64,000 bases of DNA. It comes from Leisingera sp. ANG-Vp (GTDB taxonomy: Bacteria; Pseudomonadota; Alphaproteobacteria; Rhodobacterales; Rhodobacteraceae). The stretch is taken from positions 11,530-75,529 of the forward strand of contig NZ_JWLD01000023.1 of the NCBI RefSeq assembly GCF_000813725.1. Direction: 5' to 3'. The translations under genes were made by a program, and so were the position numbers. Positions 1 through 64,000 of this stretch are shown one piece after another. The notes under the pieces are model-generated. The model had not been told where the DNA came from. It worked only from the letters and a program-made list of their open reading frames with translations, and did no database searches. Each line of letters opens with the position of its first letter. The stretch's first letter is position 1.

Positions 1-727
1 GCCGGTGGGCATGGCGGATGTTGCCGGGTATGAAAAATGGGTGGTGTCCCCGCCGGTGCCGGACAGCGTCACGGACATCGGCTTGCGCGGCGAGCCGAAC
101 CTGGAAGTGATCATCGGGCTCAAGCCGGACCTGATTCTGCTGACGGATGAGGGCATTGGCATGGCCAGGCAGGCAGAGCGCATTGCGCCGGTGGTTCATT
201 TCAATGCCTTTGCCAAGGGGCAGGACAATATCGCTCAGGGCCGCGAAAACTACCTGATGCTGGCCCGGCTGTTTGGCAAGGAAGATACCGCCAGGGCCAA
301 TTTGGCGGCGATGGATGCAAGGCTGGCAAAACAGGCGGAGCAGATCAAAACGCATTTCGGAGGAGAGGTGCCGAAGGTCACTCTGGTTCGGTTTGTCGAT
401 GCCAAACGCGCGGTGGTTTACGGCAAGAACGGCCCGCCGCATGCGGCGCTGACAGCTTTGGGGCTGAAAAGCGCCATCGAGATTCCCAGCAGCCGCTGGG
501 GGCTGGCCTATAAGCGGATCCGCAAGCTGGCAGAAGCCAGCAGCGGCAAGGTTCTGTATTTCGAGCCCTTCGATCAGAAGGCGGAGCTGTTCGAAACCGC
601 CTTGTGGCAGGCCATGCCGTTTGTGAAGTCGGGCAGCTTCGAAGCACTGCCGCCCTTGTGGAGCTATGGCGGGCCTCTGACTGTCGGGCAGATCGGCGAT
701 GCCATCACTGAGGTGCTGCTCAAGTGA
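1..727 (+). CDS. fhuD: Ferric-hydroxamate siderophore ABC transporter, periplasmic binding protein (FhuD), 5' end cut by window
   Basis: Periplasmic protein that binds ferric hydroxamate siderophores and hands them to the FhuB permease. The reading frame is open at base 1, so the signal peptide and start lie outside the window; about 240 C-terminal residues are visible. The mature part follows FhuD closely: an early WVVSPPVPDSVTDIGLR segment, then EPNLEVIIGLKPDLILL, and near the end ALWQAMPFVKSGSFEALPPL. The stop codon overlaps the GTG of the next gene (GTGA), so the two are translationally coupled. No FhuC ATPase is in view; it would be expected upstream or elsewhere. Family assignment is firm, the exact siderophore is not known. 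Confidence 0.88.
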   Translation, partial: PVGMADVAGYEKWVVSPPVPDSVTDIGLRGEPNLEVIIGLKPDLILLTDEGIGMARQAERIAPVVHFNAFAKGQDNIAQGRENYLMLARLFGKEDTARANLAAMDARLAKQAEQIKTHFGGEVPKVTLVRFVDAKRAVVYGKNGPPHAALTALGLKSAIEIPSSRWGLAYKRIRKLAEASSGKVLYFEPFDQKAELFETALWQAMPFVKSGSFEALPPLWSYGGPLTVGQIGDAITEVLLK

Positions 728-2688
728 TCCGGGCACCGGTGCAGACGGCGCTGCCTGCGGCGGCCATGCTGCTGGCAGCAATTGCGCATCTGTGGGCCAA
801 CGGCGCAGGGGACGCAGATTGGCTGGCTTTGCTTGCAGGGGCTGCGCCTGGTCTTGAGGAGATCCTGCTGCTGTCTTCGGCGGTGCCGCGGGTCGCGATG
901 GCGCTGCTGGTGGGCGCCGCGATGGGACTGTCCGGCGCGATCCTGCAGGAGGTTACGCAGAACCGCCTGGTGGCACCAACAACGCTGGGCACCGCTTCGG
1001 GCGCTTGGCTGGCACTGGTGGCGGCTGCGGCGCTGGCCCCGGCATTCCTTGCGGCGCATATGATGCTGGTTGCCATGAGCGGTGCTTTGGCGGCAAGCGC
1101 GCTTGTGCTGCTGGTAGCGGGGCTGCGGAACATGGCCGGCCTGTCGCTGATCATCGCCGGCATGTGCGCCAACCTGCTGTTCGGCGGCATTGGTCTGACG
1201 CTGCTGCTGCTGGACATCGAAGGCGCGCAGCAGCTGTTCATCTGGAGCGCGGGCGACCTGACCCAGACCGGTTGGGAGCAGGCCCGCTGGCTGGCGCCGC
1301 AGCTTGGGCTGGCTGCGGCGGGTGCATTGCTGTTGGGCCGCGGCATTGCGCTGATGCGGCTGGGAGCAGCGCAGGCGCAGAGCAAGGGATTGTCCGTGGT
1401 GCCGCTGATGGCGGCAGCTGTGGTTCTGGCTGTCTGGATGACCGCCGCTTCCATCACCGCAGTTGGCGTGATCGGTTTTGTCGGCGTGCTGGCCCCGAAC
1501 ATCGCCCGTGCTCTGGGGGTGCGCCGGGTGCTGCCGCTGCTGGCTGCCAGTGCTGCCACCGGAGCGCTGAGCCTTCTGGCTGCGGATATTCTGCCGGTTG
1601 CCCTCAGCGATTGGAGCAAGGAATTGATCCCAAGCGGGTCGGCCACCGCATTGCTGGGGGCTCCGGCCTTTGTGATCCTGGCCTATGGACAGCGCGGGCG
1701 GCTTGTACTGGCTGCGGCGCAGCCGGAAACCCTGCGCCGCGGCACTGGTGCTTTGGTGCCTTTGCTGATTCTGGCGGGACTGGCAGCCGCCTGTCTCGCG
1801 GCGTTGTTTGTGAGCCGCAGCATATTTGGCCTTGAACTGGGCACCGGTGACCGGCTGGGGTTTGATTTCCGCTGGCCGCGGGTGGTTCTGGCCATGGCTG
1901 CAGGCCTGGCCATGGCGGTGTCCGGCGTGGTTCTGCAGCGGTTGCTCAAAAACCCGCTGGCCAGCCCGGATATCGTCGGAGTGACCTCCGGTTCGGCGCT
2001 GGCGGTCGTTTTTGCCGTGATCTTTCTGGGGCTGCCGTTTGAAAGTGCTGCCCTGCCGGCGGCAATAGGCGGCGGCCTGCTGGTAGGGGGCTTGCTGATT
2101 GCGTTGAACCGGCCGCCGTTCGGGGCGCCGCAGCTGATGATTTTGCTGGGGATTTCAGTTGGTGCGGCGCTGGATGCAGTGATGCAGTTCGTGCTGGCCA
2201 AGGGCGGCGACGAGGGCTATCCGCTGCTGCCCTGGCTGGCGGGCACCACGGCGCGCGCCGATGGCTTTCAGGCGCTGGCATTGCTGGCAATCGCCCTCGC
2301 CGGGCTGGCGGCGGCTTTGATGGGATCGCGGGTTTTGAACCTGCTGGTGCTGGGCGAGCCTGCCGCAGAAACCCGCGGCCTGCCGGTGCGTCTGGCGGTT
2401 GCGGCATGGCTGACCCTGAGCGCCGGGCTGGCGGCAGCGGTCACCGCCTTTGCCGGACCGATCAGCTTTGTCGGGCTGCTGGCGCCCCATATTGCACGGA
2501 TGCTGGGGGCGCAGGATGCAGCCCGGCATCTGCTGGTTGCCGGCCTGGCCGGGGCGCTGGTGATGGTGGTCTCGGATCATCTGGGGCGCATTCTTTTGTT
2601 CCCGCAGACGCTGCCCGCGGGCGCTGTCGCCACGGTTGCCGGCGGGGGGTACCTGTTCTATCTCCTGGTGCGGCAACGGAAAAAGTAG
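724..2688 (+). CDS. fhuB: Ferric-hydroxamate ABC transporter permease, fused double-domain (FhuB)
   Basis: Inner-membrane permease for ferric siderophores. At 654 residues it is the tandem FhuB type, two FecCD/BtuC-like halves of about 330 residues each, rather than a single permease. Each half repeats the same landmarks: an RVAMALLVGAAMGLSGAILQ-type segment near residue 60 matched by RVVLAMAAGLAMAVSGVVLQ near residue 390, and an FVGVLAPNIAR segment matched by FVGLLAPHIARM, the loop that contacts the ATPase. The GTG start at 724 overlaps the fhuD stop. Most of the protein is hydrophobic, consistent with about 20 membrane spans. The partner ATPase is not in the window. Confidence 0.9.
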   Translation: MIRAPVQTALPAAAMLLAAIAHLWANGAGDADWLALLAGAAPGLEEILLLSSAVPRVAMALLVGAAMGLSGAILQEVTQNRLVAPTTLGTASGAWLALVAAAALAPAFLAAHMMLVAMSGALAASALVLLVAGLRNMAGLSLIIAGMCANLLFGGIGLTLLLLDIEGAQQLFIWSAGDLTQTGWEQARWLAPQLGLAAAGALLLGRGIALMRLGAAQAQSKGLSVVPLMAAAVVLAVWMTAASITAVGVIGFVGVLAPNIARALGVRRVLPLLAASAATGALSLLAADILPVALSDWSKELIPSGSATALLGAPAFVILAYGQRGRLVLAAAQPETLRRGTGALVPLLILAGLAAACLAALFVSRSIFGLELGTGDRLGFDFRWPRVVLAMAAGLAMAVSGVVLQRLLKNPLASPDIVGVTSGSALAVVFAVIFLGLPFESAALPAAIGGGLLVGGLLIALNRPPFGAPQLMILLGISVGAALDAVMQFVLAKGGDEGYPLLPWLAGTTARADGFQALALLAIALAGLAAALMGSRVLNLLVLGEPAAETRGLPVRLAVAAWLTLSAGLAAAVTAFAGPISFVGLLAPHIARMLGAQDAARHLLVAGLAGALVMVVSDHLGRILLFPQTLPAGAVATVAGGGYLFYLLVRQRKK

Positions 2689-2772
2689 CCCGAACATGTT
2701 TTGATAATCCAGCGGTTTGCCGAAAACTCAGACACAATAGACCTTACGCCGGGACATCCCACGCAGGCCAGT

Positions 2773-3417
2773 ATGACATCCAGAGACACCTTACATCTTT
2801 CGCCCCGGAAAACGGCTAAGCAGGAACGCTCGCGCCGCAAGGCAGAACATATCCTGGACACCACTCTGGAGCTGCTGGCCGAAGGCGAGGGTGATCGGAT
2901 CACAACCAAGATGATCGCCGCGCGCGCAAAGATCAGCGTGGGTAATCTGTATCAGTTCTATCCCAACAAGGAGGCGCTTTACTGGGATCTTTTCCAGCGC
3001 TGGATGGAGCAGATTATAGCGGCGCTGGACGGGCTGGAAGAGGAACTGCAGGCCGGCGGCTCGCCGGAGCGGTTTGTTGACGGGATCCTCCGGGTGCTGG
3101 GCAGCAACAGGGCCATAAACTCCAAGGGCTACTGGAACCTGCGCGGCCTGATGGAGCGGTCTCCGGAGCTGTCGGCGGAATCCTGGCCTTTCCATCACAA
3201 GCTGGTGGCCCGCATAGCAGAGCTGCACACGATGTGCAGCGCTCAGCCCGGCGAGGCGCCGCAGGAGGAATTGAAGCTTCTGCAGAACCAGGTGGTCATG
3301 GCCTGCCTCTATGTGCTGTCCGAGACACCGGAGGGGCAGAAACAGGCACAGGTCCTGGGGTGGAGCCGGCAGATCATGCTGTCGGCTTTCAGTGCTGGGG
3401 CCGCGGATAAAATTTAA
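2773..3417 (+). CDS. TetR-family transcriptional regulator
   Basis: A 214-residue DNA-binding repressor candidate. The N-terminal helix-turn-helix is clear around residues 25-75 (AEHILDTTLELLAEG followed by ITTKMIAARAKISVGNLYQF and YPNKEALYWDLF). The C-terminal ligand domain is not diagnostic. The frame is open back to 2701, but the ATG at 2773 (MTSRDTL) gives a normal TetR length, so it is preferred. It lies 84 bases after fhuB on the same strand and may be cotranscribed with the iron uptake genes. Whether it controls them is inference; no operator was identified. Confidence 0.8.
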   Translation: MTSRDTLHLSPRKTAKQERSRRKAEHILDTTLELLAEGEGDRITTKMIAARAKISVGNLYQFYPNKEALYWDLFQRWMEQIIAALDGLEEELQAGGSPERFVDGILRVLGSNRAINSKGYWNLRGLMERSPELSAESWPFHHKLVARIAELHTMCSAQPGEAPQEELKLLQNQVVMACLYVLSETPEGQKQAQVLGWSRQIMLSAFSAGAADKI

Positions 3418-3759
3418 GGCAGCTGGGGCCGCTCAAAAGCGTCGGCCGCCAGCTGATGGGCAGCGGCAATCCGCTGTCAGGCGCCAAAACCCTGTTGAAA
3501 GCCAATTGGCCTGCCAGGTTTGTTTGCCCGGGCTTCGCCTAGGGTGATCCCGAGCATGGCTCATCCTTCGAATTTTATGAAAGCGGTGACTTGGAAGGGC
3601 AGCCGTGGCCGGGTCGCGCCTGGGTCTATTAGCAAGCACACTGGGTTGGGACTGCAGACCTGGACCGGCTACGATCTGGAGCGCCGCGGCGGCTCAGAGG
3701 CGATTTCAACCGATTGTTTCCGGCCGCGGCCCGGTGGTGAATTGGCAATCTTCCGGGGC
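3418..3759. other. Intergenic stretch without a recognisable gene
   Basis: Between the TetR gene and the fdhD remnant. Short open frames exist on both strands but none has a ribosome binding site plus family resemblance. It probably contains further eroded sequence belonging to the fdhD remnant that follows. Confidence 0.5.
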
Positions 3760-4091
3760 ATTGCCACGGTTGTTCTTGACGCTGTAGGCGCGCTGCAAGC
3801 CGCGGTTTTTTCAAGCGGGGCATGGCATTGTGACGGTGTGCGCTGGCACGGGACGGAACCGATCCGGTCACGGGCGCCTTTGTGATGACGTCGCGGACTT
3901 CGGTGGAGCTGGTGCAGAATAGCGCGATGGCGGGCTGCCCTATTCTGATCGCGGTGTCTGCACCCACGGCCCATGCCGTGCGGCTGGCCGGAGAAGCGGG
4001 TCTGACGCTTGCAGCCTTTGCCAAGGGGCATGGCTGCGAGATATACACGTGGCCGGAGAGGGTAGGAGGCTGCGATGCGGAAACCGTTTGA
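3760..4091 (+). pseudogene. fdhD: FdhD (formate dehydrogenase sulfurtransferase) remnant, C-terminal part only
   Basis: Frame-broken remains of FdhD, which transfers sulfur from IscS to the molybdenum cofactor of formate dehydrogenase. The end is well preserved from about 3870: TGAFVMTSRTSVELVQ, then MAGCPILIAVSAPTAHAVRL and GLTLAAFAKG, the normal FdhD C-terminus with its TSR and SAPTA motifs. Upstream, pieces resembling VGALQAAVF and GIVTVCAGTGR appear in different frames, showing at least two frame changes and a deletion where the conserved EDVGRHNALDK segment should be. The N-terminal half with the active-site CxxC is gone. The stop overlaps the next small ORF. Confidence 0.75.
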
Positions 4092-4305
4092 TGACGCTGG
4101 GGCGGAGAATGAAACCCCTGCAGCGAATGAGCTTGAGTTCAGCAACCGCGTGGCCGGCAATCTGGAAAACAAGAGCGGGCTGCTGGCTGCAATCCTGGGG
4201 GAGGATGAAGAAGAGCCCTGTCAGGACAGCCATGCAGAGAGGAAGGCCGGGCATCCTTCCAACGGTTCCAAGGTGGTTGCTTTTCCGGCCAAGCCCAAAG
4301 GGTGA
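4075..4305 (+). CDS. Small hypothetical acidic protein after the fdhD remnant
   Basis: A 76-residue ORF whose ATG is preceded by a textbook ribosome binding site (AGGAGG, seven bases upstream). The product is hydrophilic with an acidic middle (EDEEE) and a basic, proline-containing tail; there is no signal peptide or membrane segment. It overlaps the end of the decayed fdhD, suggesting it was once translated with it and may be an fdh-associated protein. I do not recognise the family. The strong ribosome binding site argues it could still be expressed, although its neighbours are broken. Confidence 0.45.
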   Translation: MRKPFDDAGAENETPAANELEFSNRVAGNLENKSGLLAAILGEDEEEPCQDSHAERKAGHPSNGSKVVAFPAKPKG

Positions 4306-4329
4306 GCGGCGAAGATCTGCCTCCGCCAC

Positions 4330-4564
4330 TATTCCGGGTCAGCCGCAGCAGCTGTTTCTGGACCGGCAGGTCCAGCGCCGAGACGGTGTCATCTGCGATC
4401 ACCACGTCAGGGTTCATTGCCAGCGACCGGGCAATGCCGATGCGATGGCGCTGGCCGCCGGAAAAGCTGCGCGGGGTGCGGCAGTAGGCTTCGGGCTTTA
4501 GACCAACCAGCTCCAGCAGTTCCATCGCCCGCTTCCGGCCGCACACCGGCGCTGCACTGATCAC
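4330..4564 (-). pseudogene. Peptide-type ABC transporter ATPase fragment
   Basis: About 75 codons of an oligopeptide/dipeptide ABC ATPase: RAMELLELVGLKPE followed by the ABC signature SFSGGQRHRIGIARSLAMNP, a Walker B-like VVIADDTVSALDLPVQ, then loss of similarity. The Walker A part, which should lie upstream at higher coordinates, is missing. Walker B reads ADD where a working ATPase of this family has CDE, so the catalytic glutamate is changed. Similarity stops abruptly at both ends, so this is a gene relic rather than a short gene. Confidence 0.75.
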
Positions 4565-4669
4565 CGGCGAGCGGAGTGCTCTGTCCGAAGATGCTGCTGC
4601 AGGGCAGGCAAGGCATGCTGAAGCGGGAAAAAATCTGCCAGCGCAGCGTGTTCGGAGTTTCGGGAAACA

Positions 4670-4702
4670 CCACAGGCCGCGGATTTGATCCGCGGCCTGT
4701 GG
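4670..4702 (-). terminator. Long hairpin downstream of acnB, probable terminator
   Basis: A perfect 15-base-pair stem (4670-4684 with 4688-4702) closed by a three-base loop, starting 76 bases beyond the acnB stop. It lacks a clean T-run, so it may act as an mRNA 3' end stabiliser or a weak terminator. Confidence 0.5.
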
Positions 4703-4777
4703 CTGGTTCGCTGGTCAAACGAACCGTCTGATCGATGAAAGCCCTGACCGGCTTTGCCCGTTTGCAGCAGAAGGTTC

Positions 4778-7570
4778 TTAGAAGTGAACCGACCGGGCGC
4801 CAGCCGGTTTTTCCAGCGGCGGGGCAAATTTGGTCAGGTCAATTCCTTCTACAGCCGTCTTGTACTCCTCCAGGGTAGGTGTGCGCCCAAGGATAGCGGA
4901 AAGCACAACGACCGGTGTCGACGCGAGCAGGGACTCGCCTTTCTTCTCGGCGGAGTCTTCCACGACCCGGCCTTGGAACAGGCGCGTGGAGGTGGCCAGG
5001 ACGGTGTCGCCCTTTTCGGCTTTCTCCTGGTTGCCCATGCAGAGATTGCAGCCCGGGCGCTCCAGATAGAGAATGTTCTCGTATTCGGTGCGCGCCTTGC
5101 TCTTCGGCATGAAGTCGTCGAATTCAAAGCCGGAATAGCGCTGCAGGATTTCCCAGTCGCCCTCTTCCTTCATCTCGTCGATGATGTTGTAGGTCGGCGC
5201 GGCAACAACCAGCGGTGCGTTGAACTCGACTTTGCCGTTGGCTTTTTCCAGGTTCTTCAGCATCTGGGCCACGATCTTCATGTCGCCCTTGTGCACCATG
5301 CAGGAGCCGACAAAGCCCAGGTCCACCTTTTTCTCTGCCTTGTAGAAGGAGATCGGGCGGATGGTGTCATGGGTGTAGCGCTTGGAGACATCAGCGTTGT
5401 TGACATCCGGGTCAGCAATCATCGGCTCAACGATCTCGTCCAGGTCGACAACTACTTCGGCGAAATACTTGGCATTTGCATCCGGGGTCAGCGCGGGCTT
5501 TTCGCCGGAACGGATTTCGGCAATGCGGGCGTCCGCCTTGTCGATCAGGCCCTGCAGGGTGCCTGCGGTGTTTTCCATGCCCTTGTCGATCATGATCTGG
5601 ATGCGCGACTTGGCCAGCTCCAGCGAGCCGATCAGGGTCTCATCGTTGGAAATGCAGATGGAGGCCTTGGCCTTCATCTCAGCGGTCCAGTCGGTGAAGG
5701 TGAAGGCCTGGTCCGCCAGCAGGGTGCCGATGTGGACCTCGATGATGCGGCCCTGGAACACGTTGTCGCCGTGCTGTTTCAGCATCTGCGCCTGGGTTGC
5801 GTGCACCACGTCGCGGAAGTCCATGTGGTCTGCCATGGTGCCCTTGAAGGTCACCTTGACTGATTCCGGAACCGGCATGGTGGCTTCGCCGGTTGCCAGC
5901 GCCAGCGCCACGGTGCCGGAGTCGGCGCCGAAGGCCACGCCTTTGGACATGCGGGTGTGGCTGTCGCCGCCGATGATGATGTCCCAGTCATCCACGGTGA
6001 TGTCGTTCAGCACCTTGTGAATGACGTCGGTCATCGCGTGGTATTCGCCCTTGGGATCGCGGGCAGTGATCAGGCCGAACTTGTTCATGAAGGACATCAG
6101 GCGCGGGATGTTGGCCTGGGCCTTCAGGTCCCAAACCGAGGCCGTGTGGCAGCCCGACTGATAGGCGCCGTCAACCGAGGGGGAGATCACGGTGGCGGCC
6201 ATCGCCTCCAGCTCCTGGCTGGTCATCAGGCCGGTGGTGTCCTGGGAGCCGACGATGTTCACTTTGACGCGGACGTCGGAGCCTGCGTGCAGGGTGACGC
6301 CGGGCGTGGTGCCGCGGGCGTTGCGGTTGAAGATTTTTTCAACTGCAGTCAGGCCCTGGCCTTCGTGGCTGATTTCCTTGGCCGGCGCAAAGACGGGCTT
6401 CGGCTCAACACCCAGCGTTTCGCTGGCAAAGCTCTGCAGCTTCTTGCCGAAGACCACAGCGTAGGAGCCGCCGGCCTTCATGAATTCAACCTTCTGCGGG
6501 GTGAAGGCGGATGCGACGTCAGCCAGTTCCTTGCCGCCGTCTTCGCTGTAGAGCTTCTTGTCCTTGGTGTTGATGGTCAGCACAGTGCCGGTTTCGACCG
6601 AGTATTTCTGTTCCAGAACCGGGCTGTCATCGTTGTTGAGGATCGGGTTGCCCTCGCCGTCGACTTTCTTGACCCAGTTCTTCAGGTCGATGCCGATGCC
6701 GCCGGTAACACCAACGGTGGTCAGGAAGATCGGCGAGATGCCGTTGGTGCCCGCGACAACCGGGGCGATGTTCACGAAGGGCACATAGGGGCTGGCCTGC
6801 TGACCGGTCCACAGCGCCACGTTGTTGACGCCCGACATGCGCGAGGAGCCCACGCCCATGGTGCCTTTCTCGGCCACCAGCATCACCCGCTTGCCGGGGT
6901 GCTGCAGTTTCAGCGCCTCGATTTCTTTCTGCGCCTGCTCGGAAATCAGGCATTTGCCGTGCAGCTCGCGGTCCGAGCGCGAGTGCGCCTGGTTGCCAGG
7001 GCTGAGAAGGTCAGTGGAGATGTCGCCTTCGGCAGCGACATAGGTGACGACCTGGATTTCTTCGTCAATGTCCGGAAGCTTGGTGAAGAATTCGGCCTTC
7101 GCATAGCTTTCCAGCACGTCTTTGGCGATGGCATTGCCGGCCGCAAAGGCCTCGGAAAGGCGGCCGGTGTCGGCTTCATAGAGGAAAACCTGGGTTTTCA
7201 GCACTTCGGCAGCAGCACTGGCAGCCGCGCCAGCCTCGCCCAAGGCCAGATCCAGCAGCACTTCGACCGATGGGCCGCCTTTCATGTGCGACAGCAGTTC
7301 AAAGGCGAAATCCGGAGAGATCTCAGCAACCTCGGTTTCCCCCAGGATGATTTCCTTCAGGAACTTGGCCTTCACTCCGGCAGCGCTCGTGGTGCCCGGC
7401 AGGGTATTGTAAATGAGATGGTTGAGGGAATCTTCGCGATGTTCGTTCCCGGCATCTTTAATTTGCGCGATGAGTGCGCTAACAAGAGCCCCGTCATCGA
7501 TGGGCTTGGGGTTCAGACCCTGCTCTTTGCGCGTTTCGATCTCATTCAAGTAGTCTGTGTACAGGCTCAT
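4778..7570 (-). CDS. acnB: Aconitate hydratase B (bifunctional aconitase 2 / 2-methylisocitrate dehydratase)
   Basis: TCA-cycle enzyme that interconverts citrate and isocitrate through cis-aconitate using a [4Fe-4S] cluster; AcnB also handles 2-methylisocitrate. At 930 residues it has the AcnB layout: an N-terminal HEAT-like domain, the swivel domain 4, then domains 1-3. The three cluster cysteines are visible as DLGFVGSCMVHKGD and, later, the CxxC of RPGCNLCMGNQ. The start sequence MSLYTDYLNEIETRKEQGL is typical. Only a weak ribosome binding site precedes the ATG. It is a single-gene unit, with a hairpin after the stop and an imperfect palindrome about 80 bases upstream of the start. Confidence 0.97.
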   Translation of the reverse strand: MSLYTDYLNEIETRKEQGLNPKPIDDGALVSALIAQIKDAGNEHREDSLNHLIYNTLPGTTSAAGVKAKFLKEIILGETEVAEISPDFAFELLSHMKGGPSVEVLLDLALGEAGAAASAAAEVLKTQVFLYEADTGRLSEAFAAGNAIAKDVLESYAKAEFFTKLPDIDEEIQVVTYVAAEGDISTDLLSPGNQAHSRSDRELHGKCLISEQAQKEIEALKLQHPGKRVMLVAEKGTMGVGSSRMSGVNNVALWTGQQASPYVPFVNIAPVVAGTNGISPIFLTTVGVTGGIGIDLKNWVKKVDGEGNPILNNDDSPVLEQKYSVETGTVLTINTKDKKLYSEDGGKELADVASAFTPQKVEFMKAGGSYAVVFGKKLQSFASETLGVEPKPVFAPAKEISHEGQGLTAVEKIFNRNARGTTPGVTLHAGSDVRVKVNIVGSQDTTGLMTSQELEAMAATVISPSVDGAYQSGCHTASVWDLKAQANIPRLMSFMNKFGLITARDPKGEYHAMTDVIHKVLNDITVDDWDIIIGGDSHTRMSKGVAFGADSGTVALALATGEATMPVPESVKVTFKGTMADHMDFRDVVHATQAQMLKQHGDNVFQGRIIEVHIGTLLADQAFTFTDWTAEMKAKASICISNDETLIGSLELAKSRIQIMIDKGMENTAGTLQGLIDKADARIAEIRSGEKPALTPDANAKYFAEVVVDLDEIVEPMIADPDVNNADVSKRYTHDTIRPISFYKAEKKVDLGFVGSCMVHKGDMKIVAQMLKNLEKANGKVEFNAPLVVAAPTYNIIDEMKEEGDWEILQRYSGFEFDDFMPKSKARTEYENILYLERPGCNLCMGNQEKAEKGDTVLATSTRLFQGRVVEDSAEKKGESLLASTPVVVLSAILGRTPTLEEYKTAVEGIDLTKFAPPLEKPAGARSVHF

Positions 7571-8441
7571 GGCTATCCCGGCGAGTAAGCGTTAGATTAA
7601 GCTTGAGCCCCAGGCTTCAGAAAGCGTCTGATGGACCCGGGGATGCTCCTTGTATGCCGCGGTATACTATGCTGCCAAAGTTTACAATATGTTCAATCGC
7701 GGCATGATGCCCCACTACGGCCCGGCGTGCGTGCCGGAACTGGGGTCCGTGTCCCGTAGTGGCCCCGGTAATTCCCTGCAAAAGCCAGCTCAGCCGGAAA
7801 GAGCCTTGTTTCGAGTATCATGATCAAAGCCAAGGAGTCGTCCTGACGGCCCAACTGATGATGCTCGCCCTGATTTTCCGCCTGCCCGAAGAGCTGATCA
7901 TAGCGCTGGAGCAGAGTTTTCAGGTTGATGCCGGTTCCTTGCTGTCGCTGATCGGGCTGATCTCCCGCAGTCAGGCGGCCGTGGCCGGTCTGCTGGGGCA
8001 GGGGGCGGTATGCGGACGATCAGCCGCTGGGGGCTCGGCGGCTTTGAGCTGACTGGCGGAATGCGCTACGAAAGTTTTGCCCTGACGCTGGACAATTTCA
8101 CCCGCCCGGACGTTGTGCAACTGACCGCAATCCGTGCCGCGGCTCTGCCTGCAGTGAATGTGACCGGCGGAGGTTTCGACTATGACGCAGTGGTGTTCAA
8201 CCAGGGCGGTGTTTATCATCTGACCCGGGTAATCATTGTCTTTGCAGGCTTTTCGCAAGGGGGACGGCCTAGCGCAAGCGTCCCTATGGCGCTGGAATTG
8301 AAGTAACATAATCCTCATTATAAGAATTTTAATAGTGGCCAGAGAACAGTACAGCGCATAATCGGGGCTAGCGCCTGTTTTATGAGGAATTCTTACCCCA
8401 TTAGCCTAGCAAATAGGAACATCGCCGGGCCGAGGGAGGTT
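7571..8441. other. Intergenic region upstream of acnB with two weak small ORFs
   Basis: Contains the acnB promoter side, including an imperfect 16-base palindrome at 7652-7667 (GTATGCCGCGGTATAC). Two overlapping plus-strand ORFs follow, 7759-8052 and 8010-8306. The second (98 codons) ends with a moderately hydrophobic stretch; neither matches a family I know, and neither has a good ribosome binding site. They may be relics of one frame-shifted gene, because the first ends inside the second in another frame. Treated as unassigned. Confidence 0.4.
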
Positions 8442-8702
8442 TCAGGTAAGAACGATGCCGTCCTGCAGCGCGGCAATACTCGTGCTTTGGCCCGTCAGCG
8501 TATCTCCATTGCCAAAGTCAAAGACCACAGAGGACACCAATCGGTAATCTTCGACACGCGCAGGTGGCTGTTCCTCCTCTGCCTTGATTAGGTCAAAGGG
8601 AGCAAAAAGACCTTGGGTATTCCATGTTTCAGCGGTCACTGAGTGAGGCATCATCATCAGCATTGCGCAGCCAGAAACTGCGCTTTTCAATCGTAGCGGC
8701 AT
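8442..8702 (-). CDS. Small exported hypothetical protein
   Basis: 86 residues with a clear N-terminal signal peptide (MPLRLKSAVSGCAMLMMM, then a likely cut near SVTAE). The mature part is about 60 residues and acidic, with PPARVEDYRLVSSVVFDFG in the middle. The ATG at 8702 is chosen because AGGAG lies eight bases upstream; a longer open frame exists but would bury the signal peptide. It follows the von Willebrand A protein gene by 70 bases on the same strand, so both are probably one transcript and act in the periplasm. Family unknown. Confidence 0.55.
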   Translation of the reverse strand: MPLRLKSAVSGCAMLMMMPHSVTAETWNTQGLFAPFDLIKAEEEQPPARVEDYRLVSSVVFDFGNGDTLTGQSTSIAALQDGIVLT

Positions 8703-8772
8703 GCCAGCTCTCCTAAAGGAAATGCAGCCGCAATTCGCGCGTTCAAACAGACTTCCACTGCACACCCCCTAT

Positions 8773-10500
8773 TCAGGGGAGTTCGATTTGCAGTTGGCGA
8801 ACCTCGCCAGGCACGATGTCGAACGGTTCGATATGCGTCCGCTCACCCTCCACCTGGATCAACAGAGTGTATTTTCCTGCTGAGGCATATCCATGAAGTT
8901 TGGAAGATAGCGAGAAGCCTATGTTTTTGGCCAAGCTGCCGTCTTCATTGATCGGATTGAGCCACAAGCCATCAATCTTTCGCCCAGATTTTGAAGTGAT
9001 CTCGTACTCAAACCGCCCCACATTCAGGTTGAAAGGGCCCTTTGTCGTCCCACCGGCCTTTACTTCTACAGGGAACTCAATTGTGGCCCCACCGAGGAAC
9101 GATGGGGTGCGAAAATCAATCTCCAGATCGTATCGACCAGGCTTTGCAGCCATCGCAGGGCTTCCTTCCCCCACGGCTGCAGCCGTTTCAACCCCGGTTG
9201 AGGCGTCTCTCAACCGATAGAACATATTGCTGCGCCGAATTTCTCCACCGGCAAACAAGACGACATCCGGCTGGACATAACCGGTTCTGAGATCAAACTC
9301 ATACTCGGTTTCCTTGCCAGCAATAATCTCAATCTCGGCTTCACCTGTCACCGCTTTGTGGGCAACAGTGACCTTGTAGCGGCCTGCAGGCAGCCAGGTT
9401 TCCGCATTCGATGCGGCATTCTCGGCAATGACATCCTGCACTTGCCCGTCAATGATGGGAGCAAATCGATAAAGTATCGGATCCGCCGGGATAGATGTGT
9501 CATCGGTCGCAAAAGCAAAGAGCCGTGCCGCGCCGCCGTTCAGGTTCAGCGGGCTGATTTGCGCACCATCCTCGCCAATGGCTATCCGGCCTTTGCGCAC
9601 CAACACGCTGCTTTTGTAGCGGACTTCAACATCATATTCTCCCGGGGCGAGTTGGGGTGCGTCCGGGTAGATATCGCTTAACCCGTCATGCAATACCGTC
9701 TCCCCGTCACGAACGATCCACCGAAAGTCACCGGCTGTCGCTTCGCAACTTTCACAAAGTTTGGCAAAGAGTGTCAGGGAAGGCTCCGGTTCTGCTGGCA
9801 CGGCATCCGGAACAGGTACAGGTTTGGGCGGCACACTCGTGACCACTTCCAGCGTTTGCTTCAAAGCGTCCTGCAACTCATCTGCATTGTTAGCCCGGAA
9901 AAACAATCCGCCAGACTCCTCGGCAATACAGGCCAAGGCTTTGGATTCCTCTTCATTCACATCAAACCCGATTACATGAACATCAAAGCCAGGGTTCGAA
10001 TAGTTATAGGCATACGCCATAGCACATGGGTCACCCTCGCAGGTTTCCAATCCATCGCTGACCAAGACCACTTGAGGGTTAGCAACCTTGCCCTCAAAAG
10101 AATTTGCGGCAGTGAAAAGGCTTTGGGTAATTGGTGTTTTACCCCTCGGGGAAATCGACTGCACTTCTTCAATCAGCCGCCGGCGGTTCTCCGTGCCAGG
10201 CGTTGAGATCACTTCTATGTCGCGACAATCATTTTTGTTTCTGTGGCCATAAGCGACCAGACCTACAGGAATTTCCTCATCCCAGTCTTGGATGAGATCT
10301 GTCATGACCTCTTTAGCGATGGAGATTTTGGCGACGCCGTCAATTTGGCCCCACATTGAATTTGAACCATCAAGCACGAACATGACCTGGCTGTCGGCCC
10401 GCGTCGGCGCGGCACTCTGTGCAACAGAATGTGTTGCAATTGTGCTGCTTGCCAAAGTTACAATCCCTGCCGTGACGAAGTTCGATTGAAACACGATCAT
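8773..10500 (-). CDS. Secreted von Willebrand factor A domain protein
   Basis: 575 residues, exported by an N-terminal signal peptide (hydrophobic to about residue 28, cut near SVAQSA). Residues 38-215 form a vWA domain; the metal-ion adhesion site DxSxS is intact as D44-G-S-N-S48 in FVLDGSNSMWGQIDG. The remaining 350 residues look like repeated beta-sandwich modules (several YDVEV, YKVTV, YDLEI segments spaced about 90 residues apart), the sort that follow vWA in surface or periplasmic proteins. Function unknown; such proteins bind divalent metal and protein partners. By eye this gene is richer in A and T than its neighbours, which hints at transfer. Confidence 0.8.
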   Translation of the reverse strand: MIVFQSNFVTAGIVTLASSTIATHSVAQSAAPTRADSQVMFVLDGSNSMWGQIDGVAKISIAKEVMTDLIQDWDEEIPVGLVAYGHRNKNDCRDIEVISTPGTENRRRLIEEVQSISPRGKTPITQSLFTAANSFEGKVANPQVVLVSDGLETCEGDPCAMAYAYNYSNPGFDVHVIGFDVNEEESKALACIAEESGGLFFRANNADELQDALKQTLEVVTSVPPKPVPVPDAVPAEPEPSLTLFAKLCESCEATAGDFRWIVRDGETVLHDGLSDIYPDAPQLAPGEYDVEVRYKSSVLVRKGRIAIGEDGAQISPLNLNGGAARLFAFATDDTSIPADPILYRFAPIIDGQVQDVIAENAASNAETWLPAGRYKVTVAHKAVTGEAEIEIIAGKETEYEFDLRTGYVQPDVVLFAGGEIRRSNMFYRLRDASTGVETAAAVGEGSPAMAAKPGRYDLEIDFRTPSFLGGATIEFPVEVKAGGTTKGPFNLNVGRFEYEITSKSGRKIDGLWLNPINEDGSLAKNIGFSLSSKLHGYASAGKYTLLIQVEGERTHIEPFDIVPGEVRQLQIELP

Positions 10501-11055
10501 GCCCCCAAAATACTTAAATAAATCAACAATCTAGATATCTTCAGTTTGAGAGAATTTTCTTTTCCCAGGAGAAAATTAAGAAATTCAATCACGTTCGGGA
10601 ACCCCCGGTGAAATCACAATTTCGGAACACAGGATTGGATAGCGCACTTTCCGATGACGCGCTCCTATTGCGGCTTTGCAGATTGAGTGTGACTGACCCG
10701 CGAATTGAGACTTGGAGCCTAGGGGAGCGGCCCTGTCTCACGCTCGTTGCGTCTGTGGCTTCCCATCGACCCGCAATTCTGGCCCAGCTTGTCAGCACCT
10801 CTGGCTTTCCCGGCTAAGCATAAGGCAATTCTGTCCCGTTCTGCGGCCTGTCGTTTAGCGACCTGTCAACGGCTGCTTGGCGCCGCCCTTTGCCTTCTGC
10901 ATGAGGGAGCGCCTGCAATGTGGTCAGTGACCGCAAAGGGCTCTAAGCGCCAAATTGTAATGCCAGTACATGTGGGGCTCAGAAACCACTGGCCGGATCG
11001 CCTGCCTCATGATTAGCTATGCTCTGGCAGACATTTAACAGCCAGGAGGCGCTCC
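10501..11055. other. Intergenic region, no supported gene
   Basis: A/T-rich just upstream of the vWA gene (its promoter side), then GC-rich. Short open frames at 10608-10817 (+) and 10589-10798 (-) oppose each other and resemble nothing known. The last 20 bases carry the ribosome binding site (GGAGG) of the RidA-family gene. Confidence 0.5.
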
Positions 11056-12282
11056 ATGACCAGGCGGTACAGCTTTCCCGAGGGGCACTGGGACTGGCCC
11101 GTAAAGCTGACTCATCGTCATGCAGTGCGTGCGGGCGATATGGTCTTTACTGGCGGTCAGGTGGATCTGGATTCCCTGGGAACCGTACGCAACATCGGCG
11201 ATCTGGATGCCCAAGTGCGTAATTCGATGGCCTATACGCAGGATCTGCTGGCTGACCTTGGCGTCGGATTCACCGATCTGGTGCGGCTGGTGGTCTATTA
11301 CGTTGGCGGCGCGGATGACGAGGCCCGGCTGTTGGACCTGCTGGCCGGCATCATCGGGCCTGAGGTGAAACCGGTTGTCAATCTGATCAGCCTGCCCGAA
11401 CTCTGCTACCCTGGCATGCTGTGCGAAATCGAAGGTGTCGCCATGCGTGCTCCCGATGGCAGCGCATTGCCCCGCCGCAATTACCATCTCGATGACCTGC
11501 CGTTTTTGCCTCAGGCCTTCTCGCATGCGGTGGCATGCGGCGGCATGATCTTTACCGGAGACATGAGCGCCCGCTGCGCTGACGGATCTGTTGCCCATCC
11601 CGGAGATATCGTGGCGCAGACCCGGTTGATGATGGAGCGCCTCTCCCGCGCGCTTCAGGCTGCAGGAGCGGAGATGCAGGATGTGGTCAAGGTCAACACA
11701 TTCTACCTAGGCGACGGCACGGCGGAAGACTGGGAAATCTCTGCCCGCATCCGCGCCGGTTACTTCCGGGACCCCGGTCCGGCGCCCACAGGCATTCCGG
11801 TGCCGTCCTTTCCCCATGACGGGCTGACCACCCGCATCGCCGCCACCGCCTGCGCTCCCGGCGCGCGCCGTATCCGGCACGTCTGGCCCGGCGGGCATTG
11901 GAACTGGACCGCCGCGCTGCCTTACAAACACGGTGTCGCCTCCGGCCAGCTTATCCATGTGGGCGGCCAGGTGGCGCTGGATGCGCAGGCCAAGGTGCTG
12001 GAACCCGGCGACATGGTCGCCCAAACCCGTATCGCCATGGACAATGCGGCCCGCGTGCTGGAGGAATTCGGCGCCGCCCTGGACGATGTGGTCAAGGTCA
12101 CCACCTTCTATCAGGGCAATGCCTCGGCCGAAGCGCTGCACGAAAACCTGCTGATCCGCTCCAATTCCTACACCGCGCCCGGCCCTGCAACGACCGGTAT
12201 CCCGGTGCCCAATCTGGTCTACGAAGACATGGTGATCGAGATAGAGGTGATCGCGATGCTCGAGAACCATACGGAAGCTTGA
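11056..12282 (+). CDS. Three-domain RidA (YjgF/YER057c/UK114) family protein
   Basis: 408 residues made of three consecutive RidA-like domains: about 1-133, 137-270 and 275-405. Domains 1 and 3 both open with a PxGHWxW motif and DALTHRHAV/YKHGV-type start, then FTGGQVDLD or HVGGQVALD. RidA proteins are normally 130-residue trimers that hydrolyse 2-aminoacrylate and other enamine/imine intermediates. The catalytic arginine (Arg105 in E. coli RidA, in PARSC) is replaced in every domain: VVNLI, PTGIP and TTGIP. So it is not a standard deaminase; this fits the less known Rid4-7 groups. Start supported by GGAGG upstream. It may serve the imine-forming oxidase/reductase genes downstream. Confidence 0.85.
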   Translation: MTRRYSFPEGHWDWPVKLTHRHAVRAGDMVFTGGQVDLDSLGTVRNIGDLDAQVRNSMAYTQDLLADLGVGFTDLVRLVVYYVGGADDEARLLDLLAGIIGPEVKPVVNLISLPELCYPGMLCEIEGVAMRAPDGSALPRRNYHLDDLPFLPQAFSHAVACGGMIFTGDMSARCADGSVAHPGDIVAQTRLMMERLSRALQAAGAEMQDVVKVNTFYLGDGTAEDWEISARIRAGYFRDPGPAPTGIPVPSFPHDGLTTRIAATACAPGARRIRHVWPGGHWNWTAALPYKHGVASGQLIHVGGQVALDAQAKVLEPGDMVAQTRIAMDNAARVLEEFGAALDDVVKVTTFYQGNASAEALHENLLIRSNSYTAPGPATTGIPVPNLVYEDMVIEIEVIAMLENHTEA

Positions 12283-12830
12283 TCTCGCGTCACAAGATAC
12301 AGCCCCATTCTGAACAGCTTTGCATCCAGACCACTCCGCAAACGGTCCGAATTGGTTATGGCCCCTCAATCTCGGCAGCGAGGATTAAAAAGCCGAGCCG
12401 CTCAGAGACCGTTGAAATGGAGGCAAGCGAAACTCATTCCCCACTGCAGTTTTCTTTGAACCGGGGCGCGAACGCAAAAAAAACAGGACGAGCCACGTAC
12501 TGATCGGCGTTTGTTGCCGCCAGTCCACTTCCAGCCCCACATGCAAAGACGAATACCGTGTCAAATGTCCAGCGGGAGCTCAAAACCGTCCTGCGACAGT
12601 ATGTTCGTTTAAGTGGAAGGAGACATATTCTGAGCGGCAGTTAGATGGCAGGCTTGCTGAGTAGCGCCGTTTCCGGGCCCGCTATTCGAGGTGTTTAGCG
12701 TTGTCCAGAAGTCTAAACGTTGCAAGGGATGCCTCTGAAACAACAGTGTTCCGGCGTCTTTCAATTGCCAATCCGGCAAAAAGTTAGCCAGTCCGGGGCG
12801 GAGGCCGGCAACTTCCGGATTGTTCGAACC
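12283..12830. other. Intergenic region between convergent genes, nothing recognised
   Basis: Lies between the RidA-family gene and the 3' end of the DadA-like gene, which face each other. No coding frame here has both a ribosome binding site and recognisable content, and no strong terminator hairpin was found. Confidence 0.5.
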
Positions 12831-14069
12831 CTAAAACCTGTCCGGGCTGAAGGCACGGATTTCCTCGCTCAGCGGCCGCCCTGCAATGACGTCAGCAATG
12901 ATCCGTCCGGTGGTGGCTCCCAGCGTCAACCCGAGCTGACCATGACCAGTAGCAAGAGACACATTGGCCAGATTGACAGTTCTCCCGATTATTGGACGGG
13001 TGTCAGGGGTGAAGGGGCGGCGGCCCATGCGGCGGCTGTGATGGCGATCCTGCAGCCCTGGCAGAACGCGATGTGCGCGTTTGACCAGAACATCGGCCCG
13101 GCGCCATTTCGGGGCGGCGGCGAGGCTTGCAAACTCCACTGTCCCGGCAACCGCCAGCTCATTTTCATAAGGCGTGACGCCGAAACCGCCCGCCGGGTAG
13201 AAAACCGTGTGTTTCAGATCCAAGCCAGGATCCTGCAGGCCGGTCGAATACCCCATGACGCCTTCCAAACGAAGCTTGATTCCCAGATTTTTAGCGAGAG
13301 GTTTCGAGTGGGTGCCTGCCGCAATCACCACTTCATCGGCGGGCAGCAGCTGGCCATCAGCGGTTTCGACACCGGTCACCCGCGCACCGTCGCGCTGAAA
13401 ACCTTTGCACGCGAGTGGCAAAACCGTGCCCCCGCGTTGCACAAAGGCTTGCATCAGCTTTTTCACCAGCCGTTTGGGGTCGCTGACAAAGCTCCAATCT
13501 CGCAGAACCGCAGCGAATTTGAAATCGGTGGCAATGGCCGGTTCCATCTCATGGGCTTCCCGCCCGGAAATGTCGTCGATTGTGCAGCCGAGTTCACGCG
13601 CCAGATCAAAGGCGGCGCCCATGACCGCTTTGTCGCGCTCATCATCAAACAGCTTGATCACCGGGCGCTCCACCAACAGCTCCGGGGTTTCGATGTCTGC
13701 AAGCTGTGCTTTGAAGTCGGCGGTGGCGGCGAAGGTCAGCCGTGCCAGATCGGCAGCAATCGCCCGCATCCGGGAAGGCATTGAGTTGGCAGTGAAGCGG
13801 GCAAACCAGGGCAGCAGCCCCAGCGCAGACGCCGGACGCAGTGACAAGGGTGCCTCAGGGTCCAGCAGCCAGCCCGGCACTTTCATCAGCATGCCCGGCT
13901 GCGACAGCGGCACGATCTCTCCCACTGCAATGCAACCGCAAGAGGCCCAGCTGGCGCCTTCGCCTATCGGGCCGGGTTCCAGCACGGTGACGCTGTGGCC
14001 CTCGGCCTGCAGCGCCAGCGCACAGGAGATGCCGACAACACCGCCACCCGCAATCACGACCCGTTTCAT
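12831..14069 (-). CDS. DadA-like FAD-dependent amino acid dehydrogenase
   Basis: 412-residue flavoprotein of the DAO/DadA family, which oxidises D-amino (or cyclic/N-methyl) acids to imino acids and passes electrons to the respiratory chain. The FAD-binding motif is at the very N-terminus (VVIAGGGVVGISCALAL, GxGxxG followed by VLEPGP). A second DadA landmark, GEIVPLSQPGML, follows near residue 50, and FTPDTRPIIGRT with LATGHGQLGLTLG closes the FAD site near the C-terminus. Its ATG overlaps the stop of the upstream Ldh-family gene (ATGA), so they are coupled. Together the pair could invert an amino acid: oxidation to the imine, then reduction to the L-form. Substrate not known. Confidence 0.85.
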   Translation of the reverse strand: MKRVVIAGGGVVGISCALALQAEGHSVTVLEPGPIGEGASWASCGCIAVGEIVPLSQPGMLMKVPGWLLDPEAPLSLRPASALGLLPWFARFTANSMPSRMRAIAADLARLTFAATADFKAQLADIETPELLVERPVIKLFDDERDKAVMGAAFDLARELGCTIDDISGREAHEMEPAIATDFKFAAVLRDWSFVSDPKRLVKKLMQAFVQRGGTVLPLACKGFQRDGARVTGVETADGQLLPADEVVIAAGTHSKPLAKNLGIKLRLEGVMGYSTGLQDPGLDLKHTVFYPAGGFGVTPYENELAVAGTVEFASLAAAPKWRRADVLVKRAHRVLPGLQDRHHSRRMGRRPFTPDTRPIIGRTVNLANVSLATGHGQLGLTLGATTGRIIADVIAGRPLSEEIRAFSPDRF

Positions 14070-15088
14070 GCAGGCTGAGCCAGCTGGTTCAGCTGCGCGA
14101 GCAGCTCGGTGCTGACCTCAACGCCGCCGGCTTCTGCCGACGCGCGTTTCTTCAGCCGCCCGTCGCCGGGCACCCGGGCGGCGCCATTGCCCTCGATCTC
14201 GGCGCAAATGCGGGTGATGTAGTCGCCAAAGGCAGCATTCCCGAAGCGGCTTGGGTCAATGGCAATCAGGGTGGCGCCACCCTTGATGTTGAGGGCACCG
14301 AAGGACTCCCGCTCCTGATTGTCGACGGACAGGGTGCCGCCGGCCAGCGCCGCGCCCAGCACCTCGATCATAAAGGCAATCGCGGCGCCCTTGTGCTCGC
14401 CGAAGGGCAGCAGGCTGCGGGTTTCCAGAATGGCGTTCGGATCAGTGCTGGCATTGCCCTCGGGGTCCAGGCCGGCCGGGCGCGGCAAATCGTGGCCTTC
14501 AGCTGCCGCCATGCGGATATCCATCAGCGCCACCATCGAGGCCGCCTGGTCCCAGACCACAGGTTCAGCGCCCTCGCGCGGGCAGGCAAAGGACATCGGG
14601 TTGGTGCCGAACACCGGCTTGACGCCGCCCTGAGGCACCACCATCGACAGCGAGTTGATCACTGCCAGCGCCACCAGCCCCGCCTCGGCCAGCGGCTCGG
14701 TGTCAAAGCGCAGGCCGCCCAGGTGGTGGCAATTGGAACAGGTGAAGGCGGCAATGCCGTTCTCGCGAGCCAGGGCAATCAGCTCATCGCGCGCGGCGGC
14801 AGCAGCGATCTGGTAGTAACCGTTGTCCGCATCGCCGCGCAGCACGCCCGGTGCGATCTTTTCAACCGACGGCGCTGCGGCGCCATTGGCATAGCCCGAG
14901 GTAAAGCTTTGCGCATAGACCGGCAGCATCCGCAGCCCGTGGCTGCGCGGGCCGTCGCGTTCCGAGCAGGTGACGATATCGGCTATTACATCGCTGCCCG
15001 CCTCATCCATACCCGCGGCCACAAGGACAGACTTGGCCAAAGCCCGAACCTCGGCGAGTGAGAGCATTTTTGTCGAAGATGCGGTCAT
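14066..15088 (-). CDS. Ldh-family NAD(P)H oxidoreductase, probable piperideine/pyrroline-2-carboxylate reductase type
   Basis: 340 residues of the malate/L-lactate dehydrogenase 2 family (DpkA/YlbC/allD type), which are not Rossmann enzymes. Landmarks: SERDGPRSHGLRMLP with the conserved SHG near residue 53, the ALAVINSLSMVVPQGG and FGTNPMSFACP segments of the cofactor site, and LLPFGEHKGAAIAFMIEVL near residue 230. Members that sit beside DadA-type oxidases reduce delta-1-piperideine-2-carboxylate or delta-1-pyrroline-2-carboxylate to L-pipecolate or L-proline; that role is inferred from context. An alternative is a (S)-ureidoglycolate or sulfolactate dehydrogenase. Coupled to the DadA-like gene by a four-base overlap. 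Confidence 0.8.
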   Translation of the reverse strand: MTASSTKMLSLAEVRALAKSVLVAAGMDEAGSDVIADIVTCSERDGPRSHGLRMLPVYAQSFTSGYANGAAAPSVEKIAPGVLRGDADNGYYQIAAAAARDELIALARENGIAAFTCSNCHHLGGLRFDTEPLAEAGLVALAVINSLSMVVPQGGVKPVFGTNPMSFACPREGAEPVVWDQAASMVALMDIRMAAAEGHDLPRPAGLDPEGNASTDPNAILETRSLLPFGEHKGAAIAFMIEVLGAALAGGTLSVDNQERESFGALNIKGGATLIAIDPSRFGNAAFGDYITRICAEIEGNGAARVPGDGRLKKRASAEAGGVEVSTELLAQLNQLAQPA

Positions 15089-15121
15089 GGGCTCAAATCC
15101 TGTCCTTGTGTCGGGTCAAAG

Positions 15122-15137
15122 GGGCGCCTTGGCGCCC
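15122..15137. repeat. Short GC palindrome between mttB-like and ldh-like genes
   Basis: GGGCGCC, two bases, GGCGCCC: a seven-pair inverted repeat in the 56-base gap of the operon. It could form a small mRNA hairpin separating expression of the upstream methyltransferase from the downstream oxidoreductases. Confidence 0.35.
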
Positions 15138-15144
15138 GCTCGTG

Positions 15145-16671
15145 TCAGGCTTGGTACAGCGCGCGCTTTTTGGCAACAAATTCATCCAGCTTGCCGCGCT
15201 GATCCTCCGGCATCGGCGGCTGAACGTAGCTGTCCAGCATCCGCCGCGCCTCTTCGCGGCCCACCAGTTCCGCAGTCTTGGCGCCTTCGGCCTCCCACTG
15301 CTCAAAGCTGTCGTTGTTCTGCAGCGGGTTCATATGCATCGGGTTTTCGCGGGTATGATCAGTGCCGAGGAAATGGCCGCCGGGGCCGATCGCCGCGATA
15401 TCGCCCAAGAGCGCATCCAGGTTTTCTTCCTGCAAGCCGCTGAAGAACCGGTGGAAGTTCTCGAGCTGCAGCGTGTCCTGCACCCATTTCGAGTAGCTGA
15501 CCCCCAGCGCGCCTTCCAGAAAACCGGCCGAATGCACGATGTAGTTCGCCCCGCCCAGCAGCACCGGCCACATGGTGTTGGCGGTGTCGAACCCGGCCTG
15601 CATGTCCGGCGATTTCGAGCCGGTCCACATAGTGCAGGTCCGCCAGGGCACGCCGTAAAACCGCGCCATCTGTCCCACCAGCAGATTCATCAGCCCCGGC
15701 TCGGGCGAACCCATCATCGGGGCGCCGGTCTTCATCGAAACGCCCATGATCGCCACCCCCAGGACCATCGGCGCGCCGCGGCGGATGATCTGGCTGTAGG
15801 CCATGCCTGCGAGGCTCTCGGCGATCAGCAGCGCTACACCGCCCTGCGGGCTGGCAGGGGCCGAGGCGCCTGCCAGTACAAAAGGCGACAGCAGGCAGGG
15901 CTGGTTGGCCGACGCATAGACCCGCAAGGACTGCAGCATGGTCTCGTCCCAGACCAGCGGCGTGTTGCAGTTCAAAAGTGCCGCCAGCACCACGTTGCTG
16001 TCGACAAACTCCTCGCCGAAAACGATGCGGACCATCTCCACCGTGTCGCGCGCCGCCTGCTCCGACAAAACCGAGCCCTTGATCGGCTTGTCGGTCAGCG
16101 TCAGCGCCGCATGGACCAGTTCCAGATGGCGCTCCGGCACCGGCACGTCCTGCGGCTCCACCGGCAGGATGCCCGGCACCATCATCGACTGGCTCATCTG
16201 GCTCAGCTTGAAGAAGTTATGCGCATCCTCCAGCACCGAGGGGCGGCGGACGCCGTCCAGGTCATAGACAAAGGGCGCACCATAGGCGTTGGCAAAGACC
16301 GAGTGCCGTTTGCCCACCCGCAGCGAGCGTTCAGGGTTGCGGGCGGCATAGCCCCATTCCGAGGGCACCGAGGAGATCAGATCCATCAGCATATCGCGGC
16401 CGATGCGCACCCGCTCGCCCTGCACATCGGCGCCAGCGCGTTTCCAGTCCGCCAGCGCCACCGGGTCCCGGAATTCTATGCCGGTGGTCTCCAGGATCGT
16501 CATCGCCGCATTGTGGATCTTCTCCACCCCTTCCGGACCCAAGAGGTCAATGGGGCCTACCCGGCGGTTCAGCGCGGGCAGATAGACCGGGGCCGGGTTG
16601 GTGCGGGCTTTGACGCGCGCAGCCCGTCCGCCCCGGGCGCCGCGCGGCGCCCGTGTGTTCAGTTCCGTCAT
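15145..16671 (-). CDS. MttB-family (COG5598) corrinoid-type methyltransferase, non-pyrrolysine
   Basis: 508 residues of the trimethylamine methyltransferase family. True MttB reads through an in-frame UAG as pyrrolysine; this gene has no internal stop, so it belongs to the non-pyrrolysine branch, whose characterised anaerobic members demethylate quaternary amines (glycine betaine MtgB, proline betaine MtpB, carnitine MtcB). Recognisable segments are VEKIHNAAMTILETTGIEF near residue 50 and PMMGSPEPGLMNLLVGQMARF near residue 310. The first 28 residues are basic and disordered. The corrinoid protein and methyl-carrier transferase that such enzymes need are not in the window. It follows the dimethylglycine dehydrogenase-like gene by 26 bases. 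ATG at 16671 preceded by AGGAG. Confidence 0.88.
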   Translation of the reverse strand: MTELNTRAPRGARGGRAARVKARTNPAPVYLPALNRRVGPIDLLGPEGVEKIHNAAMTILETTGIEFRDPVALADWKRAGADVQGERVRIGRDMLMDLISSVPSEWGYAARNPERSLRVGKRHSVFANAYGAPFVYDLDGVRRPSVLEDAHNFFKLSQMSQSMMVPGILPVEPQDVPVPERHLELVHAALTLTDKPIKGSVLSEQAARDTVEMVRIVFGEEFVDSNVVLAALLNCNTPLVWDETMLQSLRVYASANQPCLLSPFVLAGASAPASPQGGVALLIAESLAGMAYSQIIRRGAPMVLGVAIMGVSMKTGAPMMGSPEPGLMNLLVGQMARFYGVPWRTCTMWTGSKSPDMQAGFDTANTMWPVLLGGANYIVHSAGFLEGALGVSYSKWVQDTLQLENFHRFFSGLQEENLDALLGDIAAIGPGGHFLGTDHTRENPMHMNPLQNNDSFEQWEAEGAKTAELVGREEARRMLDSYVQPPMPEDQRGKLDEFVAKKRALYQA

Positions 16672-16697
16672 GTCATGCTCCTGTGGCTAGGCCGGGC

Positions 16698-19127
16698 TCA
16701 GGCCCGGGCCCGTGCGCTGGTTGGGTCGACCGCGCAGATGCCGATCACCTCAGCTTCGCGCATCTCGTTGTGGACCATCACCTGCAGGCGCGTGCCCTCA
16801 GCGGTGAGCTCCTGCGGCACCAGCGCCATCGCGATGTCGTGGTTGCAGTAGTAGGAGAACCCGCCCGACGTCACGCGGCCGACAAGCGTGCCATCCCTGT
16901 AGACGCTCTCATCCGCCAGCACCGAAGTGTCGCAGAACGGCAGCTTCAGGGTAACCAGCGTGTTGTAACCGCCCGCCTCCTTCTGCCGGACCAGCGCATC
17001 GCGGCCGATGAACTCACGTCCTTCCAGCGCCACAAAGCGGTCCAGCCCAGCCTCAAACGGCGTCATGTCCTTGCAGATCTCCCGGTTGATCGCGCGGTAG
17101 GATTTCTCCAGCCGCATCGATTCCAGCGCCTCCAGACCAAAAGGTTTCACACCCGCCTTCAGCAGCTGATCGACCAGATGCCGGTTGTATCCGACCGGGT
17201 GATGCAGCTCCCAGCCCAGCTCGCCGGTGTAGCTGACGCGCAGCAGGTGGACGCCCTTGGCATAGCCCACCTCGCCCATTTGGGCGCTGAGCCAGGGGAA
17301 GGCTTCGTTTGACAGGTCGTTGTCGGTCAGCTGCTGCAGAATCTCACGCGATTTCGGCCCCGCCAGAGCAATCACGCCCACCTGTTCCGAATTATCTTCC
17401 AGGATCACCGAGCCATCATCCGGCAGCAGGCGCGACAGGTAATCCCAGTTGTAGACTTGCCCGTTCGGGGTCGAGACCAGGTAGAAGTCGTTCTCGCCAT
17501 AACGGACGATGGTGTATTCGCCCTCCATGCCGCCCTGCGGGTTCAGCGCCACCGCCAGGGTCATGCGGCCGACCTTGGGCAGCTTGTTGGCCATGATTCC
17601 GTCCAGCCACTTGGCGGCACCCGGGCCGCGCACGGTGAACTTGGTCATCGGCGACATCTCGATAAAGCCGGCCTCCTCGCGGGTCACCCGCACCTCTTCC
17701 TGCACCAGCTCCATGTGGCTGGTGCGGCGGAAGCTGTGCTCAGGGATGGCCTCAGCGGGCGACTTGGCGAACCAGCGCGGGAACTCATAGCCGTTGAATG
17801 TGGTCCAGACCGCGCCCTGCGCCGTCAGCAGATCGTAGGACGGCATCGTCTTCATCGGCCGCGCCGAGGGGAAATCCTCGCCGGGAACATGCGCATCCAT
17901 ATGGGTGCCCCAGGTCTCGCGCACCTTGTCCATAGTCCAGCGCTTGGAGGCATAGTCGCCAAAGCGGCGCGGGTCGATTTCGGACATGTCGATGCCGGGA
18001 TGGCCGTCAACGATCCAGCGTGCCAGCCGCTCGCCCATGGTGCCGCCCCACAGGATGCCGCCGGGCACGCCCTCGGCCAGCCACAGGTTGTCGTGCCCCG
18101 GCGCCGGGCCGCACAGCGGCAGCTCGTCCGGGGTCATCTGGAACGGACCGCGGGTGTTGGCCTTGATGCCGACCTCGCCCAGGGCCGGCACCCGCTCCAG
18201 CGCGCGCTCCCACTGGGTTTCCACCGCCTCGAAATCCTCGGGCAGCAGGTCGGCGCCGAAATCGGCCGGCACCTTGTCCTCGGCAAAGAGCTTGAGGTCC
18301 TTTTCGAACTCGTAAGGGCCGAATTGGAAGCCGCCCACATCCTCGCGCAGATAGGCGCCGTAATCCTCGTCGCGCAGGATCGGGAACTCCGGCAGGCCTT
18401 CGGCGCGGCGCTCTTTCAGCAGCGGCACGGTCTCAGTCGTCCAGTACTGATGCACGATCGGGATGCAAGGCAGGTCCAGGCCGACCCGGCGGGCGTTTTC
18501 ACGGGCATAGTTGCCGGTGGCAAAGATCAGATGCTCGCAGGTGATCTCGCCCTTGCTGGTGGTCACCTTCCAATGGCCGTTGTCCAGCTTCTCATAGGCC
18601 TGCGCCTCGGTGTTCTGATAGACGGTTGCACCCTGATCGCGGGCCAGCTTGGCCAGCCCCATGGTGATGTCGGCCGGGTTCACGTAACCGTCCTGGTCAT
18701 GCAGGATGCCGCCGCGGATGGTCTCGCTCTGCGCCAGCAGCGGGTGGATCTCCTTGATCTCCTCCGGCGTCACCAGGCGGCAAGGCACGCCTGCGGCCTC
18801 AGCAATCGAGATATAGGACTGGAACTCGTCCCAGCGTTTCTGGGTGTTGGCGACCCGCAGCTGGCCGACCTGCCGCAGGCCCACGGAGCTGCCCAGTTTC
18901 TTCTCCACCTCGCCATAGATGCGGATGGTTTCCATCGTCATCTTTGAGATGTTGTGCGAGCGCACGAATGTCACCAGCAGCCCCGCGGCGTGCCAGGTCG
19001 ACCCGGAGGTCAGCGTGGTACGCTCCAGCATCACCGCATCGGTGCAGCCGTGCTGGGTCAGCCCGTAAAGGATCGAGGCTCCGACACAGCCGCCGCCGAC
19101 GACCACCACTTTTGCATGCGACTTCAT
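16698..19127 (-). CDS. Dimethylglycine/sarcosine dehydrogenase-like flavoprotein with GcvT domain
   Basis: 809 residues: N-terminal FAD oxidoreductase (VVVVGGGCVGASILYGL) and, from about residue 430, an aminomethyltransferase (GcvT) domain that passes the released one-carbon unit to tetrahydrofolate. The histidine expected to bind FAD covalently is present in TSGSTWHAAGLL. GcvT landmarks include FTVRGPGAAKWLDGIMANKLP and GELGWELHHPVGY. Enzymes of this type oxidise N-methyl groups of dimethylglycine, sarcosine or N-methylproline. The ATG at 19127 (MKSHAKVV) is chosen over an upstream in-frame start because AGGAG sits ten bases before it and the FAD motif then starts at residue 6. First gene of a four-gene operon. 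Confidence 0.88.
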   Translation of the reverse strand: MKSHAKVVVVGGGCVGASILYGLTQHGCTDAVMLERTTLTSGSTWHAAGLLVTFVRSHNISKMTMETIRIYGEVEKKLGSSVGLRQVGQLRVANTQKRWDEFQSYISIAEAAGVPCRLVTPEEIKEIHPLLAQSETIRGGILHDQDGYVNPADITMGLAKLARDQGATVYQNTEAQAYEKLDNGHWKVTTSKGEITCEHLIFATGNYARENARRVGLDLPCIPIVHQYWTTETVPLLKERRAEGLPEFPILRDEDYGAYLREDVGGFQFGPYEFEKDLKLFAEDKVPADFGADLLPEDFEAVETQWERALERVPALGEVGIKANTRGPFQMTPDELPLCGPAPGHDNLWLAEGVPGGILWGGTMGERLARWIVDGHPGIDMSEIDPRRFGDYASKRWTMDKVRETWGTHMDAHVPGEDFPSARPMKTMPSYDLLTAQGAVWTTFNGYEFPRWFAKSPAEAIPEHSFRRTSHMELVQEEVRVTREEAGFIEMSPMTKFTVRGPGAAKWLDGIMANKLPKVGRMTLAVALNPQGGMEGEYTIVRYGENDFYLVSTPNGQVYNWDYLSRLLPDDGSVILEDNSEQVGVIALAGPKSREILQQLTDNDLSNEAFPWLSAQMGEVGYAKGVHLLRVSYTGELGWELHHPVGYNRHLVDQLLKAGVKPFGLEALESMRLEKSYRAINREICKDMTPFEAGLDRFVALEGREFIGRDALVRQKEAGGYNTLVTLKLPFCDTSVLADESVYRDGTLVGRVTSGGFSYYCNHDIAMALVPQELTAEGTRLQVMVHNEMREAEVIGICAVDPTSARARA

Positions 19128-19356
19128 AGACCAACTCCTGTTTGCGGGTGTCCGGCAGCCTCGGCTGCTGCGGCAGAATTCCTGAATGCCTCCCCTGCCC
19201 GGCACGGATCCAAAGCCGGGGAGTGATGCTGCATTTTGGCGTCATTCGCGCATCCAGCAATTGCAAAAATTTTCATCTTGGCTTAGCTGAATTTGCCCAA
19301 AGGCTCGAAAAGAGACATGCTGCAATCAACATTTCCGGACCAAGGATAAAGCCGCC

Positions 19357-20250
19357 TTGCCCAACCGTCCCTATGACCTGCCCCGGATGAGCTCCCTCGT
19401 CAGCTTCGAAGCCGCCGCCCGAAACTCTAGCTTCAAGCTTGCGGCCACAGAGCTGAACGTTACCCCCGCTGCGGTCAGCCACCAGATCAAGGCGCTCGAG
19501 CGGGAGCTGCAGTGCAGCCTGTTCAACCGCTTTCACCGCGGCGTCGAGTTGACGGAAAGCGGCGCCTATCTGCTGGTCGCTTTGCAAAGGGGATTTGAGG
19601 GGATCAACGACGCATTTGAGCAGCTGCGGGCCCAGCACGGGCGCAGCTCGGTGACCATCCGCTCCAGCACCGCTGTGAGCTCGCTGTGGCTGACGCCGCG
19701 GCTGGCGCATTTCTGGAAAAGCTACGAGCATATCTCGGTGGCACAGATCGTCAGCGATACGGAAAAGGCCGCCGGCGATTGCGATCTCAGCCTGCATTAT
19801 GCGGATATGTCCCGGGACAGCGGCCATTGCAGAGCGTTGTTCAGGGACCGGATCATGGCACTGTGCAGCCCGCGGTTTGCCTCCCGGCACCGGATTTCCA
19901 GCGTCGCAGACATCGCAGAGGTTCCGCTGATCCATCTCGACTCGCTGGAAACCGGCGGCACCGACTGGCAGGTGTGGGCGCAAGCCTTGGGCTATTCAGG
20001 GCCGCTGAAGTCCGCCCATCGCGTCAACAATTATGTCATCGCACTGCAAGCCGCACAGGACGACATGGGGGCCGTGCTCGGCTGGGAGGGATTGACTGCA
20101 GATCTGGTCGCATCCGGCAAGCTGGTCAGACTTCTGCCTGACACAATTTCGGCGCCTCTGGAATTCTATGTCAAACTGCACAACCGGTCATCTGACCGGG
20201 CGCAGCTGGTTTTTGACTGGCTGGCTGGAGGACATCAGGAGATGCGCTAG
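19357..20250 (+). CDS. LysR-family regulator, GcvA-like
   Basis: 297-residue activator with the GcvA-type helix-turn-helix at residues 10-70: LVSFEAAARNSSFKLAATEL, VTPAAVSHQIKALERE, then the C-terminal effector domain. Translation could start at TTG 19357 or ATG 19387; the former keeps the complete N-terminal helix and has AGGA upstream. It is divergent from the dimethylglycine dehydrogenase/mttB operon across 229 bases, the usual arrangement for a LysR protein controlling its neighbour. GcvA of E. coli responds to glycine, so a glycine- or betaine-related signal is plausible here but unproven. Confidence 0.88.
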   Translation: MPNRPYDLPRMSSLVSFEAAARNSSFKLAATELNVTPAAVSHQIKALERELQCSLFNRFHRGVELTESGAYLLVALQRGFEGINDAFEQLRAQHGRSSVTIRSSTAVSSLWLTPRLAHFWKSYEHISVAQIVSDTEKAAGDCDLSLHYADMSRDSGHCRALFRDRIMALCSPRFASRHRISSVADIAEVPLIHLDSLETGGTDWQVWAQALGYSGPLKSAHRVNNYVIALQAAQDDMGAVLGWEGLTADLVASGKLVRLLPDTISAPLEFYVKLHNRSSDRAQLVFDWLAGGHQEMR

Positions 20251-20629
20251 TTCCGTAACGATACTTCCATGTCGCAGTTGTGTCGTCGAGCGCGCCCTAT
20301 CACCATTTTCCGGCACCTATTATCAACCACATCTCAGTTAGTATGAGCGGGCTGAAAGCTGGCTATTCAGGTGCATATGATGCCGTCGGTAGATTGAAGT
20401 GTGCTGTGAAAAGTTGGGAGATGATTTCTGACAAAACTAGCCTAAGTAAAAGCGCAATCCGCCGGTGAGCAGCCCCTTTGCTGCCGTCGGCCATCAATTA
20501 GCTCTTCACTTGTCCAGCTCGGCGCAAAACGGGACGAAGCTGACCTTCGCCGCACGTGCAACCAGGACGTTCCCACATGTCCGCAATGTGCAGTTGCCTG
20601 GCTTTGCAAAGCAGGACTGACCGACAGGC
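20251..20629. other. Intergenic region, no gene seen
   Basis: Between the LysR gene and a decayed exporter gene. It contains no frame with a ribosome binding site and family resemblance. Confidence 0.5.
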
Positions 20630-21229
20630 CTAGTCGGTCTGACCGGCCATTTCCCGACCTTCGAAAAGCATCTTCATCGCCGCATTGCAGCCCATCGAAG
20701 CTGTCGTGCGTGCATGCTGCAGTAATTCCGTCAGATAAAAGGCCCCGGCGCCGACCACCTGCGCCACACCATGAAAGGGGCCGCCGATAAATGGCCCTGC
20801 TGCTATTTCATTCAGTGCCGACACATTGGTCAGCAACGTATAAGCGATCATTACTATGTTGGACGGATTGTGACGCTCAGCACTGTGAAGATCAGATTGC
20901 GGTCGGATTGTTCATTCTTCGGCGGAAACGCCGCAAATTGCCACTGAACCGCCAGTGAGTGTTCCGAAGCGCCAGCCGCGACCCAGCAGCGCCACCCCGA
21001 TCCGCAAAACGGTACGGGAGGCCAGCTCACCGCCAGCGACGCAGACATTACCTGGCTCCGCAACCAGGAAATGCAGTGCAATACCCAGAAGCAAAGCCAT
21101 CAGCATAGCAGGTGCGCCACAATGTTCGGCCAGGAATTGTGCGGTCAGGGCAATCAGCGCTGAGACCAGCAGCCCTTTCCCATAAACCCCAATCAAATTT
21201 CGCGCCTTGAAGATCGCCTGCTGTGCCAT
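20630..21229 (-). pseudogene. YeiH/UPF0324-family putative sulfate exporter, decayed
   Basis: Three consecutive minus-strand pieces match one membrane protein family in order but in different frames. Piece 1 (21229-20912): VSALIALTAQFLAEHCGAPA, LLLGIALHFL, ASRTVLRIGVALLG, then directly RGWRFGTLTGGSVAICGVSA. About 40 residues that should separate the last two are deleted. Piece 2 (around 20890): PKNEQSDRNLIFTVLSVT. Piece 3 (20851-20730): MIAYTLLTN, then AAGPFIGGPFHGVAQVVGAG, the DVAQVVGAG motif of the family. The remaining roughly 30 residues, ending at 20630, do not match the family. YeiH-type proteins are often found with sulfonate catabolism as sulfate exporters. Not functional as read. Confidence 0.8.
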
Positions 21230-21324
21230 TGCAACCTCATGAAAATGCGTCTCTTCCTATCCTGGCAGGACGGGCAGAGACGCCGTACGCAGCGGAAGGG
21301 GCAGCGGCAGAAGCAAAGCCTGGG

Positions 21325-21777
21325 TCAGACCACCGGCGTGATCGTCATCTTTGCACTGATCGAGTTGGCAACGAAGCAGTAGCGATGCGCGCGCTCGTGC
21401 ATCTCCTCCACCTTGGCAGGGGTGACGTCAAAGCCGGTATCAAAAGTGACCCGCGGCGACAGTTTCAGCTCGGTCACCGCCATCATGCCCTTTTCGGTTT
21501 TGCCCAGGGCAGCTTCAGCGTGATCGGCATAGGTGGCAACCGGCCAGCCGGCCTTGGCTGCCAGCGCCAGGAACGTCATCATGTGGCAGCTCGACAGCGA
21601 GGCGGCCAGCGCTTGCTCGGGATTGGTGGAGTCCGGATCACCGCCCCAGTCCGGCGCTGCATCTCCCGGCAGCGTGAATTGCGAATTGTAAAGGATCTCA
21701 TGGGCCTTATCGACCTGCCCCTCGATCAAATGGGGAGTGTTGCGGAACCAGGACACGTCAACAGAGAGTTCAGACAT
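21325..21777 (-). CDS. OsmC-family peroxiredoxin-like protein
   Basis: 150 residues of the OsmC/Ohr superfamily, thiol peroxidases for organic hydroperoxides. One conserved cysteine is in PEQALAASLSSCHMMTFLAL (the SSC motif), the second in ERAHRYCFVANSI near the C-terminus. Spacing and sequence fit the OsmC-like branch common in alphaproteobacteria rather than classical Ohr. ATG 21777 (MSELSVDV) is preferred, with AGGTGAGG just upstream; three more in-frame codons upstream are optional. It lies 48 bases after the enoyl-CoA hydratase gene on the same strand and may be its operon partner, protecting against peroxides made by flavin-dependent oxidation. Confidence 0.9.
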   Translation of the reverse strand: MSELSVDVSWFRNTPHLIEGQVDKAHEILYNSQFTLPGDAAPDWGGDPDSTNPEQALAASLSSCHMMTFLALAAKAGWPVATYADHAEAALGKTEKGMMAVTELKLSPRVTFDTGFDVTPAKVEEMHERAHRYCFVANSISAKMTITPVV

Positions 21778-21825
21778 CAGCCTCACCTCTTAGCATTAAT
21801 CAGATTGCGGTTTTTGCTTGAGGGC

Positions 21826-22626
21826 TCAGGGCGCCGGCCACTCTGGAGCACGCTTTTCGATAAAGGCCTGTATGCCTTCCTTGGCATCGTCGATCATCAT
21901 GTTTTCGACCATCACGCCAGTGGCATAATCATAAGCCTTTTCCAGGCTCATCTGGGCCTGGGCGTAAAACGCCTCCTTGCCGATCTTCAGTGTGCGCCCC
22001 GATTTGCCGGCGATCAGAGCGGCAAGCTTTCCGGCTTCTGCCTGCAACTGCTCCATCGGTACGATATCGCTGATCAGGCCCCAATTGAGGGCGGTTTCCG
22101 CATCGGTCATCTGCCCGGTGAGCAGCATTTTCATGGCCTGTTTGCGCCCGACATTGCGCGACAGCGCCACCATTGGGGTGGAGCAAAACAGGCCGATATT
22201 CACCCCCGGCGTGGCAAATCGGGTGCCTTCTGCGGCAATCGCCAGATCACAGCTGGCCACCAGCTGGCACCCGGCCGCTGTCGCAGTGCCATGCACCGCA
22301 GCAATCACCGGCTTGGGGCATGTCACAATGGCCTGCATCGTGGCCGAGCAAGTTTCCATGGTCACGCGGTAAAACGCCCGCCCCCCGTCCGCGTTTTCGC
22401 GCGCTGCGGTCATCTCCTTGAGGTCATGGCCCGCGCAGAAGGCAGGGCCATTGGCGGCCAGCACGATCACCTTGATGTCTGCGCGCGCCCCCCAGTCTTC
22501 AAACGCATTTTGCAGCGCGTGCAGCATGTCCAGCGACAGGCTGTTGCGGGCCGCCGGACGGTTCAGAATTAAAGTGGCAATGCCGTCTGCAGCGGAAACC
22601 TGCAAAATCCGGGGATCAGAGGTCAT
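21826..22626 (-). CDS. Enoyl-CoA hydratase/isomerase family protein (ECHDC3-like)
   Basis: 266-residue crotonase-fold enzyme that would hydrate enoyl-CoA or act on a related thioester. The first oxyanion-hole segment is AFCAGHDLKEM near residue 64 and the second is AVHGTATAAGCQLVASCDL near residue 108. The GHDLKEM form is typical of the ECHDC3 group. At the usual catalytic positions of rat crotonase (two glutamates) this group differs, so the exact reaction is uncertain. The gene begins four bases after the acyl-CoA dehydrogenase stop on the same strand, so the two would act as consecutive steps of beta-oxidation. Confidence 0.88.
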   Translation of the reverse strand: MTSDPRILQVSAADGIATLILNRPAARNSLSLDMLHALQNAFEDWGARADIKVIVLAANGPAFCAGHDLKEMTAARENADGGRAFYRVTMETCSATMQAIVTCPKPVIAAVHGTATAAGCQLVASCDLAIAAEGTRFATPGVNIGLFCSTPMVALSRNVGRKQAMKMLLTGQMTDAETALNWGLISDIVPMEQLQAEAGKLAALIAGKSGRTLKIGKEAFYAQAQMSLEKAYDYATGVMVENMMIDDAKEGIQAFIEKRAPEWPAP

Positions 22627-22630
22627 GGGG

Positions 22631-23797
22631 TCAGTCCTTCAACAGGTCGCGGGCAATCACGAGTTTCATGATTTCATTGGTGCCGGCGTAGATCCGTTCA
22701 ATACGGTTGTCGCGGTACATGCGTTCCAGCGGGTATTCGGTCATCATGCCGTAGCCGCCAAAAAGCTGCAGGCAGCGGTCGATGACTTTGGCCTGCAGGT
22801 CGGTCAGCCAGTACTTTGCCATCGAGACCTTTTCGGTGGTCAGGCGGCCTTCGATATGCTCGCTGATGCAATGGTCCAGGAAAACCTTTGCGATGGTGAA
22901 TTCCGAGGCGCATTCCGCCAGTACGAACTGAGTGTTCTGGAAGTCGGCGATTTTCCTGCCGAACGCCTTGCGCTCGTTGACATAGTCCAGTGTCAGCCTC
23001 AGGGCGCGTTCCATGCGGGCCACCGCATAGACACCGATCAGCAGGCGTTCCTGGGGCAGCTGTTCCATCATCTGATAGAACCCCCTGCCCTCTTCCGGAC
23101 CGATCAGCGCCGAGGCAGGCACCTGCATGCCGTCAAAGAACAGCTCGGACGTGTCGTTGGACTTCATCCCCAGCTTGTCGAGGTTGCGTCCCCGGCGGAA
23201 GCCATCAACCTTATCAGTCTCAACCGCAAACAGCGAGATGCCCCGCCCGCCTGCCGCGGGATCGGTCTTGGCGGCAACTATAACCAGATTGGCCAGCTGG
23301 CCGTTGGTGATAAAAGTCTTGGAGCCCGAAATCGAATAGTGATTGCCGTCCTTGCGGGCCACTGTCTTGATGTTCTGCAGGTCCGAGCCTGCACCCGGTT
23401 CGGTCATCGCAATGGCGCCGATCAGCTCACCCGAGACCATGCGCGGCAGGATCGAGCGTTTCTGATCCGCGGACCCGTAGTGGATGATGTAGGGGATCAC
23501 GATGGAGTTGTGCAGCCCGCCGCCCCAGCCGTCGATACCGGCCAGGTTGCCCTGATAGGCAATCACCGCGTCATAAGCAAAGCTGGCACCGGGACCGCCG
23601 AATTCCTCGGGCACTTCCGCGCCCAGCAAGCCCATCTCGCCGGCCTTTTCCCAAAGGGAGCGCGGGAAGCTGCCCTGTTTCTCCCATTCCTCGTAATGAG
23701 GGGCGCATTCCTTTTCGTAAAACTGCGCACAGGCGTCCGACAGCATCTGAAGCTCATCGTCCATCCAGGGTGAAGCTGGTACTTGAAGGTTCGCCAT
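22631..23797 (-). CDS. Acyl-CoA dehydrogenase, long-chain/isovaleryl-type active site
   Basis: 388 residues with the full acyl-CoA dehydrogenase fold. FAD contacts: AIAMTEPGAGSDLQN near residue 128 and GSKTFITNGQLANL near 158. The C-terminal motif reads YAGTNEIMKLVIARDLL; alanine stands where medium-chain enzymes keep their catalytic glutamate. Instead a glutamate sits at residue 250 in QLPQERLLIG, the location used by long-chain and isovaleryl-CoA dehydrogenases. So the chemistry is alpha,beta-dehydrogenation with the alternative base. First gene of an operon with enoyl-CoA hydratase and OsmC. Substrate not predicted. Confidence 0.92.
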   Translation of the reverse strand: MANLQVPASPWMDDELQMLSDACAQFYEKECAPHYEEWEKQGSFPRSLWEKAGEMGLLGAEVPEEFGGPGASFAYDAVIAYQGNLAGIDGWGGGLHNSIVIPYIIHYGSADQKRSILPRMVSGELIGAIAMTEPGAGSDLQNIKTVARKDGNHYSISGSKTFITNGQLANLVIVAAKTDPAAGGRGISLFAVETDKVDGFRRGRNLDKLGMKSNDTSELFFDGMQVPASALIGPEEGRGFYQMMEQLPQERLLIGVYAVARMERALRLTLDYVNERKAFGRKIADFQNTQFVLAECASEFTIAKVFLDHCISEHIEGRLTTEKVSMAKYWLTDLQAKVIDRCLQLFGGYGMMTEYPLERMYRDNRIERIYAGTNEIMKLVIARDLLKD

Positions 23798-23945
23798 TTC
23801 CGCCTGCCAATCTGCAAGACAGCCGCTGGGGCTGTCGTGGATACTGGCTGAACCCTAGGCAGATGGACCGGGGCAAACTAATTTTTTGTGGCGATTGATG
23901 TGATCTGTTTTTGTTATGACAAACCACCTGCCGCAGGCTGGCAGC

Positions 23946-24878
23946 TCACTGGGAGCTGATGACTTCGCCCTTCCAGTTGCCATTACGCACCTCGGCCGCC
24001 AGAACCTCGCGCACAACGTCATATACGGCCTGTGACACGGGCGTCAGCGGCCGGATTTTTGGGATTGCCAGAGAAACATTCCGGGACAGGTTCGGATTGA
24101 TGATCCGGCGGGCATCAACCTCCCCGGCTGACAGTAGGTCAGCCATGGAAGGCCAGTTCAGCACCGTCGCTCCGACCCCGGCCAGCACCATGCCGCGGAT
24201 CGTCAGAAGCGACTGCTGCTCATACCGCACCCGCAGCTGGCGGCCGGTCTCCATCATCGCCTCCTCCAGCGCCCGCCGCACGTGAACTTGCCGGTTCGGC
24301 ATCACCAGATCAAAGCCCGAGAGTTCGGCCAGCGGTATGTCTGAACTGTCCGGCTCGCTGTGCCGGCGCTTGCTGAACAGAAACAGTTCCTCCCGCACGA
24401 CGGGCTCGAACTCGACGTCCTGCAGGCGGCCAATGCTGGGGAGAATACCAAAATCGACCTTGCCGGCCTCGATTACCTGCCCGGCTTCAAACCCAAGGCC
24501 GTCCAGAATAGAAACATTAATGCCGGGATACTGCTGTTCCACCGCCTGAATAATCGTGGCCGCCAGCATGCCCGCAATCCCCACCGGCAGCGCAATAGCA
24601 ATGTCACCCGCAAGCTTTCCGGCGGCGCTGCTGGCATCGTTTTTAGCCAGTTCGACCTGCTCCAGTATCGATTTGGCATGGCTGTAAAAACGTCGGCCGG
24701 CCTCGGTTACCTTGGTGCCGCTCGGCCCGCGCATCAAAAGGCCCACCCCGACTTCCGCCTCCAGGTCGACAATCTGACGGCTGAGGGCCGGCTGGGCGAT
24801 AAACAGCTCCCGCGAGGCTGAAATGAAGCCGCCGTTTTCAACAATCGAGCAGAAATAGCGCAGCTGGATGAGCTTCAT
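23946..24878 (-). CDS. LysR-family regulator
   Basis: 310 residues. The helix-turn-helix is at residues 1-60 (MKLIQLRYFCSIVENGGF, then IAQPALSRQIVDLEAEVGVG). The C-terminal part is a periplasmic-binding-protein-like effector domain (VDFGILPSIGRLQDVEFEP and a ring of AGVGATVLNWPS). ATG 24878 with GGAG upstream is preferred over an in-frame start 11 codons earlier. It is divergent from the ThDP-enzyme gene across 200 bases, so that gene and those behind it are its likely targets. The sequence resembles the Nac/Cbl-like branch by its opening, but no effector can be named. Confidence 0.9.
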   Translation of the reverse strand: MKLIQLRYFCSIVENGGFISASRELFIAQPALSRQIVDLEAEVGVGLLMRGPSGTKVTEAGRRFYSHAKSILEQVELAKNDASSAAGKLAGDIAIALPVGIAGMLAATIIQAVEQQYPGINVSILDGLGFEAGQVIEAGKVDFGILPSIGRLQDVEFEPVVREELFLFSKRRHSEPDSSDIPLAELSGFDLVMPNRQVHVRRALEEAMMETGRQLRVRYEQQSLLTIRGMVLAGVGATVLNWPSMADLLSAGEVDARRIINPNLSRNVSLAIPKIRPLTPVSQAVYDVVREVLAAEVRNGNWKGEVISSQ

Positions 24879-25078
24879 GGGCGGTCTCCGGGTCGGTCTA
24901 AGCCTGATCAAAGGCGGGATGCGGTTCCGTCATATCAAACCGCTATTACAACAATCACTCAATAGAATTTGTGCAGCCCGGCTCCCAAACGCAAAACTCA
25001 CGCCAACCGCAGACAGCCCGGCCTGTGCAAGACGGCCGCTGCTCTGCGCATTTGAGGGATTGAAACCGGAGGTTCATC

Positions 25079-26815
25079 ATGAGCACGGAAGCCAAACGCA
25101 TGATCCGCGGAGGCGCGCTGCTGGCGCGCGCCTTCAAGGAAAAAGGGATCGACCACGCCTTTACCCTGGCCGGGGGCTTCTGCAATCCGGCGCTGGAAGG
25201 CTTCATGGAATGCCAGATGCCGGTGATCAACTGCCCGCATGAACAGATTGCGGGCCATCTGGCCGACGGCCACGCCCGCATCACCCGCAAGCCCACGCTC
25301 TGCCTGGTCGGCCCCGAAGGCTTTGCCAATGCGGTTCCGGCGATGCTGGAAGCCTGGGGCGAGCGATCGCCGGTGATCTTCGTGACCGGCTCCTCGACCC
25401 TCAAGCGCCAGGGTTCAGGCGGCTTCAAGGAAATCGACGATGTGGCCATCGCTGCGCCGCTGACCAAATACTCCGAACAGATCGTTGACGGCAGCCGCAT
25501 CAGCGAGTTTGTGGACCGCGCCTGGAAGGCCGCCACCACAGGCTACCCCGGCCCGGTGCATCTGGCGCTGCCGGTGGACATCATGTTTTCCTCCTTCCCG
25601 GAGGACGCAGGCCAGCAGGAGCGCCCCTTTGACCGCACCGCGCAGCCTCTGCCGCGCGCATGGCCTGACCCGGACGCGCTGGCGCCGTTGCTGGAAGCCA
25701 TCAAGAACGCCGAACGCCCGGTGGTGATCGCAGGCCACGGTGTGTGGTGGTCCAAGACCGAAGACAAACTGGCCGCGGCCTGCAACAAGCTGCGTGTGCC
25801 GGTCTATAACGTGCCCTACCACACCAAGAACCTGGGCGAAGAAAGCGAATGCTACATCGGCCTGGCGGACTTCCACCAGTTCCACCCCTCCAAACCGGCG
25901 ATCCATGAAGCAGACGTCGTGGTCATGGTCGGCTGCCGCCTGGACAACCAGATGAACTTCGGCAATCCGCCCTTCATTCTCGAAGGCACCAAGCTGATCT
26001 GCGTGAACGGCAGCCACGAGGAGCTGGAATACAATCACGGTGCCGATATGCCGCTGCTCTCGGACCCGGGCGCATTCCTGGACGCCATGGGTGCGCTGGA
26101 AAACAGCTGGGACGGCTGGTTCAACCTGCAGGTCCGGCGCCGCACCGAATGGGTGCAGGAATGGAGCGCGCATCTGGAAGACGAAGACGCCAAGCATCAG
26201 GCCGGAGACTGCAAGATGCACCCACTGCAGCTGGGCGTCGACGTTCAGGCCGAGATGAAAGACGGCGACTGGCTGGTCTTTGACGGCGGCAACACCCACT
26301 TCTGGAACGAGATTGCCACCAACATCGCCGCCAAGCGCGGGCTGAAACTGGGCGGCATCATGCATCCGGGCAACTACAGTCTGCTGGGTGTCGGCGTCTC
26401 CTTCGGCCTGTCGGCCAAGAACGTGCATCCCGACAAGACCGTGGTTGTGGTCTCCGGCGACGGCGCATTCCTGTCGGGCGGCCTCTCGGTCGAGGCCTGC
26501 TTCCAGGAAAACCTGCCGATTGTCGTTGTGATCGACAACAACGGCGGCCTGGACTGCATCAGCCAGCAGCAGGAAAAACTGTTCAGCAACGGCCAGCACT
26601 ATGCCACCGACTTCCGCGACATCCCCTTCCACACCCTGTTTGAGGGCATGGGCGGCCACGGCGAAGTGGTAACAAAGCGAGCAGACCTGTCCGGTGCGAT
26701 CCAGCGCGCGATTGCCAGCGGCAAGACTGCCTGCGTCAACGTCAAATGCCGCGGCGTGATCAGCCCGATCGTGGCAGCGACCGCCGACAAGCGCGACAAG
26801 GCGTCGATCGAATAA
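25079..26815 (+). CDS. Thiamine diphosphate-dependent enzyme, acetolactate synthase-like
   Basis: 578 residues with the three-domain acetolactate synthase / benzoylformate decarboxylase fold. The cofactor-activating glutamate is E55 in CPHEQIAGHLADGHAR. The ThDP-binding motif GDG...NN begins near residue 460: VVVVSGDGAFLSGG and, 25 residues on, IVVVIDNNGG. The middle domain has HGVWWSKTEDKL. This family includes carboligases, decarboxylases and 2-hydroxyacyl-CoA lyases; the annotation acetolactate synthase is unlikely because no small regulatory subunit follows. The stop overlaps the start of a transthyretin-like gene by one base. A thiolase and hydroxyacyl-CoA dehydrogenase lie downstream, favouring a role in a CoA-ester or 2-oxoacid pathway. 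Confidence 0.82.
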   Translation: MSTEAKRMIRGGALLARAFKEKGIDHAFTLAGGFCNPALEGFMECQMPVINCPHEQIAGHLADGHARITRKPTLCLVGPEGFANAVPAMLEAWGERSPVIFVTGSSTLKRQGSGGFKEIDDVAIAAPLTKYSEQIVDGSRISEFVDRAWKAATTGYPGPVHLALPVDIMFSSFPEDAGQQERPFDRTAQPLPRAWPDPDALAPLLEAIKNAERPVVIAGHGVWWSKTEDKLAAACNKLRVPVYNVPYHTKNLGEESECYIGLADFHQFHPSKPAIHEADVVVMVGCRLDNQMNFGNPPFILEGTKLICVNGSHEELEYNHGADMPLLSDPGAFLDAMGALENSWDGWFNLQVRRRTEWVQEWSAHLEDEDAKHQAGDCKMHPLQLGVDVQAEMKDGDWLVFDGGNTHFWNEIATNIAAKRGLKLGGIMHPGNYSLLGVGVSFGLSAKNVHPDKTVVVVSGDGAFLSGGLSVEACFQENLPIVVVIDNNGGLDCISQQQEKLFSNGQHYATDFRDIPFHTLFEGMGGHGEVVTKRADLSGAIQRAIASGKTACVNVKCRGVISPIVAATADKRDKASIE

Positions 26816-27171
26816 TGGCGACGGTTTCCTCGCATACTTTGAACGGCGTTGATGGCACCCACGCGGGCGGCATCAACGTCTCCCTCTACCAGCTGTCCGG
26901 CAGCGGCATCCGCAGTGTCATCTTTGACACCGAAACCGATTCCGGCGGCCGCCTGCGGGAGGACATCGACCCCAGCAGGATCGATACTCAGGCGACCTAT
27001 GAGCTGGTTTTTGAAACCGGCCCCTATTGGGTGGCAAAGAACGGGGCGCCGCTGGCGGGGCGCCACATCCGGCAGATTGTTCTGAGGTTTGAGATGCCGA
27101 AGCCCGAAGGGCTTTACCACATGCCGGTGATCCTCGGGCCGAACACCTACTCGACCTGGGCTTCCAGCTAA
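26815..27171 (+). CDS. Transthyretin/hydroxyisourate hydrolase-like protein with altered C-terminus
   Basis: 118 residues. The family start is present: VSSHTLNGVDGTHAGG, with the conserved histidine at residue 7, followed by DSGGRLRED and a final YHMPVILGPNTYSTWASS. 5-Hydroxyisourate hydrolases end in YRGS, which forms part of the active site; here that tetrapeptide is WASS. The protein therefore probably keeps the transthyretin fold but not urate-pathway activity, and no other purine genes are nearby. It is translationally coupled to the ThDP enzyme (TAATG), so it most likely acts with it. The ATG at 26815 is preferred over an in-frame upstream start that would lie inside the ThDP gene. Confidence 0.82.
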   Translation: MATVSSHTLNGVDGTHAGGINVSLYQLSGSGIRSVIFDTETDSGGRLREDIDPSRIDTQATYELVFETGPYWVAKNGAPLAGRHIRQIVLRFEMPKPEGLYHMPVILGPNTYSTWASS

Positions 27172-27273
27172 CATTCACTGCGACGCCTGCAGCTTGCCTG
27201 CCGGCGCTGCTTTCTCAGGAGCCGCACCGCCTTGCACGCAGCCTTGGCCTCTGCGGTTTTGCAGGAAAACAAC

Positions 27274-28473
27274 ATGACACAGAAACCTTCCCCCATGAAC
27301 ATCGCTATCCTGTCGGGTGTGCGCACCGCTATCGGCGGCTTTGGAGGCGCGTTGTCGGGCATCGCGCCCTGCGAGCTGGCCACCAAGGTTGCGGCTGAAG
27401 CGATCTCACGCGCAAACATTGCACCTGAACAGGTTGAAACCAGCGTGTTCGGCAATGTGATCCATACCGAGCCGCGCGACATGTACATCAGCCGCGTTGC
27501 CGCAATCGGCGCAGGCGTGCCCGAGACCGCGCCGGCCCTGACCTTGAACCGCCTCTGCGGCAGCGGCCTGCAGGCGGTGGTGACTGCGGCCGAGCAAATC
27601 GCCCTGGGCAACGCAAGCATCGCGCTGGCAGGCGGGGCCGAGAGCATGAGCCGCGCAGGCCATATGATGAGCGCCTCCCGGTTCGGTGCGAAAATGGGCG
27701 ATGTCACCGCCGTCGACATGATGACCGGGGCACTGACCGATCCATTCGGCAACGGCCATATGGGTATCACAGCGGAAAACATCGCCGAGCGCCTGGAGAT
27801 CAGCCGCGAAACCCAGGACGAACTGGCCGTCGAAAGCCACCACCGCGCATCCACTGCGATTGAGGCAGGCTACTTCAAAGAGCAGATCCTGCCGGTTGAG
27901 CTGAAGTCGCGCAAAGGCGTGATCCTGTTTGACACCGACGAGCACGTGCGCTGGGACGTGAAACCCGAAGACATGTCCAAACTGCGCCCGGCCTTCAAAA
28001 AGGACGGCGGCGTGACTGCGGGCAATGCCTCGGGTATCAATGACGGCGCCGCTGCACTGGTTCTGGCAATGGCAGATGCCACCGATGCAGCGCCGCTGGC
28101 GGTGATCCGTGCAGCCTCCGTGGGCGGTGTCGCGCCTGAGGTCATGGGGCTTGGCCCGATCCCGGCCACAAACAAGGCGCTGGAAATCGCAGGCCTCACC
28201 ATTGCGGACCTCTCGGTCATTGAAAGCAACGAAGCCTTCGCCGCGCAGGCCTGCGGCGTTGCCCAGGAGCTGGGCTTTCCGGCAGAGATCACCAACCCCA
28301 ACGGCGGCGCAATTGCGCTTGGCCACCCGGTTGGCGCTTCCGGTGCCGTCATCCTGATCAAGCTGATCTATGAGCTGCGCCGCACCGGCGGCCGCTATGG
28401 CCTGGCCACCATGTGCATTGGCGGCGGCCAGGGCATTGCCGTGATTGTTGAAAACCCCGAGGCGGCAAAATGA
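27274..28473 (+). CDS. Acetyl-CoA C-acetyltransferase / thiolase
   Basis: 399-residue degradative-type thiolase. The nucleophile cysteine is C95 in LNRLCGSGLQAVV; the other catalytic blocks are NEAFAAQACGVAQELG, NPNGGAIALGHPVGASGA with its histidine, and CIGGGQGIAV with the C-terminal cysteine near residue 385. It cleaves 3-oxoacyl-CoA or condenses acetyl-CoA. ATG 27274 preceded by AGGA is used; an upstream start would add 14 residues without family support. The stop overlaps the start of the 3-hydroxyacyl-CoA dehydrogenase gene (ATGA), so both work in sequence. Confidence 0.93.
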   Translation: MTQKPSPMNIAILSGVRTAIGGFGGALSGIAPCELATKVAAEAISRANIAPEQVETSVFGNVIHTEPRDMYISRVAAIGAGVPETAPALTLNRLCGSGLQAVVTAAEQIALGNASIALAGGAESMSRAGHMMSASRFGAKMGDVTAVDMMTGALTDPFGNGHMGITAENIAERLEISRETQDELAVESHHRASTAIEAGYFKEQILPVELKSRKGVILFDTDEHVRWDVKPEDMSKLRPAFKKDGGVTAGNASGINDGAAALVLAMADATDAAPLAVIRAASVGGVAPEVMGLGPIPATNKALEIAGLTIADLSVIESNEAFAAQACGVAQELGFPAEITNPNGGAIALGHPVGASGAVILIKLIYELRRTGGRYGLATMCIGGGQGIAVIVENPEAAK

Positions 28474-29561
28474 CCATGAAGACAATCGGAGTACTGGGCG
28501 CAGGCACCATGGGCAGCGGCATTGCGCTGTCGGCGGTGATGGGCGGCTATCAGGCGGTTCTGTCGGACAATTCCGGCGCCGCCCTGGACCGGGCGCAGAC
28601 CAAACTGGCCAAATACCTGGCCCGGCAGGTCGAAAAGGAACGGATCACCCAAGCCGAGGCCGAGGCCGCCTCTGCCCGCCTGGCCACCGTCAAAACGATG
28701 GACGGGCTGGCCGAGGCCGATCTGGTGATTGAGGCGGTGTTCGAAGATCTCGCCGTCAAACGCGGCGCCTTTACCCAGCTGGAGGCCATTGTCCGGAACG
28801 ATACGGTGCTGGCCACCAACACCAGCGCATTGAAAGTCGGCGACATCGCCGAGGCCCTGACGCACAAGGGCCGGTTCTGCGGCATGCATTATTTCAGCCC
28901 TGCCGAGATCAATCCGGTGGTCGAATTGATCCGCGGCGCGGAAACCTCAGACGCTGCGATCGACGCCGTGCTGCCGTTCCTGGCTCAGACCCGCAAGATC
29001 GCGATCCGCTGCAAAGACCAAAGCGGCTTTGCCCTGAACCGCTTCTTCTGCCCCTACACCAACGAGGCGGTGCGCTGCCTGGAAGAGGGCATGGGCAGCA
29101 CTGCCCAGATCGACGCGGTGGTGAAATCGGCGCTTGGCGTGGCCATCGGCCCCTTTGCGGTGATGAATATCGTCAAGCCCTTCATCAATCTCAGCGCAGT
29201 GCAGACCCTATCGCACCTGGGGGCCTTCTATGCCCCGGCTGTTCTGTTTCAGCAGGTTGGCACCGCCAAGCAGGACTGGGAGATCGACGCTGAATTCACC
29301 CCGCTGGCTCCGGCGCAGGCGGCAGCAGTGTCCGGCCGTATCCGCGGTGCAATCTTTTATGCGGTGCTGGACGAGATCTCCGAGGGCGTAGCCTCGCCTG
29401 AGGACATCGACGCAGGCGCGCAAAAGGCTTTTACCTTTGCCAAAGGCCCGGCGGCAATGATGCGCGAGCTGGGTTTTGAGGAGACCACGCGCCTGCTGAA
29501 GGGCGTGAGCCCCAATGGCACGGCGCGGCTTCAGGACGCTCTGGGCGCTCTCCTGGGATAG
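28470..29561 (+). CDS. 3-Hydroxyacyl-CoA dehydrogenase family protein
   Basis: 363 residues. The N-terminal NAD-binding fold opens with IGVLGAGTMGSGIALSA, followed by EADLVIEAVFEDLAVK and TNTSALKVGDIAEALTH. The catalytic His-Glu pair is expected at MHYFSPAEINPVVELI (HYFSP motif, where many members have HFFNP). It is about 80 residues longer than simple 3-hydroxybutyryl-CoA dehydrogenases, with an extended C-terminal dimer domain. It would oxidise 3-hydroxyacyl-CoA with NAD, feeding the overlapping thiolase. A strong terminator follows 28 bases after the stop. Confidence 0.9.
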   Translation: MTMKTIGVLGAGTMGSGIALSAVMGGYQAVLSDNSGAALDRAQTKLAKYLARQVEKERITQAEAEAASARLATVKTMDGLAEADLVIEAVFEDLAVKRGAFTQLEAIVRNDTVLATNTSALKVGDIAEALTHKGRFCGMHYFSPAEINPVVELIRGAETSDAAIDAVLPFLAQTRKIAIRCKDQSGFALNRFFCPYTNEAVRCLEEGMGSTAQIDAVVKSALGVAIGPFAVMNIVKPFINLSAVQTLSHLGAFYAPAVLFQQVGTAKQDWEIDAEFTPLAPAQAAAVSGRIRGAIFYAVLDEISEGVASPEDIDAGAQKAFTFAKGPAAMMRELGFEETTRLLKGVSPNGTARLQDALGALLG

Positions 29562-29589
29562 AGCCACCGCCCCCCTCTCCCCCGACTTT

Positions 29590-29616
29590 CAGGCGCCTTC
29601 GGGCGCCTGTTTTTTT
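29590..29616 (+). terminator. Rho-independent terminator after the thiolase/HAD operon
   Basis: Eight-pair stem CAGGCGCC / GGCGCCTG closed by a TTCG tetraloop and followed by seven T residues. It ends the plus-strand operon; on the other strand it has no T-run. Confidence 0.9.
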
Positions 29617-29739
29617 GCCGGCGGTGACTGGCCAACACATGACGGCCGCCCCAGCAAAGCACAAAGGATGACAGCGCGCCGGGCAGACCACGGCGCGCCG
29701 TCTAGATGTTCTGCTGCAAGAAGAGCCGCATGCTATGGT

Positions 29740-30852
29740 TTATTCAATCGGCAGCTTGGCAATCCTGCCCGGGCGCTCAAGCTCATCCGGTGTCAGCACT
29801 GTCAGCTCCTGGCCGATATCCCAGAAACCGCGGTCGATCAGCGACAGACCAACATTTGCCTCTAAACGCGGCGACCACACGCCCGAGGTGATCTGCCCCA
29901 CCTGGCGGTCCCCCACCATCACCGGCCAGGGTTTGGAGCAGGTCGGCACCCTGCCGCCGCCAAAGACGATACCGCGGATTTCGCGGGAGACACCTTCCTC
30001 CGCGATCCGCTGCAAAGCCGCCAGGCCGATGCAATCCACTGAGCCGTCCAGCTTGATGAACTTGGCCATGTCGTATTCCAGCGGGTTGTTCTCGCGGGTC
30101 ATCTCGTTGCCGTAAGAGAACAAACCGCCTTCGATACGTTCAATCAGGTTGGGGCAGCCGGGTGTAATACTGAAGGCCTGGCCTGCTTCCCAAAGCGTGT
30201 CCCATAGGTCGTGGCCCAGCGAGCTGTCGTCCAGGTAGATCTCAAATCCGCCCTGGCGGGAATACCCCGAACGCGCAATCACCTGGCTGGTGCCGCGGAA
30301 ATCAAAGCGCTTGTATTTAAAGAAGCCGATGCTGCGGATCTCCTCGCCAAAGACTGAAGCCATCAGGTCTTCGGCCTTGGGCCCCTGCACCGCCAGCGGC
30401 GACACGTCGGGCTCGTCAATCTGCACGTCAAAGCCTTTGGCCTCGGCCAGGCCAAGCGCATAGAGCAGCACGTCGCTGTCGGCGATGGACAGCCAGAAGC
30501 GGTCATCTGCGATCTTCAGCATGACGGGGTCATTGATCAGCCCGCCATCGCGGTCGACGATCGGGATGTAGTAGCAATCGCCGATCTTGGCGGTTGAAAT
30601 CCTGCGCGGGGTCATCCACTGCACCAAACGCTCGGCATCCGGGCCGGCAATCTGCACCTGGCGCTGGCAGGAGACGTCCCAGAGCTGCACATGTTCCCGC
30701 AGATGCCAGTAATCTTCTTCGATAGAAGGCTGAAACGCCTTGGGCAGCAGCATGTGATTGACAACCGAGAACCCGCGCACGCCGGCCTGTTCGACACGGT
30801 CGGTGTAAGGGGTGCGGCGGATGCGCCGGGACATGTTCAAACCATCAGCCAT
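29740..30852 (-). CDS. DmdA-like aminomethyltransferase (DMSP demethylase family)
   Basis: 370-residue GcvT-fold protein closest, from memory of family features, to the dimethylsulfoniopropionate demethylase DmdA: the N-terminus SRRIRRTPYTDRVEQAGVRG and VVNHMLLPKAF, then EPDVSPLAVQGPKAEDLMA, ARSGYSRQGGFEIYL and GLFSYGNEMTRENNP are DmdA hallmarks. DmdA moves a methyl group from DMSP to tetrahydrofolate. It is either DmdA itself or a close paralogue acting on another methylated compound; the dmdB, dmdC and dmdD genes are not adjacent. It is the last gene of a minus-strand cluster with an FMN dehydrogenase and a peptide-type ABC transporter, which suggests import and demethylation of a zwitterionic substrate. 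RBS GAGGAAA precedes the ATG. Confidence 0.75.
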   Translation of the reverse strand: MADGLNMSRRIRRTPYTDRVEQAGVRGFSVVNHMLLPKAFQPSIEEDYWHLREHVQLWDVSCQRQVQIAGPDAERLVQWMTPRRISTAKIGDCYYIPIVDRDGGLINDPVMLKIADDRFWLSIADSDVLLYALGLAEAKGFDVQIDEPDVSPLAVQGPKAEDLMASVFGEEIRSIGFFKYKRFDFRGTSQVIARSGYSRQGGFEIYLDDSSLGHDLWDTLWEAGQAFSITPGCPNLIERIEGGLFSYGNEMTRENNPLEYDMAKFIKLDGSVDCIGLAALQRIAEEGVSREIRGIVFGGGRVPTCSKPWPVMVGDRQVGQITSGVWSPRLEANVGLSLIDRGFWDIGQELTVLTPDELERPGRIAKLPIE

Positions 30853-31001
30853 TTTGGGTTTCCTCGTACTTAGCTGAACCCCCGGCCGCAGCAGGCCGGG
30901 AGAGGAGTTTCAATTCTGTGGTGAACGGACAAAGGCCTGGATGGGGAACCGGCGCGTCCGGATTTGCGGTTCGGGAAAGGGGCATCATTGCGGCACCTGC
31001 C

Positions 31002-32210
31002 TCAGCAGTCATTGGCAGCCGCGGCTGCCAATGCGGGAATGGGATCGGGCCAGGCATCGGTATGGCGGTGCGCAAGCATTGCGGCGGATACCTTGCCAAT
31101 ATCGTTCTGCCCGGTTTGGGCCAGCACTATGCTCGTTTCCTCAGTCAGCAACCGGACCAGAGCGTTGACGCCCCGGGCGCCTTCGGCACCGGCGGCATGC
31201 AGGAAAGGGCGGCCCAGCATGACGAAATCCGCACCCAGCGCCAGCGCCTTGATGATGTCTTCGCCGTTGCGCACTCCGCTGTCGAAGATCAGCGGATAAT
31301 CCGCGCCGACCGCGCTGCGGATGCGGGGCAGGATGTCGATGGCGGCAGGCGCGCTGTCCAGCTGGCGGCCGCCATGGTTGGACACATAGATCGCATCGGC
31401 ACCCGCCTGTTTGATCCGCTGGGCATCGGCGGCAGAGGTTACGCCCTTGATGATCAGCTTGCCCTTCCAGATCCCGCGCAGCCGGTCGAGGAAACCCCAG
31501 TCGGCCCCCGCCCGGCTGGCCCCGCGGTCGAAGCGGGAGCCGCCGCCTGCGGTTTTGAAGTTCTTCGGCTCCGGCGCGCCTGCCTGCAGCGAAGCCCATG
31601 CCCAGCGGGGGTGGGTGGCAAAATCCCAGAACTGCCGGGGACCTATGCGGAAAGGCATCTGAAAGCCGTTGCGCAGATCGCGCACCCGGCGCGAGACCTG
31701 CGGCACATCCACCGTCAGCAGAAGGTTCTGGTATCCGGCCTTGCGGGCACGCTCGACCATTTCCAGCGCCTGCTCAACCGGGCCGCCGACGTAAAGCTGG
31801 AACCAGGCGTTGTCCCCGGCCCACTCCCGCATCTCCTCGATAGAGCTGGAGGCGGCGGTAGACAGGCAAACCGGAATATTGAAACCGCGCGCGGCGCGGG
31901 CAAAAGCCAGATCGGCGTTGGGCCAGGCCAGGTTGCACATGCCCATCGGCGCAATGCCGAACGGACGGTCAAAGGCTTGCTCCAGAAAGCTGGTTGAGAG
32001 ATTGCGCTCGGCAACATCCGCCATCACCCGCGGCTGCAGCGTGATCTCGTCAAACCGCGCGCAGTTGCGCGCACAGGCCACCTCGCGGCCCGCCGCACCT
32101 TCAATGAAATCATGCACCAGCTTGGGCTGGCGGCGCTTGGCCAGCCTCATTGCATCCTCGGTCGAGAAGATGCGGCTGCCTTTGCTGGATAGATCGTCTG
32201 CCGGACTCAT
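31002..32210 (-). CDS. FMN-dependent alpha-hydroxyacid dehydrogenase (LldD/glycolate oxidase family)
   Basis: 402 residues of the (S)-2-hydroxyacid oxidase TIM-barrel family. Visible landmarks: RPFGIAPMGMCNLA (FMN site), DNAWFQLYV, LLLTVDVPQVSRR, KLIIKGVTSAADA with the FMN lysine, the catalytic histidine in VSNHGGRQLDSAPA, and FDSGVRNGEDIIKAL. The active-site tyrosine that lies in YIDGGA in lactate dehydrogenases is phenylalanine here (F35 in VHDFIEGAAG), so substrate preference may differ. It lies between the ABC ATPase gene (98 bases upstream) and the dmdA-like gene. A clear paralogue occurs at 51765-52871 in the sulfonate operon. Confidence 0.88.
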   Translation of the reverse strand: MSPADDLSSKGSRIFSTEDAMRLAKRRQPKLVHDFIEGAAGREVACARNCARFDEITLQPRVMADVAERNLSTSFLEQAFDRPFGIAPMGMCNLAWPNADLAFARAARGFNIPVCLSTAASSSIEEMREWAGDNAWFQLYVGGPVEQALEMVERARKAGYQNLLLTVDVPQVSRRVRDLRNGFQMPFRIGPRQFWDFATHPRWAWASLQAGAPEPKNFKTAGGGSRFDRGASRAGADWGFLDRLRGIWKGKLIIKGVTSAADAQRIKQAGADAIYVSNHGGRQLDSAPAAIDILPRIRSAVGADYPLIFDSGVRNGEDIIKALALGADFVMLGRPFLHAAGAEGARGVNALVRLLTEETSIVLAQTGQNDIGKVSAAMLAHRHTDAWPDPIPALAAAAANDC

Positions 32211-32308
32211 GCGGAGCCTCCGGGGATTGGGCGCACCTCTCCCGTCCGGAGCAGGGAGGCACTCCGGTCAGGTTCGGCTGTTGGCGTTTTCAGGGCGCAG
32301 GCCGCGGC

Positions 32309-34378
32309 CTAGGCACTCAGGGTTTCTTTCGGGGTTTCATCGCTTCGGGCTTCATCAACTTGCAGCCGGTTCAGTTCTTCCAGGCTGATGTGGCACCGCA
32401 CGGCGTGCCCATTGGGCTGCTGCTGCCAGGGCGGGCTGTCAGTGTCGCAAATGGCGCCTAGCTTGCGCGGGCAGCGCCGCTGGAACGGGCAGCCCTGTGC
32501 AGGCGGCGCCAGTTCAATCACGTCATCCGCGGTCAGCTTGGGGGCATAGTCGGGGTCAGGTTCCAGAACCGCCCCCAGCAGCACCTCGGTGTAAGGGTGG
32601 GATGGAAGCGCGTAAACATCCTCAGATGGCCCGATTTCGCAAAGACGCCCTTGATACAGTACCGCAACCCGGTCTGACAGGGCACGCACCACCGCAAGAT
32701 CGTGAGACACGAACACATAAGTTGTGCCCTGCTCCTGCTTCAGCTCGTTCAGAAGATCCAGCACTGCTGCCTGAACCGACACATCCAGCGCCGATGTCAC
32801 CTCGTCGCACAGCACAAGTTCCGGCTCTGCTGCAAAGGCGCGCGCCACGGCGACACGCTGCTTCTCGCCGCCCGACAGCTGGCTCGGCAGACGGGTCATG
32901 TAGTGCGCCCCCAGACGAACCCGCTCCAAGAGCTCGGCACTGCGGTCGTGCAGCGCTTGGCCCTTCAGACCGAAATAGAGCTTCAGCGGCTGTTCCAGGA
33001 TCTCGGCGATGGTGTGGCGCGGGTTCATACTGTCGTCCGGGTTCTGGAAGATCAGCTGAATGCGGCGCAGGTGATCATTGCTGCGCCTTTCCACTTCCTG
33101 CGGCAGATGCCCGCCGTCGCCAAAAGTGATCTCGCCGCCCGCCGGCGGCAGCAGGCCTGCGATGGACTTCAGTATGGTGGATTTCCCACTGCCGGATTCC
33201 CCGACCAGCCCCAGCGTCTCGCCGCGCTTCATCGCAACCGAGATACCGTCCACAGTGACCGGGCGGGTGTCCTCTTTGCCCAGCAGCTTTTCAATCAGCC
33301 CCTGTTTGGCATAGCTGATCGAAACCTTATCAAGCGCCAGAGCCGCCGGTGCATTTGGATCGGATCGTTCCGGATCGGCTCCTGTTGAGGTCATCGGCAG
33401 CTGGTTCGCCTGTTCAGCATGGTGGCAGCGCGACATCGCTCCGCCGGGGCCGGCAGCCAGCGGCGGGCGGCTGCTGCGGCAAAGACCGCTGGCAATTCCG
33501 CAGCGGTCTACAAAGGCACAGCCTGCCCCTGCTTTGCCCGGAGCCGGCGGGCGGCCGTCCAAAGCAGTGGGCAGATGCGGGTCGCTCAGCTTGGGGATCG
33601 AGGCCAGCAGGCCGCGGGCATAGGGGTGCGTCGGAGCGGTCAGCACCTGCTTTGCGGTGCTCTCCAGCACCACTTCGCCAGCATACATCACCACAACCCG
33701 GTCGCAGACACGGGCAATCGCGCCCAGATCATGGCTGACATAGACCATGGCCATGCCGGTTTCCGCTGCCAGATCCCGCAGGAGTTCCAGAATATGGGCC
33801 TGAGTGGTCACATCCAGGCCGGTAGTCGGCTCGTCAAGCAGCAGCGCATCCGGCTCACCTGCCAGTGCCATCGCAATGGCAACCCGCTGCTGCTGGCCCC
33901 CGGACAGTTCATGCGGGAATCGTGCGTAAATCGCCTCAGGATCCGGCAGCCGGACCTGACCCAGCAGCTCCAGCACCCGGGCCCGGTACTGCGCCTGATC
34001 CAGCTTGCTGTGCAGCCTCAAGGCCTCAGTCAGCTGCGCACCGATCCGCAAGGTCGGGGTCAGCGACTGGCCCGAGTTCTGCGGCACCAGGCCCAGCTTG
34101 CCGCCGCGGATATGCTCCAGCGACTTGCGGCTCTGGCTGAACATGTCGTCGCCGTTGAAGTGGCTGGACCCGTTCAGAACCCGCAGGCCGCGTTTCAGAT
34201 AGCCCATGGCGGCCAGCGCCAAGGTGCTTTTGCCGGATCCGCTTTCACCCACCAGCCCGACACTTTCGCCAGGGCGTACAGAAAGGTCGATATTTCTGAG
34301 AACCGGCAGTGTGGAACCGGACAGGCCGGTGAAGCCGATGGAGATATCCTGGATATCGATGATAGGAGCAGCAGTCAT
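32309..34378 (-). CDS. Peptide/opine-type ABC transporter, fused double ATPase (DppD-DppF type)
   Basis: 689-residue fusion of two peptide-type ABC ATPases that power the adjacent permeases. First half: Walker A GLVGESGSGKSTLALAAMGY, signature HELSGGQQQRVAIAMAL, Walker B LLLDEPTTGLDV. Second half: GLVGESGSGKSTILKSIAGL, SQLSGGEKQRVAVARAF, LVLCDEVTSALDVSV. Each half ends with the oligopeptide C-terminal extension rich in cysteine (CAFVDRC; CPFQRRCP), expected to hold an iron-sulfur cluster in related proteins. ATG 34378 is one base after the permease stop, so an in-frame upstream start is rejected. Substrate unknown; peptide-family transporters in marine bacteria also import small zwitterions. 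Confidence 0.9.
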   Translation of the reverse strand: MTAAPIIDIQDISIGFTGLSGSTLPVLRNIDLSVRPGESVGLVGESGSGKSTLALAAMGYLKRGLRVLNGSSHFNGDDMFSQSRKSLEHIRGGKLGLVPQNSGQSLTPTLRIGAQLTEALRLHSKLDQAQYRARVLELLGQVRLPDPEAIYARFPHELSGGQQQRVAIAMALAGEPDALLLDEPTTGLDVTTQAHILELLRDLAAETGMAMVYVSHDLGAIARVCDRVVVMYAGEVVLESTAKQVLTAPTHPYARGLLASIPKLSDPHLPTALDGRPPAPGKAGAGCAFVDRCGIASGLCRSSRPPLAAGPGGAMSRCHHAEQANQLPMTSTGADPERSDPNAPAALALDKVSISYAKQGLIEKLLGKEDTRPVTVDGISVAMKRGETLGLVGESGSGKSTILKSIAGLLPPAGGEITFGDGGHLPQEVERRSNDHLRRIQLIFQNPDDSMNPRHTIAEILEQPLKLYFGLKGQALHDRSAELLERVRLGAHYMTRLPSQLSGGEKQRVAVARAFAAEPELVLCDEVTSALDVSVQAAVLDLLNELKQEQGTTYVFVSHDLAVVRALSDRVAVLYQGRLCEIGPSEDVYALPSHPYTEVLLGAVLEPDPDYAPKLTADDVIELAPPAQGCPFQRRCPRKLGAICDTDSPPWQQQPNGHAVRCHISLEELNRLQVDEARSDETPKETLSA

Positions 34379-34379
34379 G

Positions 34380-35264
34380 TTACACCGGAGCCTTCTGTGC
34401 GCGGTCGATGCCCAGGGCCTTGGCCAATGCATCCGCCGTCAAATTGATCCCAATGATGAGAGAGGACAGCGCGATCACCGGGCCCAGTACGCCCCAGGGG
34501 GCAAAGGACATGTAGCCGCGGGCATCCGAAATCATCAGCCCCCAGTCCGGCGCCGGCGGCGAGACACCGAAGCCCAGGAAGGACAGCGAGGAGAACGCCA
34601 GCAGCATCCAGCTCCAGCGCATCGCGCCTTCGACCATCAGCGTATCCAGCACATTGGGCAGCAGCTCGCGGCGCATGATGGTCAGCCGCTTGTGACCGCG
34701 CGCACGGGCTGCCGAGACGAAGTCGCGGGCTACCACGTCATGGGTTGCAGCGCGGGCGATGCGGATCACCGGGATACCGTAAAAGAACGCCAGCGTCGGG
34801 ATCAGAACCTCGATACCTGTGCCGAAGGTCACGATCAGCACCAGCATCTTGAGGATCCAGGGCAGCGATAGGAAAGCATCCACAAAGCGCATCAGTACCT
34901 CATCCACCCGGCCGCCGATCAGGCCGAAGAAGATGCCGACCATGCCGCCCCAGAACACGGCGACCGGGGTGGCGATGCCAGTGACCAGGATCGCCTCGCG
35001 CCCGCCCTGGATGGTGCGGCTGAACACATCGCGGCCCAGGTGATCAGTGCCGAGCCAATGGCTGGCGTCCGGCCCGGCCAGCATCATGGCTGCATTCATT
35101 TCCTTGTAGTCATAGGGCGACAGGTACGGGCTGATCAGTGCCATGATCAGATGGGCCGCAACCAGCCCCAGCCCTAAGGCGCCGGAGGGGCGCGAGATCA
35201 CATCTCCCAGCACACCGGTAAAGCGGCTGAGCGCGGTGTTTTGCGGAACAGCGGTCGTACTCAC
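34380..35264 (-). CDS. ABC transporter permease, DppC type
   Basis: 294 residues with six predicted membrane spans and the binding-protein-dependent permease domain. The N-terminal extension ends with SPYLSPYDYKEMN and LGTDHLGRDVFSRTIQGGRE, the DppC signature (GTDxxGRDxxSR). The EAA loop that contacts the ATPase reads ATHDVVARDFVSAARARGHK. It lies four bases after the DppB-type gene and one base before the ATPase gene, all in one operon with the binding protein gene. Confidence 0.92.
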   Translation of the reverse strand: MSTTAVPQNTALSRFTGVLGDVISRPSGALGLGLVAAHLIMALISPYLSPYDYKEMNAAMMLAGPDASHWLGTDHLGRDVFSRTIQGGREAILVTGIATPVAVFWGGMVGIFFGLIGGRVDEVLMRFVDAFLSLPWILKMLVLIVTFGTGIEVLIPTLAFFYGIPVIRIARAATHDVVARDFVSAARARGHKRLTIMRRELLPNVLDTLMVEGAMRWSWMLLAFSSLSFLGFGVSPPAPDWGLMISDARGYMSFAPWGVLGPVIALSSLIIGINLTADALAKALGIDRAQKAPV

Positions 35265-35268
35265 GGGC

Positions 35269-36243
35269 TTACTTCCTTGTATAGAGGGTGCGCAGGCGGG
35301 GGTTGGCGATCATTGTCAGCATGTCGGCTGTCAGGTTCACGAAGACGTAGACAGTGGCAACAATCAGGGCGAGCGCCTGCACCACCGGCAGGTCCCGGTC
35401 AGAGATCGCATCGATCATCATCCGTCCCAGGCCCGGGTAGTTGAACACCACTTCGATCACCACCACGCCGCCCAGCAGCCAGGCAATGGTCAGCGCCACC
35501 ACATTGATGGCGGGCAGCAGCGCATTGGGCAGCGCGTGGCGGAACACCATCTGCCAGTATGGCACGCCTTTCAGGGTGGCCATCTGGATATAGTCGCCGT
35601 TCATCACCTCGATCACCGATGAGCGCACCATGCGCAGAATATGCGCCGTCATCACCATCGACAGGACAATCACCGGCAGGATGATTTCCGGGAAGAACTC
35701 AGCCACAGGCGCATCAGCGGAGGTCAGGACAATCCCGGGCAGCCAGCCCAGCCAGACGGAGAACAGCAGGATCAGGACCGTCGCCGAGACAAACTCCGGG
35801 ATGGTCATTGCAAAAATTGCTGCGGTCGAGACGATCAGGTCTGCCGGGCGATCCCGCCACAAACCTGCAATGACGCCCAGAACAATTGCCAGCGGCACAC
35901 CGGTCAGCAGCGCACAGGCAGCCAGCAGCAGCGAATTGCCCAGCCGCGCCCCGACCAGGGAGCCGATGCTGTCCTCGCCATTGGCCGACATCCCCAGATT
36001 GCCCTGCAGAGCATTTGCAGCCCACTCAAGATAACGTTCAGCGGCCGGGCGGTTCAGCCCCAGTTCTTCACGGCAGTTTTCCAGAATCTTGCCTTGCGCC
36101 TCGCGCTCCAGGAAGGCGGTACAGGCATCGCCGGGCAGGAATTCGACACCGGCAAAGATGATAAGCGAGACAAGCGCCACGGTGATGAGACCCAGAAAGA
36201 GCCGCCGGATAAACATGCGCAACATGGGAGTGATACCTTGCAT
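35269..36243 (-). CDS. ABC transporter permease, DppB type
   Basis: 324 residues, six membrane spans. An N-terminal span (FIRRLFLGLITVALVSLIIF) is followed by a periplasmic loop carrying ENCREELGLNRPAAERYLEW, typical of DppB/OppB. The EAA loop is VIEVMNGDYIQMATLKGVP, and the C-terminal VVVIEVVFNYPGLGRMMIDA is a DppB hallmark. In-frame ATGs at 36243, 36225 and 36216 make the exact start uncertain by up to nine residues. Forms the heteromeric channel with the DppC-type gene that follows. Confidence 0.9.
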   Translation of the reverse strand: MQGITPMLRMFIRRLFLGLITVALVSLIIFAGVEFLPGDACTAFLEREAQGKILENCREELGLNRPAAERYLEWAANALQGNLGMSANGEDSIGSLVGARLGNSLLLAACALLTGVPLAIVLGVIAGLWRDRPADLIVSTAAIFAMTIPEFVSATVLILLFSVWLGWLPGIVLTSADAPVAEFFPEIILPVIVLSMVMTAHILRMVRSSVIEVMNGDYIQMATLKGVPYWQMVFRHALPNALLPAINVVALTIAWLLGGVVVIEVVFNYPGLGRMMIDAISDRDLPVVQALALIVATVYVFVNLTADMLTMIANPRLRTLYTRK

Positions 36244-36297
36244 TCAGGGAGGCGCCCCGCCGATCCACATGCGGGGCGCGAAGGTACGGCCTGCAGA

Positions 36298-37773
36298 TCA
36301 GTCAACGGTGATCAGATGCCAGCGGACAGCATCGTTTTTTACGTTGTCCAGGTTGGAAACACGGGAAGAAACGCCAACCAGACGGGTCACGTGATAGGGG
36401 ATCAGCGTGCCTGCGTTCTCCCATAGGTGCTCCTGAGCGCCGACATAGATTTCGCGGCGTTTGCCGAAATCCAGTTCCCGGCGGGCGTCGGCCAGCATCT
36501 GGTCGAACTCCGCATCCTTGAAGTAGGATTCATTCCATTTTGCAGTGCTCAGGTAGATCTCATGCAGCGCCTGATCCGCAGGGCGCTCGTTCCAGCGGGT
36601 CGCGGCGATGTCCTTCTTCATCCAGACCTGGCTCCAATAGCCATCGGTCGGAGTCTGCACCACGTTGACGCGGATCCCGGCTTCAGCAGCCTGCCCCTGA
36701 TAGGCAACAGCCAATGTCGGCCAGGTTGGCTCCAGCGTTGCCACATGCACGTCAATTTCGATGCCATCGGCATAGCCGGCCTCGGCCAGCAGCGCCTTGG
36801 CGCCTTCGATGTCCTGCTCACAGCTGAGCTCCGCGCGGTACTGGTCGTTCGGCTCCACCGGGTTGTCGCAGGCAACAACACCGCCGCCGCCCAGAACCAG
36901 GTCAATCAGCCCCTGCCGGTCTGCTGCCATCCGCATGGCCTTGCGCACCCGCGGATCGCTGAACGGTTCGACATCGGTGCGGAACACCAGCCCCTGCCAG
37001 TTGCCGGTGGGGATTTCCTGCACAGCAAACCGGCCGCTGCCTTCCAGCATGACGCGCTGCTGGGCAGTGATGCCGCGCTCCATATCCAGCTGACCGCTCA
37101 TCAGTGCCTGCAAACGGGCCTGCGCATCGGGAATGCCGATGATTTCCATCCGGGCAACGCCAGGCTCGCCTTCCCAGTAATCGGTATTGGCGGCCAGAAC
37201 AGTTGTGCCCTCGGGCTCGAATTTCTCCAGTTTGAAGGGGCCTGTGCCGATGCCCGTGGTGCCGATGGTGCCGCCAGTCCCTTCCGCAATCATCCGCAAA
37301 CGGTAGTCCATCAGCTGCAGCGGCATATCGGCAAACGGCGTGTCCAGCGTGATCTTGACGGTCATGCCGTCGAGCTGCTCAACCGACTTGATCATTTTGA
37401 CCGCAGACCGCGCCGGGGAATCCATTTCGGGGTCCAGCACGCGCTGCAAAGAATAGACAACATCGCCAGCGTCAAAAGAACTGCCATCATGGAACGTCAC
37501 GCCTTCACGCAGTTTGAACGTCCATTCGGTGGCGTCTTCATTGGCGCTCCAGCTGACAGCCAGATCGGGCTGCGGCGTGCCGTCCAGGCCGGGACGCACC
37601 AGGCGGCTCATCAGCTTCTCTGTAAGCTGGAAAACCCGCCCCTTGGCAATCGGATCAAGGCTGGACTGCTTGCCAAATCCCAGTTCATGCGCCTGGCGGA
37701 ACGTCCCGCTCGGCTCTGCATGTGCCATGCCTGCTGCTGCAACGAGAGCGGCAGCTCCCAGAAGATGTCTCAT
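36298..37773 (-). CDS. Peptide-type ABC transporter substrate-binding protein
   Basis: 491-residue periplasmic binding protein of the SBP family 5 (DppA/OppA). A clear signal peptide (MRHLLGAAALVAAAGMAHAE) has its cut after AHA. Family landmarks: VFQLTEKLMSRLVRPGLDGT, TEWTFKLREGVTFHDGSSF, and DAGDVVYSLQRVLDP near residue 100. It opens an operon of permeases, ATPase, FMN dehydrogenase and DmdA-like protein, so its ligand is probably the compound those enzymes process. A LysR gene ends 171 bases upstream on the same strand. Confidence 0.92.
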   Translation of the reverse strand: MRHLLGAAALVAAAGMAHAEPSGTFRQAHELGFGKQSSLDPIAKGRVFQLTEKLMSRLVRPGLDGTPQPDLAVSWSANEDATEWTFKLREGVTFHDGSSFDAGDVVYSLQRVLDPEMDSPARSAVKMIKSVEQLDGMTVKITLDTPFADMPLQLMDYRLRMIAEGTGGTIGTTGIGTGPFKLEKFEPEGTTVLAANTDYWEGEPGVARMEIIGIPDAQARLQALMSGQLDMERGITAQQRVMLEGSGRFAVQEIPTGNWQGLVFRTDVEPFSDPRVRKAMRMAADRQGLIDLVLGGGGVVACDNPVEPNDQYRAELSCEQDIEGAKALLAEAGYADGIEIDVHVATLEPTWPTLAVAYQGQAAEAGIRVNVVQTPTDGYWSQVWMKKDIAATRWNERPADQALHEIYLSTAKWNESYFKDAEFDQMLADARRELDFGKRREIYVGAQEHLWENAGTLIPYHVTRLVGVSSRVSNLDNVKNDAVRWHLITVD

Positions 37774-37944
37774 TTGCGATCCTCCCTAGAATGACGGCAC
37801 GGTGATGTGCTCTGTCGTTAACTGGGCACGAGGATCAGTGATGCGGCGGCTGTATCACAAACGAATAGTTGCGCCCTCATGGATGAAGAAAATTTAATCC
37901 ATTGAGGGCAATCTTCCTGCGCCAGCGCTTTTGCACCCGCTGTT

Positions 37945-38886
37945 TCAAACCGGGCGCTGAGAAGGCAGTCTTTTGATTTTTCCGGCTTTTTGGAGATAGT
38001 CTTCAGCTTCTGCATTCAGCCAGCTGCAGACCTGAGCAATCTCCGGCTGAGAGCGGGCGCCGGGCCGCGACAGCAGATAGAACGACCGCTGGGGGGAGAC
38101 TTCCAGCTCAAACGGGCACACCAGCTGGCCGGACGCTATTTCGGGCTGGTGCAGCGGAAACTGCCCCAATGCCACCCCGAGCCCCTCCGTCACTGCCTGG
38201 ATCACCACGTTGGTGTCCATGATGGTGGACTCATCGTGGAACCGCAGATCGCCACAGCCGGCCTGCTTCAGCCAGGCGCGCCAGGCATCGTCTTCGTACT
38301 GGTGGATAATGGGAAAGCGTGCCAGGTCGCGCGGATCCTCAAGCCCCCCCATCTTTTTCCAAAGCGCCGGGCTGATGACCGGGCAGTACTGGATGTCCAT
38401 CAGACGTGTGGCTTCCAGGCCGGACCAGGTTCCGTAGCCCCAATCAACGGCGATATCTGTTGTCATTTGCGCCCGCCCGGCAATCCGGGGGCCATGCACA
38501 AGCTTGAGGTCTATATCGGGATTGTCCGCCCGGAACCTTGCCAATCTCGGGATCATCCAACGCGCGCCGAATACTGGTCCAACTGCCAGCGTCACCCGCT
38601 GCCCTCTGGGAGTGATCATGCGCTCCAGTTCGCGGGTGATATCATCAAAACTCCGGGTCAAAGCGATGGAGAGCGACCTGCCTTCATCCGTCAAGTCGAC
38701 AGCCCGGGTCCGACGGATAAACAACTGGCAGTTCAGCTCCTTTTCCAGCCGCCGGATCTGATTGCTGACGGTCGTTGCGCTGACACAAAGCTCATCCGCT
38801 GCGTCTTTGAAACTGAGGCGCCTGGCTGCTGCTTCAAAGGTTCGAAGCGCAGACAGCGGTAAATTGCTCCGTTTGATCTCGTCCAC
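37945..38886 (-). CDS. LysR-family regulator, GcvA-like
   Basis: 313 residues. The GcvA-type helix-turn-helix is at residues 8-70: LSALRTFEAAARRLSFKDAA, VSATTVSNQIRRLEKEL. The effector domain follows (VTLAVGPVFGARWMIPRLAR). The frame is open to 39021, but GTG 38886 is preferred because GGAG lies eight bases upstream and the protein then has normal length. It sits directly upstream of the ABC transporter operon on the same strand and is the likely regulator. Confidence 0.85.
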   Translation of the reverse strand: MDEIKRSNLPLSALRTFEAAARRLSFKDAADELCVSATTVSNQIRRLEKELNCQLFIRRTRAVDLTDEGRSLSIALTRSFDDITRELERMITPRGQRVTLAVGPVFGARWMIPRLARFRADNPDIDLKLVHGPRIAGRAQMTTDIAVDWGYGTWSGLEATRLMDIQYCPVISPALWKKMGGLEDPRDLARFPIIHQYEDDAWRAWLKQAGCGDLRFHDESTIMDTNVVIQAVTEGLGVALGQFPLHQPEIASGQLVCPFELEVSPQRSFYLLSRPGARSQPEIAQVCSWLNAEAEDYLQKAGKIKRLPSQRPV

Positions 38887-39249
38887 AGTTGCCACTCCGG
38901 CAGTTACGAATGTTAGTGACTTACAAGCAACTAATACTTGATTGTCAAAAGTTTGATGAGATTTCGCTACCCTGAACCTCAGTCTTTCACCGTGTTTCTT
39001 TGTTCCGCAATCAACAGGCAAAGCGGGTTGTCATTCGGTTTGGAAAAGTAGAAGACTCGTCTCGGAGCCTTCGAAGGTCTGCTTTAACCACGTTTGCTCT
39101 ATTGTACTGCACACGCAGCGAATGACCGTTCTGCCGTCCTCTCTGTATGTGAGGTGCTCGCGGCTCCGAGGTAAGCGGATGGCCGCTTCGGGCTGCTAGT
39201 GCCCGACTGCGCCCGCAGCAATCCCACCTAGCGCTCATGACAGCTGAAG
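38887..39249. other. Intergenic stretch between LysR gene and integrase remnant
   Basis: AT-rich promoter side of the LysR gene up to about 38960, then featureless sequence. No gene supported. The right part abuts the integrase relic and may be a junction of an old insertion. Confidence 0.45.
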
Positions 39250-39548
39250 GAACCTCTTTTGATCGAACCCGAATACCTCTGGCCGGGGCGGTTTCACGAA
39301 CGGTTGCATATTTCAACGCGCCAGTACGCACGTCAGGTCGGCGAATGGGTCAAGTTCATCGGCCTGGATCCGGCTTTCTACGGAACACATTCGATGAGGC
39401 GGACCAAAGATGCGTACATCTACCGAAAACCGGCAATCTGGGCGCGGTCCAGCTTCTGCTTGGGCACACCAAGATGGACGGCACAGTTAGGTATCTCGGG
39501 GTTGAGCTCGAGGATGCCCTAGCAATCTCCGAAGCCATTGAAATCTAG
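39250..39548 (+). pseudogene. Tyrosine recombinase (integrase), C-terminal remnant with frameshift
   Basis: The first part reads YLWPGRFHERLHISTRQYAR then GLDPAFYGTHSMRRTKDAY, which includes the HxxR box of tyrosine recombinases. Near 39425 one base is missing: the sequence continues in the next frame as KTGNLGAVQLLLGHTKMDG and TVRYLGVELEDALAISEAIE, the LGH box and the catalytic-tyrosine segment (TVRYLG). So all C-terminal catalytic boxes are still recognisable but split over two frames, and the N-terminal half is absent. It points to a former mobile element next to the nicotinamide salvage genes. Confidence 0.82.
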
Positions 39549-39718
39549 TTGCAAAGGGCCGCACCCTCAATCGGCATTCGCCATGAGCGCCAACGCCGCA
39601 ATGCGGCTTCTCAAAAGCAAACTTTCACAATGAGGACAGCATCCAAACAGATTTGAGGGTTATTGAGGAAAAGGCCGAGGCCGCCCTGCAGAACAAGGCG
39701 GCCCTGGCACCCGCGCAA

Positions 39719-41143
39719 TTACGCGACCAGGCCAACGCGTTTTCGAATGGCGTCAAAACTCTGGCGGGTGACGATCTCGCCGTCCCGGAACACCGGCTTC
39801 AGCGCGTCGTGGCCAGATGGAATGTTGCCGCATGGGCGTGTCACGAACCTGCCCGCATCCGTTTCCATCACGCCGAGGCGCCCTTTTTTCGAGGTTTTGC
39901 TGCCCGCGGCTGTGACCGGGTCTTTGAAGACGTCGCGCCACACCCCGTTCACGCGGATGGCCGAGGTTTTCATCGAGTATGAGAACGTATCCCGGTCCAG
40001 TTTCTGCAGCAGGCCTGCGCCCATGCCAAAGGCGATGTTGCCAATGGCAAGGCCGCGCTCGATCATCCGGTCCATGATCCGGACAATAGAGGACCTGTTT
40101 ACCCCGTCGCCTTGGATCACCCGCACCTGGCCGGGCAGAATACGGAAACCGTTCGGGGTCAGGGAATAGCCGAACCTCTCCATCAGCGCCTCGATCACAT
40201 CGGGCACGATCTGCAACGGGTCGCCGCTGTCAGGGCGTATGACGAGCACCCCGTCACGGGCCAATACCGTATCGCGCAGCTCAGTGCCCCAATACTCCCG
40301 CACCGCCCGCATCAGATCGTAGCTGTCCGAAACACAGGCGATGATCCCCTGGGGATTGTCCGCAAGGAACTGCCGCATGAAGTCCAGCTCTCCATCCGCA
40401 CCGAAAGAGGTCACGGTGCTGTGCTCTGTCGCGGGGATTGAGAAACCGGCCATGCCGGCTCCGTAGACACTGCGGGCGAGTACAAGGCCGCCCACGGTGT
40501 CGGTGCCCATCGAATTCACCAAATGCGCAGCTCCGCCGACTGCAGCACTTTCAGCGCTGGTGGCGCCGCGCGCACCGAAGTCGTGCAATTTGAAGGCGAG
40601 GCCTTCATCGCTGCCATCGGTGCGGATCAGGCGGTCCCGGATTTGCCGCACAACGTAGTTGGAAATGGTCGCGACGGTGCTGGGATACCAGACACCCCGA
40701 AGCAACCGGGTCTCCAGGAAGCCGGGCAAGGCCCAGCACTTGGGATCGGTATTCACGATCCTGACCTGCGGGATCGAGGCCGGGGCAATCGTGCCCTCTG
40801 CCAGCGCATCAATCTGCACCGGCAAATGCCCGTCGTGCGCGTCGATGATGTGCTGGAACATTTCGGCGTAGAGCGAAAGGCCGTGGGCTTGGATAAAGGG
40901 GGCGGCCTCGTCCAGCATGGCCTGGGTGACGACGCACCCTTCCAGCTTCACCAGTTCAGCCTGAAGGCCGAAAAACAGGACCTCGTCGATCTCACCATTG
41001 GGGCGGCGAGGCTCGATATAGGCAAAGACTTGTTCGGTGCCTTCGGGAAATTGCTTGGGGTGGCTGTATTTGTAGCTGTCCGTGTCGAGCAGGAAATTGC
41101 CCGCGGCAACACTGTTTGCAAAATTTGATGTTTGCATCATCAT
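39719..41143 (-). CDS. nadV: Nicotinamide phosphoribosyltransferase
   Basis: 474 residues. Makes nicotinamide mononucleotide from nicotinamide and PRPP, bypassing deamidation. Landmarks of the NAMPT/NadV family: FLLDTDSYKYSHPKQFPEGT at the N-terminus, FGLQAELVKLEG, KLHDFGARGATSAESAAVGG (phosphoribosyl site), FSIPATEHSTVTSFG, and VIRPDSGDPLQIVPDVIEAL. It is longer than nicotinate phosphoribosyltransferases and lacks their features. ATG 41143 is chosen, five bases after GGAG. It follows the NadM-Nudix gene by 87 bases on the same strand; the pair forms a complete two-step route from nicotinamide to NAD, a pair also known from large phages. Confidence 0.92.
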   Translation of the reverse strand: MMMQTSNFANSVAAGNFLLDTDSYKYSHPKQFPEGTEQVFAYIEPRRPNGEIDEVLFFGLQAELVKLEGCVVTQAMLDEAAPFIQAHGLSLYAEMFQHIIDAHDGHLPVQIDALAEGTIAPASIPQVRIVNTDPKCWALPGFLETRLLRGVWYPSTVATISNYVVRQIRDRLIRTDGSDEGLAFKLHDFGARGATSAESAAVGGAAHLVNSMGTDTVGGLVLARSVYGAGMAGFSIPATEHSTVTSFGADGELDFMRQFLADNPQGIIACVSDSYDLMRAVREYWGTELRDTVLARDGVLVIRPDSGDPLQIVPDVIEALMERFGYSLTPNGFRILPGQVRVIQGDGVNRSSIVRIMDRMIERGLAIGNIAFGMGAGLLQKLDRDTFSYSMKTSAIRVNGVWRDVFKDPVTAAGSKTSKKGRLGVMETDAGRFVTRPCGNIPSGHDALKPVFRDGEIVTRQSFDAIRKRVGLVA

Positions 41144-41230
41144 GGCTCCAGTCCTCCTTGGATTGGATATGTGAAGCCGTACCGGACCTCCCGGCAGGCT
41201 GGGGATCATGGCCCCGGGGGGCCGATGAAA

Positions 41231-42337
41231 TCAGTGCATGCGGCTCATCAGAACCGAAGAATAGGCAAAGGGCACATTGGGCACCAAAGCCTGGATGATG
41301 TCGAAATGATCTTCGAACATCACATCCGGGGTCAGTTGATTGACCGGCATCCAGAAGGCGCGCTTGGCATCATCGGCGCCTTTGACCTTTTCCTGCGCCT
41401 TGCCATCAATCAGCTCGAACTTGAACGCCTCGGTGCGCACCCAGCCGCGTTCGGAACGATCCGGGTGGTCGAACACCTGCCGCGCGGCAATCCGGCCTTC
41501 CAGCAGCTTGCGCGGAATGTTCAGGCGGGTTTCCTCGATCAGCTCGCGGATTGCCGCCTCTTGCGCGGTTTCCTTCTGGAGGTGCCCGCCAGGCAAGGCA
41601 TACAGCCCTTGCCCCGGCGCCTTGGCCCGTTCGACCAGCAGGATATGCCCGTTCTGAACCACAACCGCATCGGCACAGTCCGCAGGGATTTCATATCCGA
41701 ACGCGGCAACTGCCTTGCGATAGTTTTCGCGATAAGCCTGATTATACGCCGCCTCTGCGCGGATTTGAGCCACGGCGCCTGTGTTCTGCTCCATCCATGA
41801 AACAACCTGATCGGTTTCAACCGCACCGAAGGTGTCACGCAATTTCGCAACGGGAGCTGTATTCAGGAACAGCCCGGCGCGCATGTCGGTGGCATTCAAA
41901 ACAGTGGATCCGTTGCGTTCCGCCTCTACTGAGACAGCTTCGAGCTCCGGGAACCAGCGCAGGTAGCGGCTGCTTTCATCCTTGTCATGCCCGACCAGCA
42001 CAATCCGGGCATCCGCCCGCGCAATCCCTTGGGTGCGCAGGTGCAGATCAATCGCCGTGCGCACATTGCCTGCCCAGGTCTTGTCGTCGTACAGAGTGTC
42101 GATCAGCGGCAGGCACGTGATTTCCGCAGTGCCGCCAGCAGATTTCATTGCTGCAGTGATGAAATCCGCCCGTTCCGTCCATTTGAACGCATTTTTCTCT
42201 GATCTCGGCCGGAATGCCGACCCGATCAGCGTCAACGTTTGATCTGAGATTTGTGAAGCATGTTCGAACAGCTTACGGTGCCCTTTGTGAAAAGGCTGAA
42301 ACCGTCCAATGATCACTGAAAGCGTGACCTGTGTCAT
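41231..42337 (-). CDS. Bifunctional NMN adenylyltransferase / Nudix hydrolase (NadM-Nudix)
   Basis: 368 residues. N-terminal half (1-185): nucleotidyltransferase with VIIGRFQPFHKGHRKLFEHA carrying the HxGH motif and SAFRPRSEKNAFKWTERADF; it adenylates NMN to NAD. C-terminal half (210-350): Nudix domain with the box GGHLQKETAQEAAIRELIEE (GX5EX7REUXEE pattern), expected to cleave ADP-ribose. This fusion is known from Synechocystis and Francisella and feeds on NMN from NadV. A 23-base inverted repeat lies 26 bases upstream. RBS GGAGG is eight bases before the ATG. Confidence 0.93.
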   Translation of the reverse strand: MTQVTLSVIIGRFQPFHKGHRKLFEHASQISDQTLTLIGSAFRPRSEKNAFKWTERADFITAAMKSAGGTAEITCLPLIDTLYDDKTWAGNVRTAIDLHLRTQGIARADARIVLVGHDKDESSRYLRWFPELEAVSVEAERNGSTVLNATDMRAGLFLNTAPVAKLRDTFGAVETDQVVSWMEQNTGAVAQIRAEAAYNQAYRENYRKAVAAFGYEIPADCADAVVVQNGHILLVERAKAPGQGLYALPGGHLQKETAQEAAIRELIEETRLNIPRKLLEGRIAARQVFDHPDRSERGWVRTEAFKFELIDGKAQEKVKGADDAKRAFWMPVNQLTPDVMFEDHFDIIQALVPNVPFAYSSVLMSRMH

Positions 42338-42701
42338 AGCGCGACCTCCGCGATATCAATGTGTATGCAAGACCTCCTTGCATACTCAATTGGATATGTT
42401 GCTCAGATCGGGTTGTCAACTATAGGTGGCGCGCTCGCGCACCCACAGCCTGCTTCCATGTCCGGCCCCTTGCGGCCATTCGCTACCATCTAGCCACCGC
42501 GTTGCAACACTCATGACAGCTGTCATTGGCAACCTGATGCGGCATCCACTTACAGCTGCCTCCCATAACAGGACCGCCGTGAATTTCGACTGCTGATCAG
42601 CCAAACCTCCGCATCCGTCTTTCGCAGGTTAGCTCCTTTCTTAGGGTCATCCTGTTTCAGTGCGTGCTCTATTTGCCAGGAGCGTTCCAAACAGTCTTTG
42701 G
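42338..42701. other. Intergenic region upstream of the nicotinamide salvage operon
   Basis: Contains the promoter side of the NadM-Nudix gene, a 23-base inverted repeat (42363-42385) and a perfect 14-base palindrome ATGACAGCTGTCAT at 42513-42526. No gene is supported; the LacI gene ends at 42702 on the same strand. Confidence 0.55.
42363..42385. promoter_or_regulatory. Inverted repeat upstream of NadM-Nudix gene, candidate operator
   Basis: Nine-base perfect arms GTATGCAAG / CTTGCATAC with a five-base centre, ending 26 bases before the start codon on the minus strand. A stretch ACATATCCAAT next to it recurs before nadV (41160-41172), where it is followed by AAGGAGG as here. Fits a repressor site for NAD-related control; the regulator is not identified. 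Confidence 0.5.
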
Positions 42702-43730
42702 CTATTTTTGGCCAGGCGGCCCCGCCAGGGAATTGCGGTTCACAAGCCTTGTATTGATACAGATAGACCGGCCTTCTGAATTGCCTTCAACCATGGCCGT
42801 CAGTTCGCGCGCAGCTTTGCGCCCCATTTCCCGGTGAGGGACATGAACAGTGGTCAAGGCCGGGCTGACGATCTCAGCCAGCTCAATGTCATCAAAGCCC
42901 GTTACCGAGACGTGCTCAGGCACACTTATACCCAGCCTTCCCGCCTCACGCAGAGCTCCGGCGGCAAGCACATCATTGCCGCACATAACCACTGTCGGCC
43001 TCGGAGAAAGGGCCATAAGCTGCTGAAAAGCCTCGGCGCCCTTTTCAATCTCATAGTCCGTTTCAATCAGCGTCAGGGAACCGGGCTCCAGGCCGTTCCC
43101 GGCCATGGTCTGCCTGACGCCATCAACGCGGCTTTGCGCCCGGTCGTTGCCCAATGTCCGGCCTGATATCATCGCAATCCGATGATGGCCGGCTGAAATG
43201 ACGGTCTGCGCCAGCTCCCCCATGGCACCGGTATTGTCGAAACCGACAGACGGCCGCAGCGCTTTTGGATCGTAAGACCAGGCTACCAGCGAGGGAACCT
43301 GATGGCGTTCAAGATAGGAATAGATTTCCGGGTCGCGTGCGTGCCCGATCAGCAGCAGCCCGTCTGCGCCGCGCGCCACCAAAGTGCGGATCTGTTCCCG
43401 CTCCACTTCGGGATCATAGGCCGAGCTGGATACCAAAAGCGTGTATCCGCTTTCGCGCAGCTGGTCCTGAAACTCCTGCAGCCCGCGGGCAAAGATTGCG
43501 TTGTCCATCGTCGGAATGATGGCACCGATCGTGTAGCTGCGTTTTGCCGCCATCACCCGCGCTGCGAAATTCGGCGTGTAGCCCAGTGATTCGACCGCCT
43601 GCATGACCCGCTGACGGGTGGCTTCGATTACGCGGTCGGGCGAATTCAGGCAGCGTGAAACGGTTGCGGTCGAAACTCCCGCTGCTTTTGCGACATCGTT
43701 AAGTGTCGGAGCCGAACGGTTTTTTCCCAT
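42702..43730 (-). CDS. LacI-family transcriptional regulator of the sulfonate operon
   Basis: 342 residues. The LacI helix-turn-helix is at residues 8-55 (TLNDVAKAAGVSTATVSRCL, then the hinge region PNFAARVMAAKRSYTIGAII). The rest is a sugar-binding-like effector domain (GFDDIELAEIVSPALTTVH near the end). The start at 43730 is preferred over 43814 because the latter falls inside the operator. Two near-identical LacI-type palindromes lie 64-98 bases upstream, in the space shared with the divergent TRAP/hps operon, so it probably represses both itself and that operon. The inducer is likely DHPS or an early intermediate (inference). Confidence 0.92.
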   Translation of the reverse strand: MGKNRSAPTLNDVAKAAGVSTATVSRCLNSPDRVIEATRQRVMQAVESLGYTPNFAARVMAAKRSYTIGAIIPTMDNAIFARGLQEFQDQLRESGYTLLVSSSAYDPEVEREQIRTLVARGADGLLLIGHARDPEIYSYLERHQVPSLVAWSYDPKALRPSVGFDNTGAMGELAQTVISAGHHRIAMISGRTLGNDRAQSRVDGVRQTMAGNGLEPGSLTLIETDYEIEKGAEAFQQLMALSPRPTVVMCGNDVLAAGALREAGRLGISVPEHVSVTGFDDIELAEIVSPALTTVHVPHREMGRKAARELTAMVEGNSEGRSICINTRLVNRNSLAGPPGQK

Positions 43731-43793
43731 ATGCTGCCTGCCCTGTCCTTGACTGCTTTCATAGCACAAAATCCCGGGGATGCCATCCGTCGA

Positions 43794-43828
43794 TGTAAGC
43801 GCTTGCATTATCAATGTAAGCGCTTACA
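43794..43828. promoter_or_regulatory. Twin LacI-type operators between regulator and hps operon
   Basis: Palindrome 1, TGTAAGCGCTTGCA at 43794-43807, and palindrome 2, the perfect TGTAAGCGCTTACA at 43815-43828. Their centres are 21 bases apart, two helical turns, so two repressor dimers would bind the same DNA face. The GCGCTT core matches LacI/GalR-family operators (consensus-like TGnAAnCGnTTnCA). Confidence 0.85.
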
Positions 43829-43861
43829 AATGGGTTCGGGATAAGAATCCGGAGTTCCAAT

Positions 43862-44047
43862 ATGTTCCTTTGGGCTGCTGCTGCCGTCTTTGCCGTGTTT
43901 TTTGCCAATGTCGCATTGGGGGCCTTTGGCGGCGGCGGGTTTCTGGGGGACGTCGGGGAAATGCTGGTTCTGTTTACCGCTTCGATCCTGTTCGTGGCGG
44001 GCATTCTCAAACGCGAAGCTGACCATAAGAACAACAACGGCAGCTGA
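43862..44047 (+). CDS. Small two-span membrane protein at the head of the hps operon
   Basis: 61 residues: a first hydrophobic segment (MFLWAAAAVFAVFFANVALG), a short glycine-rich turn, a second span (MLVLFTASILFVAGIL) and a charged tail (KREADHKNNNGS). GGAG lies seven bases before the ATG, and the gene starts 34 bases after the second LacI operator, so it is the first gene of the operon. It ends 23 bases before the TRAP binding-protein gene. I know no function; a role in assembling or regulating the TRAP membrane subunits is possible. Confidence 0.7.
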   Translation: MFLWAAAAVFAVFFANVALGAFGGGGFLGDVGEMLVLFTASILFVAGILKREADHKNNNGS

Positions 44048-44069
44048 AGGATTACCAGGGAGGAAGACA

Positions 44070-45215
44070 ATGACGACTGCTAAGGATGGCCTCAAATCTG
44101 CTGAGCGCCGGAACTTTCTGAAACTGGCCTCAACCGGCTCATTCACCGCGGCGCTGGTGGCCGGCGCGGGCGGGATGCTGTGGTCATCCGAGGCCGCTGC
44201 GCAGACAGCCAAGGAAGAGAAAGAACGCGAACGCGCGGCTGAGCATATCATGACCGTTGCCACCGCCTATGTGCTTGGCGCGTCGCGCAGCTATCCGATC
44301 ATGCAGCTGGATCTGAAGGAGAACATCCAAAACGCCACAAACGGCAAAGTATACGTCAAGCTGGCCCCAGGCGGGCAGCTGGGCGCAGGCGGCGCATTGG
44401 TGCAGAAGGTGCAGGGCGGCACCATTCAGGCGGCACAGCATTCGCTGTCGAATTTCGCACCCTTTGCCTCGACCGTCGACCTGATCAACATGCCCTATCT
44501 CTGCGGCTCCAACCAGCGGTTCACCAATCTGGTGAACTCGGACTTCTGGAAATCCGAAGTGCACCCCAAAGTGGAGGCAAACGGGTTCAAGGCGCTGTTC
44601 TATGTGAACATCGACCCGCGTGTGGTGGCGGTGCGCAAGGGCGGCAATGCGGTGACCTCGCCGGGCGACATGGCTGGCGTGAAATTCCGCGTGCCGGGCT
44701 CCAAGATGCTCCAGCAGTATTACCGCATGGTCGGTGCCAATCCGACACCCGTGGCCTGGGGCGAGACCCCCTCAGCCATCAAACAGGGCGTGGCGGATGC
44801 GCTCGATCCCTCTGTCGGCGCATTGTATGTTTTTGGTTTCAAGGACATCCTCAGCCACGTGACCTTCACCCAAGCCGTGCCGGACAGCCAGGTTTATTCC
44901 TGCAATCTGGAATGGTTCAATTCACTGCCTGCCGATGTGCAGGACGGAGTCATGTGGGGATCTGAACTGACCGCACACCAGAACCTGGCCAAAGTCCCAT
45001 CTGCCCGCGCCTATGCGATGGCGGAGCTGGCCAAGGCCGGTGTCCAGTTCCACGCTCTCAGCGGTGACCAGCTGGGCGAGTGGCAGGAAGCCGGCGGCTA
45101 TCAGCGCAGCGAGTGGGACAGCTTCAAGACCGAGCTTGCAGGGTCGATGGACAATTTTGCCAAGCTGGAAGAAGCGGCAGGCACGCAAGGAAAATACTAC
45201 GTCCACGACGCCTGA
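44070..45215 (+). CDS. hpsK: TRAP transporter substrate-binding protein, probable DHPS-binding (HpsK)
   Basis: 381 residues of the DctP family. It carries a twin-arginine signal (AERRNFLKLASTGSFTAALV, cut near SEAAA), so it is exported folded. The body has the DctP features KVYVKLAPGGQLGAGGALVQ and MAGVKFRVPGSKMLQQYYRM. The arginine of VKFRVPGS is the usual carboxylate/sulfonate anchor. The ATG at 44070 is preceded by GGAGGAAG. Adjacent permease genes and hpsN downstream identify the likely ligand as 2,3-dihydroxypropane-1-sulfonate. Specificity is inferred from context. Confidence 0.82.
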   Translation: MTTAKDGLKSAERRNFLKLASTGSFTAALVAGAGGMLWSSEAAAQTAKEEKERERAAEHIMTVATAYVLGASRSYPIMQLDLKENIQNATNGKVYVKLAPGGQLGAGGALVQKVQGGTIQAAQHSLSNFAPFASTVDLINMPYLCGSNQRFTNLVNSDFWKSEVHPKVEANGFKALFYVNIDPRVVAVRKGGNAVTSPGDMAGVKFRVPGSKMLQQYYRMVGANPTPVAWGETPSAIKQGVADALDPSVGALYVFGFKDILSHVTFTQAVPDSQVYSCNLEWFNSLPADVQDGVMWGSELTAHQNLAKVPSARAYAMAELAKAGVQFHALSGDQLGEWQEAGGYQRSEWDSFKTELAGSMDNFAKLEEAAGTQGKYYVHDA

Positions 45216-45327
45216 GCAGCACCGGGCTGCGGCGCCTTGAAGCGGCGCCCGCCCCTTCATTCAACAGCCGCCTTTGCACAGCCCGCCGGGCTGGCTGCGG
45301 GGGTGCGCGTGACCGCCGGGAACCGCT

Positions 45328-45840
45328 ATGAACCTTCTGCGAACCATCGACAAGAATGCAGAGCGCTGGCTGCTTCTGGTGTTCTACACGATGCTGGTCA
45401 TCACAATGGCAATTGAAGTGATACGGCGCGAGCTGTTTGCCTTCTCCTCGATCTGGGGCGAGGAGATCGTCCGCTATTCCTTTATCTACCTCGCCTGGAT
45501 CGGCGCCGCAGCAGCGGTCAAGGAACGCGCCCATATCCGCATCGACGTGATCCTGCACTACCTGGGCCCGCGCCCCAAAGCGCTGATCTACATCTTCGGC
45601 GACCTGGTTATGTTCATCGTGGCTCTGGTGGCGCTCTACTGGTCCTTTGAAACCGTGCTGGTCTCGGCCAAATTCGGTTCCGTCAGCCACGGGCTGCGGA
45701 TCTCGATGGTCTGGTTCCTGATGGCGGTGCCCGCGGGCTTTGCCCTGATGATCTGGCGTCTTTTTCAGTCCTTCCTGCGCGACTACCGCAGCCTTCGCGA
45801 CGGCACCCCCGTCTTTGAAGGCGACAAGCTGTTTGATTAA
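45328..45840 (+). CDS. hpsL: TRAP transporter small permease (HpsL)
   Basis: 170-residue DctQ-type subunit with four membrane spans: LLLVFYTMLVITMAIEVI, YSFIYLAWIGAAAAVKERAH (the conserved W-G-A-A motif), LVMFIVALVALYWSFET and SMVWFLMAVPAGFALMIWRL. It bridges the binding protein and the DctM channel. A 112-base gap separates it from hpsK and contains a small GGCGCC-GGCGCC hairpin (45231-45249), a feature that often lets the binding protein be made in excess. Thirteen bases precede the large permease gene. Confidence 0.85.
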   Translation: MNLLRTIDKNAERWLLLVFYTMLVITMAIEVIRRELFAFSSIWGEEIVRYSFIYLAWIGAAAAVKERAHIRIDVILHYLGPRPKALIYIFGDLVMFIVALVALYWSFETVLVSAKFGSVSHGLRISMVWFLMAVPAGFALMIWRLFQSFLRDYRSLRDGTPVFEGDKLFD

Positions 45841-45853
45841 AGGGCCTTAAGCG

Positions 45854-47182
45854 ATGCTGTGGAATTCACTTAATCAAACGGTTGAGCTTGGCTGGGATTT
45901 CTACGTTCCGGTGATCATGTTCGTGGTCCTCATCGCACTGGCGGTGCCGGTGTGGGCCGCCATCGGTGCGGCAGCCATCACCATGCTGGTGATGTCCGGC
46001 GACCTGCCGCTGAGCGCCATCGGTGAAAGTCTGTTTACCGGTATTGACGCGTTTGCCCTGACGGCGGTGCCCCTGTTTATCCTGACGGGCGATGTGCTGG
46101 TGCGTACCGGGCTCAGCAAGAAGTTTCTGGATGTGGCCGAGGCGCTGACCTGCTGGACACGCGGCGGGTTCGGGTCTGCCACGGTGCTGGTCTGCGGCAT
46201 GTTCGCGGCGATCTCCGGCTCTGACGCCGCCGGGGCAGCCGCGGTTGGGCGTATGACCATCAACCGGCTGGTCGAAAGCGGCTATCCGCGCCCCTATGCC
46301 TGCGCGCTGGTGGCAGCGGGCGCCTGTACCGGAATCCTGATCCCGCCCTCCATCGCCTATATCATCATTGGCCTCGTGCTGGGCATTTCCGCCTCCACCC
46401 TGTTCCTGGCGGCGCTGATCCCGGGACTGGCGATCCTGGTGTCGATCCTGGTCACCAATATCATCATGAACCGGCTTTATACCTATGAGACCGGCGGCAA
46501 CATGGGGCTGGGCGAATGGCTGGCCAACCTGGGCCATGCGCTGAAATCCGGCTGGTATGCCTTCATCGTGCCGGGGATCATTTTCTACGGCATCTTCTCC
46601 GGCCGCCTGACCCCGACCGAGGCCGGTGCAACGGCGGTTGTTGTCACGATCCTGATGGGATTCATCCTGGGCACGCTGAAGCTGTCGGACTTTCCGGCCA
46701 TGCTGGTCAGCTCTGCCAAGGTGAACGGTGTGATCCTGCCGATCATCGCCTTCTCCGCTCCGCTGGCCGAGGCGCTGGCCATCATGGGCGTGCCGCAGGG
46801 GTTTGTGACTGCGGTGACAGGGCTGACCGATGATCCCTCGCTGCTGATCCTGCTGATGATCTGCATACTGATCGCCGCGGGCTGCGTGATGGAAACCACG
46901 CCAAACATCGTGATCCTGGCGCCGATCCTGAAGCCCCTGGCGGACAACATCGGCATGAACGAGATCCAGTTCTGCATCATGATGATCACCGCATTGGGTG
47001 TGGGCTTCATCACCCCGCCGCTTGGCCTCAACCTCTTTGTTGTCTCGGGCATTACCGGCGAGTCCATCCTCAAAATCGCTGCCCGCGCTGTGCCCTTTGT
47101 TCTGACCATGCTGATTGTGGTTCTGCTGATCGCCTACTTCCCGCCGATCTCGACCACGCTGCTTCCTGATATCTACAAGTAG
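45854..47182 (+). CDS. hpsM: TRAP transporter large permease (HpsM)
   Basis: 442-residue DctM-type ion-coupled channel with about 12 membrane spans. Landmarks include the FVVLIALAVPVWAAIGAAAI start, FAAISGSDAAGAAAVGRMTI (DctM motif near residue 120), PPSIAYIIIGLVLG, GRLTPTEAGATAVVVT and GFITPPLGLNLFVVSGI. It completes the three-part TRAP transporter with the upstream subunits, driven by the sodium or proton gradient. hpsN starts 11 bases later. Confidence 0.88.
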   Translation: MLWNSLNQTVELGWDFYVPVIMFVVLIALAVPVWAAIGAAAITMLVMSGDLPLSAIGESLFTGIDAFALTAVPLFILTGDVLVRTGLSKKFLDVAEALTCWTRGGFGSATVLVCGMFAAISGSDAAGAAAVGRMTINRLVESGYPRPYACALVAAGACTGILIPPSIAYIIIGLVLGISASTLFLAALIPGLAILVSILVTNIIMNRLYTYETGGNMGLGEWLANLGHALKSGWYAFIVPGIIFYGIFSGRLTPTEAGATAVVVTILMGFILGTLKLSDFPAMLVSSAKVNGVILPIIAFSAPLAEALAIMGVPQGFVTAVTGLTDDPSLLILLMICILIAAGCVMETTPNIVILAPILKPLADNIGMNEIQFCIMMITALGVGFITPPLGLNLFVVSGITGESILKIAARAVPFVLTMLIVVLLIAYFPPISTTLLPDIYK

Positions 47183-47193
47183 GACCCCCTGGA

Positions 47194-48501
47194 ATGACCC
47201 GTGAATACCTGAAAAAGGCTGCCCTGACTCCGAAATCAGACGCCTCTGAGACGCACAAGATCGTACAAGAAATCCTGGACGACATTGAGGCCGGCGGCGA
47301 CGCCAAGGCGCTGGAATATGCCGCCAAATTCGATCAGTACGAGGGCAATGTGCTGCTGACGCCGGAAGAGATCGAGGCGGCCTGCGCCTTGGTGCCGGAA
47401 AAACTCAAGGCCGACATCCGCTTCTCCCACGACAATGTGCGCCGCTTCGCCGAGCTGCAGAAAAGCACGGTGCATGACGTGGAAACCGAAATTTCCCCCG
47501 GTTTCATCACCGGCCAGAAGGCGATCCCGGTGGATGCGGCAGGCTGTTACGTGCCCGGCGGCCGCTACAGCCATATCGCCAGCGCCATAATGACCGTGAC
47601 CACCGCCAAGGTGGCGGGCTGCAAGCACATCACGGCCTGCTCGCCGCCGCGCCCCGGCGTAGGAGTCGCCCCTGCCATCATCTACGCCGCCCATATCTGC
47701 GGCGCCGACAAAATCATGGCGATGGGCGGCGTGCAGGGGGTTGCGGCAATGACCTTTGGCCTGTTTGGCCTGCCCAAGGCCAATATTCTGGTCGGTCCCG
47801 GCAACCAGTTCGTGGCAGAGGCCAAACGCATCCTCTTTGGCCGCGTCGGCATCGACATGATCGCAGGCCCCACCGACAGCCTGATCCTGGCCGATGGCAC
47901 GGCAGACGCGCATATCGTTGCCACCGATCTGGTCAGCCAGGCAGAGCATGGCTACAACTCTCCGGTCTGGCTGGTCACGGATGACCGCGCTCTGGCGGAA
48001 GAGGTCATGCGGCTGGTGCCTGCCTGTATCGACGATCTGCCGGAAGTGAACCGCGAAAACGCCACCGCCGCCTGGCGCGACTATGCCGAGGTGATCCTGT
48101 GCGCGGACCGCGAGGAGATGGCGGCCTGTTCCGATGAATACGCGCCCGAGCATCTGACGGTGCAGGCAGAAGATCTGGACTGGTGGCTGGAGCGGCTCAC
48201 CTGCTACGGCTCTCTGTTCCTGGGCGAGGAGACCACGGTGTCCTACGGCGACAAGGCCGCTGGCACCAACCACGTGCTGCCGACCTCGCGCGCGGCCAGC
48301 TACACCGGCGGCCTCAGCGTCCACAAGTACATGAAAATCGTCACCTGGCAGCGCGCCACCCGCGAAGGCTCCAAGCCTGTGGCAGAGGCCACTGCGCGGA
48401 TTGCCCGGCTGGAGGGCATGGAAGGCCATGCCCGTGCGGCCGACGTTCGGCTGGCCAAGTATTTCCCGGATGAAACCTTTGACCTGACCGCCAATGGCTG
48501 A
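47194..48501 (+). CDS. hpsN: Sulfopropanediol 3-dehydrogenase (HpsN)
   Basis: 435 residues of the histidinol dehydrogenase superfamily. HpsN oxidises (R)-2,3-dihydroxypropane-1-sulfonate in two NAD-dependent steps to (R)-3-sulfolactate, with an active-site zinc. Landmarks: PVDAAGCYVPGGRYSHIASA, VAMTFGLFGLPKANILVGPG-type segment, GNQFVAEAKRILFG, SQAEHGYNSPVWLV (zinc ligand histidine region), SDEYAPEHLTVQ and AAGTNHVLPTSRAASYTGGL. No other his genes are nearby, ruling against true HisD. It overlaps hpsO by eight bases. This gene is the diagnostic marker of the operon. Confidence 0.93.
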   Translation: MTREYLKKAALTPKSDASETHKIVQEILDDIEAGGDAKALEYAAKFDQYEGNVLLTPEEIEAACALVPEKLKADIRFSHDNVRRFAELQKSTVHDVETEISPGFITGQKAIPVDAAGCYVPGGRYSHIASAIMTVTTAKVAGCKHITACSPPRPGVGVAPAIIYAAHICGADKIMAMGGVQGVAAMTFGLFGLPKANILVGPGNQFVAEAKRILFGRVGIDMIAGPTDSLILADGTADAHIVATDLVSQAEHGYNSPVWLVTDDRALAEEVMRLVPACIDDLPEVNRENATAAWRDYAEVILCADREEMAACSDEYAPEHLTVQAEDLDWWLERLTCYGSLFLGEETTVSYGDKAAGTNHVLPTSRAASYTGGLSVHKYMKIVTWQRATREGSKPVAEATARIARLEGMEGHARAADVRLAKYFPDETFDLTANG

Positions 48502-49255
48502 CCCGCGCGCCCTGTTCGACCTGTCAGGTAAGACCGCCTGTGTCACCGGTGCCAGTTCCGGCCTGGGGCGGCGGGCAGCTGTGGCCCTTGCAGCCGCCGG
48601 AGCAAATGTGGTGGCGGTGGCCCGGCGCGCAGGGGCTTTGAAAAGCCTCTGCGCAGAAATTGGGCCCGCCGCCGCCCATGTGGCTGCCGATGTTGCGGAC
48701 AGAGGCAGGCTGAACGCATTGCGGGATGCGGTCACGGCCCCTTTCGGTGCGCCGGAAATTCTTGTGCATGCTGCCGGCGTCAACACCCGGCAGGCCGCGG
48801 ATGATGTGACGATTGCAGAATGGGACCAAACGCTGGCGCTGAACCTTTCCGCGCCCTTTTTCCTCAGCCAGGCGCTGGTGCCTGCGATGAAGGACCGGGG
48901 CTGGGGCCGGATCGTCAATTTTGCCTCGCTGCAGACCACCCGCGCCTTTCCCGGCGGCATCGCCTATGGCGCCAGCAAGGCAGGCATCGGCCAGCTGACC
49001 CGCGCCATGGCAGAAGCCTGGTCGCCGCATGGCATCACGGCCAACGCGATCGGGCCGGGCTTTTTCCCAACCGAACTCACGCAAGCGGTGTTCAGCGATG
49101 ACGCCCGCGCCGCGCGCAACGCCGCCCAAACCTGCATTGGCCGCAACGGGCGGCTCGAGGATATTGACGGGCCGCTGCTGTTTCTATGCTCCGAGGCATC
49201 CGCATATGTCACCGGGCAGGTCCTGATGGTTGACGGGGGGTTCACGGCGAAATGA
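48494..49255 (+). CDS. hpsO: Short-chain dehydrogenase of DHPS catabolism (HpsO)
   Basis: 253-residue SDR. The NAD-binding glycine motif is TGASSGLGRRAAVALA, NxxG-type AAGVN follows, and the active site has the serine in NFASLQTTRA and the YGASKAG (YxxxK) pair. In other bacteria HpsO and HpsP are DHPS-2-dehydrogenases that interconvert the S and R forms through the ketone, supplying HpsN. It overlaps hpsN upstream by eight bases and hpsP downstream by four, so all three are coupled. Confidence 0.85.
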   Translation: MADPRALFDLSGKTACVTGASSGLGRRAAVALAAAGANVVAVARRAGALKSLCAEIGPAAAHVAADVADRGRLNALRDAVTAPFGAPEILVHAAGVNTRQAADDVTIAEWDQTLALNLSAPFFLSQALVPAMKDRGWGRIVNFASLQTTRAFPGGIAYGASKAGIGQLTRAMAEAWSPHGITANAIGPGFFPTELTQAVFSDDARAARNAAQTCIGRNGRLEDIDGPLLFLCSEASAYVTGQVLMVDGGFTAK

Positions 49256-50232
49256 AGGCTCTGGTCTACGAAGGGGTTGAAGAGCTGGGGTTCCGCGACG
49301 TGCCGATGGCCGCAGGACAGCCGGGCGAGCACCTGATCCGTATCCATGCCTCAGGCATCTGCGGGTCCGACATGCACGCGTACCTCGGCCATGACAACCG
49401 CCGGCCCGCTCCGCTGATCCTCGGTCATGAAGCCGCCGGGGTGATAGAAGAGGGCCGGCAGGCCGGGCGCAGGGTCACGATCAATCCGCTTGTCACCTGC
49501 GGCAGCTGCGCGGCCTGCGCCAGCGGGCGCGAAAACCTCTGCGCCAGCCGCCAGATCATCTCAATGCCGCCCCGCGAGGGGGCTTTTGCCCAATTCGTGG
49601 CAATGCCGGAACGCAATCTGGTGACCGTGCCGGACGAAGTGCCCTTTGCAAAGGCCGCGCTGGCGGAACCGCTGGCGGTCAGCTGGCACGCCGCCCGGCT
49701 GGCGCTCGAGGCGCTGCATCCGGCGATGGAGCGCCGCGCATTGGTGATCGGCGGCGGGGCAATCGGTTTGGCCGCAGCACTGGCGCTGCAGGCGATGGGA
49801 GTTGAGGATGTGGCCATCCAGGAACCCAACGCCGCACGGCGGGCCTTCCTGACAGAGCGCTGCGGCCAAAAAGCGGCCGCAGAATTCCCAGGCATGGCGC
49901 CGCTTGTGGTGGACGCCGTGGGATATGCAGCCACCCGCGCTGCGGCCTCTGCTGCGGCCGCCCCAGGCGGGGTGATTGCGCATGTGGGGCTGGGCGAGGA
50001 TGCAGGCGGGCTGGATGTGCGCCGCATGACGCTGCAGGAAATCACCTTCATCGGCACCTACACATACACTGCCCAGGATTTCCGCGACACCGCCCAGGCC
50101 ATATTTGACGGCCGCCTCGGTCCGCTGGACTGGCCTGAGATGCGGCCGCTGTCGGAAGGCGCTGCCGCCTTCCGTGATTTGCGCCAAGGATCTGTTGCAG
50201 CCCCCAAGATCATCCTTGCCCCCTGGGCCTGA
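49252..50232 (+). CDS. hpsP: Zinc-type alcohol dehydrogenase of DHPS catabolism (HpsP)
   Basis: 326-residue medium-chain dehydrogenase. The catalytic zinc site starts with ASGICGSDMHAYLGHD (Cys) and LILGHEAAGVIEEG (His-Glu). The structural-zinc lobe has all four cysteines in CGSCAACASGRENLC. The cofactor motif is VIGGGAIGLAAALALQ. Partner of HpsO in racemising DHPS. A 29-base gap separates it from the universal stress protein gene. Confidence 0.85.
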   Translation: MKALVYEGVEELGFRDVPMAAGQPGEHLIRIHASGICGSDMHAYLGHDNRRPAPLILGHEAAGVIEEGRQAGRRVTINPLVTCGSCAACASGRENLCASRQIISMPPREGAFAQFVAMPERNLVTVPDEVPFAKAALAEPLAVSWHAARLALEALHPAMERRALVIGGGAIGLAAALALQAMGVEDVAIQEPNAARRAFLTERCGQKAAAEFPGMAPLVVDAVGYAATRAAASAAAAPGGVIAHVGLGEDAGGLDVRRMTLQEITFIGTYTYTAQDFRDTAQAIFDGRLGPLDWPEMRPLSEGAAAFRDLRQGSVAAPKIILAPWA

Positions 50233-50261
50233 ACCGCCTGCCCATCAAACGGAGAGAACCC

Positions 50262-50672
50262 ATGTATGACAACATCCTGGTTCCCATGGCCCTGGACCAC
50301 GGGATTTCCGGAACAACGCTGAAAGCTGCGGCCACCCTGTGCAACCCGGGCGGGCAGATCACTGCTTTGCATGTCTATGAAGCGCCGCAAGGGTCCGTCA
50401 GTTCCTATCTGGACGAGGATGCCGTGCGCGAGGGGCTGGAGACGGCCCGCAAGCAGCTGGCCAAGAAGACCGCAGACTATGGCGGCGTCTCCACAGAAAT
50501 CGTCAAGGGCCGGTCCTACCGTGCCATCGTCGAATACGCCGGGCAGCACGGAGTGGACTGTATTGTTGTCGGCTCTCACAAACCGGGTCTCAGCGACTTC
50601 TTTCTGGGATCGACCGCAGCCCGCGTCGTCCGCCACGCGCCCTGTGCTGTGCATGTCTGCCGTACAGCCTGA
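50262..50672 (+). CDS. Universal stress protein (UspA family)
   Basis: 136 residues: YDNILVPMALDHGISGTT at the start and, near the end, DCIVVGSHKPGLSDFFLGST followed by AARVVRHAPCAVHVCR, the G-x2-G-x9-G(S/T) ATP-binding pattern. It sits inside the operon between hpsP and comD. UspA genes commonly accompany TRAP transporters, sometimes as regulatory ATP-binding partners, which is the likely role here. Confidence 0.9.
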   Translation: MYDNILVPMALDHGISGTTLKAAATLCNPGGQITALHVYEAPQGSVSSYLDEDAVREGLETARKQLAKKTADYGGVSTEIVKGRSYRAIVEYAGQHGVDCIVVGSHKPGLSDFFLGSTAARVVRHAPCAVHVCRTA

Positions 50673-50704
50673 CCTTTTTCAGATACCCTAAGCAAAGGCT
50701 ACCA

Positions 50705-51214
50705 ATGATGAGTATTGACCAAAGGATCGCCGACGATCTGGCCGCGAATGGCGTCTCCTTCGTCACCACCGTGCCCTGCAAGCAGCTGGCCGGGGTGATC
50801 GAGGAGATCGACCGCCGCGGCGACATCTTTCACATCCCCTCCAACAAGGAGGATGAAGGCATGGGGCTGTGCGCCGGAGCCTGGATGGGCGGCAAGCGGC
50901 CCGCCATCATCATGCAGAACACTGCCATCGGGGTGACGATCAACACGCTGGCGACGCTGATCCAATACTACAGGATGCCGCTGCCCATGATCATCTCCTA
51001 CCGCGGCGAACTGCGTGAGCCGGTCGCCTGCCAAGTGGAGATGGCGGTGCATACCAAGGCGCTGCTGGCCCAGCTCAACATCCCCACCTACCACTTCCAC
51101 TGGCAGAAAGATGTCGAGGAACTGGACAACATCCTGAAATACACCTTCATGTGCAACAAACCCGTTGCCATCCTGACCGACGCCAATTTCTGGGGAGGCT
51201 ATGGCGACCAATGA
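50705..51214 (+). CDS. comD: Sulfopyruvate decarboxylase, alpha subunit (ComD)
   Basis: 169-residue subunit carrying the pyrimidine-binding half of a split ThDP enzyme. Typical segments are GVSFVTTVPCKQLAGVIEEI, HIPSNKEDEGMGLCAGAWMG with the cofactor glutamate, and QNTAIGVTINTLATLIQYY. With the beta subunit it decarboxylates sulfopyruvate to sulfoacetaldehyde. Its stop overlaps the beta start (ATGA). Two adjacent ATG codons at 50705 and 50708 are equivalent starts. Confidence 0.9.
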   Translation: MMSIDQRIADDLAANGVSFVTTVPCKQLAGVIEEIDRRGDIFHIPSNKEDEGMGLCAGAWMGGKRPAIIMQNTAIGVTINTLATLIQYYRMPLPMIISYRGELREPVACQVEMAVHTKALLAQLNIPTYHFHWQKDVEELDNILKYTFMCNKPVAILTDANFWGGYGDQ

Positions 51215-51765
51215 TCCGTTCCGAAATCCTGAAAGAAATCGCCCCGGTCCTGCGCAACGAACTGGTGGTCTGCAACATTGGCATTCCCAGCCAGGAGCTG
51301 CACGCCATCGATGACCAGCCCACCAATTTTTACATGCTGGGCACTATGGGTCTTGCGTCCTCCATCGGGCTGGGCCTTGCGCTGGCGCAGCCGAAACCTG
51401 TGATCGTGATCGACGGCGACGGTTCGATCCTCACCAACCTCGGCACCCTGCCCACCATCGGCAACAACGCGCCCGGCAACTACATCCTGATGATCATCGA
51501 CAACGGCTCCTACGGCTCCACTGGCGACCAGCCGACCTATACCAGCCAGCGCACCGATCTGGCGGGCATGGCCCGCGCCGCCGGCTGCGCCCGGGTGGTC
51601 GAGGTGCAGGACAAGGACACCGGCCCGGCGCTCGAAGAGGCGCTGGCCAGCAGCGAGGCCACGGTGCTGGTGGTCAAATGCGACAGCGGCAACGCCAAGA
51701 TGCCGGTGATCACCATGGACCCGGTGGTGATCCGCGACCGGTTCATGAAGGCCGTGGCCGGCTGA
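51211..51765 (+). CDS. comE: Sulfopyruvate decarboxylase, beta subunit (ComE)
   Basis: 184 residues, the ThDP-diphosphate-binding half: VCNIGIPSQELHAIDDQPTN, GTMGLASSIGLGLALAQPKP, then the cofactor motif IDGDGSILTNLGTLP with the closing IIDNGSYGSTGDQPTY. Works with ComD. ATG 51211 overlaps the comD stop; an in-frame upstream start at 51151 lies inside comD and is rejected. Its stop overlaps the next start by one base (TGATG). Confidence 0.9.
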   Translation: MIRSEILKEIAPVLRNELVVCNIGIPSQELHAIDDQPTNFYMLGTMGLASSIGLGLALAQPKPVIVIDGDGSILTNLGTLPTIGNNAPGNYILMIIDNGSYGSTGDQPTYTSQRTDLAGMARAAGCARVVEVQDKDTGPALEEALASSEATVLVVKCDSGNAKMPVITMDPVVIRDRFMKAVAG

Positions 51766-52871
51766 TGGGCGCAGGCGCCATCCATTCGGCCGAGGACGCC
51801 CGCCGCCTGGCCCGGCGGCGGCTGCCCTGGATGGTGTTTGACTACATCGACGGCGCAGCCGGGCGGGAGACCGGAGCGGCGCGCAACCGCGCTGCTCTGG
51901 ATGCAGTCACTTTGCGCCCCCGCATCCTGCGCGATGTCAGTCAGCGATCCCTGTCAGCGCAGGTTTTCGGTGCCGAGGCTGACCGCCCGTTTGGCATTGC
52001 GCCCATGGGCATGTGCAACTTGGCCGCCCCTGGTGCCGACCTGATGCTGGCGCGGCTGGCGGCGCGCTACCGTGTGCCCCATGGCGTCTCCACCGTTGCT
52101 TCCACACCGCTGGAAACAATCCTGGAAGCGGCACAGGGATATGCCTGGTTCCAGCTCTATTTCAGCGGTGACGGCAGCGGCGCTTTCAAACTCGCCAACC
52201 GTGCCAAAGCCGCCGGTTATCAAACGCTTGTACTGACAGTGGATGTCCCCGAAGTCGGCCGGCGGCCGCGCGAACTGCGCCATGGTTTCACAATGCCCTT
52301 CCGTATCGGCCCGAGGCAGTTTTTCGACTTTGCCATGCACCCGCGCTGGTCCCTGAGAACGCTCTTCGCAGGCCGGCCGGAGATGGCGAACTTTGAAATG
52401 GAGGGGTATGATTTCGACCGCACCGAAAGCCGGGCCCGGGCCACATGGGACACATTGGCCCGGCTGCGGGATCTCTGGCCTGGAAAACTGGTAGTGAAAG
52501 GGGTGCTGGACACCGAAGATGCCCGCGCGCTGATGTCTGCAGGCGTTGATGCCATTCAAGTCTCAAGCCACGGTGCGCGGCAGCTGGAGGCAGCGCCCGC
52601 TCCGATAGAAATGCTCGCAAAAATCCGCGCTGGCTTGGGATCGGAATTTCCCCTCTTCTACGACAGCGGAATCTGTTCAGGAGAAGACGTTCTTAGGGCG
52701 CTTTCACAAGGGGCTGACTTCGTCTTCATTGGAAGGATACTGCAGTTTGCCATCGCAGCTGCCGGAGAGGCGGGGCTGGAAAAAATGTGGGATGTCCTAA
52801 GTCAGGAGCTGAGTATTGCCATGGCTCAAACCGGACAGATTATGCCGAATAGTGACAACTCGCACTGGTAA
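51765..52871 (+). CDS. slcD: FMN-dependent hydroxyacid dehydrogenase, candidate sulfolactate dehydrogenase
   Basis: 368 residues of the lactate dehydrogenase/glycolate oxidase family: active-site tyrosine in MVFDYIDGAAGRE (Y27), RPFGIAPMGMCNLA, LVLTVDVPEVGRRPRELRHG, KLVVKGVLDTEDA with the FMN lysine, catalytic histidine in SSHGARQLEAAPAPIEML (SNHG is usual, so N is S here) and FYDSGICSGEDVLRAL. It is the last gene of the operon, coupled to comE. Because HpsN delivers sulfolactate and ComDE consumes sulfopyruvate, an enzyme oxidising sulfolactate is required between them and this fits. The exact stereospecificity is unproven; an alternative is another 2-hydroxyacid. Confidence 0.72.
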   Translation: MGAGAIHSAEDARRLARRRLPWMVFDYIDGAAGRETGAARNRAALDAVTLRPRILRDVSQRSLSAQVFGAEADRPFGIAPMGMCNLAAPGADLMLARLAARYRVPHGVSTVASTPLETILEAAQGYAWFQLYFSGDGSGAFKLANRAKAAGYQTLVLTVDVPEVGRRPRELRHGFTMPFRIGPRQFFDFAMHPRWSLRTLFAGRPEMANFEMEGYDFDRTESRARATWDTLARLRDLWPGKLVVKGVLDTEDARALMSAGVDAIQVSSHGARQLEAAPAPIEMLAKIRAGLGSEFPLFYDSGICSGEDVLRALSQGADFVFIGRILQFAIAAAGEAGLEKMWDVLSQELSIAMAQTGQIMPNSDNSHW

Positions 52872-53205
52872 CTCAAGCGCGGCATTGTGAAGGGCATTGT
52901 GCACCTGCAGTGCAGTGCTGATTGTCTTGCGCTTCGCACAAGCCGGCAAGATTTCATCGATTTCTATGAAATCCGAAATGTCTTGCATCAGAGCCCCTGA
53001 TTGCAACTCTTGCGATTGGGAATACCTGCTTGCTTGGATTCAAAAACTTTTCTCGCAAGAACAGCGCACATTCTTTTCCCGCCCAGTCACCTCGGGCGGC
53101 GCTCACGGCCCTTTGCAGTCATCCATCGGACTTCCGCATGGGACAGCCGCCAGAGCTGGCCGCTGCTCACTGCGCCCGCGAGCGAAGCACCAGCTGCGCT
53201 GCCCC
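52872..53205. other. Intergenic region between convergent genes
   Basis: Lies between the end of the hps operon and the end of the GlxA-type regulator gene, which face each other. No gene or clear terminator hairpin was recognised. Confidence 0.5.
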
Positions 53206-54222
53206 TCAGTTCGCCGCCATCCCTGCCGTTTTGAACCGCGCCCTGTAGTCCCTCGGCGACAGCGAGAAGCGTCGGCGGAACACCTTGCGCATCTGCTCGT
53301 CTGAGCTGAACCCTGATCTGAAGGCCACAGTTTTCATCGGCAAATCAGAATCTAGGAGCAGCGTCTTGGCCCGGTCGCAACGCAGACCTTCGAGATAGGC
53401 CATCGGCGTCACTCCAAACGCGGCAGTAAAGGCGCGCGTGAAGCTGCGGACACTCATCCTGGCCTGCGCAGCCATATCGTCCAGCGTCATCGGCTGATCA
53501 AACCGCAGGCTCAGCCAGGTCTGGATATCGCGCATGCCCGAAGGGCCGCTCATCTGGCCCGTCAGCATCGTGCTGAACTGGGATTGCCCGCCCGGCCGCT
53601 TGAGATACATGACCATGTCGCGCGCCACCCGCAGCGCAATATCACGCCCGAAATCCTGCTCCACAAAGGCCAGCGCAAGGTCTATTGCAGCCGTGACCCC
53701 TGCCGACGTCCACAACATTCCGTCCTGTACAAAGATTGCATCGGCATCGACATCGGCCTTAGGAAAAAGTGCTTGCAGGCGAGCCGCATAGTTCCAGTGC
53801 GTTGCGGTTTTGCGCCCATCCAGAAGCCCGGCGGCGGCAAGGATGAAACTCCCTGTGCAAAGGGCTGCAAAGCGCTCGGCTTCAAAGGCCCGCCGCCTGC
53901 ACCAATCCACCAGCGCAGCCTCCCGTGCCAGGACAAGCTCGATATCCTGAGCGCCGACAACGAACACAGTGTCCAGCGGCGCGGCTTCCGGCAAGGCTGT
54001 ATTGGCATCCAGAGACATCAGCGTGTCCGAACGCACCGAGCCTGGTTCGGGGGCGGCAATGGTCACGTCATACCCACCGTTCAATCCGGCACCCTGCAGA
54101 TGCTTGCCAGCGTAATTTAGCACCGCAAGCACGCCAACAGCCTCAAGCGCTTTGAAACCCGGATAAATCACCAGCGCCACGGAACGGCTGTTCTCTGGCA
54201 AAGGGTCTGCACTCTGGGTCAT
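53206..54222 (-). CDS. GlxA-type AraC-family regulator (DJ-1/PfpI domain)
   Basis: 338 residues: residues 10-190 are a DJ-1/PfpI-like domain (ALVIYPGFKALEAVGVL, DTVFVVGAQDIELVL, the nucleophile-elbow AALCTGSFILAAAGLL with its cysteine), residues 220-325 an AraC DNA-binding domain (MTLDDMAAQARMSVRSFTRA, FGVTPMAYLEGLRCDRAK, FRSGFSSDEQMRKVF). ATG 54222 preceded by AAGGACAG is used; the longer frame has no support. Divergent from the alcohol dehydrogenase gene with a perfect inverted repeat between, so it most likely controls it. Related GlxA proteins respond to glycine betaine or carnitine derivatives. Confidence 0.88.
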   Translation of the reverse strand: MTQSADPLPENSRSVALVIYPGFKALEAVGVLAVLNYAGKHLQGAGLNGGYDVTIAAPEPGSVRSDTLMSLDANTALPEAAPLDTVFVVGAQDIELVLAREAALVDWCRRRAFEAERFAALCTGSFILAAAGLLDGRKTATHWNYAARLQALFPKADVDADAIFVQDGMLWTSAGVTAAIDLALAFVEQDFGRDIALRVARDMVMYLKRPGGQSQFSTMLTGQMSGPSGMRDIQTWLSLRFDQPMTLDDMAAQARMSVRSFTRAFTAAFGVTPMAYLEGLRCDRAKTLLLDSDLPMKTVAFRSGFSSDEQMRKVFRRRFSLSPRDYRARFKTAGMAAN

Positions 54223-54294
54223 GCGTCTGTCCTTTTGGGCCGGTTTGACGTGCTGATTGGCCAAATGTGCCCGGTCTGAAGCCTTCGGCGCGAT

Positions 54295-55509
<1,215 letters not shown>

Positions 55510-55520
55510 CCAACTAGACT

Positions 55521-55540
55521 CCGCAGCCTCGCGGCTGCGG
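55521..55540 (+). terminator. Hairpin after the alcohol dehydrogenase gene
   Basis: Eight-pair stem CCGCAGCC / GGCTGCGG with a TCGC loop, 12 bases after the stop codon. No long T-run follows, so it may be a weak or Rho-assisted terminator. Confidence 0.55.
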
Positions 55541-55837
55541 ACTGCTGCTTGGTGGACGCCTTGCATAACGAGCCCTCTTTCAGTTCAGCACTCGTTTCCA
55601 GGCAGTTTTGATTTTGGCGCTGGCTTTCCTATTTTCGGTTCGAATGCGTCAGCTTGGAGCGGAAACCGGTCATTCGCTGCGGCCTCGATTTACATGCTGT
55701 TTTGAGAAAAAGCCGACATAGGCCTCGCTCTGTGAATTAGCGCTGCCGCATGTTGCCAAAGCACTCCCGGCTTAGGGGCAGGCCCCAATGATTTCGGTTG
55801 ATCGTCCTGACTCTCCGGTCGAGAATCGAGCGGTGGC
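55541..55837. other. Stretch without gene before an IS fragment
   Basis: No recognised gene. It adjoins the transposase fragment and may contain the left end of that lost insertion sequence; terminal repeats were not identified. Confidence 0.4.
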
Positions 55838-55915
55838 ATGGCTGATCTCATTAGGCTGAGCGATGCGCAGATGGAGCCTTACTTCCCAAAGCCTCAGGGC
55901 AATCTTCCGATCATA
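55838..55915 (+). pseudogene. IS5-family transposase N-terminal fragment
   Basis: The first 25 or so codons read MADLIRLSDAQMEPYFPKPQ, very close to the start of IS5-group transposases (M-DL-WL-D-Q---LEP-FPK-G). A few residues before EPYFPK are missing and similarity stops soon after. The open frame continues to 56023 but runs through the end of the sulfatase gene in the opposite strand. Remnant of an insertion sequence, not active. Confidence 0.65.
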
Positions 55916-55955
55916 GGCCGTCCCATCGGTTCAAGCTTAGCTGATACAAGCGATT

Positions 55956-57518
55956 TCACATTGCCTTCAGTCGCAACCGTTCAAATTGCTCCTCGGGACT
56001 GTCTGCCTCTTTCATCAGAGTAATCATCCGGGTTTTGAGACGCTCCTCGGTATCCGTGTCGGCCAGGGGGCGGGCCTGTGCCGGATCGCTCTCAGTATCC
56101 CAAAGCATCGTGTCGAATTGCTTGTCGCGTGCCACCCAGGTGACATTTTCGATCTTCATCGTTTTCGCCCCCTTCTGAAATGAAAAGGGTTCGGCAGTCT
56201 GCAGATCGGCGAAATCCTCAACTGCGAAATGGGCGCGCATATGCGTGGGCATCAGGGTGTATTGATAGAGCGGCTTGTTGTCCGCGTTTTGCGGTGCCCG
56301 CATATAAACATAGCGGCCGTCTGTGATGTTCACGTGAGCCCCATGCATGCCGAAAATCGCGGCGTCCCGGACCGGGGTATCATTTTTGATCACCCCGGCC
56401 AGATCCTTGCCGATCATGTCCTTGGTCGGCTGCTGCCCAAAGAAGTTCAGCAGGGTAGGCGCAAGATCGATCGAGGGCTGCACCAGCGCCTGGCGCCGTT
56501 CGCCCGCAGCCTTGACGCGCGGATCCCAGATGAAGAACGGCGTGTGGGCAATTTCCTGATACATCGGCATCGACATCTTGCCCCACCAGTCGTGCTCGCC
56601 CAGCAGGAAGCCATGGTCGGTCCAGACGATCAGCATGGTGTCGTCCCACAGCCCTTTGTCGTCCATCATGTCCATGACTTTGCCCAGATACTCGTCGCAC
56701 ATGCTGACAAGGGCAGCGTATTCGACACGGAGATGCTTGTTCTCTTCGGGATGATCCGTTGTGCGCGCATACATCGGCCAGTCAAAGAACGGGCCGTCGT
56801 AATTGTCGTAATGCTCCTTATACAGCTCCTTGTAGCGGTCGAGCGTATAGAAGGGCTCATGCGGATCGAAGGTTTCGATATGCAGCATCCAGTTGTCCTG
56901 CGCTGCGTTCCGTTCAATGAAGTCGAGCCCCGCCTTGAAGGTCCGCGCCTGCGGCTGGTTTTCCTCGACATTCATAAAGCCGCGGTTGACCCAGTCCTGG
57001 CGGGTCAGATAGCGTAGCCGGTCCATTGCCTTGTCGCTTTCCTCAGGGAAGACCTTGCGGTAGGCCTCAAACACCTCAGGCTCTGAATAGATCCCGTTTT
57101 TGCCAAAGGCCCCTTTGGGGATTTCGGGCTCGTTCAGATCACCGATCCAAGGGTCGCCCTCCTGACCGCGCCAGTACTGCCAGGTGGTGTAATGGGTGTG
57201 GTAGTTCAGCCCGCCGTCTTCGAAATAGTGGTTGTGATCGGTGGTCAGATGGGTGTGAACACCGGCGTCGCTCAGCATTTTGGGCATGCTGTCATCGAAG
57301 GGTTCCAGCGGTCCCCAGCTGCGGTGGAGAAAGTTGGGGCGTCCGGTGTGCCAGTCCCGGCGGGCGGGCATGCAGGGCATGGAACAGACATAAGAGGTGT
57401 CGAACGTCACTGCCCGGTCAGACAGGCGTTTGAAATTAGGGGCATGCACCCAGTCATTGCCGTAGCTTGGGAGAAAGTGCCTGCTGAGCGTGTCGAACAT
57501 GACAACGATGGCTTTCAT
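55956..57518 (-). CDS. Sulfatase (type I, formylglycine-dependent)
   Basis: 520 residues of the alkaline phosphatase superfamily. The formylglycine motif is C49-M-P-A-R53 followed by T58-G59 (C-x-P-A-R...TG), so the cysteine is the type converted by an FGE enzyme. Metal ligands include FDTLSR near residue 9 and WTDHGFLLGEHDWWGK near residue 300. No signal peptide is seen, so it is cytoplasmic. Its ATG overlaps the stop of the FGE gene (ATGA). Substrate unknown; a sulfated small molecule (for example a sulfate ester osmolyte) is more likely than a polysaccharide because of the cytoplasmic location. Confidence 0.9.
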   Translation of the reverse strand: MKAIVVMFDTLSRHFLPSYGNDWVHAPNFKRLSDRAVTFDTSYVCSMPCMPARRDWHTGRPNFLHRSWGPLEPFDDSMPKMLSDAGVHTHLTTDHNHYFEDGGLNYHTHYTTWQYWRGQEGDPWIGDLNEPEIPKGAFGKNGIYSEPEVFEAYRKVFPEESDKAMDRLRYLTRQDWVNRGFMNVEENQPQARTFKAGLDFIERNAAQDNWMLHIETFDPHEPFYTLDRYKELYKEHYDNYDGPFFDWPMYARTTDHPEENKHLRVEYAALVSMCDEYLGKVMDMMDDKGLWDDTMLIVWTDHGFLLGEHDWWGKMSMPMYQEIAHTPFFIWDPRVKAAGERRQALVQPSIDLAPTLLNFFGQQPTKDMIGKDLAGVIKNDTPVRDAAIFGMHGAHVNITDGRYVYMRAPQNADNKPLYQYTLMPTHMRAHFAVEDFADLQTAEPFSFQKGAKTMKIENVTWVARDKQFDTMLWDTESDPAQARPLADTDTEERLKTRMITLMKEADSPEEQFERLRLKAM

Positions 57519-58381
57519 GGGGTGGTCTCCTTTGGCTCGAATGCAACCCGGAAACCGATGTGTCCGGTTGTCATGTCAGGGGCTGAGGCGCTGCGGGCAG
57601 ACAGCCGGTAGCGGGCACAGTAAGATTTGTGGCACAGGTGAGAGCCGCCCTTCAGCACTTTGCCCTCGCCAAACGGGGGGCCTTGAGGGTCGTTTGAGAT
57701 GCCGCTCAGGACGTGGAAGTCGCGGCTGAACCAGTCGGCCGTCCATTCCCAAGTATTTCCCACCATGTTGTAGAACCCGAACCGGTTGGGCTTGAACGCA
57801 GTGACCGGGCAGGTCGCAGCAAACCCGTCTGCGGAGGTGTTTTCGCGAGGAAACTTGCCGCGCCAGATGTTGCAGCGGAATTTTTCCACCGGAGAGGCAT
57901 CCCCCCAGGGGTAGCGCTTCTGATCCAGCCCGCCCCGGCCCGCAAATTCCCATTCCGCCTCGGTTGGCAGGCGGCCGCCGGCCCAATCCGCGAACGCCTT
58001 GGCATCGTGCCAGGACACATGCACCACAGGATGGTCTTCGAGACCTGTCAGGTCAGACCCGGCTCCGGCGGGCGCGCGCCAGCTGGCCTCATTTGTTTTG
58101 CGCCACCAGGATCCTGGAACGTCCAGGCTTGCGTTCTGCGGGTCAAATACAAAGGACCAGCCAAATTCTTCGGCGGTTGTCACATATCCAGTTTCATCTG
58201 CGAAGCGTTCGAACTGACGGTTTGTGATCGCGCAAGCCGTCATTCTGAAGCCAGACACCGTAATCGCGCGAATGGGTTCCTCGCCATCGTCCTTCTGGCA
58301 ACTGCGCTTGGCCCCCATCCGGAACCGCCCGCCTTGGAGCGGGATGATTTCATAAGGTTCTGGATGTTTGATCGTCAGCAT
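57515..58381 (-). CDS. Formylglycine-generating enzyme (SUMF1/FGE family), sulfatase activator
   Basis: 288 residues, one FGE-sulfatase domain. Landmarks: GRFRMGAKRSCQKDDGEEP, VHVSWHDAKAFADWAGGRLP, PTEAEWEFAGRGGLD, and NMVGNTWEWTADWF. The two copper-binding catalytic cysteines are present at about residues 250 and 255 in GGSHLCHKSYCARYR, so it is a real FGE rather than one of the many FGE-fold proteins without activity. It converts the CMPAR cysteine of the coupled sulfatase to formylglycine. ATG 58381 (MLTIKHPEP) is preferred over a longer frame with cysteine-rich nonsense. Confidence 0.93.
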   Translation of the reverse strand: MLTIKHPEPYEIIPLQGGRFRMGAKRSCQKDDGEEPIRAITVSGFRMTACAITNRQFERFADETGYVTTAEEFGWSFVFDPQNASLDVPGSWWRKTNEASWRAPAGAGSDLTGLEDHPVVHVSWHDAKAFADWAGGRLPTEAEWEFAGRGGLDQKRYPWGDASPVEKFRCNIWRGKFPRENTSADGFAATCPVTAFKPNRFGFYNMVGNTWEWTADWFSRDFHVLSGISNDPQGPPFGEGKVLKGGSHLCHKSYCARYRLSARSASAPDMTTGHIGFRVAFEPKETTP

Positions 58382-58451
58382 ACGGCAGGCATAGCACCCC
58401 GCAGAGCTGTTCCAAATCTCAGAAATTCTCAGGGTTTGCCTGCACAAAAAG

Positions 58452-59372
58452 TTATATGAGCCGCTCCGACAGCAAGAAGTTCGCAAGGGTTTCTTCTGCT
58501 TCGCTCACCGAGGTCCGGCGGGGCACGCCCAGGTAATATCCGAAGCCAGTCTTCATAACGTCGCGGGTAAGCTCCACCAATTCCCGGCTCTCCAGATAGG
58601 GTTTGATCAAAGCGCGGCTGCCTAAGACAATGCCTTCTCCGCGCAGAGCTGCCTCCACTGCCATCATATAGGTCGGGAAGACAACTCTGGGGGCGCTCCG
58701 GGGAACACCTGGTGCTTTTTCTTCAAACCAGTCGCCCAGGGTTAACGTTTGCACGCCCGCGCGGTGATAGTCGTACAAAGCCAGTTCACCCAGGTCCTTG
58801 GGCTGCAGATCCAACGGGTCTCTGCCGTACCCAATTGTTTTCAAGTAGGCGGGCGCTGCAACAGGAACCAATTGTTCGGAAAACAAGTGGGTAAGGGCCC
58901 AATTAGGATGCATTCCCCTTGAATGTATGAGGGCCAGCTGACTATCCGCCTGAGCAAGCTCGCTGAGATTGTCGGAGACAATCAGGCGAACCGAAATTTC
59001 CGGATAGCGATCATTGAAGCGGCGCAGCCGCGACGACAGCCACAAGTGAGAAACCGCAGCAGATGCGGCGACCAGCACAGTTGAGGTCGCCTTTTGAGCA
59101 GTAAGGTCGTCCAGCTCCACGCCGAGGAACTCAAGCGAGGCCTGTGTTCGCAGAAACAACCGCTGGCCCTTGATGGTCAATGACAGCTGGCGCCCGTTGC
59201 GATGAAACAAGTCAAAGCCCAAAACGTGCTCGAGTTGCTTGATACGCCGGCTGACAGCGGCTTGCGTGACCGATAGCTCCTGTGCCGCCGCGGAAAAACT
59301 CATTAACCGGGCGGCGCATTCAAAGACCCGCAAAGCGTCAAGTGAGACGATATCGATAGGGCGCCGCTTCAT
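58452..59372 (-). CDS. LysR-family regulator, GcvA-like, of the sulfatase operon
   Basis: 306 residues with the GcvA-type helix-turn-helix (LDALRVFECAARLMSFSAAA, LSVTQAAVSRRIKQLEHVLG). Ends 70 bases before the FGE gene on the same strand, so regulator, FGE and sulfatase may be one transcript. ATG 59372 (MKRRPIDIV) is used; 13 in-frame codons upstream are optional. Confidence 0.87.
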   Translation of the reverse strand: MKRRPIDIVSLDALRVFECAARLMSFSAAAQELSVTQAAVSRRIKQLEHVLGFDLFHRNGRQLSLTIKGQRLFLRTQASLEFLGVELDDLTAQKATSTVLVAASAAVSHLWLSSRLRRFNDRYPEISVRLIVSDNLSELAQADSQLALIHSRGMHPNWALTHLFSEQLVPVAAPAYLKTIGYGRDPLDLQPKDLGELALYDYHRAGVQTLTLGDWFEEKAPGVPRSAPRVVFPTYMMAVEAALRGEGIVLGSRALIKPYLESRELVELTRDVMKTGFGYYLGVPRRTSVSEAEETLANFLLSERLI

Positions 59373-59705
59373 CACTTTTTCTAGGGGTAAATGTCTCGGG
59401 AAGTCCACCAATATCCGCTTTGGGTTCCCCGAGTCTTGAGCGGGAACTCAAATGCGTCCGCTTGATAGAACCCGCCAAACCGGACTGAAACCCCAGCTGC
59501 AAAGAAAGGCACCTTGTCCTGAAATTTAACCTATCCCTCATTCAGTCAAAGGTCCGCTTTAGGCAACGTAAGTTCTGAAATCATGCCCGTCTTTGGCGGC
59601 GAGCGATTATCCGTGCCTGCGACAGCATTCGTTCAGTTCACTGCGTCTCCGCGATACAGCTCAAAGCCCGCATCAGCCTTTGATCAGATGCCAAGCCTTC
59701 GCTCT
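59373..59705. other. Intergenic region, no gene seen
   Basis: Promoter side of the LysR gene and the 3' flank of the ornithine cyclodeaminase-family gene. No coding frame with supporting signals. Confidence 0.5.
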
Positions 59706-60620
59706 TCACGTTTCGGCAAGCTCTAGAACAGCCCGGGCCACAAACAAGTCCTGTACGGACAGGCCGGAACTGTCGAATACCGTGATCTCCTCCGCATTCT
59801 CTCTTCCCGCAGCCTTTCCTGCCAGCACCGCGCCAATTGCGGTGAGTTCCATGCCTTCCTTTGCATGCTGAAATTCGCCAATTATGCGAGACTGGGCGGG
59901 AAGGTCGCAAAACAGCTTTGCACGGTCGAAGAGCGCCGCCGGCAGCTCCTGTTTCCCGGTGGAGTCCGAGCCCATCGAAGCCACGTGCGTTCCTGGCCGC
60001 ACCCAGCCGGCGTCGAAAAGCGGCGCGGTGGAGGGGGTCACGGCGACGATGATGTCCGCGCTGCGGCAGGCAGGTTCGGCTTCGGCAAGTTCTGCCGGAA
60101 TACCGTCGTCCTGCAATGCCGCCACAAAGGCTTCCCCCTTTGCCGCGTTGCGCGTGACCACCAGCACCCTGTTCAGGTCCCGAATTCTGGCAAGTGCCCG
60201 CACCTCGAACTCTGCCTGATGGCCTGCGCCGAATACAGCAAGCGTGCCGGCATCCGGGCGCGCCAGCGCATCCGCGGCCACTGCATCCGCGGCGGCTGTG
60301 CGGTATGCGTTGAGCCTGCCTGCCTCCACGGCCGCACCGATACGCCCGCAGCTTTGGTCGAACAGCATGATAATCGAATTGTGCCGCGGCATTCCCTGGG
60401 CGTCATTGCCCGGCCAGTATGAGCCGACTTTGAGCCCGGCAAGATCACCAACGGCTGAGGATTTCACCGCATAGGTATTGGACGGGTCGCTGCCGTGCCC
60501 CAGCACCACCGGAAAGACTGCCGCCCCTTGGCTGGCCGCGATCAAAGCGGCCTTGACCGCGTCATAAGCCATTTCGTGGGACGCAAGTTTTGCAGATACT
60601 TCTTCAGGCACATATTTCAT
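59706..60620 (-). CDS. Ornithine cyclodeaminase/mu-crystallin family protein
   Basis: 304 residues. The NAD(P) site is AGTLAVFGAGHQAEFEVRAL near residue 125, preceded by GRLNAYRTAAADAVAADAL and the lysine-bearing YAVKSSAVGDLAGLKVGSYW. Members either cyclise ornithine, reduce cyclic imino acids, or reduce iminosuccinate (BhcD of the beta-hydroxyaspartate cycle). The neighbouring aldolase-family gene is of the BhcC type, so a BhcD-like imine reduction is attractive, but bhcA and bhcB are absent. It starts nine bases after the aldolase-family gene, same strand. Confidence 0.85.
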   Translation of the reverse strand: MKYVPEEVSAKLASHEMAYDAVKAALIAASQGAAVFPVVLGHGSDPSNTYAVKSSAVGDLAGLKVGSYWPGNDAQGMPRHNSIIMLFDQSCGRIGAAVEAGRLNAYRTAAADAVAADALARPDAGTLAVFGAGHQAEFEVRALARIRDLNRVLVVTRNAAKGEAFVAALQDDGIPAELAEAEPACRSADIIVAVTPSTAPLFDAGWVRPGTHVASMGSDSTGKQELPAALFDRAKLFCDLPAQSRIIGEFQHAKEGMELTAIGAVLAGKAAGRENAEEITVFDSSGLSVQDLFVARAVLELAET

Positions 60621-60629
60621 TGGTCTCTC

Positions 60630-61778
60630 CTACCATCCACCGAACCGGGGCCATGTCCTGAGCGGGGCGCCGGGGACCGGCGGGAGTACGTTGTAGGCCT
60701 GGAATTGCGCCGCGGGGGCGCAGGCATGGTTTGGCAGAATGCGCAGCCGCGATCCCACTGGCAAGTCAGGCAACGGTGCGTCGTTTCCCGGGCGGCGGGC
60801 GATGATCCCGTGCTCTTGGTTCGTTTTGATCACAATCAGGTCCTCAATCGGCTGGCCAACTTCATCGCAGACCGCGCCATACCCCTGGTCGACGGCTTGC
60901 CCGGCCGTTCCGCGGTCCCGCGACATCGCCATCCAGCCCGCATCCGTAATGACCCAGCCCTTGTCACGCTGGTGCCCGATGACTGTGGTCAGAACCGACA
61001 GGGCGATATCGTCAATGCCGCATACTCCGATCCCGGCCTGCACCAGATCGAAGAAGGCGTAGACGCCGGCGCGCACCTCCGTTACGCCATCAAGGTCTTC
61101 AACCGCATGCGCGGTGGGTGTTGAGCCGATGCTGACCACCGGGCAGGGCAAACCGGCGTCCCGAAGCATGTTCGCCGATCCAACTGCAGCCTGCCGTTCC
61201 AGTTCGGCAAGCCAGGCATGGGCATCTTCCCCGGCAACCTCGTAGCTTTCCCCGGCATGGGTCAGCACCCCGCGCAGTTCGGCAGCACCTTCGTGCAGGA
61301 TACGCCCGATCCCGATCAGGACGGGATCGCCGGGGGCCACCCCGCTGCGGTGCCCATCGCAGTCCAGCTCGATCAGCGCGGGGATCGCCTGCCCAGAACG
61401 CTGCGAGAAGCCGGCAACGGCCTGCGCCTGCTCAGCACTGTCAAGCAAGACCGTCAGATCGCATCCTTTGGCCCGAATGGCAGCGACACGTTCCAGCTTC
61501 TGCGGCGTGATGCCAACAGCGTAAATGATGTCCTTCACTCCCATTTCTGCAAACACCTCAGCCTCGGTCAGGGTTGAGACGGTTGCAGGGCCGGTCCCAT
61601 CCGTGAGCAGCCGACGTGCGATGTCAGTGGACTTCACCGTCTTCAGGTGGGGGCGCAGGCTGCTCCCTTTCGAAGCGATATGGCTGGCAAGACGGCGGAT
61701 ATTACGGGTCATCCGGTATTCGTCGAGGATCAGGGCCGGAGTTTGCAGGGCGTCAAGGCGCGGGTCCGCGGTCGTCAT
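60630..61778 (-). CDS. D-threonine aldolase / D-serine dehydratase family PLP enzyme
   Basis: 382 residues: an N-terminal alanine racemase-like barrel with the PLP lysine K46 in SLRPHLKTVKSTDIARRLL (RPHxKT is the family motif; the next histidine is valine), and a C-terminal D-ser dehydratase-like domain with the metal-binding HxC motif in ILPNHACAPA. Middle segments are LIELDCDGHRSGV and VRAGVYAFFDLVQAGIG. Reactions known for the family are retro-aldol cleavage of D-threonine, D-serine dehydration, and 3-hydroxyaspartate cleavage (BhcC). Gene pair with the ornithine cyclodeaminase-family gene. Exact substrate unknown. Confidence 0.85.
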   Translation of the reverse strand: MTTADPRLDALQTPALILDEYRMTRNIRRLASHIASKGSSLRPHLKTVKSTDIARRLLTDGTGPATVSTLTEAEVFAEMGVKDIIYAVGITPQKLERVAAIRAKGCDLTVLLDSAEQAQAVAGFSQRSGQAIPALIELDCDGHRSGVAPGDPVLIGIGRILHEGAAELRGVLTHAGESYEVAGEDAHAWLAELERQAAVGSANMLRDAGLPCPVVSIGSTPTAHAVEDLDGVTEVRAGVYAFFDLVQAGIGVCGIDDIALSVLTTVIGHQRDKGWVITDAGWMAMSRDRGTAGQAVDQGYGAVCDEVGQPIEDLIVIKTNQEHGIIARRPGNDAPLPDLPVGSRLRILPNHACAPAAQFQAYNVLPPVPGAPLRTWPRFGGW

Positions 61779-61861
61779 GGCAATCCTATTCGGCTGGCTC
61801 TTCTTCGCAAGCAGTCTGGATCAGCAGGCACCTGATTGATATTAACAAGATCTTCAAAACT

Positions 61862-61880
61862 CATTAAGTTGAACTTAATG
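61862..61880. promoter_or_regulatory. Perfect 19-base palindrome overlapping the LysR start codon
   Basis: CATTAAGTT-G-AACTTAATG: nine-base arms around one base, with its last three bases being the ATG of the LysR gene. It lies in the 99-base divergent space with the aldolase-family operon. Fits an autoregulatory operator; it also takes the place where a ribosome binding site should be. Confidence 0.7.
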
Positions 61881-62783
61881 CTTGAATCCGCTGATCTCCG
61901 GTTCTTTGCCGCTCTCACAACAGAGCCCTCTCTGGCTGCTGCCGCAAGAGCGCTGAATGTCAGCGCGCCGGCGGTGTCCCAGCGGCTGGCGCAAATCGAA
62001 GGGCGGCTTGGGCTGCGGCTGATCGAGCGCGGCCGGGGCCGGCTGGTTCTGACCGCCGAAGGCGAAGCACTGCTGCGCCGGTCAGACGAGATCCTTCACC
62101 GCCTCGCCGTGCTGAATGAAGACATGCTTGCACACCGGCATCAGGTCAGCGGTCCGTTGCGCATTATCGCCCCGCTCGGCTTTGGCCGAATACATGTCGC
62201 ACCCGCCGTCGTCAGCCTGACAAGCAGCTTCCCGGAAATAACACCGGACCTGGTTCTGTCCGACGACCCCTATGGTGCAGCGAGAGCCGACAACTGGGAC
62301 ATCATCGTCCATATCGGGCAATTGGCTGATTCCAGCCTGACCCAGAAGAAGCTTGCCTCGAACCGGCGTTTTCTCTGTGCCTCGCCGGCTTACCTTGCGC
62401 ACAACGGCGTGCCAAAGCACCCCGGCGATTTGCACAGCCATTCCTGCGGCGTGATCCGCGAAGATCAGGCTGATGTCACCATGTGGAGCGTTACTGGCGC
62501 ATGCGGTGAGCACCATTCGCTCCGTATTCGCCCCGCCTTTGCCAGCAATGATGGCGAGGTGATCAAATCCTGGGCTGTTGCTGGAATGGGGATTGTCCAG
62601 CGCTCTGAATGGAATGTGGCGGCAGAGCTTGCCGATGGCCGGCTTGACCGTGTTTTAGAATCTTATGCCCTGCCGGACGCCGACATTGTTGCAATACTGA
62701 ACCCCAGAACGCTCAGAAGCGCCCGTGTCCAGGAAACTTTGGACGCATTGACCGCGCATCTGTCGTCTGTTCCCTGGCGATGA
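61878..62783 (+). CDS. LysR-family regulator
   Basis: 301 residues. Helix-turn-helix in residues 1-60: LRFFAALTTEPSLAAAARAL, VSAPAVSQRLAQIEGRLGLR; effector domain after residue 90. ATG 61878 (MLESADLRF) gives the normal LysR length; an upstream in-frame start (61836) would add 14 atypical residues. Divergent from the D-threonine aldolase / ornithine cyclodeaminase-family operon, with a palindrome at the start codon, so it very likely controls both. Confidence 0.88.
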   Translation: MLESADLRFFAALTTEPSLAAAARALNVSAPAVSQRLAQIEGRLGLRLIERGRGRLVLTAEGEALLRRSDEILHRLAVLNEDMLAHRHQVSGPLRIIAPLGFGRIHVAPAVVSLTSSFPEITPDLVLSDDPYGAARADNWDIIVHIGQLADSSLTQKKLASNRRFLCASPAYLAHNGVPKHPGDLHSHSCGVIREDQADVTMWSVTGACGEHHSLRIRPAFASNDGEVIKSWAVAGMGIVQRSEWNVAAELADGRLDRVLESYALPDADIVAILNPRTLRSARVQETLDALTAHLSSVPWR

Positions 62784-63047
62784 CTTTCCTTACCAAAGCC
62801 GGAACCGGGCGTTTGTGCAATGAGCATCGCTTGTCACAATAGTCTCTCTACCGGCTTCTGGATTGTCCGGATCCAGCCATTCTTCAAAGATGCAGCGAAG
62901 GCTGCAGACCGCCTATTGCTGTGGTCTTTGCCTGGATCGCTCATGACGGTTGGGCGGAAAACCGTTGTTCGCAGCACGGGCAGCACAAAAATGCAGGCAA
63001 TGAATAAACAGACATTCAGTGGGGCCGTGCTAAAACCTTCTACTGCA

Positions 63048-63420
63048 TTAAATCAAAGGAATACTCTTTTCCCAGGCGTTTGCGGGTGTCTTTGCCACTT
63101 GCACCTGGGCCACTGCCTTTCCAAAGGAAGGGGGACGGAAGGCGGCAATGCTGAGGATCAGTTTGCCAGACAGGTCTGCATCCATCTGCTTGGCCACAGC
63201 GGTAAAGACCTGAGGTTTGATTTCCAGAACGATGATGTCTGCGGCCGTGGGGTTGGCCATATCGTCTGTCCTGTGAACACCATGCTCAGTTGCCAACCGG
63301 ACCCGCTGTTCGGCGTTCGGATCGACAACCGTGATCCGCGATGGCTCCCACCTGCTTGCAATCTGGCTCCCAATGATGGCTGCCGCCATGTTGCCACCGC
63401 CGATGAATGCAGTCTTGTCT
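63048..63420 (-). pseudogene. proC: Pyrroline-5-carboxylate reductase (ProC) N-terminal remnant
   Basis: Reads TAFIGGGNMAAAIIGSQIAS from about 63413, the ProC NADP motif, then RITVVDPNAEQRVRLATEHG, ADIIVLEIKPQVF and LSGKLILSIAA, after which similarity breaks into unrelated residues and a stop at 63048. About 110 of the usual 270 residues remain, lacking the substrate domain. It lies a few bases beyond the stop of the dehydrogenase gene at the window end, on the same strand. Not functional as read. Confidence 0.8.
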
Positions 63421-63425
63421 ATAGC

Positions 63426-64000
63426 TCAGAAGCTCGTGATGACGGTCGCGCCGACGGACTGGAACTTGTCCATGTTCATGAGCGCCTCGGGTGCCGCGCC
63501 GATGCTGATCTTGTCGCCAACCAGCCGGGCCGGGTCTAGTTTGCCGCTCTCGACCATATCGAGCATCGCACCATACCGATGCGCTTGCATCCCGTGAGAG
63601 CCGAGCAACTCGATTTCTTGGCCCACAATTTTAGGCATTGGCACGGCGGGGGCCGCGTGATCGCCCAGCATCAGGCCCACCTGAACATGCTTGCCACGCG
63701 GGCGCAGGCAAAGGATCGAATTCGTCATCGTCGCCGGATGCCCAAGCGCATCGAGCGAGACATGCGCACCGCCTTTAGTGATTTCTGCGATCGCGTCGAC
63801 CACGTCGCCCTTGCCATCAATTGCCGCGACCGCACCGAGATCCTTGGCCAGCGCCAGTTTTTCCGGGTCCAGATCAACGCCGATTACATTCGCCCCCGCC
63901 GCACTGGCAATCATCACCGCAGAGAGACCGACGCCACCGCAGCCATGCACGGCAACCCACTGTCCTGCACAGACCTTGCCTTGGTCAATCACCGCACGGA
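63426..64000 (-). CDS. Zinc-type alcohol dehydrogenase (MDR family), N-terminus cut by window
   Basis: About 190 C-terminal residues are visible and the frame runs off the end of the window. NAD motif: [20 protein letters not shown], followed by [20 protein letters not shown], and [21 protein letters not shown]. The C-terminus [15 protein letters not shown] is complete. The catalytic-zinc half is outside the window, so zinc dependence cannot be confirmed. Substrate unknown. Confidence 0.88.

Follow-up and report, generated by a model that had tools for sequence, protein, structure and literature searches.

The window analysed here, a stretch of 64,000 nucleotides, was found to hold five long open reading frames in the arrangement already described by a sequence-only reading. 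A LysR regulator of the GcvA/DsdC-like type (19357..20250, plus strand), with the Pfam LysR HTH and substrate domains, lies divergent from four genes on the minus strand, which encode a DMGDH-like FAD/GcvT fusion (16698..19205), a non-pyrrolysine MttB protein (15145..16671), an Ldh_2/DpkA-like reductase (14066..15088) and a DadA-like FAD dehydrogenase (12831..14069). The intergenic gaps of 26, 56 and -4 bases given by that reading were reproduced from the ORF coordinates, the start of the DadA-like gene overlapping the end of the Ldh gene by 4 bases. All five looked like real genes, because GC3 (0.68-0.85) exceeded GC2 (0.44-0.51) in each of them in a window of 61% GC. Among homologous loci the DMGDH-like proteins had a median length of 817 aa compared with 835 aa for the window ORF, so the true start is probably the ATG at 19127 rather than the GTG at 19205. 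The best NCBIfam model for the regulator was GcvA at 203 bits, below the model cut-off of 288. A promoter/terminator scan returned no promoter-like sites, and 4 terminator-like sites against 5.5 expected. Neither a transporter gene nor, by Pfam, a Rieske gene was present among the five genes. RidA-type imine deaminases can accompany DadA, and a RidA-type gene at 11056-12282 was for that reason weighed as an operon member; it was rejected, being in no shared cluster among 35 homologous loci. A large ORF at 21223-22572 (plus strand) was also set aside, as it had no Pfam match and overlapped better-supported genes on the opposite strand.

The MttB protein gave a full-length match to PF06253 (E 1.1e-167, positions 2-497 of 500) from an open 508-codon ORF free of in-frame amber codons, and is a putative proline betaine:corrinoid methyltransferase. 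The adjacent fusion showed the full dimethylglycine dehydrogenase architecture (Pfam DAO, FAO_M, GCV_T and GCV_T_C; that is, FAD domain, FAO_M, GcvT folate domain and GcvT C-terminal barrel), its closest solved structure being dimethylglycine dehydrogenase 4pab (E 1e-150). We propose that its substrate is a cyclic N-methyl amino acid instead of dimethylglycine, which would make it an N-methylproline demethylase feeding tetrahydrofolate. For the Ldh protein (Pfam Ldh_2, 1.2e-85) the closest solved structure was 1wtj, the delta1-piperideine-2-carboxylate reductase DpkA (E 3e-71; next match 2e-33). Pyrroline-2-carboxylate reductases occur in this MLD2/Ldh_2 family (DpkA), according to the parts of PMC4113996 drawn on here; the window protein is like the DpkA-type reductases in family and closest solved structure, and its predicted activity is that of a pyrroline-2-carboxylate reductase yielding L-proline. 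The last protein (Pfam DAO, 2.7e-53) reached 185 bits against the NCBIfam DadA cut-off of 383 and is therefore called DadA-like only; its closest solved structure was glycine oxidase, and it is a candidate D-proline dehydrogenase.

The gene set was compared across 35 homologous loci, window included, all of which were picked through MttB and taken with flanks of up to 9 kb (loci L062-L064, L066 and L135 were left out of every count). DMGDH stood beside MttB in 34 of them, the one exception (L093) beginning at a contig end; LysR at more than 55% identity was found in 29, Ldh in 28 and DadA in 23, every other gene family was common to at most 5, and the flanks were unrelated. With such figures the grouping of the operon is not due to chance. 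The absence of DadA from 12 loci and of Ldh from 7 indicates that the D-to-L branch is optional or supplied in trans.

An HpbD-like racemase gene was present in five of the 35 loci (L072, L077, L084, L091 and L092) and a BCCT transporter gene in three (L076, L084 and L091). The closest solved structures to the racemase were 4e8g/4izg/4j1o (E 1e-181) and 2pmq/4h2h (2e-168), which we take to be HpbD. No HpbD gene was found in the window, and 30 of the 35 loci had none in cis within these flanks; in the window's genome it was located in trans on contig C107 (81% identity), 0.7 kb from another MttB gene. The same C107 region holds DHDPS, aldehyde dehydrogenase and DAO genes as well as one of the genome's 11 Rieske catalytic-domain matches, and a betaine ABC transporter lies about 10 kb from HpbD. 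When HpbD was sought independently of MttB in 149 genomes of the order, it was present in 11, and in 9 of these an MttB gene lay 44-747 bases away. HpbD without an adjoining MttB was seen in G055 and G076 within the order and in G455 outside it. In G076, Ldh (84%) and DMGDH (86%) genes like those of the cassette are found close to HpbD, with MttB neither between nor around the three genes; an apparent stop had suggested a decayed HpbD there, which was rejected since the ORF is full length. In G072 the operon was present and an HpbD match was not found at 1e-100. On plasmid pB of Cereibacter sphaeroides 2.4.1 the order MttB-HpbD-SDR-SDR / DAO-ALDH-DHDPS-GntR / betaine ABC transporter was observed.

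In the phylogenetic analysis, the HpbD-linked MttB clade was sister to the window MttB clade with support of 100/99. The trees were built without identical rows (99 reduced to 84), without 17 sequences closely related to the window MttB and without the C74 paralogue, which could not be recovered, and seven distant rows were also left out of the tree that gave this support. At least two of three hydroxyproline genes were nearby in 17 of 19 sister-clade loci, and in 0 of 16 loci of the other MttB paralogues of the window's genome, some of which are cut by contig ends. The gene context, with HpbD, BCCT and hydroxyproline genes near these or the sister MttB genes, supports the earlier proposal of a cyclic imino acid betaine, proline betaine foremost, as substrate; it also lends support to stepwise demethylation and to a D-to-L return through DadA and a DpkA-like reductase.

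The earlier reading had considered it odd that the MttB corrinoid partner was missing, and had suggested another acceptor or a partner elsewhere. The absence holds for the operon and does not hold for the genome, in which 18 MttB genes were accompanied by one stand-alone corrinoid protein (PF02607) with the B12-binding motif GDIHDIGKN, our MtgC candidate; as this was the only PF02607 protein, a dedicated MttC was rejected. A DUF1638 gene adjoins it, and an S-methyl_trans protein (MtgE candidate, L026) is nearby. Candidates for MtgD (a Pterin_bind plus CdhD protein in L134, matched on contig C56) and RamA (a RACo_C_ter match at C56) were, like that for MtgE, assigned by family only. Another pterin-binding match, on C58, was dropped as MtgD and taken as folP because its neighbours are FolB and phosphoglucomutase. 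In Ruegeria pomeroyi a metF paralogue adjoins mtgD, as given in the parts of PMC12478193 used here; the two ORFs flanking our MtgD candidate had no Pfam match at 1e-5, and a MetF2 is accordingly not claimed there.

Of the 149 genomes searched, 140 have MttB, and 139 of these encode a corrinoid protein in addition to full-length MetH; none of the 9 genomes without MttB does. Put the other way, the sole PF02607 match fell in a frame of at least 900 aa in 9/9 genomes lacking MttB versus 1/140 having it (G039; Fisher 1e-13). No genome had more than three PF02607 proteins although 140 have MttB, and the mtgC of R. pomeroyi is used in glycine betaine demethylation as well as in methionine synthesis (PMC12478193, in the parts drawn on), so that the missing partner ceases to be an oddity. 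A partner elsewhere is the option that was supported, another acceptor for the MttB methyl was not, and a single corrinoid protein is probably common to many MttB-type enzymes of this genome. Taken as a whole, the earlier interpretation of the operon was partly supported.

The genes, their families and conservation, the HpbD, BCCT and hydroxyproline context and the MtgC, MtgD, MtgE, RamA and DUF1638 candidates are evident from the sequences. From these we consider, with a probability of roughly 65%, that a mobile, LysR-controlled cassette breaks down proline betaine (stachydrine), perhaps its 4-hydroxy form too, to give L-proline. In the best reading, for which we infer the reactions, their order and stereochemistry as well as the inducer, a marine Roseobacter-group host, placed close to Leisingera by an MttB identity of 98% and assumed aerobic, would interconvert L- and D-proline betaine by the HpbD encoded on C107, and MttB would contact MtgC and pass one quaternary-N methyl to cob(I)alamin on it, leaving N-methylproline. 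MtgC would be the single stand-alone corrinoid protein that a split methionine synthase also uses; MtgD would hand its methyl to tetrahydrofolate, and RamA and DUF1638 would keep the cobalt reduced. The remaining N-methyl would be oxidised by the DMGDH-like enzyme and given to tetrahydrofolate with release of D-proline, which DadA would convert into pyrroline-2-carboxylate and the Ldh/DpkA-like enzyme into L-proline. A wider model is more tentative, and we put it slightly short of even odds: a B12 hub in which one corrinoid protein, serving methionine synthesis too, accepts methyl groups from about 18 MttB enzymes, each paired with its own downstream enzymes, many on mobile cassettes. Half of them (9/18) have a near FAD/GcvT enzyme through which the second methyl would enter that folate pool as well. 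The window cassette would be the proline-betaine plug-in, taking D-intermediates to L-proline without an oxygenase.

The substrate could instead be some other N-methylated amino acid, cyclic or open, for example the betaine of hydroxyproline or of pipecolate or an N-methyl amino acid, with Ldh acting as a piperideine-2-carboxylate reductase or N-methyl-amino-acid dehydrogenase. DpkA has the latter activity as well, 1wtj is a piperideine/pyrroline-2-carboxylate reductase, the sister MttB clade accompanies hydroxyproline genes and some loci are without HpbD and DadA; HpbD-like genes and BCCT transporters nevertheless recur beside the cassette, and the cassette itself is without the DHDPS and aldehyde dehydrogenase of the hydroxyproline route, and we regard this alternative as unlikely, though it is the strongest of the three weighed. 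It is more improbable still that the betaine is in fact demethylated by a Rieske oxygenase, for example that on C107, with a different substrate for MttB and the role of the cassette confined to finishing the product. The Hpb pathway of Pelagibaca bermudensis and Paracoccus denitrificans, reportedly the subject of work by Zhao in 2013 and Kumar in 2014, is said to use Rieske-type demethylation, and the HpbD-MttB clusters L119 and L120 hold one Rieske gene each. Because Rieske genes coexist in these clusters, on C107 near the betaine transporter and hydroxyproline genes, and elsewhere in the genome, MttB may not be the sole betaine demethylase; on the other side, the cassette includes no such gene, and HpbD has an MttB close by in 9 of the 11 genomes of the order that encode it, where the neighbouring genes were partly scanned for Rieske domains.

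A corrinoid-free MttB, passing its methyl straight to tetrahydrofolate bound by the GcvT portion of the neighbouring DMGDH-like protein, would fit the tight DMGDH-MttB pairing in 34/35 loci and an operon without MttC; it would also fit the 9 of 18 MttB genes in the window's genome that have one of its 23 FAO_M genes no more than 5 kb away (0.8 expected, P 2e-8). The near-perfect co-occurrence of MttB with an extra PF02607 protein speaks against it, as do the sister-clade loci, only 3 of 19 of which carry DMGDH, one being the window cassette's own. A P. aminovorans MttB of another superfamily clade adjoins MtgC, DUF1638, MetF, a methyl-THF:cobalamin methyltransferase and an ASKHA protein, and in characterised members of the superfamily the methyl acceptor is a corrinoid, either free or on a corrinoid protein (PMC8604678, in the parts drawn on); we give this explanation very little weight.

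The preferred reading, demethylation of proline betaine through a shared MtgC, was likened by description to two published systems. The MtgB/MtgC/MtgD/MtgE system of R. pomeroyi acts on glycine betaine (Mausz et al. 2025, PMC12478193); it too is a roseobacter system with a PF06253 methyltransferase, a single MtgC used also for methionine synthesis, and MtgD, RamA and DUF1638. The window, by contrast, has an MttB of a different clade within a set of proline-type genes, and its genome holds 18 MttB genes, compared with a maximum of seven pfam06253 ORFs given in that paper. Eubacterium limosum MtpB, with MtqC and MtqA, is a non-pyrrolysine MttB member demethylating proline betaine, and one corrinoid protein is common to several MttB members there (PMC8604678); the predicted function of the window protein and its probable corrinoid sharing are alike, but E. 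limosum is an anaerobic acetogen, and steps by DMGDH, DadA, Ldh or HpbD do not figure in the sections of PMC8604678 consulted. A literature search found no papers for MttB with hydroxyproline, and among the papers listed none was recognised as describing the operon; most subscription literature lay outside the search, and an earlier description is possible. The Hpb pathway shares with our model the HpbD epimerase/racemase, D-intermediates, DAO, DHDPS and aldehyde dehydrogenase for hydroxyproline, and betaine transporters; the window differs from its Rieske form in having MttB and DMGDH, and DadA and Ldh for the return to L-proline.

Algae, plants and marine animals have proline betaine and hydroxyproline betaine as osmolytes. 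If the proposed pathway is true, roseobacters would degrade these two betaines by cobalamin-dependent methyl transfer, beside or instead of Rieske oxygenases, and osmolyte turnover would be tied to vitamin B12; the substrates of two MttB clades could also be predicted, and there would be a hub model to test in genomes rich in MttB genes. A candidate specificity residue would be given by the position of Trp349, which aligns with the pyrrolysine (X) of archaeal MttB in the solved chain 7xcl: in the thinned set this position was Trp in 19/19 window-clade rows and Leu in 33/33 sister-clade rows.

ORF calling on the window placed four minus-strand genes and one plus-strand LysR gene at the expected coordinates, and the operon layout proposed in the sequence-only reading, with its gene positions and gaps of 26, 56 and -4 bases, was reproduced. 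Pfam searches on the five genes returned DAO, Ldh_2, MTTB, the DMGDH architecture (DAO, FAO_M, GCV_T, GCV_T_C) and LysR, and GC by codon position in the five ORFs was typical of genes. For the DMGDH-like gene, a start at 19127 is more probable than one at 19205, and the DadA-like gene could be assigned to DadA weakly; we infer all functional steps of the cassette. Convergent with the DadA-like gene, positions 11056-12282 (+) encode a 408-aa protein with three L-PSP/RidA matches, and this RidA-type gene was not common to the homologous loci when 35 loci were compared.

A scan with one genome per species yielded 35 distinct loci; 34 were homologous at 70-98% identity, from Leisingera, Ruegeria, Shimia, Thalassobius, Aliiroseovarius, Cohaesibacter and others, L101 (32% identity) was excluded, and the window brings the compared set to 35. 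MttB was present in 35/35 by construction, the loci having been picked via MttB. DMGDH was found in 34/35 (the exception, L093, starts at its contig end). A LysR of >55% identity occurred in 29/35, with a weaker match in 7 loci at a position not always the same; Ldh was present in 28/35 (missing in 7) and DadA in 23/35 (missing in 12); gene calling in these loci was crude, and the counts are possibly 1-2 off. Every other family occurred in at most 5 of the 35. In the order sample, window-type MttB was detected in 3 of 149 genomes (Leisingera sp. ANG-Vp, G091 and G072), and also on two plasmids, one of them read. Such a distribution fits horizontal transfer.

The corrinoid partner had been considered missing. 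None is indeed encoded among the operon genes; the genome, however, holds a candidate: a genome-wide search revealed 18 MttB genes against one PF02607 protein. This protein has 232 aa, two B12-binding domains and the motif GDIHDIGKN; its gene is directly followed by DUF1638, an S-methyl_trans protein is encoded about 1.8 kb before it, and a radical SAM gene lies between. Contig C56 of the same genome encodes one RamA-like protein and a pterin-binding protein that also matches CdhD. This gene set is close in make-up to the glycine betaine system of Ruegeria pomeroyi, in which mutants of mtgC (the stand-alone corrinoid protein) and mtgD are reported to have lost methionine synthesis and also the ability to grow on glycine betaine (PMC12478193). 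The same paper mentions up to seven PF06253 ORFs; Leisingera sp. ANG-Vp has 18 PF06253 genes in 5.15 Mb.

Across the order sample, MttB was found in 140/149 genomes (per-genome counts are lower bounds, since scoring was limited to 9 candidates in each), and PF02607 matches numbered no more than 3 in every genome. The sole PF02607 match lay in a frame of at least 900 aa (full MetH) in 10 genomes, namely 9/9 without MttB and 1/140 with it (G039; Fisher 1e-13), although 5 of the 9 MttB-free genomes belong to one genus (code g7) and hence are not independent. Frame lengths are those of the best matches listed, and the remaining matches were taken as short type because their E-values were weaker than any listed MetH-type match. 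Within the six g7 genomes, G048 alone has MttB and alone has a short corrinoid protein. On plasmid IV of Paracoccus aminovorans (L139), MttB adjoins a B12-binding protein, DUF1638, two MetF-type genes, a methyl-THF:cobalamin methyltransferase and an ASKHA protein.

MttB trees were built by a careful method (66 rows) and a quick method (69 rows). Most rows had been collected for their closeness to the window MttB, and the superfamily is therefore sampled only in part; 17 close homologues and C74, the most divergent paralogue of the genome, were left out of both, and seven distant rows additionally out of the careful tree. The window clade stood beside a sister clade containing MttB genes linked to HpbD, the (hydroxy)proline betaine epimerase/racemase, with support 100/99, and apart from the other paralogues of its own genome included in the trees; one Mesorhizobium plasmid sequence joined it on a long branch. 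Trp349 of the window MttB aligned with X (pyrrolysine) of the solved MttB chain 7xcl, and Trp occupied this position in 19/19 window-clade rows whereas Leu did in 33/33 sister-clade rows of the thinned set. Pyl334 is described as the activating residue in PMC9842639. The position may have a role in substrate choice.

Of the three hydroxyproline genes DHDPS, aldehyde dehydrogenase and DAO, two or more (>=45% identity) were encoded in 17/19 sister-clade loci, all except L117 and L124, as compared with 0/16 loci at other MttB paralogues of the Leisingera genome, several of which end at contig ends; L123 and L137 seem to be one species, and the 19 loci are not fully independent. In PMC4113996, the hydroxyproline route runs through DAAO, DHDPS and aldehyde dehydrogenase, and pyrroline-2-carboxylate reductase is assigned to MLD2/Ldh_2. 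On this basis, the sister clade looks like a form for hydroxyproline betaine that leads to alpha-ketoglutarate, and the window cassette looks like a proline-betaine form with L-proline as end product.

Neighbouring genes were also informative about the substrate. Five of the 35 cassette loci hold an enolase-superfamily gene, and the one tested had as top solved matches 4e8g/4izg/4j1o and 2pmq/4h2h, which we take to be HpbD structures from Paracoccus denitrificans and Pelagibaca bermudensis, some of them with bound proline betaine or hydroxyproline betaine. A second enolase-superfamily type was present in 4 cassette loci and a BCCT transporter in 3. In the genome G076, HpbD lies about 4 kb from Ldh (84%) and DMGDH (86%) of cassette type, with no MttB found at that locus; in L096, the cassette DMGDH-MttB pair adjoins a whole hydroxyproline cluster carrying a second MttB. 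A search independent of MttB (E <= 1e-100) detected HpbD in 11/149 order genomes, with MttB 44-747 bases away in 9 of the 11 and none in 18-19 kb around HpbD in G076 and G055. Among 385 genomes of the class sample, HpbD was detected at this threshold only in Leisingera sp. ANG-Vp, where it is encoded in trans to the cassette, and in G455, where no MttB was found within 18.5 kb around it. No HpbD was found at E <= 1e-100 in G072, which has the cassette MttB. This case and the in-trans position of HpbD in Leisingera count against the proline-betaine reading, as do the loci lacking DadA (12) or Ldh (7), the weak DadA assignment and the Rieske genes of the Leisingera genome.

The Leisingera genome has 23 FAO_M genes. 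Half of its MttB genes, 9 of 18, have one of these no more than 5 kb away, against 0.8 expected (P 2e-8 from a uniform model, contig ends ignored). In a simple scheme, the quaternary nitrogen would lose one methyl to MttB and the next to the FAD/GcvT enzyme. A DMGDH-like gene was encoded in 3/19 sister-clade loci, one being the cassette's own copy in L096. Some sister-clade clusters hold a Rieske gene, seen in L119 with a gene of the same cluster in L120; others hold a P450 gene, seen in L121. Rieske genes also exist in the Leisingera genome, one inside the C107 region. The cytochrome P450 gene at L121:10719-11909 lies between the HpbD and SDR genes of an MttB cluster, a protein of the same cluster occurring in L125, and is a possible candidate for a second N-demethylase.

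HpbD pathways are known from Rhodobacterales. Proline betaine is the substrate of an MttB-family protein, MtpB, of an anaerobe (PMC8604678), and MtgC is shared between pathways in R. pomeroyi (PMC12478193). No description combining MttB on proline betaine, a shared MtgC and HpbD was recognised in a literature search whose reach stopped short of two key papers.

Other loci of betaine type were observed. The plasmid-like region C107:17000-54000 of the Leisingera genome (L012, L143), with ParA, RepB and RP-C genes, contains a betaine ABC transporter, a Rieske gene, HpbD plus a second enolase-superfamily gene, the DHDPS/aldehyde dehydrogenase/DAO set and MttB, and is a probable hydroxyproline-betaine island. 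Cereibacter sphaeroides 2.4.1, of a species that uses proline betaine, has on its plasmid pB (L137) an MttB-family gene directly preceding HpbD (69% identity); a betaine ABC transporter and hydroxyproline genes are encoded there as well. At C86:5500-24500 of the Leisingera genome (L021), an MttB paralogue, an Ldh_2 gene and three HpbD-related genes (32-36% identity) fall within 6 kb, perhaps forming another cyclic betaine cluster.
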